Positions 1 to 30,357 of a stretch of 30,357 nucleotides of DNA are shown here, in pieces. Position numbers and translations under genes: made by a program. Every line of letters begins with the position of its first letter. Position 1 is the first letter of the stretch. The notes beneath the pieces are model-generated. The model ran no database searches. It was not told the DNA's origin and worked only from the letters and a program-made list of their open reading frames with translations. The stretch is from a virus: the IMG/VR virus record IMGVR_UViG_3300026197_000008, positions 1 to 30,357 of that record. The stretch is one strand, 5' to 3'.

Positions 1-163
1 AATAACCGTTACAGGGGATTTACGTTTATTGGTTTTAAACGGAATATGAAACGGGTTTAGTGATGCAAAATACCCTGAACCATTGTACCACCAGCCATGT
101 GTTACAATTTGCGCACTTGTAAACGTGGATGTTCCTGGCAACACCCCAATACCATAGCTTTTT
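1..163. repeat. Contig-end overlap, copy 1
   Basis: Identical to 30195-30357 except at base 127 (G here, C at 30321). It lies within the coding frame of the tail fibre, and both versions encode Ser (TCC/TCG). This indicates a circular or circularly permuted molecule assembled as a linear contig, as expected for headful packaging, rather than a terminal repeat placed between genes. Confidence 0.95.
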
Positions 164-1863
164 TCATAATAATATTGGCATTTTTGAATCATTTGATCGG
201 CAGTAATAACGCTAGGCGGTGCTGCTAACTCATTGGCTACAAGCGCACCTTCTTTAAAAATTATTTCATCAGGTGTGCCAGTTTCTGTCATGTTATCAAT
301 GGTGTAAATCACCACGCCAAGCGTCATCGCAGCGTTTGTACTGGCAGGTAATTGGAAATTATCAAATGTGATTGTATTTTCACCATTATCTAAATTATAA
401 ACCGCATCAATTGCAGGGCTTATTGCCGTCCAGTTAGCGGTAAATACTGGGTCTGAACCAGCCGACCACGTTAAAATAGGCTCATTGGCTGCAATTGTCG
501 GGCACGCACTTGCTCGATATATCAACCGAGCTTTCATGCGCAAGTTAGCCCCTGAGTTTTGTTTAACGGCTTTCAACTTAACAAAAAGACTCGCTTTATT
601 ATTCCATAAACCCCTAATCGTTTGCTCATCTATGTACTCAATTAACGCGAACTGATTGCTACTTGTGTTTGCTTTAACTGTAAATCCATAATTATCAGCA
701 AGTGCAGCGCGTCCAGTTTGAACGTTGTTACCTGTTGCGCTCGCTACAATATTTTGCTGTATGCAAATTAATTGGTCGGCAACATATTTATTCGTAGCCT
801 GTGCGGTAATCGTCGAACTTAAAAACTGAAAAGGATTTAATGAAAAATTATAACCGGTTAAAAAATTTTCTTTAGGCTGCAATTGTATCGAATCATAGTA
901 ATAATGAAATAACTGGTCAGTTTGACGCTCAATCGTGGTTTGCTCGTAATTAGCTGCATCCTCTAAATCACCCGCTACTAGCTGCAAACTAGTTACATCA
1001 AATTCTTGATTGACTCCAGAAGGCAGGTTAACCCTATATTCAATGTAAGCACTTGGCGGTGTGCCGGTATTTACTGAATCGGGTAGCGTTACAACACCTC
1101 TATATTCATCATACGAGGTATTAATTGTAATGTTTTCCAACGGCTCGCCTAGTAACGTGCCAATTGAATCGTATAACTGTGTATTTAATTCAAAGTTACC
1201 CGCACCAACCTTGGCCATTAATGACGCGCTTACATTTTTACCAGCCCATAAAACACCATTTTGGTCAAAACGTTGGTATATATACGATACATCCCACGAA
1301 GCAACATCAAATTTCATAGCATAAGAGGCATTAGTTTCGTTATTGCTTTGACTCTCGCTATACGTTTGCCTTGTAAGTGTTAACGTTCCTGTTCCCTCCA
1401 GGTGCACAAACCAACCAGGTGCAAATTCAAAATCATCAGGGTCAGTTGCTGATATAGTGTAAGTCTCAGGGAAATTAATCACCGCAAACTGAGGATTGCT
1501 TAACTGGTTATCTGTATTTAACGACACACTGGTTATAGGGGTATCGCCACCACCTGAACCACCACCATTAGGATTATAATTATCAATTAAATAAATTAAC
1601 GGGTCGCTGCTTGTGTTCCCCTGCCTTATCTCTAAGCGATAAGTTGTATCTGAATCAAAATACAAATTAACCGGTAACGTACCGTTACCTAAAAACTGCA
1701 CTGGGTTAGCGCGTGCCGTGCCTGTTGAATCTTGATAAATATTTGCGGGCAGATAGGGAATTGTTGGTTGCAAAACAAACAAGTAATACGTGTCGTCCAG
1801 TTGATTGCCATCCAAGTCAACTAATGACCAGATAGGGTTGCTTCCTCTTACAATTGTGCTCAT
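1..1863 (-). CDS. Tail fibre/tailspike protein, N-terminal 621 codons (gene continues at 30194-29949)
   Basis: The frame is open from ATG at 1863 to the window edge and resumes in phase at 30194, ending with TAA at 29949. Joined across the circular overlap it is about 702 aa. The first 110 residues (starting MSTIVRGSNPIWSLVDLDGN, with a YLPANIYQD stretch and an NGTLPVNLYFD stretch) resemble the virion-anchoring domain of podovirus tail fibres and spikes. A GGGSGGG linker follows, then beta-rich repeats and a C-terminal part containing QKCQYYYEKSYG, a pattern I know from receptor-binding ends of phage fibres. It lies directly after the probable ejection proteins, the place of the P22 gp9 tailspike. 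Expected role: adsorption to the host surface. No enzymatic motif was recognised. The assignment is by domain style and position. Confidence 0.75.
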   Translation of the reverse strand, partial: MSTIVRGSNPIWSLVDLDGNQLDDTYYLFVLQPTIPYLPANIYQDSTGTARANPVQFLGNGTLPVNLYFDSDTTYRLEIRQGNTSSDPLIYLIDNYNPNGGGSGGGDTPITSVSLNTDNQLSNPQFAVINFPETYTISATDPDDFEFAPGWFVHLEGTGTLTLTRQTYSESQSNNETNASYAMKFDVASWDVSYIYQRFDQNGVLWAGKNVSASLMAKVGAGNFELNTQLYDSIGTLLGEPLENITINTSYDEYRGVVTLPDSVNTGTPPSAYIEYRVNLPSGVNQEFDVTSLQLVAGDLEDAANYEQTTIERQTDQLFHYYYDSIQLQPKENFLTGYNFSLNPFQFLSSTITAQATNKYVADQLICIQQNIVASATGNNVQTGRAALADNYGFTVKANTSSNQFALIEYIDEQTIRGLWNNKASLFVKLKAVKQNSGANLRMKARLIYRASACPTIAANEPILTWSAGSDPVFTANWTAISPAIDAVYNLDNGENTITFDNFQLPASTNAAMTLGVVIYTIDNMTETGTPDEIIFKEGALVANELAAPPSVITADQMIQKCQYYYEKSYGIGVLPGTSTFTSAQIVTHGWWYNGSGYFASLNPFHIPFKTNKRKSPVTVI

Positions 1864-1872
1864 TAGTCCACC

Positions 1873-3699
1873 TTATAAAGTAAAAACTTTAAATAACTTG
1901 CTTTTTAATTTACCTGCCTTCTTTGCAGCAAATAACAAAGCACCATATTTTTCTGCTTGTTTTTTCGCCTCTTTCTTGTCAAGCCCCTTTTGTATCAATT
2001 GACGTTCAAGTTTTTTGACACGGGTTTGACTGTCTTTTAGATTTTTATAAGGCTTTTGTAACGCTGGGTTATCTTCTAAAAGCTGCCTAACCATTGCGTT
2101 AGGGGCTTTACTTGACTTGCTTAAAGCATCTGCACGCAAAGATTTTAAATATTTAACATCGTGTTTGTGCCCTGCATAATCACGTAACGCATCATGTAAA
2201 ACATCAGGAAACGTCTTTCCAATGTCACTATTAAGCACACTTACAATTTTTTGCGGCGACATATCAAGCACATTTTTATTCGCTAAATAATGCCTAGCCA
2301 TTGTGTTGCTCATTTTTTCATTCTCTAAGAGCTTATCTAATAGCTTTCGCGTGCCTGGCTGGTTTAATGCATTAAAATAATTATCCGGTACCACTTCTTT
2401 ACGTAACAAATTACGGGTCGGCGCATGAGTGTTTAACGGCGCAACATGATTTTTATAATAGACTTGCGCATCAGTAAACTTTTTTAACCCTTTCGTATCA
2501 AGTGACTTTTCAAACGCGGTTTTAACGTCGTCTTTAAGCTGATTAAGCGATTTACTTGCACTAACTAAATTCGATTTCAGTGGGTCGATCGAATTTCTTG
2601 CCTGTTCACTTAAATCAAACGATTTGTCACGAATTGCACGGTAAAGCTTTAAATAATCCTTAACACTGTGGGTTACTTCGGGCACTTCTGTTTTCATGCC
2701 CAGCTGCGTGTTCAGGGTGGGTTTTACTTCTGGTTGCTTTAGCGGTTCAATCAGTTTTTTTATTTCAGGCGCTAAATTTAGCACGCCCTCATTAATGCCA
2801 TGCGTGCGTTTGAGCTCATTAAAATTAATTTGTTCATCAATTGGCTGTTTACCATGCTCTTTTTCAAAAGAGCTATAACGCTCTTTACTTGTATTACGTA
2901 ACGCTTGCGCGACATCTTTAACATTAGAAACCAAGTCACCTCTGGCGCCTTCCATATCACCAAGCTGTAATTTATTTTCTAAATTGTTAGCTTTTTGCTC
3001 AACAAGTTGATTTTTTTTCTCAATTAATGAATCAATATTTCCAGTAAAGTCCTCACCTAATGATTCAGACTTGAGTTTTTCAGCTTCTTTAATTGGCTTT
3101 ATTTCTTCAATTTCTTTTTCAATTTTTCCGGGACGCTGCAAATCATCAATCATTTGCTTTAATGTATTTTGTGGTCTAGGCGTTTGTGTCTGAGCTGCAC
3201 CAGATGGAGGCGCTTCACCTTGAGCCGCACCAGATGAGGGCGTTGGTCTTTCTGCTGCACTCATTGGCTCTGAAAATTCACTTATGCCGCTTTTTAAGCG
3301 CCCAGCAATTTTAGGGGCTGCTGCTGGCAATCCCATTAGTAAGCCACTCATTAATTTTTCAGCGCCTGTAGGTGCTGGCGAAGTGGCTGTCCCATAAGCA
3401 AGTAACAAAGGAGCCGCACCGGCTCCGGTAGTTGATGCCGCGGCAATTGCTGGCACATCCGCGCCAATGCTGCCTAACAGTTGTCCTAAATTACCGGCAA
3501 AGTTCGGTGACACTTCTGGGGGGGGTGTAGTAGGATTACCCAGTGTTTTTATTTGATTAGCCCGTGATTCAAATGCTTTTTTGAGATTAGGCATAAAGCC
3601 TTCACGTGCATACCTAGCTTGCTGTTGGGCTTGCTGGTATTCTTCATCCGTAATCGGTGTGACCTCGCCAGTGTATCGATTAACTTTTTCAAATGGCAT
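1873..3699 (-). CDS. Probable ejection / internal virion protein (608 aa)
   Basis: Large protein directly upstream of the tail fibre, in the position of P22 gp16. Residues about 65-135 are rich in Gly, Ala and Leu with hydrophobic stretches (APLLLAYGTA, MSGLLMGLPAAAPKIAG) that could insert in or cross a membrane. Residues about 185-290 are charged and predicted by eye as coiled coil. The C-terminal third is Lys rich and helical. This layout (hydrophobic N-terminal part, long helical body, basic end) is usual for podovirus DNA-ejection proteins, which leave the capsid with the DNA and help it cross the envelope. No peptidase or lytic-transglycosylase motif was recognised. It begins one base beyond the end of the Gln-rich gene upstream, so the two are coupled. 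Function is inferred from order and composition. Confidence 0.55.
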   Translation of the reverse strand: MPFEKVNRYTGEVTPITDEEYQQAQQQARYAREGFMPNLKKAFESRANQIKTLGNPTTPPPEVSPNFAGNLGQLLGSIGADVPAIAAASTTGAGAAPLLLAYGTATSPAPTGAEKLMSGLLMGLPAAAPKIAGRLKSGISEFSEPMSAAERPTPSSGAAQGEAPPSGAAQTQTPRPQNTLKQMIDDLQRPGKIEKEIEEIKPIKEAEKLKSESLGEDFTGNIDSLIEKKNQLVEQKANNLENKLQLGDMEGARGDLVSNVKDVAQALRNTSKERYSSFEKEHGKQPIDEQINFNELKRTHGINEGVLNLAPEIKKLIEPLKQPEVKPTLNTQLGMKTEVPEVTHSVKDYLKLYRAIRDKSFDLSEQARNSIDPLKSNLVSASKSLNQLKDDVKTAFEKSLDTKGLKKFTDAQVYYKNHVAPLNTHAPTRNLLRKEVVPDNYFNALNQPGTRKLLDKLLENEKMSNTMARHYLANKNVLDMSPQKIVSVLNSDIGKTFPDVLHDALRDYAGHKHDVKYLKSLRADALSKSSKAPNAMVRQLLEDNPALQKPYKNLKDSQTRVKKLERQLIQKGLDKKEAKKQAEKYGALLFAAKKAGKLKSKLFKVFTL

Positions 3700-5043
3700 T
3701 TATTGACTCCTAGGACGTATTACGTATGCAGGGTTTTTTGGGTCTATAAACGTTTTATAGTAATCTGATACTTCTCCTTCAACACCTTTTGCAATCTGCT
3801 CACCACTTAATGCTTTAGCCGTAGCAAACGGGGTTTCACCGGGCTTTTTACCTTTTGATAATTTTTCTTGTGCTATCAATCTTGTTTTAGCTGTTTGCAA
3901 TGCTTCTTCAATGGCGTGTAGCTTTGCTTTTAAGGTAGTTTCATTATCTGATATGCTCGGCTTGTTTTGTTGAAGAATTGCATACTCGCGTTCCGTAAAT
4001 CGAGTATTTAGATTTTTAGCGCGCGTATTAACCAATTCATTTAACTTACCACGAATGTTAGCTAAATTTCTTTGGTGCATTTCATCACCTTTACCACTGA
4101 AAAAATCAAGATGATTTATTGTTTCTAATGGGTGCATATTTTGCATTATGGCACCGCCAACAAAACGCTTAAGCGGGTTGTTTGAAGTGAAATAATCAGC
4201 ACCTACACCAAAACGTTCGTTATATCCTAGGTTTTGCGCTTCTTGCTTATAATTCTTTAATGACTGGTTAATGTTTTCAACACTATCAAGCGCACTTTGC
4301 ACACCGTCAAACGCTGCACCTCGCGCTTCTTTTTCTTTAATTAATGATTTTTCTGTTTCTTTGTATGATTCAAGATTTCCTTTACTTTTGTCATCGTAAT
4401 AAGTCTTTAATTGATCGGATACCGTTTTATTAGGAAACATCATATTTAAACGCAACGCATTTTCAGGGGTCATCTTACCAAGCGGTGTGTCAATGACTGC
4501 CTGTTGAGGCGCCTGCTGTTGCATAGGCTGCTGTTGTTGCATAGGCTGCTGTTGTTGCTGCTCAGGCGTTGCAAACATCTGATTGCTTTGTAAAGTCTGC
4601 GGTGAAGGCTCTCCTTGTGCCTGTGCTTGACCGCCTACGCCCTGTTGCATGGACTGTTGCATGGCTTGCTGCATTTGTTGCATATAAGCAGCAGCAGCTT
4701 GGGGATCGTTTGCTCGCTTAGCTTGCGCAACTTTGTATTTTAGCAACTCAATATTCTGCTCATTTTGCTGCTTTTTAGCGGCCATATCTTGTTGACCAGA
4801 TTGCAATTGCTGCTGTATTTGCTGCATGCGCAACGGGTCAAATTGCTTTTGATGTTCCATTTGCTGTTGCATTTGCTGAATACGTAACGGGTCAAATTGC
4901 TTTTGCCGCTCAAACTGCTGTTTTTGTAAGCCAAGTTGCTGGTCAGCTAATTGCTTTTGCATTAACCTATCAAACAAATTTTGTGACGTAGCCGCTAAGC
5001 CACCGCCAAAATTCGCGCTTGGTAATGGTATCCCTGAACTCAT
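3700..5043 (-). CDS. Gln-rich probable ejection protein (447 aa)
   Basis: I place the start at ATG 5043 (MSSGIPLPSANFGG), 10 nt after the upstream gene stops and behind an AGGGGG-type ribosome site; a longer frame from 5085 would overlap the upstream gene. Residues about 25-175 are extremely rich in Gln with two tandem 18-residue repeats beginning KQFDPLR, followed by QQQQPM runs. The rest is charged and helical. It sits second in a run of three genes equivalent in position to P22 gp7, gp20 and gp16, so it is likely an internal virion protein ejected with the DNA. Gln-rich low-complexity regions are common in such proteins. There is no sequence motif proving the role. Confidence 0.5.
   Translation of the reverse strand: MSSGIPLPSANFGGGLAATSQNLFDRLMQKQLADQQLGLQKQQFERQKQFDPLRIQQMQQQMEHQKQFDPLRMQQIQQQLQSGQQDMAAKKQQNEQNIELLKYKVAQAKRANDPQAAAAYMQQMQQAMQQSMQQGVGGQAQAQGEPSPQTLQSNQMFATPEQQQQQPMQQQQPMQQQAPQQAVIDTPLGKMTPENALRLNMMFPNKTVSDQLKTYYDDKSKGNLESYKETEKSLIKEKEARGAAFDGVQSALDSVENINQSLKNYKQEAQNLGYNERFGVGADYFTSNNPLKRFVGGAIMQNMHPLETINHLDFFSGKGDEMHQRNLANIRGKLNELVNTRAKNLNTRFTEREYAILQQNKPSISDNETTLKAKLHAIEEALQTAKTRLIAQEKLSKGKKPGETPFATAKALSGEQIAKGVEGEVSDYYKTFIDPKNPAYVIRPRSQ
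4831..4906 (-). repeat. 54-bp tandem repeat encoding an 18-aa KQFDPLR unit
   Basis: The segment AACGGGTCAAATTGCTTTTG occurs at 4832 and again at 4886, a spacing of 54 bp, matching a repeated 18-residue unit in the Gln-rich protein. The copies differ slightly, so this is an older in-frame duplication. Confidence 0.7.
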
Positions 5044-5053
5044 ATCATGCCCC

Positions 5054-5602
5054 CTATGGCTTCCACGCCCCACGACCAAAACCACCAGTACCCATACCGC
5101 CAGTTAAATAACTACCAGCCAAATTAAGCCCTGTATTTACTAAATTACCAAACATTTGACCGGGTGCATTGGTTTTACCATACTCCGTCTCAGCCATTGG
5201 TTTCGACATGCTCGCGCCTGTGTTATACATATTCTGTCCAATGCCTGCGCCTGTTTTGTACATATCCATTAAGTTACTAAGGTATTGCTGCCGATCAGCC
5301 GACCCTATTCGACTTGTGCCCGCTTGAATGGCTTGTAAAGCAGGTGTTGACCCCATTAATCCCATGCTGCTAGCCGCGTTTAAACCGCCTTGCGTGGCTT
5401 TTTGTTCCATCTGCTTAGCATACGGGCTTTCCTCGTAACCTTGCGCCCACTTTGATTGCAGCGCCTCAGGGTCAAGTAAATTCTTCATCGCCCCTTGCAA
5501 ACCCTGCTGCGCATCTAACCCACCTTGATAATAAGGTTGGTACTTCTTTTGCGCTTCTTCATAGCCCCTTTCAGGGTGCAACCAACTTGAAAACATGCTC
5601 AT
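5054..5602 (-). CDS. Small virion protein, probable ejection protein (182 aa)
   Basis: The start is ATG 5602 behind AGAGG with 7-nt spacing; an upstream TTG at 5608 is less likely. The protein begins MSMFSSWLHPERGYEEAQKK, contains a helical, Gln- and Ala-rich middle, and ends in a Gly/Met-rich tail with a weakly hydrophobic segment (NTGLNLAGSYLTGG). Its size and place as the first of three genes before the tail fibre match P22 gp7, a small ejected protein. No catalytic motif was seen. The role rests on position and composition. Confidence 0.45.
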   Translation of the reverse strand: MSMFSSWLHPERGYEEAQKKYQPYYQGGLDAQQGLQGAMKNLLDPEALQSKWAQGYEESPYAKQMEQKATQGGLNAASSMGLMGSTPALQAIQAGTSRIGSADRQQYLSNLMDMYKTGAGIGQNMYNTGASMSKPMAETEYGKTNAPGQMFGNLVNTGLNLAGSYLTGGMGTGGFGRGAWKP

Positions 5603-5614
5603 AAACAAACCTCT

Positions 5615-6055
5615 TTAAGTAATTGTGAACCCACTAGTTGAATAATGCCTTGCTACCCATAATGACCCCTCAGTAACACACATTACACTAATGCAATCAT
5701 ATCGATTAGTTGACGCAACGCTAGTACTTGCTGATGAACCTAACACCTGCACCGTCTGGCTATTTGTCGCTAACACCCAGCCACCTGCACCCTTACCAAC
5801 TATTTCAATCACCGAGCCAACAGGCGCCGATGGCAATGTAATCGTTGTTGTTGATGCATTATTAATAATGTACAGGCTATTGGTTGCCCCAGTTTTTGCT
5901 GTGCTTGTCTCAACTGTCGAACTAACCGTGTTTTGCTCAATTTCAATAAATGCACCATTAACCACATCAATAGTATTGTGTAGCCATGTGTTGAACTCAT
6001 TTTCAAATTCATCAATGACCGGTGTTGTGTTTAAACGGGATAGCTCTAACGCCAT
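5615..6055 (-). CDS. Small virion protein in the tail-needle position (146 aa)
   Basis: The ATG overlaps the stop of the gp10-like gene upstream as TAATG, so translation is coupled. Residues 1-50 look helical (DEFENEFNTWLHNTIDVVNG); residues 60-146 are Thr/Ser/Val rich and beta-like, with a GKGAGGWVLATNSQTVQVLG stretch found in many phage virion proteins. P22 encodes its tail needle (gp26) immediately after gp10, and a helix followed by a C-terminal knob is the layout of some needles. There is no clear sequence match to gp26, so needle, tail plug or decoration protein are all possible. Confidence 0.45.
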   Translation of the reverse strand: MALELSRLNTTPVIDEFENEFNTWLHNTIDVVNGAFIEIEQNTVSSTVETSTAKTGATNSLYIINNASTTTITLPSAPVGSVIEIVGKGAGGWVLATNSQTVQVLGSSASTSVASTNRYDCISVMCVTEGSLWVARHYSTSGFTIT

Positions 6056-7851
6056 TAGTTAGCCCCTCCACTTGAACGCCTTAAGTTTTGCGCACCGCCT
6101 AAGATAACTATAGGACATGGCGCAACACACACAAGCTTATAAACACGGTTTCTTGATGCACCCAGCTCATACCACCGCATGCGCCATCGGTAATTACCTA
6201 GCGGGCTAAATTCACGCTTATCACACGATTCAAACGTAATACCACCATCGTCACTTAAAAAAAGCTCAATGTGCGGCTTAAATAAGTTGCGGTAATTTAT
6301 CTCATCAATTGCAGGGGTGTCTGTGCCGTCAACCTCAATAAAAATGGGATTATCTACAGTACTGTCTTCCGCCTCAATGTAAGTGGGGTTGTCTGGGTCG
6401 GAATCTTCCGTTATTAAATAAACCGTATTCTTAAACGCCCCTTGATATTTGTAAAAGGTCTGACTTCCAAACACAAAATCAATTTCAATGTAATCAGTAA
6501 TGAATTCACTATAATCTTTCTCATAAATTTGAGGAGTAACTAACTCGTAGCGCATTGGGTAAGCTATGTAGGCGTCATCTGCTTGATTGTCATCCTGCAA
6601 AGGGTTTCGTACCTCATTCGTGTACGTAAGCCCGCTTAGCTCGTATATCGTGCCCTCACCATCGACAGTGACCAAATGCTTGTTATTGTAGAAAACGTGA
6701 CGTTCAGCCTTGTTACGTGTTCCATCGTATTCAATAACACGGCTCCACGTCTTAGTATTAAAATTATACTCTAATGCGCTGGCGCTATCGGCTAACGTTT
6801 CACTACCAAAATCAAATAACGCTTCATTACTAAAACGATACAGCAATGTATTTTCATACTCATATAGAAACCCATTGCTATTACTGACTAAAAAGTCAGC
6901 GGTCGTTTCATCTTGTGCATTAGCGGTAAGTAATACGTCTACCGCTTGACTTGAAATATTTTCAGGTCGCTGCCCCGTGCTAGTCATAATCGATACTAAC
7001 CCATTACGGTTTTTACTTAACCATGTAACACGGCCAAAGTTCACATCCAAACTAAAAGGGTCAGCAATGCCATAATCCCAGTTATAAGAAGTGTTCAACT
7101 TCCACGGGAATTCAGCCGTTTCCCCCGCTACGGTTATGCGAGTCGGTATATTCGCCCAAATATCTGTTGTGTAATCAGTGAATATATATAACTGGTTATT
7201 AAGCACAGCAAATTGACGAACAATACCACTCGCCCTCGCAAATAGTGGCGCGTCATTGATTGCAAAAACATTTTCAGTGGCGCCAGATAGATTAATGGTT
7301 GTTAACGCAAATTGCGGACTGTCTTTCGTGCTAACAACAAATCGGTTACCAAATGACGCAACAAAGGTTGGGTTATTGGGCAATGTCGCGCTGTTTGCCC
7401 CACTTCTAACCGCTGCAGATACATTTGTAAGCGTGCTATTCCCGCCTTTTTCATTGATGAGCCATAAATCCGTCCCATCAGCGAAAAGGCATTTGACTTC
7501 ATCGCCAACCGGTAAAAAATCAAACCATATATTATCGTTATTGCTTATAAAATTGCTGGTATTGGTTAAGCGGCGCAAGTTGTATCTGCTATCAACGCGA
7601 TAAACGTCAACATCAACAAAAACATAAACGTAATCAATGCTTTTAAATACGGCTCTAGGCTGCTTATCAAAAATAAGTCGGTTTCTATTGAGAAAGCGAA
7701 CATGCTTGCGACCCAATGCCGGATAAAGTGCTTGTTGTCGCTTGCTGACCTCATTTTGCACTGCATAGAAATTAGCGCAGTCCATCGAGCCAAATTGGTC
7801 AAACCGCTGCTTATCAAATGCGCAAAATATCGGTAAATCTTTGATTGGCAT
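6055..7851 (-). CDS. P22 gp10-like packaged-DNA stabilisation / tail hub protein (598 aa)
   Basis: The N-terminus MPIKDLPI matches the start style of P22 gp10 (MPIQQLP), followed by a beta-rich protein with repeated hydrophobic strands (YVYVFVDVDVYRV, NNQLYIFTDYTTDIWAN) as in gp10. The family closes the portal channel after packaging and carries the needle and spikes. This copy is longer than P22 gp10 (472 aa); an acidic segment around residues 480-515 (EDSDPDNPTYIEAEDS) looks like an insertion. It follows the adaptor gene with a shared base at 7851 and overlaps the next gene by one base. The call rests on N-terminus, fold pattern and gene order. Confidence 0.75.
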   Translation of the reverse strand: MPIKDLPIFCAFDKQRFDQFGSMDCANFYAVQNEVSKRQQALYPALGRKHVRFLNRNRLIFDKQPRAVFKSIDYVYVFVDVDVYRVDSRYNLRRLTNTSNFISNNDNIWFDFLPVGDEVKCLFADGTDLWLINEKGGNSTLTNVSAAVRSGANSATLPNNPTFVASFGNRFVVSTKDSPQFALTTINLSGATENVFAINDAPLFARASGIVRQFAVLNNQLYIFTDYTTDIWANIPTRITVAGETAEFPWKLNTSYNWDYGIADPFSLDVNFGRVTWLSKNRNGLVSIMTSTGQRPENISSQAVDVLLTANAQDETTADFLVSNSNGFLYEYENTLLYRFSNEALFDFGSETLADSASALEYNFNTKTWSRVIEYDGTRNKAERHVFYNNKHLVTVDGEGTIYELSGLTYTNEVRNPLQDDNQADDAYIAYPMRYELVTPQIYEKDYSEFITDYIEIDFVFGSQTFYKYQGAFKNTVYLITEDSDPDNPTYIEAEDSTVDNPIFIEVDGTDTPAIDEINYRNLFKPHIELFLSDDGGITFESCDKREFSPLGNYRWRMRWYELGASRNRVYKLVCVAPCPIVILGGAQNLRRSSGGAN

Positions 7852-8567
7852 TATAGGCCGCTCCTCAATCGATCAGCGCCATTCAAATTCGCTGTATCAG
7901 AACGCTTAATATCTAAATTAATCTCGCTCGCGCTTTCCATTACGTATTTAGCATCCGTTAGCATCTGCTCAAGCGTCCCTGTCCATGCCTCCGCACGGCC
8001 TTTGTACATCGCGATATCCTTTGCCAACGCAAACAGCAAATAACGCTTGTAGTAATCAGGGATAATTGACATGTTATCGTTACTTGTTAACGTGCTGAGT
8101 TGAAACTTGGCACGCACATTAAGCGTGTAAGCCTTGCTAGGCGCAGGGTATAAAATTAAATTAGTTGTTTCTATGGCAGGCTGCACAATGACATAACGCG
8201 GCAAACCGGTAAGTGGCGAATACTTAAATGAGCTATTAAACTGTGAGTTAAGTATTTGCATAAGCGGGTAATCAACGTCATCACTTTCAACCCATGCATC
8301 ATTAAGGTTACTTAGCCTACCGACTGTAAGATCAGGAGTTGGCGTGACCGTGGCATCTCCCGTGCTTATCGTGCCTTGGCCTGCGATAACCGCTAATTGC
8401 ACTTGCTTGGGCACAGTAATGAGTAATCCTGTCGACGCGTACGACTGCAAAAGCTGGTTAAGCACAGTTATACCTAAGCTTAAATCGTCACCGTGTAATG
8501 CTTGCGTGGGGTTTGCTGCGCTTATCAATCGGTAACTTTGTCGTATAAACTCGCGTACTGTAGACAT
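7851..8567 (-). CDS. Head-tail adaptor, P22 gp4-like position (238 aa)
   Basis: Starts at ATG 8567 behind AAGGAA with good spacing. The N-terminus STVREFIRQSYRLISAANPTQ and the helices around LGITVLNQLLQSYASTGLL are typical of small adaptor proteins that dock beneath the portal. The middle is beta rich and includes LPRYVIVQPAIE, and the C-terminus is helical (YYKRYLLFALAKDIAMYKG). It lies between coat and gp10-like genes, as gp4 does in P22, but is longer than gp4 (166 aa). Expected role: first ring below the portal. I recognise the type rather than a precise match. Confidence 0.6.
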   Translation of the reverse strand: MSTVREFIRQSYRLISAANPTQALHGDDLSLGITVLNQLLQSYASTGLLITVPKQVQLAVIAGQGTISTGDATVTPTPDLTVGRLSNLNDAWVESDDVDYPLMQILNSQFNSSFKYSPLTGLPRYVIVQPAIETTNLILYPAPSKAYTLNVRAKFQLSTLTSNDNMSIIPDYYKRYLLFALAKDIAMYKGRAEAWTGTLEQMLTDAKYVMESASEINLDIKRSDTANLNGADRLRSGL

Positions 8568-8570
8568 GGC

Positions 8571-8789
8571 TTATTCCTTAGTTTTAGTGCGTCGCTTGGG
8601 CTTTTGCTCTTGCGCTTGTTCTACCGTATCAAACCATAGCCCTGTTGCGACACACGCTTGATATTCTTTCCAGCTATTAACTAACTTTTTATCGTCTTTG
8701 CTGTATATATACGTTCTAAAGTGCTCTTGTGGCACCATCTTGCCCATGTATTCAACGCGCGGTAAGTTTTTTTTTTCTTTAGGGTACAT
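8571..8789 (-). CDS. Small conserved-looking phage protein (72 aa), function unknown
   Basis: Lys-rich protein (MYPKEKKNLPRVEYMG) with a central segment SWKEYQACVATGLWFDTVEQA and a basic tail. Its ribosome site (TAAGG) lies right after the terminator that follows the coat gene, and it ends just before the adaptor gene, so it belongs to the head-completion group. No motif was recognised; a head-completion or assembly cofactor is possible. Confidence 0.6.
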   Translation of the reverse strand: MYPKEKKNLPRVEYMGKMVPQEHFRTYIYSKDDKKLVNSWKEYQACVATGLWFDTVEQAQEQKPKRRTKTKE

Positions 8790-8800
8790 TGTTAGCCTTA

Positions 8801-8828
8801 AATTAAAAGGGGGGCTTAACGCCCCCTT
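8801..8828 (-). terminator. Intrinsic terminator after the coat gene
   Basis: On the minus strand a GC-rich hairpin (GGGGGC, loop GTTAA, GCCCCC) is followed by CTTTTAATTT. It lies 10 nt after the coat stop codon and before the 72-aa gene, so it probably reduces transcription into the head-completion and tail genes. Confidence 0.8.
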
Positions 8829-8837
8829 GATGGTTGC

Positions 8838-10079
8838 TTAAGAGCAGATTCGCACAGCAAATTCGGGGTTGATAGCAACACCACAAATTAAGTCGATTCT
8901 GTCAAGCTGGTCGTAGTTGCGAAGGTCCGCACCTAAACTATAAGTCATAGACATTTTGTAAAGATCGCTCGTCTTAGTAACTGCTTCAACACCGCCACGA
9001 AGTGCTTTCAATGGAGGCGCAGCAAAGACAATCGCTTGTGAGTGATACGCAATAGACACATTGTGGTCATCACGTAGCAAAATCTGAGCACCGTTAGGAA
9101 TAGCCGCGCTGATGTTTTGACGCGCACCAGACACGACAATCTCAGGACTAATGGGTACAGTCGCAGCGCCAGCACCATCACTGGTTACATCAGAAGTCAC
9201 GACAAATTGTGCGCGTTGTGACAGCGCGTCATACGTTAAAGGATTAACCATAAACACGCCCGCAGCGTCATCAACTTCGATAATGTCACCCTCACGGAAA
9301 ACAACACTTGAAGCGACTAAGCCAGTTAATGACAAACTAGAACCAGAAGAAACAGGGCCACCCGTTACAGTACCACCTAGTTTGAAACCAGAAGGAGGCG
9401 CGCCGCCTGCTTCACCTGCACCCGACACTTGGCGACCTAAAAAGTTAGTTTTAAAGAAATCAAAACCACTTAATCGACCAATGAACCCATCCATCAACGC
9501 ACCGCTGTTAACTTCCGTGTTAAACACGTTGTAAAGGTCATTAGAAAGTGACGCTGATACGCGAGGAGGAACCGCTGCATAACGCTTGCCGTCTTCTGGA
9601 ATAGCTAGCTCAGTCATGTAAGCGTCTGCTGTAGCAATCGTGTTAAAGTCAACAGCAACGCCTGGCGTACCAACCGCTTGATAAGTTTGTTTTTGCAGCT
9701 TGTCTTTAGCAATGTAGTTTTCAACAAGGTTACCTAGACGCTTGGCGCGAGGTGCGTTAGCCATTTCTAAATAAGGCTCATCACGTGCGCGGTCAAACGT
9801 TAATTCATAACCATCATATTCAACCATTGTGTGGTATTGCTTTTCAATAGTAAGCGGTCTGATTTGCTGTACACGTGCCTCAGTTGTTGCGGCAGCACCT
9901 TCACCGGCAAGATACCTTTCTTCTAAACGATAGTTGACCGTTTGGCCGGGGGCGTATTTAGCGCTTGAAAAATCGTCCTCAAGATTACGGTTAGCAGTTC
10001 TTGCAAATGCTAAAGAATTCCAGAAACGTACAAAAACGTCATTTAAGACGTAGCTAGTTTGATTAAATTGGTTTGCCAT
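8838..10079 (-). CDS. Major capsid (coat) protein, P22 gp5-like (413 aa)
   Basis: The protein follows the scaffold gene and has the size of P22 coat (430 aa). Features that fit this HK97-fold family are the helical N-terminus (VLNDVFVRFWNSLAF), the basic segment with VEYDGYELTFDRARDEPYLEMA, the conserved ARAKRLGNLVENYIAKD-type helix and the beta-rich C-terminal half ending GVAINPEFAVRICS. The start at ATG 10079 is behind GGAG at 11-nt spacing. It forms the icosahedral shell around the scaffold. It has its own candidate promoter and is followed by a strong terminator, consistent with high expression. Confidence 0.85.
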   Translation of the reverse strand: MANQFNQTSYVLNDVFVRFWNSLAFARTANRNLEDDFSSAKYAPGQTVNYRLEERYLAGEGAAATTEARVQQIRPLTIEKQYHTMVEYDGYELTFDRARDEPYLEMANAPRAKRLGNLVENYIAKDKLQKQTYQAVGTPGVAVDFNTIATADAYMTELAIPEDGKRYAAVPPRVSASLSNDLYNVFNTEVNSGALMDGFIGRLSGFDFFKTNFLGRQVSGAGEAGGAPPSGFKLGGTVTGGPVSSGSSLSLTGLVASSVVFREGDIIEVDDAAGVFMVNPLTYDALSQRAQFVVTSDVTSDGAGAATVPISPEIVVSGARQNISAAIPNGAQILLRDDHNVSIAYHSQAIVFAAPPLKALRGGVEAVTKTSDLYKMSMTYSLGADLRNYDQLDRIDLICGVAINPEFAVRICS

Positions 10080-10100
10080 TGTTATAGACTCCGAACAAAT

Positions 10101-10122
10101 AAAAAAAAGTGACTACTGTCAC
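10101..10122 (-). terminator. Short intrinsic terminator in the scaffold-coat gap
   Basis: On the minus strand a 5-bp stem (GTGAC, loop AGTA, GTCAC) is followed by eight T. It lies between the scaffold stop and the coat ribosome site. The stem is short, so termination is likely partial; it could act as an attenuator of coat mRNA. Confidence 0.55.
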
Positions 10123-10197
10123 GCTCTCAATCGTCCGGCGGGAGACATGTACGCGCCTTGTGTTGGCCGATGGCTGCCAAATTACGCATCTGCATCA

Positions 10198-10227
10198 ATT
10201 TTAGACGATACAGACGCGGTTTTACAA
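10198..10227 (-). promoter_or_regulatory. Candidate sigma70 promoter for the coat gene
   Basis: Minus strand -35 TTGTAA (10227-10222) and -10 TAAAAT (10203-10198), 18-bp spacer, starting right after the scaffold stop codon. It would give a leader of about 110 nt before the coat ATG. Confidence 0.4.
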
Positions 10228-10229
10228 GC

Positions 10230-11084
10230 TTAACGTCTACGTAGCCTGTTTGCAGCCCGTCGCTTGTCGTTTTGCGCTAATAAGTAATCAATGTCATCCT
10301 CCTGCTTTTTGTTATTAGCTTTTGTAGTGCTTGTAATGTCGCTTTCAGTGTTACTTACTGGGCGCGGTGCTTTGGTTGCTTTTTTATTAGTGCGCATGCG
10401 TTCCTCTAACCTACCAATCTCAACCATTTGACGATAAGGGTCGCTAAGCTCACTAATACGCCTTAATTCTTCGGGCTGTCGTTTGCTAGCTGCATAGATG
10501 AACGCCGCAGGGTCATTAACACCGCGTAATCCCATCGTCATAGCATCACTAACGGGTTGAGCAGATACAACCTCGCGAAAGTCATTAAACCGCTCCATAC
10601 CTTGATGAAACTTTTGCGCAAATTCCTCTTGTGCTGCCTGCTCTTGACGCTGAATAGCTTGCTGTTGCTGCTCTTGACCCATTTCTTGGTATGTAGTGCG
10701 TATAAAGTCTTTTAGCTGTTGCTGCCAATCACCGCTTGCATTTTCATCGTATTCAAATCCTTGGTGTTGCTGCTTTGCTTGCTGGTATGCTTGTTGCTCT
10801 TGTTGTGGCTGTTGGTTACGCTCAAAGCGGCTTAAACGCTCACGCACGGCCTTATTAATACGCTCGTTAACCTCATCCTCTGTATACGTCCTAGGCGCTG
10901 CTTTTTCGTTACCGTAGTCGTCAGTGTCAGCTTGCTGTTCTTCGTTGTCGTCGCTTTCTTCCTGCTCTACTTGCTCCGACATGCCATAATCTTCACCTTC
11001 TTGCGCTGGCTCATTTTCTACTTCTGGCGTTTCGGGTTCTGGCTCAACACCAGATAATAGATTATCAAGCTCTACGTCGCTCAT
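10230..11084 (-). CDS. Capsid scaffolding protein, P22 gp8-like position (284 aa)
   Basis: The protein is highly charged and helical. Residues 1-60 are acidic (EEQQADTDDYG), the middle is Gln rich (QQQQQAIQRQEQAAQEEFA), and the end is basic (DKRRAANRLRRR). The basic C-terminus matches the coat-binding helix-loop-helix of P22 gp8. It sits between portal and coat as in P22. Two ATGs are possible: 11090, which overlaps the portal stop as TAATG but is only two bases from the GGAG site, and 11084, which has 8-nt spacing and is preferred. Expected role: internal template for procapsid assembly, released on maturation. Confidence 0.8.
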   Translation of the reverse strand: MSDVELDNLLSGVEPEPETPEVENEPAQEGEDYGMSEQVEQEESDDNEEQQADTDDYGNEKAAPRTYTEDEVNERINKAVRERLSRFERNQQPQQEQQAYQQAKQQHQGFEYDENASGDWQQQLKDFIRTTYQEMGQEQQQQAIQRQEQAAQEEFAQKFHQGMERFNDFREVVSAQPVSDAMTMGLRGVNDPAAFIYAASKRQPEELRRISELSDPYRQMVEIGRLEERMRTNKKATKAPRPVSNTESDITSTTKANNKKQEDDIDYLLAQNDKRRAANRLRRR

Positions 11085-11089
11085 TGTCA

Positions 11090-13279
11090 TTACTCCACTT
11101 TGCTAGTTAAAATCTTCATTAAATTATCAGCATGAGCAATTTGTTCATCTGTGTTAGTGCGATGCGTTTCTGCTGCATATCGCATTTCTTGCTCTTGTAG
11201 TCCGCTGGCTATCTGTAACCGCTCTGTTTTTAATTTCTCAAGCTCTCTCGTTGTTTCAACCTGTTGCTTTTCAGCCTTTAGCTGCAACTCTTGCTCCTTT
11301 AGTTCAAGCTCTTTCATTTTTGCTTGCTGCGCCATCATGGCTGCTTGTTCTTGTGGGTCAGGTTTTTGTTCCTTAGGTGGTGGAGTTTTCCCTGTTTTGC
11401 CTGCTTCAATAATTTCAGGCGGTACAATTGTTTTTAAACGGTTCTTAATTTCAATGGTGTTGCTAAGCGGTAAGTTGTCAGCGTACAAGTCAGCAAACAA
11501 ATTGAGCAATTGAGGGTTAGCTTGTAGCACCATGTTTAACGATTGTAATGCTTGCTCTTTTTGCCCTTCATAGCTAGCACCCGGTTTTAAGTTAACTTGA
11601 TAAGTGCCTTTGCTTAAGTCGTTTTCGATAATTTCGCCGTATTCATCCACTTGCTTGTTTACTGAGACGTTTTGCAAGCCTTCGCCAGTCATTAATGAAA
11701 ATACGCGCTCACTGTCGTAGACGTTAGGAATCATTTCATTAAGGATGCGTCCACCTGATGTTATCGCGCGATTGATATTATTAAAGTAAACGTAAGTTGG
11801 GTAAGAGCCTTGTCGTGTGCGTGCGTCAATAGCTGCGCCACTTTGCTCATTTCCTTGTTGCCCCATGCGTGTGGCATATAGCCCGGTACTTGTATAAAGG
11901 TCATTAATAGCACGCTCATATTGCGTTAATAGCGATTGTGACAGCTCTGGCGGTCTTACCTGCTCAGGTCTTGCACCGCTTGGGCTTTCATCGTATGTAA
12001 GTAAACCCTGGGTGTTTAATGGGTCTTTCCAGATAGCTTGTGTGTCATTGCTAGCAACGTTTTTCTTGCTACCAAGCCACTGGTCATAACGTGACACCTT
12101 AAGTGTGTACGCTGATTGTGTGCCAAGGTAATTGATATAGCGTTGCGCGTCTCTGGCATCATCTAAGAAACCACGAGTAATTTGCTTGCCGTTTTTATCA
12201 AAATAACTGTTTTGGTCAACAAAAATAATAGGCATGTTTTCGCTAGGGAATACGCTTTCTTCAAGCACGTAATCACCAGCAATTTTGTAATGATGTATCA
12301 CGCTCTTTTTAATATCGCGCTTATCTTCAATGCGTACAGGCTGACCCTCATCAAATAACGTTATTAGCTCGCTTTGTTCTTCAACTTCTTCGCTAGACAA
12401 GTCAGACGCTTGTTCATCCTCGCCTTCTACTGCGTACTCATCAACCACGCCCATCATCTGATTAGCTAATTGCTTAGACGTTTCAAAAAGCTGAACAATT
12501 TCATCGTGATTATAAATCTTGCCGTTGCTCATTTTATACAATGTGTCTGATTCAAATTTGCGCACAAAAAAATCATTAATCGTTATGCTGTCTTTATCCG
12601 ACCACTCAAAACCAGTGCCGTTACTGTTTGTTGCTGTTTCACGTGAAACATCTTCTTTTGTCGCACCAACGCCATCATCTTTATTAATTTGTGCCTCTGC
12701 ACGCTTGCCATACTTTGCACGAAACTTTTTGCGTGACATAAGCGAGGTATAACCACAATGCATGCCGTCTGTTTTATCGTCTAGTTCTGCGCCTGCATCC
12801 CAGTAGCACGTTGTGGCATCTTTAAAATACTTGTACTTAATGTCTAGCTCAAAGCTCTTGTCATGCGTGTAATCAGTTAACAACGCAAACGCACCAAAGC
12901 CGCCAATAGCCGATTGCTTAGCTGCCATTTGATACACCAGCTTAGTGCGTGAATCGAACATTATGTCTTTAATGATAAGCTCGCGAACTTGTGCCGTCTG
13001 TTCGTCACAGTTTTCCATGGGCACCACTTCAAGTTGTGGCGTGTTTTGTTGCTGCTCACCCAATAAGGCGTTAATTAGCGTGCTAAGCTTGTTAAAAGTA
13101 AGCGGCACTTTTTTAAGCCCTTGCAGCACGTCACTTTCTTCATCTGTCCACTGCCTGCCAAGGATAAATTCAAAGTTTTTATGATAATGATCGATGTTTG
13201 TTTGAAAGTAATTGCGCCATGCTTCGCAAGCACTGCGCGCTTTCTTTGCTATCTTTTCGTTTTTTTTGACCTTTACCAT
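11090..13279 (-). CDS. Portal protein, P22 gp1-like (729 aa)
   Basis: Its length is nearly that of P22 gp1 (725 aa) and it lies between terminase and scaffold. The N-terminus is basic, then NYFQTNIDHYHKNFEFILGRQWTDEE and LTFNKLSTLINALLGEQQQNTPQ match the conserved opening of P22-type portals; the region DLYTSTGLYATRMGQQGNEQSG is also typical. The C-terminal 110 residues are Gln/Lys/Glu-rich coiled coil (the barrel-type extension). A ring of 12 forms the DNA channel at one capsid vertex and binds the terminase. It starts behind AAGGA, 10 nt downstream of terL. Confidence 0.9.
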   Translation of the reverse strand: MVKVKKNEKIAKKARSACEAWRNYFQTNIDHYHKNFEFILGRQWTDEESDVLQGLKKVPLTFNKLSTLINALLGEQQQNTPQLEVVPMENCDEQTAQVRELIIKDIMFDSRTKLVYQMAAKQSAIGGFGAFALLTDYTHDKSFELDIKYKYFKDATTCYWDAGAELDDKTDGMHCGYTSLMSRKKFRAKYGKRAEAQINKDDGVGATKEDVSRETATNSNGTGFEWSDKDSITINDFFVRKFESDTLYKMSNGKIYNHDEIVQLFETSKQLANQMMGVVDEYAVEGEDEQASDLSSEEVEEQSELITLFDEGQPVRIEDKRDIKKSVIHHYKIAGDYVLEESVFPSENMPIIFVDQNSYFDKNGKQITRGFLDDARDAQRYINYLGTQSAYTLKVSRYDQWLGSKKNVASNDTQAIWKDPLNTQGLLTYDESPSGARPEQVRPPELSQSLLTQYERAINDLYTSTGLYATRMGQQGNEQSGAAIDARTRQGSYPTYVYFNNINRAITSGGRILNEMIPNVYDSERVFSLMTGEGLQNVSVNKQVDEYGEIIENDLSKGTYQVNLKPGASYEGQKEQALQSLNMVLQANPQLLNLFADLYADNLPLSNTIEIKNRLKTIVPPEIIEAGKTGKTPPPKEQKPDPQEQAAMMAQQAKMKELELKEQELQLKAEKQQVETTRELEKLKTERLQIASGLQEQEMRYAAETHRTNTDEQIAHADNLMKILTSKVE

Positions 13280-13289
13280 GATTTTTCCT

Positions 13290-15938
13290 TTAAGCTAGTG
13301 AACTTGCCCATCTGTCGGGCATTTTTTTTGTATTGTGTAGTGTAGCACCTAAAAAATCACCTACAGCAAAGGTCAATGCTACCGCGTCGGCTATATCAGG
13401 CGACCTTATGCCACGTTTTTTTGCTTTTTCTTTGCTTTCTATTTGTAACCTGCCAGAACTATCGAAATGATACCCTAAGCCTGTTAAATCGCCCCTTAAC
13501 TCGTCACTATCGGGTAACTGAACGGGCAGTTCTTGGCTTAACCATTCTCGCATATCATGCCACAGCTCAGCGCGTAAGTTTTTAAATTTGTCTTTTTCAT
13601 TTGCTGAACGTGCGACGTTAACGCCTTCAACTTGCGTGTAGCCAATTTCTAACAATCTATCAACAATACCAGCACCTATACCGATGCAATCGATGCAGAC
13701 TTTAACCGGGTGCTCTTTATCAATGATACGCCTGACAAGCCCGACCAGCTCCATGGTGTTTAAGTTGTAGTGTGTTTCAAGATTGTAAACTAAGCGCCCC
13801 TTACGTCTAATGATAGCCGTTCTATCGTTGTCGCTAATAGCGGGGTCAACGCCAATGACTAACGGTGATTGTGATTCAACTTTGTTTTTCATCGCACGAT
13901 TAACAATGTCTACCTTAATAAACCTGTCAGCTACAGGGTTGCGAAAGGCATCAAGTGCGGTAAATGGGTACTCAACGTTGAATAGCTCGCGTGCTTGCTC
14001 ATAGTCACTATCAAATTCATGCAACTTTTTACGTCGCCACATCAAATGCTCACGTGTCAGACCATTTGCGCCATGTTCATTTATATAATGTAGTTCCTCG
14101 TCAGTTAACGAGCTACCATCATCCGGCAATGTGTATTCATCTTGCCAATACCACGGTATAAATATGGCCTGAAAGTCACTTTGGCCACTTATAGCTGATT
14201 GCCACATATTATAATAGTAGTTGCCGATGCCGTTGGCGGTTGATTCAAGGATGATTTCTGTACCTGGCTCATTTGGCACCGCTTGCAAAATCCCTTTTGC
14301 ATGTTCCTCAGCATTTGGCCAATAGGCAACTTCTGAATTATGCGTGCTTCCGTGAATAGTGCAGTAAGAGTGATCGGGATGATCGACTTCAAAATCATAA
14401 ACCGGTTGCATTCCAACTTCACCAATTCTTGTAATTGTTAACCATGCGTAACCACTGCTTATTTCAGTTGTTTTTGCTGCTTTATTCTTAATTGAATTTG
14501 TTTTTGTTCTCGTTAATTGTGGCGATGGTTTTCCAAGTATCTTTGCAATTTGACTAACGCCATTTCCACACAATGCAAAAGTATAAGCTTCTTTCTCATT
14601 TCTTCCTGCTCTAATGGCTGCTTGCTTATGCTCTATACTAGCCCATCCGTAACCCAATGAAGCGCAAATATCTCGCGCGGTGACTGTTAGCGATGCACAT
14701 ATTGATGTGGCTCTTATTCTTCTGGCATCGCCATAAGACGAACCATCACCAGCTAGATATCCTAGTAATAATCCTTGGCAAAATTCTTCACCCATAAGGT
14801 CCCAATTTCTCGGAAAATGCTTATTAGTAGTTCTTCCACATAAAACATTAATCATGCTTATAAAGCGATTACCAGTGATGTTTATCTCAGTTGTTAGTGA
14901 ATCCTCTCGATGCTTAACTTTGAAACTAGAAAAGTAATCAAAAAATGGCGTTAACCACTCAATAGTTCTTTCTACTTCTTTACGGTGAACTACTATTTGA
15001 AGCGCGCACGGATAATGCGGATATTTATCCTGTAATTTTATATGGCCGTCCGCAAGATACAAACCAATGAATCTACCTAAAGCATAATCATTAACAATGG
15101 AATCAGGGCATTCAAATTGCCTACCTCCACCATGAACCCGGTTATTAGCTTTTGGAATGTAAAAATCACTGATTTGTTTTGAAATTGGCTTAACCGGGTA
15201 ACCAATACTATCACCTAGATTTAACTTGTTTAACGCTTTCCATCCTTCTTTAGTCCAAAATTTGTGCTCAGGGGTTGCAACTAAAGGAAAATTAGAAAGA
15301 CCACGGAATGTAATTGATAAACATTCTTTCGATTGTGATGATATATAAGATATTAGTGCGCGTTGACCTGTATGCGTGAGAATTTTATCGCCTACTGTAA
15401 AATCTTCAATGTATTTTACTCCGCCTGTATCGGGGTCAAAGATACGCGATCCCTTTCCAAGACAACCGTGAAACAATTGTATAGTTTGAGAACGACCGAC
15501 TGCTTTATTACCAGCCGTACCCACTGCATAACCACTGTTTAACGATTTAAAATTGAGTTCTTTGGCGCTTGATGTGTCAGGTTGCGGCAACAATCCATAC
15601 GGCGCTAAATCATAATAGCGCTTAGTCATTTCAAACAAATTTTTTGTTGCTTCGCTCTCGTGCGTAAGAATAAACGCCTTTTTTCCCACTTGTGTGCTTA
15701 CTTTGTAAAAGTCTCTTGCTTGTATATAAGTACTACACCCTTGCTGCCTCCCTTTGCAGATTATCGCCCTAACCTTACCTGTTTCTTTTAGTTGCTGCTC
15801 TAATCGCTCATGCAGATACAATTGCGCTCGATTAAGCTTAAACGCTTTAACAGCGCCATTTTTAGTGCGTATCTGCAAAAAAGCTTTTGCAAACAACGTA
15901 AAATCACTAAGCACTTTTAATAATTTTTTTTGATTCAT
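13290..15938 (-). CDS. terL: Terminase large subunit containing an intein (882-aa precursor, about 506-aa mature protein)
   Basis: ATPase-nuclease motor that packages DNA through the portal. Visible motifs in precursor numbering: Walker A-type KGRQQGCST (62-70), Walker B split by the intein (IQLFHG ends at 158; SEVAYW resumes at 535), coupling motif ESTANG (565-570), and nuclease acidic residues at D698 (VIGVDPA), D750 (VCIDCIG) and D848 (SPDIAD). Without the intein the protein is 506 aa, near P22 gp2 (499 aa). The start overlaps the small-subunit stop as ATGA. Splicing must remove the intein to rebuild the ATPase site, so the unspliced form should be inactive. Confidence 0.93.
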   Translation of the reverse strand: MNQKKLLKVLSDFTLFAKAFLQIRTKNGAVKAFKLNRAQLYLHERLEQQLKETGKVRAIICKGRQQGCSTYIQARDFYKVSTQVGKKAFILTHESEATKNLFEMTKRYYDLAPYGLLPQPDTSSAKELNFKSLNSGYAVGTAGNKAVGRSQTIQLFHGCLGKGSRIFDPDTGGVKYIEDFTVGDKILTHTGQRALISYISSQSKECLSITFRGLSNFPLVATPEHKFWTKEGWKALNKLNLGDSIGYPVKPISKQISDFYIPKANNRVHGGGRQFECPDSIVNDYALGRFIGLYLADGHIKLQDKYPHYPCALQIVVHRKEVERTIEWLTPFFDYFSSFKVKHREDSLTTEINITGNRFISMINVLCGRTTNKHFPRNWDLMGEEFCQGLLLGYLAGDGSSYGDARRIRATSICASLTVTARDICASLGYGWASIEHKQAAIRAGRNEKEAYTFALCGNGVSQIAKILGKPSPQLTRTKTNSIKNKAAKTTEISSGYAWLTITRIGEVGMQPVYDFEVDHPDHSYCTIHGSTHNSEVAYWPNAEEHAKGILQAVPNEPGTEIILESTANGIGNYYYNMWQSAISGQSDFQAIFIPWYWQDEYTLPDDGSSLTDEELHYINEHGANGLTREHLMWRRKKLHEFDSDYEQARELFNVEYPFTALDAFRNPVADRFIKVDIVNRAMKNKVESQSPLVIGVDPAISDNDRTAIIRRKGRLVYNLETHYNLNTMELVGLVRRIIDKEHPVKVCIDCIGIGAGIVDRLLEIGYTQVEGVNVARSANEKDKFKNLRAELWHDMREWLSQELPVQLPDSDELRGDLTGLGYHFDSSGRLQIESKEKAKKRGIRSPDIADAVALTFAVGDFLGATLHNTKKMPDRWASSLA
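14337..15464 (-). mobile_element. Intein with LAGLIDADG homing endonuclease, inserted in the terL Walker B motif
   Basis: A 376-residue in-frame insert, precursor residues 159-534. Splicing signals are present: Cys159 at the N-terminal edge (CLGKGSRIFD), block B TPEH (222-225), block F around VYDFEVDHPDHSYC (513-526), and the C-terminal His533-Asn534 followed by Ser535 as +1 nucleophile. Two dodecapeptide motifs, IGLYLADG (D297) and GYLAGDG (D398), keep both catalytic aspartates, so the endonuclease is probably active. Removing it joins IQLFHG to SEVAYW, restoring a normal terminase Walker B. It is a selfish protein-level element that spreads by cutting intein-free terL alleles. Confidence 0.95.
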
Positions 15939-16279
15939 TTGCTTGTTGCTTTATCAATCAGCTTTTCAACAATACTTTCAAACTTTTTGTCGTCTTTGTC
16001 TTTTTCTCGCCACATTCCCTTACCACGCGTTTTAAGCCAAAAAATGATTGCTCCTAAATCGCCTGCTTTCGCTTTCTGATAAAGCTTGTTAGCAATAACC
16101 ATGTTTGCCTCAACCGAGGCGGTGTCAAGCTCAACACGATAATATTTCATCAGCGTTTCATCTGATATGCCCAAATGCTTACCAATTTCTTGATCCGTAT
16201 GGCCAAACATTTTTAACGCTGAAACTTTAGCAATTGTTTCCTCTGTTCTCTTGTGTGCTTTTCTGCCTCTAGTCGCCAT
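15935..16279 (-). CDS. terS: Terminase small subunit (114 aa)
   Basis: DNA-recognition subunit of the packaging motor. A basic N-terminus (MATRGRKAHKRTEE) precedes a helix-turn-helix (SALKMFGHTDQEIGKHLGISDETLMKYY), the usual layout of small terminases. The C-terminal half is helical (ANMVIANKLYQKAKAGDLGAIIFWLKTRG), a pattern seen in many terS proteins, and should form the oligomer ring. I use ATG 16279 behind GGGGTG, not the TTG at 16300. The stop overlaps the terL start as ATGA. A pac site may lie within or near this gene, by analogy with P22; I could not identify it. Confidence 0.85.
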   Translation of the reverse strand: MATRGRKAHKRTEETIAKVSALKMFGHTDQEIGKHLGISDETLMKYYRVELDTASVEANMVIANKLYQKAKAGDLGAIIFWLKTRGKGMWREKDKDDKKFESIVEKLIDKATSK

Positions 16280-16291
16280 AATTTGCACCCC

Positions 16292-16325
16292 AAAAAACAA
16301 AACCCCCTTTGCGGTAGGGGCTTTG
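16292..16325 (-). terminator. Intrinsic terminator between the 48-aa gene and terS
   Basis: Minus-strand hairpin CCCCT-ACCGCAA-AGGGG (16320-16304), followed by GTTTTGTTTTTT. An AAA/TTT extension outside a C-C mismatch lengthens the stem. On the plus strand the same hairpin is followed by seven T at 16329, so it may work both ways. Placed before terS, it could be the point where late transcription needs antitermination. Confidence 0.65.
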
Positions 16326-16347
16326 CAATTTTTTTATTTCCAATTAT

Positions 16348-16494
16348 TTACTTCTGCCCACACATTTTAGGTTGCTTGTTGTACTGCTCGCGCACCATTT
16401 TCCCGTACATACTCGGTTGTGAATAATGCGAGTTATCCATACCTTTAAAACTCTTATCAGTAGCTTTTTGCATTTTTTTATAACCATCTTTCAT
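16348..16494 (-). CDS. First leftward gene, 48-aa basic protein of unknown function
   Basis: Start at ATG 16494 behind GGAG with 8-nt spacing (MKDGYKKMQKATDKSFKGMD). A longer open frame to 16671 would run through the divergent promoter region and begins with unlikely hydrophobic sequence, so I reject it. The protein is Lys, Met and Tyr rich with no recognised motif. It is the promoter-proximal gene of the leftward unit and is followed by a terminator before terS. A late-control role (for example antitermination) is an idea from position alone. Confidence 0.6.
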   Translation of the reverse strand: MKDGYKKMQKATDKSFKGMDNSHYSQPSMYGKMVREQYNKQPKMCGQK

Positions 16495-16625
16495 GATAGA
16501 CGCTCCATTGCTCAATTTGATTAACATAATAACATAACTTATCAACAATTTTAGTGCATAAGTATGTGTATAAAACTCCACACCCCTACACACAAGCTGT
16601 TTGTAAAAATTGTTAATATTTAAAC

Positions 16626-16654
16626 ATATAACAACTACTTGACATATAAGCCAA
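16626..16654 (-). promoter_or_regulatory. Leftward (late-side) sigma70 promoter candidate
   Basis: Minus strand -35 TTGGCT (16654-16649), 17-bp spacer, -10 TTATAT (16631-16626). The spacer contains the palindrome CAAGTAGTTG (minus-strand reading of 16641-16632), so one bound protein could block both this promoter and the rightward one. Confidence 0.45.
16632..16641. promoter_or_regulatory. Operator candidate O1 (CAACTACTTG)
   Basis: Imperfect palindrome CAA-CTAC-TTG overlapping the -35 of the early promoter and lying in the spacer of the leftward promoter. It fits the form CAANTANTTG shared with 17235, 17267 and 21523. Confidence 0.5.
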
Positions 16655-16667
16655 CTGATTGTAATAT
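16639..16667 (+). promoter_or_regulatory. Early promoter P1 (sigma70)
   Basis: Perfect -35 TTGACA (16639-16644), 17-bp spacer, -10 TAATAT (16662-16667). It should start transcription near 16674, within the motif ATGCAATCAC (16666-16675), which recurs at P3. Confidence 0.8.
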
Positions 16668-16702
16668 GCAATCACAGTTTAGCACACAGCGAAATTTTAT
16701 AA

Positions 16703-17050
16703 ATGTTTACAGAATTCGAATTACTAATACTCCCAACTTCCATTCGTGAAGCGTTAGCGCGCATAAGTGAAGATACAGCACCTACTAACTTACGCTTATG
16801 TCACTATTGCACCAAAGAAGGCGATATATACTTATTTGACGAAGATGCAGCAAGCCAGGAAGTTGGACAACACCCGTTGCCATTAGCGCGTGAATATCAA
16901 CTAATTGCTGAGATTGAGCAAATAATGGATTTAGATGACGATGACAAACGTATCGAATGGATTGATAAAACAGCGAAAGAAATTGATAACAACTGGTCAC
17001 CGCTTAACACAGTTGATTTAACCAAGGAGGAATCACATGACAGTTTCTGA
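16703..17050 (+). CDS. First early protein, 115 aa, acidic, function unknown
   Basis: Begins about 30 nt after the predicted P1 start with a weak ribosome site. The sequence has a possible zinc-ligand-like cluster (LCHYCTKEGD, residues 32-41) and an acidic second half (IMDLDDDDKRIEWIDKTAKEIDNN). Its end overlaps the next gene by 14 nt. The first gene after an early promoter often counters host functions, but nothing in the sequence proves this here. Confidence 0.65.
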   Translation: MFTEFELLILPTSIREALARISEDTAPTNLRLCHYCTKEGDIYLFDEDAASQEVGQHPLPLAREYQLIAEIEQIMDLDDDDKRIEWIDKTAKEIDNNWSPLNTVDLTKEESHDSF

Positions 17051-17228
17051 CGTAAAAAATTATTACAAGACAAGCTACCAGTTCAGGCAAAAAACTGGCA
17101 TGTCAGCCAGCACGTTTAGAAATTGGATACAATGGGGGTTTGTGCCCATTAAATCACAAATTACTTTGCAGCAATTAACAAAAGGGGCGCTAATAGCAAA
17201 TATCGAACACGACAACATAACAAAATAA
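17037..17228 (+). CDS. Cro-like DNA-binding regulator (63 aa)
   Basis: Strong ribosome site AAGGAGG before ATG 17037. The small basic protein has a helix-turn-helix (YQFRQKTGMSASTFRNWIQWG, residues 13-33) followed by VPIKSQ and LTKGALIANIEHD; the T-K-G-A-L tail motif is typical of Cro/YdaS-type phage regulators. A distant paralogue is encoded at 23970. Lying between P1 and P2, it is the best candidate for binding the CAANTANTTG palindromes there and turning down its own transcription. Target and direction of control are inference. Confidence 0.7.
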   Translation: MTVSDVKNYYKTSYQFRQKTGMSASTFRNWIQWGFVPIKSQITLQQLTKGALIANIEHDNITK

Positions 17229-17234
17229 TTATAA

Positions 17235-17276
17235 CAAGTAGTTGACATATTAAGACCATAATAGTACAATTACTTG
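17235..17276. promoter_or_regulatory. Operator candidates O2a (CAAGTAGTTG, 17235-17244) and O2b (CAATTACTTG, 17267-17276)
   Basis: Two CAANTANTTG palindromes flank promoter P2. O2a overlaps the -35 just as O1 does at P1; O2b overlaps the -10 and the start point. Their spacing of 32 bp is about three helical turns, allowing a repressor to bridge both. Confidence 0.5.
17242..17270 (+). promoter_or_regulatory. Early promoter P2 (sigma70)
   Basis: -35 TTGACA (17242-17247), 17-bp spacer, -10 TACAAT (17265-17270). The upstream 20 bp closely resemble P1 (CAAGTAGTTGACATATTAAG against CAACTACTTGACATATAAG), suggesting duplication. Confidence 0.75.
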
Positions 17277-17310
17277 AACTAAACAAATACCTACACAACA
17301 AAGGTTACCA

Positions 17311-17505
17311 ATGACTACACAACTACAACAAGCTATCACAAAACTTAATCAACTAATTGAAGAAGCAAGGCAAGAGCAATTGCAAGGGCATGCTTGCGGT
17401 ATTGAGATTGGCAGCGTTGCTGACAAAATGGACGACTACTACAAGCTCGGGTTAGTTGATGCGCTTGAAGCATTAGAAGAAATAGCTGGCATTGAAGAAA
17501 ATTAA
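17311..17505 (+). CDS. Small acidic early protein (64 aa), function unknown
   Basis: First gene after P2, with AAAGG before ATG 17311. The protein is helical and acidic (LQQAITKLNQLIEEARQEQL then YYKLGLVDALEALEEIAGIEEN). Size and charge recall small phage regulators or inhibitors, but no motif was recognised. Confidence 0.65.
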   Translation: MTTQLQQAITKLNQLIEEARQEQLQGHACGIEIGSVADKMDDYYKLGLVDALEALEEIAGIEEN

Positions 17506-17533
17506 AAATAAAAATAACTTAGGAGTTGACACA

Positions 17534-17947
17534 ATGAACTATGAGATAACTTTCCCTGAACTGTGCGCATTAAAGCGCGAAAAGCTTGGACTTACTAAAG
17601 ATGAGGCAATGAAGCGCATTGGCTACACTAATTATCTTTATTTTGAAAAAGGAAAAGCTACCCCACGCCCGATGCTAACTAAAATTATCGAGTTTTACGG
17701 CATAACAAACGAGGAAATAGAAGCATGCAAAGACTATAAGCCTAATCAGGAAACCGAAACTAAAAGCACCACTGGCGTTAGCATTAAATCAATGCTTGAT
17801 GATATTGAAGAACTTTTTAAGAAAACCGAACAACTAACAATGAAAGGAGCGCTTGGTAAAAAGTTAATCAACGAGGCGATAGAAAAACTTAAAATAGCAG
17901 AAGAATCACTAACAGAAATATCAATACTAGATGAGCTAGTAAAATGA
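17534..17947 (+). CDS. XRE-family helix-turn-helix regulator (137 aa)
   Basis: Start at ATG 17534 behind AGGAG (8-nt spacing); a TTG at 17492 would overlap the upstream gene. Residues 5-60 form an XRE-like HTH (LCALKREKLGLTKDEAMKRIG, then YLYFEKGKATPRP and a recognition-end helix IIEFYGITNEEIEA). Residues 75-137 are a charged coiled-coil-like helix that could mediate dimerisation. No peptidase domain is present, so it is not a classical CI/LexA type. It may repress or tune the early promoters, alternatively it may act on host genes. Confidence 0.65.
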   Translation: MNYEITFPELCALKREKLGLTKDEAMKRIGYTNYLYFEKGKATPRPMLTKIIEFYGITNEEIEACKDYKPNQETETKSTTGVSIKSMLDDIEELFKKTEQLTMKGALGKKLINEAIEKLKIAEESLTEISILDELVK

Positions 17948-18234
17948 ACAACCAAGCATCAATTAATCACGAAATAAACAGAACTAAAAAAATAAAAGAA
18001 AACTTGGAGGCTGATATTTATATGCTTAATAAACAGCTAGATTACATTAATCATCGAATAGCGATGCTTGAGTGCGAGCTAAGCATTGATGCACCAGCCT
18101 TACTAAACAGTTTAAACAATATAGGGCTAGCGCTTGATGATAGCGAAGAAGGTGCGGGGCTGGCAAAGAAGAAATTAACTGATTTTTTGAGACGTTTTGC
18201 TGAGCGATACAATAAGCAGGTATCGGATTACTAA
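17944..18234 (+). CDS. Coiled-coil protein (96 aa), function unknown
   Basis: ATG overlaps the stop of the XRE gene as ATGA, so the two are co-translated. Residues 5-50 have a heptad-like pattern (EINRTKKIKENLEADIYMLNKQLDYINHRIAMLE). The rest is helical. Tight coupling to the regulator suggests a partner protein, but that is speculation. Confidence 0.6.
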   Translation: MNNQASINHEINRTKKIKENLEADIYMLNKQLDYINHRIAMLECELSIDAPALLNSLNNIGLALDDSEEGAGLAKKKLTDFLRRFAERYNKQVSDY

Positions 18235-18268
18235 CAATTTAAAAAAGCCATACTGGATGAGTTTATTA

Positions 18269-18469
18269 ATGAACAAAAATATTACCAAATTACTAAGACA
18301 AGAAGCGCGCATTTTATATGATGCGCGTCATGAGCCACGCATCACAGCGGTGAGTTACACTAAAAAGCACCGTTTTTTTAATGATGAAGCCCAAAAAGCA
18401 CTCGATGCACTTCGAGAAATGCGTACAAGTTACAGAGCCAGTGACGGCCTTGGCTCGTCTTCTTCTTGA
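18269..18469 (+). CDS. Small basic early protein (66 aa), function unknown
   Basis: I choose ATG 18269 (MNKNITKLLRQEARILYD) with GGATGAG upstream; ATG 18257 is possible. The N-terminal half is basic, the rest helical, ending in SDGLGSSSS. Its last 40 bases overlap a convergent minus-strand frame (18430-18630). No known motif. Confidence 0.45.
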   Translation: MNKNITKLLRQEARILYDARHEPRITAVSYTKKHRFFNDEAQKALDALREMRTSYRASDGLGSSSS

Positions 18470-18630
18470 TGCTCAACATGAGGCGTTGCTAGCCACTCAA
18501 ATAGCAAATCGATAGCAAGAATAATAAGCGGCTCAAACAATCTGACAGGGGCAAAAAATGAGAACTCGAACGTTAACATTACCAGCGACTGAAAAGCGCG
18601 TTTAGCATGTTTGGCTTGCTCGGCGGTCAT
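18430..18630 (-). CDS. Possible antisense small membrane protein (66 aa)
   Basis: ATG 18630 (MTAEQAKHAKRAFQ) has a good site GGGGGA upstream. A hydrophobic stretch (LVMLTFEFSFFAPVRLFEPLIILAIDLLFEWLA, printed here in parts: LVMLTFEFSFF, then LFEPLIILAIDLLFEWLA) is followed by an acidic Pro-rich tail (EEDEPRPSLAL), giving one or two membrane segments. It runs against the early operon and overlaps the 66-aa gene tail to tail by 40 nt; no promoter is evident. It could be real or a chance frame. Confidence 0.35.
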   Translation of the reverse strand: MTAEQAKHAKRAFQSLVMLTFEFSFFAPVRLFEPLIILAIDLLFEWLATPHVEHQEEDEPRPSLAL

Positions 18631-18665
18631 ATTTTCCCCCAGATTAAACACAAAACAGGTTCAAA

Positions 18666-18794
18666 ATGAAAACATTACATTACAAACATACACGAAAATT
18701 AATTGATAGTTACAAAAAAAATGAAGTTTGGAATTATGTAAAACACTTAAGAGTGATTGATTTTGTGTATTTGCGTGAATCTGACTATGTTTAA
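18666..18794 (+). CDS. Small basic protein (42 aa), function unknown
   Basis: ATG 18666 behind CAGG, coding for MKTLHYKHTRKLIDSYKKNE and then VWNYVKHLRVIDFVYLRESDYV. Composition (Lys, Tyr, His) and codon use look like a real phage protein, and it fits between its neighbours. No motif recognised. Confidence 0.45.
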   Translation: MKTLHYKHTRKLIDSYKKNEVWNYVKHLRVIDFVYLRESDYV

Positions 18795-18802
18795 TTAAGG
18801 GC

Positions 18803-18833
18803 GCTTGCGTAAGCGACTACTACCTACGCAAGC
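18803..18833. repeat. Inverted repeat GCTTGCGTA ... TACGCAAGC
   Basis: Perfect 9-bp arms with a 13-nt loop, right after the 42-aa gene. No T-run follows on either strand, so it is not a standard intrinsic terminator; an mRNA-stabilising hairpin or protein site is possible. Confidence 0.7.
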
Positions 18834-18906
18834 TGATAACTAACAACAAATAAAAGGAAGTAAGACAATGCTATGCAGTGCAGTGATTACCGTTTAATTA
18901 AACACG

Positions 18907-18935
18907 TTTTTAATTCTATTAGCAAGTAGTATATA
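18907..18935 (+). promoter_or_regulatory. Weak promoter candidate P4
   Basis: -35 TTTTTA (18907-18912), 17-bp spacer, -10 TATATA (18930-18935). The spacer carries CAAGTAGT, a partial match to the operator palindrome. It would start the leader before 19161. Confidence 0.3.
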
Positions 18936-19064
18936 AGCTGGTTATAAGCGACTGATTGCAAAAAGGATTTGATCAAAAAATAGAATAGTGTAACTTAGGG
19001 TTCCTCGGGATAGCTGCAAACTACCCCGAAGATGTTGTCTTGTCCAAAAAAACACAAAACAAAC

Positions 19065-19140
19065 GAAGTGCTTGTAGTGTACGGATAAGACCTAACCAGG
19101 TCAACACCTGCACTTGTTTAAAGTTGTAGAAATGTTGACC
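19065..19140 (+). ncRNA. Candidate structured cis-regulatory RNA with competing hairpins
   Basis: AAGTGC (19066-19071) pairs with GCACTT (19110-19115) around an inner hairpin GACCT-AACC-AGGTC (19089-19102). Alternatively GGTCAAC (19099-19105) pairs with GTTGACC (19134-19140), which breaks the inner hairpin and sits just upstream of the ribosome site AAGGAG at 19147. Two exclusive folds beside a start site are the layout of an attenuator or translational switch. No known riboswitch family was recognised. Confidence 0.4.
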
Positions 19141-19160
19141 AAACACAAGGAGATGGCAAC

Positions 19161-19319
19161 ATGACTGCACAATCACAGCATTACATCACACGCACCCAGC
19201 TATTACACAAGCTGGTAACCCTAATTGAATACCACGCACGCAGAAACGTAACTAACAATGAGTTAGGATATTTGTTTGCCCTGTGTTCGCGTTTACCCAT
19301 CAAATTAAAAGGAAGTTAA
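19161..19319 (+). CDS. Small protein before the initiator gene (52 aa), function unknown
   Basis: ATG 19161 behind AAGGAG with good spacing. It encodes MTAQSQHYITRTQLLHKLVT followed by LIEYHARRNVTNNELGYLFALC and ends PIKLKGS at 19319, two bases before the next ATG. It is helical and slightly basic. Tight coupling to the initiator gene suggests a role in replication or in setting initiator translation. Confidence 0.6.
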   Translation: MTAQSQHYITRTQLLHKLVTLIEYHARRNVTNNELGYLFALCSRLPIKLKGS

Positions 19320-19321
19320 AA

Positions 19322-20158
19322 ATGCCCGTTGAAAAACTCGAAATGAAATTAAGAAAAGAAGGTTTTGGATTTACTACGACCTTAAACGCCACAATGGATG
19401 CAATAAAAGATGCTGGCGCATACGCCATTTATCATTATTTGTGTTCTAAGCCCGAAAACTGGGTTGTTAGAATTAAGGACATTATGGCCAGGTTTAATGT
19501 TGGTCGTGAGTATGTTCAAAAAAGATTCAAAATATTAAAAGAACTCGGGTTATATGACGTTGTTAGAGAAACCGACAAAAAAGGACGATTTATTAGCTCA
19601 CACACCTTGATACGAGCGACCTGTACCCATAAGCCTGAAAACCCGTCTTACGGTAAATCCGCATTACGGAAAACCAAGCCACTTACAAATAAAAGAAGTA
19701 ATACAAATAAAAGAAGTAATACAAATACCCCTATAGTCCCCTTAAAAGGGGACAGCAACGGCAAGGTGGCTAACGCAGAAAAGCAAGAGTCCTTAGCAAC
19801 ATCGAGCAAACCGAAAAAACGGCAGAAAGTGACTAAGGAGACAGCCAAGGCATTTCATGAAGCCTGGAATGCCATCATAGCTAACCCTAATAACCCACAG
19901 CGACTACACAAGATTAAACGAGTGGGGGAAGCTAGCTACACACACGCCGTCATTAAGCAATGGCTAGACAATGGCAGAACAGTCGAGGATTATGTTCGCT
20001 ACTTGAAACACATATACGAAACACGCAAAAACTGGGTGTACTCGTCATGGGGCAATGGTTCAGTAAATACGTTTGAAACAATCACGCGGTGGAAAAATGC
20101 AGAAAAAGTAAGCGATAACGCAATAACAAGCGACTCGGAACGAAATAATAACAACTAG
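19322..20158 (+). CDS. Replication initiator, lambda O / helix-turn-helix type (278 aa)
   Basis: Start at ATG 19322 behind AAGGAAG. Residues about 30-85 form a winged helix (AIYHYLCSKPENWVVRIKDIM, then FNVGREYVQKRFKILKELGLYDVV), as in phage O-type initiators that bind the origin. A low-complexity linker (about 120-175) with a duplicated NKRSNT unit follows; the DNA there is iteron-like. The C-terminal domain (about 180-275: AFHEAWNAIIANPNN, then VEDYVRYLKHIYETRKNWVY) resembles the helicase-loader-binding end of initiator proteins. It lies directly before the helicase gene, as O lies before P or a helicase in many phages. Likely role: open the phage origin and recruit the helicase. Confidence 0.75.
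   Translation: MPVEKLEMKLRKEGFGFTTTLNATMDAIKDAGAYAIYHYLCSKPENWVVRIKDIMARFNVGREYVQKRFKILKELGLYDVVRETDKKGRFISSHTLIRATCTHKPENPSYGKSALRKTKPLTNKRSNTNKRSNTNTPIVPLKGDSNGKVANAEKQESLATSSKPKKRQKVTKETAKAFHEAWNAIIANPNNPQRLHKIKRVGEASYTHAVIKQWLDNGRTVEDYVRYLKHIYETRKNWVYSSWGNGSVNTFETITRWKNAEKVSDNAITSDSERNNNN
19685..19727 (+). repeat. 18-bp tandem direct repeats (iteron-like), 2.4 copies
   Basis: The unit ACAAATAAAAGAAGTAAT occurs at 19685 and 19703, with a third partial copy (ACAAATA) at 19721. It is AT rich and lies in the linker-coding part of the initiator gene, the same place where lambda keeps its origin iterons. Confidence 0.8.
19736..19753. repeat. Palindrome GTCCCCTTAAAAGGGGAC next to the iterons
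   Basis: 8-bp perfect arms around a 2-bp centre, beginning 9 bp after the last iteron. It may be part of the replication origin. No T-run follows, so it is not a terminator. Confidence 0.7.
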
Positions 20159-20166
20159 GAGTAATA

Positions 20167-21474
20167 ATGAGTTTACAATATGAACAAGCAGTACTCGGGA
20201 TTTTGCTAGCACAAGAGAAACTAACAAAACCCCGAGTAGTTGAGGCAATGCTGAAACTAAACAAATCACACTTTAAGCTGGAAGAGCATCAAAAGGCATT
20301 TGAGTACTTACAGCAAGCCTATTATAACGACAAACCTATTTATTTGACAGATTTTGGTACAAGTGTTGAGTATTTTTATGGCCTTGTAAAAGACAGATAC
20401 GTTACAACCAACCTAATGGCTTATGTTGACGATTTAATAAATCAAAGAGATTTGGAGGAAATAAAAGCCAAGGTAACTGATTTAAATACCCAAATAAGCG
20501 AATCTGAAAGCATTGAGGAAGCTTTTGAGCTTTGCACCTCTATACCCTACATGGTTTTAAAAAAAACGTCACAAGGGCTTTCTATTGACTCCGTACCAGA
20601 AGCTATAAAAATCCTTGATGAGGCTTTTAATAACCCTAAAGCGCTTATGCGTTACCCAACGGGCGATTTACCATTCGATGAAATATTTAGAGGAGGTGTT
20701 TTAAAACCATCGCTAAACGTCATAGCCGGGCAGTCAGGCACAGGGAAAACGACGTACGCCGCTAAACTGCTCAGTCAATTATCCATAAATAATAATTATA
20801 AGTGTGCATTTTTTAGTCTTGAAATGGACACCTATAACATCTATGAAATGTTGCTAAGTCAAAATTTAAAAATCCCTCGCAGTGATTTTTTAGTTAAAGG
20901 GCAGGAGTTTTATCAAAGGCCGCTTGATAAACTGCTATTGCATAATAACATGCACGTTTGCCACTCAAAATCGCAAACGATTGAATCAATTTTTTTAAAA
21001 GCACAGTGTTTGAAAGCTAAGTTTGGGCTGGATTTTGTGTTTATTGACTTTCTTACAGCGCTAAGCACACAAAAGAGGTGTGATTCAGAATATGCGCAAA
21101 TTAATTACATCATGCAAAATACGGCAGATATTGCAGCACAATTGGATGTTGGCGTGTTTTTGCTGGCACAGCTAAACCGTGGGGTTGTTAACAGCAAAGA
21201 CAGAAAGCCAGATCTATGCCATTTAAAAGGATCGAGTGCGATTGAAAACTTTGCAGACCATGTAATGTTTGTGCACAGGGATAAAATCACATGGCCAGAA
21301 TGTAATCACGATTATTTAGAGTTGTTAGTTAGAAAAAATCGATACGGCGAACGTGGCAGTGTTTTTTATAAAAGCCTAGAAGGCACTATTTACGACACAA
21401 ATCAACGCGAAGCGAAAAATGAAACCGATGCTTTTTTAAACAATCCAAATGTAGAAAACGATTTTAGTTTGTAA
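20167..21474 (+). CDS. DnaB-type replicative helicase (435 aa)
   Basis: Hexameric helicase for phage DNA replication. The N-terminal domain (1-110: SLQYEQAVLGILLAQEKL) matches the DnaB N-terminal helical domain. The RecA-like core shows Walker A AGQSGTGKTT (187-196), FSLEM with Glu219, Walker B VFIDF (Asp294), LLAQLNR (Gln335, Arg338), and the DnaB-style LKGSSAIENFADHVMFVHR. Arg/Lys-rich RKNRYGERG matches the fourth motif. The length is a little short of bacterial DnaB (about 470 aa), as usual for phage versions. AGGAG precedes the ATG, nine bases after the initiator stop. Confidence 0.9.
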   Translation: MSLQYEQAVLGILLAQEKLTKPRVVEAMLKLNKSHFKLEEHQKAFEYLQQAYYNDKPIYLTDFGTSVEYFYGLVKDRYVTTNLMAYVDDLINQRDLEEIKAKVTDLNTQISESESIEEAFELCTSIPYMVLKKTSQGLSIDSVPEAIKILDEAFNNPKALMRYPTGDLPFDEIFRGGVLKPSLNVIAGQSGTGKTTYAAKLLSQLSINNNYKCAFFSLEMDTYNIYEMLLSQNLKIPRSDFLVKGQEFYQRPLDKLLLHNNMHVCHSKSQTIESIFLKAQCLKAKFGLDFVFIDFLTALSTQKRCDSEYAQINYIMQNTADIAAQLDVGVFLLAQLNRGVVNSKDRKPDLCHLKGSSAIENFADHVMFVHRDKITWPECNHDYLELLVRKNRYGERGSVFYKSLEGTIYDTNQREAKNETDAFLNNPNVENDFSL

Positions 21475-21511
21475 TAACGAACTTTTTTTTAACTTTAATT
21501 ACACATTTTTG

Positions 21512-21539
21512 TTTACATAGTCCAAATAGTTGTTATAAT
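21512..21539 (+). promoter_or_regulatory. Early promoter P3 (sigma70) for the recombination genes
   Basis: -35 TTTACA (21512-21517), 16-bp spacer, perfect -10 TATAAT (21534-21539). It shares ATGCAATCAC (21538-21547) with P1 at the same position relative to the -10. It starts a second early block (21594-24692). Confidence 0.75.
21523..21532. promoter_or_regulatory. Operator candidate O3 (CAAATAGTTG)
   Basis: CAANTANTTG palindrome inside the P3 spacer, ending one base before the -10. Binding there would block polymerase, so P3 may share control with P1 and P2. Confidence 0.45.
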
Positions 21540-21593
21540 GCAATCACGCTTAAAGAGCGCAGTTACTAACAACTAAATCGGAGAAAACAGACA

Positions 21594-22007
21594 ATGTGTA
21601 AACTACAACTAACAGCTAAAAAAGAGATTATGACTAAGGAATTAATTAGCGAGCTACAACGCATTAATAAGCGTATGGCTAAAGACAAAGCACGCAAAGA
21701 GGAACTTGAGGCTGAGCTAATCAAAGCGATTGGTCACACTAAAGACGGTCAGACCAGCTACGAACTTAACGACAAGAAAATAACTATTAAAACACCGTTC
21801 ACTTGGAAGCTAGACAAAGCCAGATTTGAAGAGCTTCGCGACCAAGTGCCAAGCGATTGGGTGCGTGTTGAAAACAAATACACGCCTGTTAAACGCATTA
21901 TTGATGCTATTAACGAGCATGGCACACCAGATGAACAGCTCTTGCTTAGCGAGTTCGCAACACAGGCGCAAGGTAAACCAAGCGTTTCTATTTCTGACAA
22001 CATATAA
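21594..22007 (+). CDS. Coiled-coil phage protein upstream of the Sak4-like ATPase (137 aa)
   Basis: ATG 21594 behind GGAG (10-nt spacing); an internal ATG at 21630 is a weaker option. Residues 15-45 are coiled coil (ELISELQRINKRMAKDKARK), and the rest has a compact core with YELNDKKITIKTPFTWKLDKARFEELRDQVP. Proteins of this size and style often sit directly before Sak4-type ATPases in phage recombination cassettes. Its own function is unknown. Confidence 0.65.
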   Translation: MCKLQLTAKKEIMTKELISELQRINKRMAKDKARKEELEAELIKAIGHTKDGQTSYELNDKKITIKTPFTWKLDKARFEELRDQVPSDWVRVENKYTPVKRIIDAINEHGTPDEQLLLSEFATQAQGKPSVSISDNI

Positions 22008-22016
22008 GGCTACAAC

Positions 22017-22667
22017 ATGAACAATTCAGTATTAGTGCTCGGGGAATCGGGCACTGGTAAAAGCACAAGCATAAGAACCCTAAAACCTGCTGAAACGTTT
22101 ATTATTAGCGTCATAGGTAAACCATTGCCGTTTAAAGGCGCTCGCGATGGTTACGTGGCATTTAGTAAAGACAATGAAAAAGGCAATTTCTACGTCAATG
22201 ACAACTATCAAAATATCATTCGATGCATTAAATATGTGCAAGAAAAGCGCGAAAAAATAACCACGCTTATTATTGATGATTTTCAATACATCATGGGCAA
22301 TGAGTTTATGCGACGTGCTAGTGAAAAGGGCTTTGATAAGTTTAGCGAGATTAGCAACCACAGCTGGCTTGTGCTGGAGGCGCTTAACGCCAGCAAACGC
22401 CCGCTAACCAGCTTTGTGTTATCGCATAGCGAACGTGACGATTATGGTGTGTCTAGAGCACAAGTTATTGGCAAGCTACTAAGCTCTAAAATCAGCATGG
22501 AAGGCATGTTCACAACTGTGTTACATGCAGTGCGTAATGACGATGGGTTTTGCTTTATTACACAAAATGATGGTAATTACAGCGCTAAAACACCAATGGG
22601 CATGTTTGAGGATATGTATATCGACAATGATTTACAGTTTGTTAAAGACAGTATTGAAAACTATTAA
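22017..22667 (+). CDS. Sak4-like P-loop ATPase, recombination protein (216 aa)
   Basis: RecA-fold ATPase of the kind used by phages for single-strand annealing. Walker A GESGTGKST (9-17) and Walker B TLIIDDF (83-89, Asp87-Asp88) are clear, and the RecA-like order continues with TSFVLSHSERD. It is shorter than RecA and lacks its C-terminal domain, as in Sak4. It lies between the coiled-coil protein and an SSB-like protein, and Sak4 proteins need SSB for annealing. ATG 22017 follows AAGG. An alternative is a general AAA-type phage ATPase. Confidence 0.75.
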   Translation: MNNSVLVLGESGTGKSTSIRTLKPAETFIISVIGKPLPFKGARDGYVAFSKDNEKGNFYVNDNYQNIIRCIKYVQEKREKITTLIIDDFQYIMGNEFMRRASEKGFDKFSEISNHSWLVLEALNASKRPLTSFVLSHSERDDYGVSRAQVIGKLLSSKISMEGMFTTVLHAVRNDDGFCFITQNDGNYSAKTPMGMFEDMYIDNDLQFVKDSIENY

Positions 22668-22681
22668 TAAAAGGGGAAATA

Positions 22682-23251
22682 ATGAGCTTTTTTACATTAA
22701 GCAACGGGGAAAAACCAACGGGCGACGCTGAGAGCGCCCACGCGGCAGGTACTTTGCTTATACCGCACAACACGCAAGCCATTGCTAAAATTGACAGCTT
22801 TAAACTAATTGAGTCACAAACCAGTGACTTTCCAAGCTTTTATGCAGTTAAATTTGAGTTAATGAACACAAAATATAAAGGCTTTTATGTCACATTAAAG
22901 CTAAAACCATATGATCAAAAAAAAAGCATACAAGATCGCGCTAAACAGATGTTTGTTAGACTTTATCACTTGTGCCAACTGCAACCAGCACATAGTGGCG
23001 CACCACAAGATAACGATTTATTAATGTTTAAAGATAAAATACTTGGAATTAAAATTTTGCAATGGTTCTACCAAGGCAAAGAAGGTAATTTTGTTTCTGA
23101 AATACATAGCAGTCAAAACTATGAGTGCAAAGAGGGTGAATACTTAACGCCACCCACACCATCAGGTCAAGATGTCAAACAGCAGGAAACGGCAGATCAA
23201 GCGTTTTCACAGCAACAAACGCAAACGCTGGATGACGATATCCCATTTTAA
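22682..23251 (+). CDS. SSB-like single-stranded DNA-binding protein (189 aa)
   Basis: ATG 22682 behind AAGGGG. The N-terminal 130 residues are beta rich with a FKLIESQTSDFPSFYAVKFE section and a YKGFYVTLKLKPYD strand, as in phage DUF669-type SSB proteins. The C-terminal tail is Gln/Thr rich and disordered and ends DDDIPF, the acidic tip by which SSBs recruit partner proteins. It should coat single strands during replication and assist the Sak4-like ATPase and the exonuclease encoded next. Confidence 0.8.
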   Translation: MSFFTLSNGEKPTGDAESAHAAGTLLIPHNTQAIAKIDSFKLIESQTSDFPSFYAVKFELMNTKYKGFYVTLKLKPYDQKKSIQDRAKQMFVRLYHLCQLQPAHSGAPQDNDLLMFKDKILGIKILQWFYQGKEGNFVSEIHSSQNYECKEGEYLTPPTPSGQDVKQQETADQAFSQQQTQTLDDDIPF

Positions 23252-23310
23252 TTGTAAAAAAAATGTTAAGGAAAATACCGAACGTTACGACTTGCTGACG
23301 AGCCTGAAAA

Positions 23311-23973
23311 ATGAAGCTAATAAACAAAATTAAACGGGCTTTTGCTAAGCCAGTTGATGAAACCCCCAGAAAGTATTTAGGGGCTTCATCAATTGGTCAC
23401 CCATGCTTACGCTATCTACAAAATGTTTACAATGGGATTGTGTCTGAAACTACACCAAAGCAGTCTCGCACTTTCGCTTTAGGTTATGCAATAGAGTCAA
23501 TGATTGTCTCAATTTTAGAAAACAGTTCCATTACTATCGAAACACCTAATAACAACAATAAACAGCTATTGCTTACTTGTGACGATGTGCCGGACTTTAA
23601 AGGGCATTGTGACGCTATTGCACACGAAAAAAACGCGAAGCACATTATAGAGATTAAAAGCGCCAATCAATCAGCGTTTACGCAAATGAAAAAGCATGGC
23701 ATTAAAGCTACTCGACCTACTTATTACGCACAAGGGCAAGCCTATTGTGGGTTTTCAGGTGCTCAAAGCGCTGTGTTTATCGTATTTAATAAAAACACAA
23801 GTGATTTGCACATTGAGCAATTTGATTTTAATCCTGATTGCTACGAAGAATTAAAAATTAAAGCCAAAACCGTAATTAACAGCACCTCGCCTGCGCCCAT
23901 GATTAGCGATAAACCCACTTATTTCGTGTGCCAGATGTGTTTTTACAAAAAACATTGTTTTGGTGAGCTATGA
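23311..23973 (+). CDS. Cas4/RecB-like exonuclease with Fe-S cluster (220 aa)
   Basis: PD-(D/E)XK nuclease. Active-site residues: Asp101 (GHCDAI), Glu114 and Lys116 (IIEIKSA), and a following YYAQGQAYCGF helix with the usual Gln-Tyr. Cysteines at 32 (GHPCLRY) and 207, 210 and 216 (CQMCFYKKHC) fit the four-Cys iron-sulphur cluster of Cas4 and AddB. It probably resects DNA ends for the neighbouring Sak4-SSB pair. A TGA just upstream of the ATG fixes the start, but the ribosome site is weak. No Cas1/Cas2 or CRISPR is present, so a CRISPR role is unlikely. Confidence 0.85.
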   Translation: MKLINKIKRAFAKPVDETPRKYLGASSIGHPCLRYLQNVYNGIVSETTPKQSRTFALGYAIESMIVSILENSSITIETPNNNNKQLLLTCDDVPDFKGHCDAIAHEKNAKHIIEIKSANQSAFTQMKKHGIKATRPTYYAQGQAYCGFSGAQSAVFIVFNKNTSDLHIEQFDFNPDCYEELKIKAKTVINSTSPAPMISDKPTYFVCQMCFYKKHCFGEL

Positions 23974-24230
23974 AAATAGATGAAGTGATTGAATATTATG
24001 GCACCAGGAACGCGGCATGTAATGCAATTGGTGTTGTGCGTGCTAGTTTCACGAGATGGGAAAATCAAGGATATTTGCCTCTTAAAACACAAACAAAGTT
24101 TTTTGTTAAGTCAAAAGGCGCGTTACAAATTGACATAGATGAGCAGGTAAGTGTTGAGCTTGCAAAGCATTTTAAAAGTTATGCGACAACTAAACGGTAT
24201 TACAGACTTTACAAGGGCGTCAAATGTTAA
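23970..24230 (+). CDS. Second Cro-like DNA-binding protein (86 aa)
   Basis: ATG overlaps the exonuclease stop as ATGA. The HTH (VIEYYGTRNAACNAIGVVRA, then SFTRWENQGYLPLKTQ) and the KSKGALQIDID segment match the pattern of the 63-aa regulator at 17037 (NYYKTSYQ, FVPIKSQ, TKGALIANI). The tail of 30 residues is extra and basic. It could bind the same palindromes from the far end of the operon or control the late switch; no direct evidence. Confidence 0.6.
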   Translation: MKIDEVIEYYGTRNAACNAIGVVRASFTRWENQGYLPLKTQTKFFVKSKGALQIDIDEQVSVELAKHFKSYATTKRYYRLYKGVKC

Positions 24231-24517
24231 AGGAAAAAAAATATAAGCAAAGTGAGTTGCTAGATAGCTACACTGTTGAGCGAGTAACACGCATGCATAC
24301 AATCATTAATAGATTGACGTTAATAATTGTTCTGCTAATTGCCTTAATGCTGGTTGCCGGCTTAATACGCCTATATGGCTATAGCGCTAATGCGCAATAC
24401 ATTGTTCAAGATTGCGAAGATAATTCGAGCCTAGTGCGCTATATATGCAATAATAAATTTTTGCTCACAGGGACGATAAAAAGCTATGAAGAAAGAAGGA
24501 GTAATCAAGCATTATAA
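24224..24517 (+). CDS. Single-pass membrane protein (97 aa), function unknown
   Basis: A charged N-terminus (KEKKYKQSELLDSYTVERVTRM) is followed by a membrane helix (residues about 31-52: LTLIIVLLIALMLVAGLIRL) and an outside part with two Cys (VQDCEDN, RYICNN). The topology is N-in, C-out. It overlaps both neighbours (24230 and 24486) in a tight early cluster. It might alter the envelope for superinfection or act in lysis timing, but this is not shown. Confidence 0.6.
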   Translation: MLKEKKYKQSELLDSYTVERVTRMHTIINRLTLIIVLLIALMLVAGLIRLYGYSANAQYIVQDCEDNSSLVRYICNNKFLLTGTIKSYEERRSNQAL

Positions 24518-24692
24518 CCATGAACGCGGTTTTGGTTTCATTACTTGCGATAACGCTGATACTTTTTTTCACATAAGCGGTGTTAAAAATTTAGTAGATG
24601 GCCAAACCCCAAAAAAACAACAACGTTGCGTGTTTGAAATTGTGGCAGCTAAAAAGGGCGCTCAAGCGGTTGAGGTTTTGCTTGTCGATTAG
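24486..24692 (+). CDS. Cold-shock domain protein (68 aa)
   Basis: Nucleic-acid-binding OB-fold of the CspA family. RNP1-like RGFGFI (14-19) and RNP2-like FFHIS (27-31) are in the right order, with a final strand AVEVLLVD. The length matches CspA (about 70 aa). It could act as an RNA chaperone or antiterminator in late infection. The last three bases overlap the convergent nuclease gene. Confidence 0.85.
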   Translation: MKKEGVIKHYNHERGFGFITCDNADTFFHISGVKNLVDGQTPKKQQRCVFEIVAAKKGAQAVEVLLVD

Positions 24693-25042
24693 TCCATAAA
24701 AAGATAGTTTTTAGTTTGTGTAATTGCTTCATCAACACTACGGCAACTAATAGCTTTATAGCCTTGATTGTTTAGGCGCTCGAGCATCATTTTTTGTGCG
24801 GGTGTTAAATTACCTTTTGGGCTTTTCATTTCGATAAATAAACCGCTATATCCGCCTTTAGGGATAGCCATAAAAATATCCGGTACACCGGATAACACAC
24901 CCATTTTACGAAGCTTATTGCCGCGCTGAGGCGAACAATTGCGTTGGTTGGGGGTATGCCACGTTACTTTGGCAAGATCTGAATGTAAGCGCACCCAATC
25001 CATGAACGCTATGTGTATGTCATCTTCAAGGTAGTTAGGCAT
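24689..25042 (-). CDS. VRR-NUC domain nuclease (117 aa)
   Basis: The start ATG 25042 lies inside the end of the lysozyme gene (8-nt overlap), which fits translational coupling; a longer frame upstream would cover the lysozyme. The fold signature is GVPDIFMAIPKGGYSGLFIE, then MKSPKG and PAQ: catalytic residues Asp55, Glu71, Lys73 and Gln83. Small VRR-NUC proteins are common in phages and may cut branched DNA or resolve junctions before packaging. It is the last gene of the leftward unit and meets the cold-shock gene tail to tail. Confidence 0.85.
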   Translation of the reverse strand: MPNYLEDDIHIAFMDWVRLHSDLAKVTWHTPNQRNCSPQRGNKLRKMGVLSGVPDIFMAIPKGGYSGLFIEMKSPKGNLTPAQKMMLERLNNQGYKAISCRSVDEAITQTKNYLFMD

Positions 25043-25460
25043 CGACAGGGCTACCATTACGCATAACGCTTGCAATGTCTCTTGCTCGATAGCCAACTTG
25101 ATGTGCCCAACGGCTGTCCAGCGCTTCCTCTGCGGCACAATCATAATCAAGCTTTTCAAGCGCTGCTATCATTTTTTTAAATTTCAGTAGCGTTGAAAGC
25201 CCCATGTTGAAACACATATTGATTAAGCAGGCTTTAATATGGTCGGGCTGTATTGAATAAAAATCATAGGGTGTTAACTCTTGCTCAAAACGTTTTATAT
25301 CGTTTTTCAGCATATAATGTGCTTCATCAAACGTTATGCCACGACTATCAAGGTTTCTGCCTATTCCAATCGTTAGTTTACCGCTGGTGCATTTGTAAGG
25401 ATATAAGCGTATGCCTTCATGCTCTGAAAGCCAACGCTCTAAAAATAATCTGCTATTCAT
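25035..25460 (-). CDS. Endolysin, T4-type lysozyme / glycoside hydrolase 24 (141 aa)
   Basis: Cell-wall lysis enzyme. The core LSEHEGIRLYPYKCTSGKLT followed by IGIGRNLDSRGI aligns with T4 lysozyme's [21 protein letters not shown]. The triad is Glu15, Cys24 and Thr30 with the usual 8- and 5-residue gaps; Cys replaces Asp20 of T4, a replacement seen in P22-type endolysins. The C-terminal helices (DHIKACLINMCFNMGLSTLLKFKKMI) also match. No signal or anchor is present, so export needs a holin. The ATG overlaps the stop of the small frame upstream. Confidence 0.9.
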   Translation of the reverse strand: MNSRLFLERWLSEHEGIRLYPYKCTSGKLTIGIGRNLDSRGITFDEAHYMLKNDIKRFEQELTPYDFYSIQPDHIKACLINMCFNMGLSTLLKFKKMIAALEKLDYDCAAEEALDSRWAHQVGYRARDIASVMRNGSPVDA

Positions 25461-25615
25461 TTTCGGGGGATATGTCCACGTCTACGCCATGAAACTTAAG
25501 CACGGTTTCTGCAGCTTGCTCAATAAACCCATCAGGTTTTTTGGTGGCGTAATAACTGGCATAGCCTAGCCCTAGTGCGCTTGCAACAATTGCCAATCTA
25601 AGCCATATCTTCATT
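25453..25615 (-). pseudogene. Small lysis membrane protein with a +1 frame break (about 53 aa if joined)
   Basis: From ATG 25615 (site GAGG, 7-nt spacing) a membrane-anchor sequence is read (MKIWLRLAIVASALGLGYG, TGA at 25532). From 25563 in another frame a second part follows (MASYYATKKPDGFIEQAAET, then VLKFHGVDVDISPENE, TAG at 25453). Dropping one G at the GGCC at 25558-25561 joins them into one 53-aa type II membrane protein resembling small Rz/holin-like lysis proteins beside Vibrio-phage lysozymes. It may be a real break, an assembly error, or two overlapping genes: AGGG lies 7 nt before ATG 25563. Confidence 0.5.
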
Positions 25616-25634
25616 ACGCCACCTCATTGGTTTT

Positions 25635-26108
25635 TTATGGTCTAATTACATGATAGTTAATAATAGTGTCGTTTTGCGGGTCAGCACTAAATGTCACGGT
25701 CAACGTGTCAGCTGTACAAACTGCTTGTAACGCAGTCACGCTACCTGTGCCATCATCAACAACCTGAACAAACGCTAAATCAGTGGCTTGCAAGCCAGTG
25801 ACTGTAATCGCTTCGGCTGCTGCGCCCCCTGCTGTCGTGTATTGTGCTGCATACACTGATTGATAAGGCTGTGTGCTAGCTAACGCATCGTTAGTTTCGT
25901 CATAACGTGCCATGCCTACCGCGTCACTTGCTGCAATCATAACCGCATCATTGTCAGCCCATTCAAACGCGCCGTTGTTAATGTCTTCGATATTATCGGC
26001 TTGGTCAACAAGGTAAGTTGCGCCTAGTGCTGTTGCAAGCGTGTCATCACATTCAATGCGCACAATTGATGGTGTGCCTAAGTCTCTTTTAATTTTTAAA
26101 ATTGCCAT
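25635..26108 (-). CDS. Beta-rich probable virion protein (157 aa)
   Basis: ATG 26108 behind AAGGA. The start MAILKIKRDLGTPSIVRIE is followed by Ala/Asp-rich sequence and a final beta domain (AEAITVTGLQATDLAFVQVV, then TADTLTVTFSADPQND and YHVIRP) found in several marine-phage structural proteins. The lack of membrane or catalytic motifs and its place in the late unit suggest a decoration, fibre or tail component. It has a candidate promoter of its own. Confidence 0.5.
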   Translation of the reverse strand: MAILKIKRDLGTPSIVRIECDDTLATALGATYLVDQADNIEDINNGAFEWADNDAVMIAASDAVGMARYDETNDALASTQPYQSVYAAQYTTAGGAAAEAITVTGLQATDLAFVQVVDDGTGSVTALQAVCTADTLTVTFSADPQNDTIINYHVIRP

Positions 26109-26130
26109 TGTAGTTCCTTAACTAGTTAAA

Positions 26131-26174
26131 GTTTTATAAGTGTAGCAAACGGTTCTACTGTCTGCTAATTGCCA
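26131..26174 (-). promoter_or_regulatory. Candidate extended -10 promoter before the 157-aa gene
   Basis: Minus strand TGC-TACACT forms an extended -10, with a weak -35 TTAGCA 18 bp upstream. It could restart expression of the last late genes, including lysis. Confidence 0.3.
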
Positions 26175-26210
26175 TTGTTTGCCTTTTTTTTGTATCATGT
26201 CAGCCTTTGG

Positions 26211-26897
26211 TTAACTGTACTCGTAGACGATTATTACGCCGTCTCCGCCCGCCTGTCCAATTCTGGCTGCCGTTGATGTTCCGCTTACGCCGCCACTTGC
26301 ACCTGCACCGGGGTCAACGCCGGGGTTTCCATCACCCGGGAAAACGGGGACTTGAGCGCCTGCCCCTAAAAAGCTGGAGCCTCCAAAGTTACCGCGAGAA
26401 AAAAAATCAACATTAGTGTGCATTGCAGCTCCGCCTGCTGTGCCTGACAAGTCAATATCACCGCCAGAACCGATGCCACCCGCCCCACCTTGATAATCTG
26501 GTATGCTGGACGATGCAGCTGCGCCAAGACCTCCAGCTCCACCTGTTGCCGAACAAAACGCTCCAAAAGATGAAGTTCCGCCTGTGTTACCGTTGTTGTT
26601 TCCTGCTGCGGTAGCTGCGCCACCAGCTCCCACCGTTACAGTTTCAGATGAAGTGCTGCTGACATCAATGAGTTTAATAGCGCAACCACCACCCCCGCCG
26701 CCAGATGATTGTGCGCCATTGATTGCCGTTGCCGCGCAGCCGCCAGCACTTCCACCGCCACCAACAACATACACTAGAACTTGCCTAATACCATTCGGTT
26801 TAATCCATGTACCACTAGCAGTAATTACTTGTACACTTGTTAATAATCCTGCTGCACCGGCAATACTTCCGGCTGTAAATGCACTGTATGAACTCAT
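26211..26897 (-). CDS. Glycine-rich tail adhesin (228 aa)
   Basis: Very Gly/Ala/Ser-rich protein. TASGTWIKPNGIRQVLVYVV followed by GGGGSAGG matches the start of the glycine-rich domain family seen in phage tail tips; further runs (GGGGGGCAIK, GTAGGAAM) could form polyglycine-II sandwiches as in the gp38 adhesin of phage S16. It sits after the long fibre and its accessory proteins. Likely role: receptor binding at the fibre tip. The start at 26897 follows GGGG. The repeats offer easy variation by recombination. Confidence 0.65.
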   Translation of the reverse strand: MSSYSAFTAGSIAGAAGLLTSVQVITASGTWIKPNGIRQVLVYVVGGGGSAGGCAATAINGAQSSGGGGGGCAIKLIDVSSTSSETVTVGAGGAATAAGNNNGNTGGTSSFGAFCSATGGAGGLGAAASSSIPDYQGGAGGIGSGGDIDLSGTAGGAAMHTNVDFFSRGNFGGSSFLGAGAQVPVFPGDGNPGVDPGAGASGGVSGTSTAARIGQAGGDGVIIVYEYS

Positions 26898-26900
26898 AAG

Positions 26901-27227
26901 TTATACCCCATGTTTATCTTTTAACGCCCTGCGTTTTTGATAAAACGCGTTGTTTTTAGGCAATACACCGTCTTCCATCGCTTGCCACAGGTCGTCTAGC
27001 TGCTCTTGGACGCTTGGCATTTCGCGTTTGTATTTTTCTTCGGGTGACTCTTGTCGTTTACGTTGAGCAATAACTGTAGGGTCTTTTTGTAAAACGTTGT
27101 TAATCAGCACCCAGCCCGGTTGCACTTCGGGTGCACAATCAATCCACTTCATGCTTTCATGGACAGGAAATTCATTGCCATCAGGCACTACTTGATGAAC
27201 TTTGTTGTCTAATATTAATGCTTTCAT
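26901..27227 (-). CDS. Tail-fibre accessory / assembly-like protein (108 aa)
   Basis: The start MKALILDNKVHQVVPDGNEF followed by PVHESMKWIDCAPEVQPGW is typical of small proteins beside phage fibre genes. A helical C-terminal half contains PSVQEQLDDLWQAMEDGVLP, resembling XkdW-like segments. ATG overlaps the upstream stop as ATGA, behind GGAG. Probably a chaperone or minor fibre part; it could also be structural. Confidence 0.55.
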   Translation of the reverse strand: MKALILDNKVHQVVPDGNEFPVHESMKWIDCAPEVQPGWVLINNVLQKDPTVIAQRKRQESPEEKYKREMPSVQEQLDDLWQAMEDGVLPKNNAFYQKRRALKDKHGV

Positions 27228-27529
27228 CGCTCAACTCCGTATTTTTGTTTGACTGTTGCCACCTTGGCTTTGACTTTATCAAGCTTGGTGCTGTCATTGT
27301 TTGCCAGCATTTCAAAAATAGCGTCAATTTTTTCGTCTAGTGTAGGCATTTCATTTTTTGCTTTGTTAGCATTTTCAATTGATTGCTTGTACTCTGTTAA
27401 CATTTGATTTATTTCATTTTTGCTTGGCTTTGGCGCATCGTAAGGCCAGTTAATAATTTCATTATTGCCAAGGTCGCAAGTAAGCCCCTCTTTGTAACCA
27501 TAAACTTTTTCAATAACCAAATTTATCAT
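27224..27529 (-). CDS. Small fibre-associated protein (101 aa)
   Basis: The start ATG 27529 (MINLVIEKVYGYKEGLTCD) is behind GGAG and overlaps the long-fibre stop as ATGA. The C-terminal half is helical and shares the EMPTLDEKIDAIFEML pattern with the REMPSVQEQLDDLWQAM segment of the next gene, suggesting that the two share a C-terminal domain. Role inferred as fibre assembly or attachment. Confidence 0.5.
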   Translation of the reverse strand: MINLVIEKVYGYKEGLTCDLGNNEIINWPYDAPKPSKNEINQMLTEYKQSIENANKAKNEMPTLDEKIDAIFEMLANNDSTKLDKVKAKVATVKQKYGVER

Positions 27530-29805
27530 GGTTGTATCTCCGTGATTCTTAAGTAGCAAGAAGAAGCGCCGCCAAACTTTCGCCCCCCGGATGTGCCGTT
27601 GATGTATGCAGTTGACGCCCCGGTAGTACCTACTCTTACACTATACGTAATACTGCTTGTTCCTCCTGCTGTCATTTGATAACTATACGTTCCGCTAGAT
27701 GTTTCTGACGATGAACCAAATACAGCATTAACCAGTGAAGCCTGCAACGCGTCAGAACTATCACTAGTGCATAAAATAGCAATAATTCCTTCTCCCGATG
27801 CAATCCTGTTTACACCAATTCCATATTCAAATACTAAAATGTTGCTGGAGTCAGTAGGGGTAATTGCTTGGCTTAATATCTCCGTTCCCTCTGAGCTTTG
27901 GGGAATCGTGTCATCATAAGGGATTACTGATGTTGTGCTTGAGTAGGTAGAATAAGTATCTTCGACAACTTGAACAATTGTGCCGCTTACAGGGTCTGTG
28001 CCTATTTCAAGCCCACGCATGTTAAACATAAAACCACTTGTTGTGCTGTCAGTAATTAAAACAGGTTTGGTAATTTGACCATCCGTTGTTGGCTCTGTTG
28101 CTGTCAATGCACCGGCTGTTGAAGGGTCTAAGAAATAAGTAGTGTTAGCCGTTAAACCGCTTAGCGTATCAATGTAACCGCTGCTGATTAATGTAAAGTT
28201 ATCAGCATCTGTAATGGCGCTGCAAATGCCCACTACTTCGGCATTAGCGGCACTGTCGGCTTGTGCTTCTGTATAAGTGCCTGCGCCATCTACACGCAGG
28301 ACATCACCCACAGAAAAGCCATGTGATGTTTGATTGACGTCAAGTGTCAGTGCACTGGAATTAAAATCGATTGCATCAACATAAGCCTTAGTTGCAGCAT
28401 CCTGCGGGTTTGTAGGGTCGGTTACGTTGGTAACTTTGTTGCTGTCGGCATCCATATCGCTGCCAAGCGTCAAATCATCAACCGTTTTAGCGCCTGTAAT
28501 AGTTTGTGTGCCATCGATTGTTACAACATTTTCAGGAACAGAAATATTAATCCAAGTAATCGCAGTTGTGCCGACTACAATGGCGGCTGTTTGTGTCATC
28601 ATATAAAGCGAGCCTGCCAATGCAGTGCCGCCAACAACCGCTACTTGGTCGCCTGCGTCCATGTCGCCAGCCTCATCATAGTCATCGGCACGCGTAAGGA
28701 TAGCAGGGTTTGAACCATCACCAACTTGTGTCAGTGTGTAAATGCCGTTTTCTTCCTGCGCCGTTTGGTCTTTGATAAGAATGCGGTCATTTAATGCAGG
28801 GCTTGAGCCATCAATGGAAAATGCCCCGTTACTTCCTGCTGTAAGCGTTGCGCCTACACCAGTACCATTATTATCGTAAGTGTAGCCTGTCAGGTTTGCA
28901 GTACTGCCGTAGTTACAGGCAGGGTGTGTGTTAAACGCAATTGCATCCACATAACCTTTGGTTGCTGGTTCACTTGTTGTGCTTGGCGCAGGCAAATTGG
29001 TAATGGTGTTGCTGTCCATGTCAATGGTGCCGGCCATTGTGCCGCCTGACAGCTCTAAATAAACACCGGTTGCACTGCCTGGTATTTGTGACCAGCTTGT
29101 TGTTGAGTGGTCATAGTATTCGAGTTGCTGTAAATCCGTGTTATACCGCAAATTAATTGCAGGGCTGACAGGAACGACGCGTTGGGCTGTTGTACCAGAA
29201 GGTAATTGAAACCCTGATGTGCCCGGAATAGTAGGGTTGTCTGCAATGCCAATTGTTGGGTTATCTGACAATCCATCGCCATCAGTTACAACAATTTGGT
29301 CAGCAGTGCCGGTTATTTCACGTGTAAGTAGGTCACCGGTGGTGTTAGTGCCTACTAGCAAGCCTGATGTTAAATTACCTATGTAAGTGCCGTTGACTAA
29401 CGTGCCATCATCAACCTTGGCAATTAACGTGTTGTTAGCAAGGTCTTGAACGGTTTGACCGCTTACACTGCCTTGGTCTTGTAGACCGATTAAACTTGCG
29501 CCTTCACCTATTGCGTTACTGGCTAGAAGCGTTAACACACTGCTTATTGTAGAGGTTTCAATGGTTACCCAATCAACGGATGTTGGTGAATAAAACTCAT
29601 AAGCTTCAAGCGTTGTGTTAAAGCGCAAACGATAATGCATGTTAGGGTTAACAGCGGGGCGCTCACCTGTGGAGCCACTGGCTAAAAACGTCCAAGGGTT
29701 GTTATACCGAATGTTATCACCGCCGCCATACCCAACCGTTATTTCATTGTTTTCTAAGTCACCTCCATCGGTAAACTCTGAAAATTTTTTAGTGTTTATA
29801 GCCAT
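27526..29805 (-). CDS. Long tail fibre protein (759 aa)
   Basis: The N-terminus MAINTKKFSEFTDGGDLENN may be the virion-binding part. Two fibre repeats, TITNLPAPSTTSEPATKGYV and KVTNVTDPTNPQDAATKAYV, each followed by DAI, are the classical phage tail-fibre motif. The middle has beta helices and GIYTLTQVGDG segments; the C-terminal 120 residues are Ser/Thr/Gly rich (SSETSSGTYSYQMTAGGTSS) and end YLRITEIQP. Together with the spike at 1863 this gives two distinct adhesion proteins. It starts behind AAGGAATT. Confidence 0.8.
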   Translation of the reverse strand: MAINTKKFSEFTDGGDLENNEITVGYGGGDNIRYNNPWTFLASGSTGERPAVNPNMHYRLRFNTTLEAYEFYSPTSVDWVTIETSTISSVLTLLASNAIGEGASLIGLQDQGSVSGQTVQDLANNTLIAKVDDGTLVNGTYIGNLTSGLLVGTNTTGDLLTREITGTADQIVVTDGDGLSDNPTIGIADNPTIPGTSGFQLPSGTTAQRVVPVSPAINLRYNTDLQQLEYYDHSTTSWSQIPGSATGVYLELSGGTMAGTIDMDSNTITNLPAPSTTSEPATKGYVDAIAFNTHPACNYGSTANLTGYTYDNNGTGVGATLTAGSNGAFSIDGSSPALNDRILIKDQTAQEENGIYTLTQVGDGSNPAILTRADDYDEAGDMDAGDQVAVVGGTALAGSLYMMTQTAAIVVGTTAITWINISVPENVVTIDGTQTITGAKTVDDLTLGSDMDADSNKVTNVTDPTNPQDAATKAYVDAIDFNSSALTLDVNQTSHGFSVGDVLRVDGAGTYTEAQADSAANAEVVGICSAITDADNFTLISSGYIDTLSGLTANTTYFLDPSTAGALTATEPTTDGQITKPVLITDSTTSGFMFNMRGLEIGTDPVSGTIVQVVEDTYSTYSSTTSVIPYDDTIPQSSEGTEILSQAITPTDSSNILVFEYGIGVNRIASGEGIIAILCTSDSSDALQASLVNAVFGSSSETSSGTYSYQMTAGGTSSITYSVRVGTTGASTAYINGTSGGRKFGGASSCYLRITEIQP

Positions 29806-29819
29806 GTGAATTCCTTTTT

Positions 29820-29930
29820 TTAGGGCAATTTACGCAATGATATACCAACATAAGCCGTGGCATCAGGTTGTGCACTGCTGTCGCTAAACGGCAATGTTAA
29901 GTCATAATTACTATTGTATTGAACGGTCAT
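29820..29930 (-). CDS. Small protein between the two fibre genes (36 aa)
   Basis: ATG 29930 has AAGGAA with 7-nt spacing, and the frame encodes MTVQYNSNYDLTLPFSDSSA, then QPDATAYVGISLRKLP. It is short and beta-like with no membrane segment. The site is good and the gap between the fibre genes is otherwise empty, so it is probably translated; it could be a minor fibre part. Confidence 0.5.
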   Translation of the reverse strand: MTVQYNSNYDLTLPFSDSSAQPDATAYVGISLRKLP

Positions 29931-29948
29931 TTTATTGTTCCTTGTAAG

Positions 29949-30194
29949 TTATACGCCTTGTCTGGCATCAGCTGTGAAGTGGTAAATGCTAAAAAATGAA
30001 TACGGATTAGCAGAACCTGAAAAAGTAGTTAAATAAGCACTTTTTTTAGGCTCAAATCCTACGCTATAGGTTCCTTGTGTAATGGTGTTATAGTCACTTG
30101 TAAATGTAGCTGGCGAACCAATTGCCACTCGTGCAGATGCACCATTTTTGTAATAGGAGTTATAGCGATCTGATGTGGCTATTGTAGGGCTATA
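29949..30194 (-). CDS. Tail fibre/tailspike protein, C-terminal 82 codons of the gene at 1863-1
   Basis: This is the continuation of the fibre gene that leaves the window at base 1. Codon 621 ends at base 1, and base 1 corresponds to 30195, so the next codon starts at 30194; the phase fits exactly and TAA lies at 29949-29951. The C-terminal residues (ending FTADARQGV) are aromatic and serine rich, as expected for a receptor-binding tip. An apparent ATG at 30338 lies inside the duplicated overlap and is internal Met, not a gene start. Confidence 0.75.
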   Translation of the reverse strand, partial: YSPTIATSDRYNSYYKNGASARVAIGSPATFTSDYNTITQGTYSVGFEPKKSAYLTTFSGSANPYSFFSIYHFTADARQGV

Positions 30195-30357
30195 AATAAC
30201 CGTTACAGGGGATTTACGTTTATTGGTTTTAAACGGAATATGAAACGGGTTTAGTGATGCAAAATACCCTGAACCATTGTACCACCAGCCATGTGTTACA
30301 ATTTGCGCACTTGTAAACGTCGATGTTCCTGGCAACACCCCAATACCATAGCTTTTT
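30195..30357. repeat. Contig-end overlap, copy 2
   Basis: Second copy of bases 1-163 with a single substitution at 30321. Trimming one copy gives a circular genome of 30,194 bp and makes the tail-fibre gene whole. Confidence 0.95.

Follow-up and report, generated by a model that had tools for sequence, protein, structure and literature searches.

The large terminase (TerL) gene of this virus is interrupted within the Walker B motif of the packaging ATPase by an in-frame insert which, judged by its residues and relatives, is with little doubt a mobile class 1 intein carrying a two-motif LAGLIDADG homing endonuclease. Related inteins occupy the identical position in dozens of environmental phages, and trees together with sharp breaks in sequence identity show horizontal movement of the family at this site, both among the relatives and in the lineage of the window (the whole 30,357-nucleotide stretch of viral DNA analysed here). 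The intein thus illustrates well a type of selfish element that is already known, and does not represent a new mechanism. We infer that the copy in the window is active in splicing and cleavage.

The interrupted terminase gene

The terL precursor gene is an open reading frame of 882 residues on the minus strand (13290..15938). Its N-extein (residues 1-158; 15465..15938, minus strand) contains the Walker B beta strand, TIQLFHG, as well as a P-loop of deviant sequence, GRQQGCST. The C-extein (residues 535-882; 13293..14336, minus strand) begins with the +1 Ser535 and the catalytic Glu536, and contains the ESTANG coupling motif and a nuclease domain with an SPDIADA metal motif. Together the exteins make up a protein of 506 residues and 57 kDa. 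Since scans of the whole 882-residue precursor against PHROGs and Pfam gave no terminase match, we base the TerL identity on three other lines: a sequence profile, structure and the neighboring genes. The profile, made from 15 intein-free relatives, matches T4 gp17 across the ATPase part (E=3e-11) and Sf6 gp2 and E217 TerL in the nuclease part, and a structure model of the intein-free relative L009 matches Sf6 gp2, T4 gp17 and HK97 TerL.

This combination of ATPase and nuclease fold is encoded beside P22-type genes for the terminase small subunit (15935..16300; PHROG 309, E=4e-17), portal protein (11090..13279; Pfam P22_portal, E=1.4e-107), head scaffolding protein (10230..11090; PHROG 8865, E=5e-20) and coat protein (8838..10079; Pfam P22_CoatProtein, E=2.2e-15), all on the minus strand, and a head-closure protein gene is also among the neighbors. 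The genes follow the same order as in the Pseudoalteromonas podovirus H6/1. An earlier, sequence-only reading of this DNA had called the phage P22-like, a description that the portal and coat matches and the neighbor order uphold for the head module.

The intein itself (residues 159-534; 14337..15464, minus strand) is 376 residues long (1128 bases) with a mass of 41,991 Da, in agreement with the 42-kDa insert proposed earlier at exactly these coordinates. The splicing residues and the two LAGLIDADG acids named in that proposal are all in place. The splicing residues comprise Cys159 at position 1, a B-block TPEH (222-225), H523 in the F-block, a His-Asn end (H533-N534) and the +1 S535, which supply each of the residues that define class 1 (Cys or Ser at position 1, TxxH in the B-block, a C-terminal Asn, and Cys, Ser or Thr at +1). 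The splicing half matches NCBIfam intein-containing models (4e-7 to 2e-6) and, among solved structures, best matches the Mtu RecA intein PI-MtuI (E=1.2e-7), over about the first 90 residues only; that intein resides in another host protein and at another site. The intein was also modeled with AlphaFold2, with moderate confidence overall (mean pLDDT 70), poor quality over the last 16 residues and low confidence at the C-terminal splice block; the model matches TliVMA, PI-SceI, I-DmoI and I-SceI. A HINT fold is accordingly indicated both by the Mtu RecA sequence match and by the model matches to TliVMA and PI-SceI, the latter being limited by the low confidence of the C-terminal block, and a LAGLIDADG fold is indicated by the model matches to I-DmoI, PI-SceI and TliVMA.

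The endonuclease domain (14490..15164, minus strand; intein residues 101-325, bounds approximate) corresponds roughly to the part that is absent from two related mini-inteins. It has two LAGLIDADG helices with their acids, GLYLADG (D297) and GYLAGDG (D398), and scores 18.9 bits with Pfam LAGLIDADG_3, under the 22.5 cut-off of that model. In relatives the second acid is Asp and the first is Asp or Glu; among the closest ones the first is Glu except in L083 and L002, which makes Asp297 one variant of the family. Either Asp or Glu occurs as the LAGLIDADG acid in active enzymes.

The insertion site

The earlier reading had proposed that the insert splits Walker B between Gly158 and Ser535, and had suggested aligning the extein to intein-free TerLs. 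This alignment supports the proposal: the insert is absent from the intein-free relatives L009-L017 (extein identity about 71-76%), which are gapless across the exact junction and read ...QLFHG-SEVAYW... at the empty site, and it is likewise absent from 116 distinct intein-free TerL relatives, every one of which has S-E here. Among the 36 occupied genes in which both junctions are visible, S-E is found in 34 and T-E in 2. In the profile alignment to T4 gp17, HGSEVAF falls on YIDECAF and the S-E pairs with the Walker B acidic pair, which we take to be numbered Asp255-Glu256 in gp17; Ser535 then has the place of Asp255, and Glu536 that of the catalytic Glu256. The alignment thus places the insert after the Walker B strand and immediately ahead of the acidic pair, with the Walker B position itself as the predicted +1 nucleophile.

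Such a site would suit the element in several ways. Because the protein motif encoded there hardly varies, the DNA target stays similar across phages, and flanking DNA is indeed kept in empty relatives (37/42 bases in L014, 35/42 in L010). This TerL lineage has a conserved Ser, a usable +1 nucleophile, at the Walker B residue, as opposed to the usual Asp that is found in T4; with the Ser already there, it could take an intein at this position without a change of residue, which offers a simple reason for its openness to inteins. Finally, imprecise loss of the element would kill the motor. As the insert parts Glu536 from its own beta strand, we expect the precursor to be inactive as a motor and probably unable to hydrolyze ATP.

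Movement among related phages

Scans of IMG/VR, GTDB species genomes and a phage collection with an alignment of the inteins identified related inteins at the identical TerL position in 37 records, the window included and some of them near duplicates, with L111 as a further partial case. Most retain two LAGLIDADG motifs. The exceptions L095 and L096 are the mini-inteins, of 150 and 154 residues and without endonuclease; the nearest relative of L095 in both trees, L086, still has the endonuclease. The existence of two relatives lacking the nuclease domain fits the homing cycle. A scan for which intein-free TerLs were the sole seeds yielded no instance of this intein among its 80 best loci, which suggests that it is uncommon, bearing in mind that the ranking of these loci favors likeness to intein-free proteins and that they are hence not an unbiased sample. 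Across 50,697 phage records there was no match to the window intein at 80% coverage, and the best matches, at 23-24% identity, were to mycobacteriophage proteins with methylase or helicase annotations. What is documented is a mobile intein family at one exact position of a packaging ATPase, in environmental phages and with no close relative of the window intein in the cultured phages searched.

A tree of the exteins of 66 TerLs, built without rows of very long branches, requires 10 changes of occupancy at the Walker B site, gains and losses being counted alike, of which at least 7 are forced by supported branches. In the intein tree the window groups with L002 and L083 (support 99/99), a grouping of the window with L083 that the extein data reject (delta lnL 291, AU p 7e-89). 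The inteins of these two are 67% alike, their exteins 57.5%. Sharp discrepancies in identity are seen in two recent pairs: L098 and L112 share 96.3% of their intein DNA with exteins 66-70% identical, L107 and L109 share 96.6% with exteins 57-61% identical, and in both pairs the identity drops at or near the intein ends. The dN/dS ratio in the endonuclease part of these pairs, given for them only since dS is saturated in most others, is ~0.1, indicating purifying selection on this part. Together with the empty relatives these near-identical inteins in diverged terminases offer ready pairs for tests of homing between phages. A further pair, L003 and L004, was kept out of the evidence for transfer (AU test on the intein data, p 0.065). 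Between the window and L002, 13 of 20 differences lie in the 1128-base intein and none in the shared extein (Fisher p 1.5e-4), a skew that would fit intein alleles having been exchanged and would equally fit a weaker constraint on the intein. Outside terL, a cluster of 5 window/L002 differences lies at 17525-17584 of the window, in an otherwise near-identical 4.6 kb.

Two other accounts of the insert bear on this evidence. That the window comes from a metagenomic virus record might raise the suspicion of an assembly artefact, or of a chance insertion that resembles an intein, yet two other contigs, L006, which differs from the window at 1 of 4165 bases, and L002, at 20 of 4592, have the same junctions as the window, and 34 more distant records have an intein at the same position, leaving this idea with a negligible probability. 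Rather less far-fetched, although still improbable, is that the endonuclease has already lost its activity and that the element is a passenger, fixed and inherited vertically. Indeed, the closest empty alleles known for the window and L002 are only about 71-76% identical in the extein. Against this, the domain and its two acids are intact, the endonuclease part is conserved as much as the splicing part relative to L083 (67% each), and the intein and extein trees disagree on the lineage of the window.

Splicing, packaging and known terminase inteins

A mobile intein at this site would act as follows. Once the precursor is translated, Cys159 would attack the Gly158 carbonyl and the N-extein would be transferred to the +1 Ser535, after which cyclization of Asn534 would release the 42-kDa intein and leave a seamless TerL of 506 residues. 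The freed endonuclease would cut terL alleles that lack the intein, at the codons for Walker B, and repair of the break would copy the intein into the empty terL. Elsewhere in the window (22017-23973) is a recombination cassette made up of a Sak4-like annealing protein, a single-strand binding protein and a Cas4-domain exonuclease, functions that could repair a homing break.

Inteins in phage terminases are known, as the earlier reading had noted, and published cases include one in Walker B (mycobacteriophage Gaia, PMC5050341) and others in the P22-type headful TerL of the Microcystis phage Mic1 (PMC7156551). The comparison of insertion sites which that reading had called for confirms Walker B as a known TerL intein target, yet the match is not exact. 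The intein of Gaia gp2 (TerL1-e) resembles that of the window in interrupting Walker B of a large terminase with Ser at +1, and splices quickly in a reporter (PMC5050341). By our reading it lies after the motif (...FIILNEA/SHHMT, the slash marking the insertion), three residues downstream of FHG/SE in the window; it is treated as class 3 (PMC5050341) where the window's is class 1; and tblastn detected no sequence similarity between the two. The window intein thus falls outside the TerL1-e group in both position and class. The two Mic1 inteins, one of which has a homing endonuclease, are also at catalytic motifs, but these are the coupling motif (ALLTG/TPKG) and the nuclease metal motif (DHL/CDAL), not Walker B (PMC7156551). 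The exact position in the window is therefore different from those of Gaia and Mic1, while the motif, host protein and type of element are already known. The mycobacteriophage inteins TerL1-a/b share element class and host protein with the window's (PMC5050341) but lie at the P-loop, the equivalent site of which (GRQQGC/S) is occupied in relatives of the window and empty in the window itself; for TerL1-b and TerL1-c, endonuclease activity on intein-free alleles has been shown (PMC5050341). AceL-TerL and GOS-TerL (PMC11766414) are likewise TerL inteins of environmental phages, but occur naturally in split form, their N fragments being short and their +1 residue Cys, whereas the window's is contiguous and includes an endonuclease. 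The class 1 inteins found here are candidates for protein-splicing tools.

The earlier reading went beyond an intein with an intact-looking endonuclease in Walker B, all of which stands, to propose that packaging could depend on splicing conditions, and here we part from it. That the intein is retained as a switch, with splicing holding back maturation of the terminase until redox state, temperature, a metal, late infection or some such condition permits it, has some attraction: the site is essential for ATP hydrolysis, making the precursor probably dead, and AceL-TerL, one of the TerL inteins with temperature optima, is fastest at 8 °C (PMC11766414), which fits a cold habitat and keeps an effect of conditions possible. 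Control of packaging by splicing has also been proposed for Mic1, in the accessible part of that paper without a terminase experiment (PMC7156551), and a switch has been suggested for TerL inteins generally (PMC5050341). An inactive precursor does not by itself imply a splicing switch, however, and we found no feature pointing to conditional splicing. Neither the last three residues of the N-extein, -3 to -1 (FHG), nor the start of the C-extein (SEV) offers a Cys that could form a redox trap with Cys1. The five mycobacteriophage terminase inteins tested by Kelley et al., the Walker B intein of Gaia among them, all spliced quickly, although the authors nonetheless argue for sensor roles of inteins (PMC5050341). 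Moreover, the distribution is sporadic, with close relatives lacking the intein, and the many empty alleles, repeated lateral gain and remnants that have lost the nuclease are what a selfish homing element would produce. We consequently regard retention as a switch as very unlikely, and see as no likelier the form of the idea in which the family is kept as a physiological packaging gate whose motor stays inactive until a late-infection signal triggers splicing.

Other inteins were encountered in the course of the searches. A family of about 265 residues occupies the P-loop (GRQQGC/S) in L026, L028, L029, L036, L039, L065, L067, L071, L072 and L196; its members are 43-77% identical to one another in the pairs compared and weakly similar to the window intein. 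The protein annotated as 'terminase' in Lactococcus phage 949 (L164:2384-4477) was considered as a parallel case and set aside: it has a similar intein, after a GRPKSGK P-loop, but does not look like a TerL, and the annotation as terminase large subunit may be wrong. A third intein site in the TerL lineage is the nuclease metal motif (SPD/C...N/CADAL), occupied in the related TerLs of L058 (4465-5430) and L184 (TerL ORF 2980-5493), and Mic1 has an intein at an apparently equivalent place. Some genes contain more than one insert. In L140 (bacterial MAG contig WGMI01000017.1, perhaps a prophage), ORF 2534-6274 encodes a TerL of 1247 residues with both P-loop and Walker B inteins, and in L089 the 1310-residue TerL encoded by ORF 3275-7204 has, besides the Walker B intein, another insert whose ends resemble those of an intein (EYPA/C...HN/TAALAF). 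TerL-like ORFs in L117 and L134 have an intein at yet another site (GH/C...HN/CDQD).
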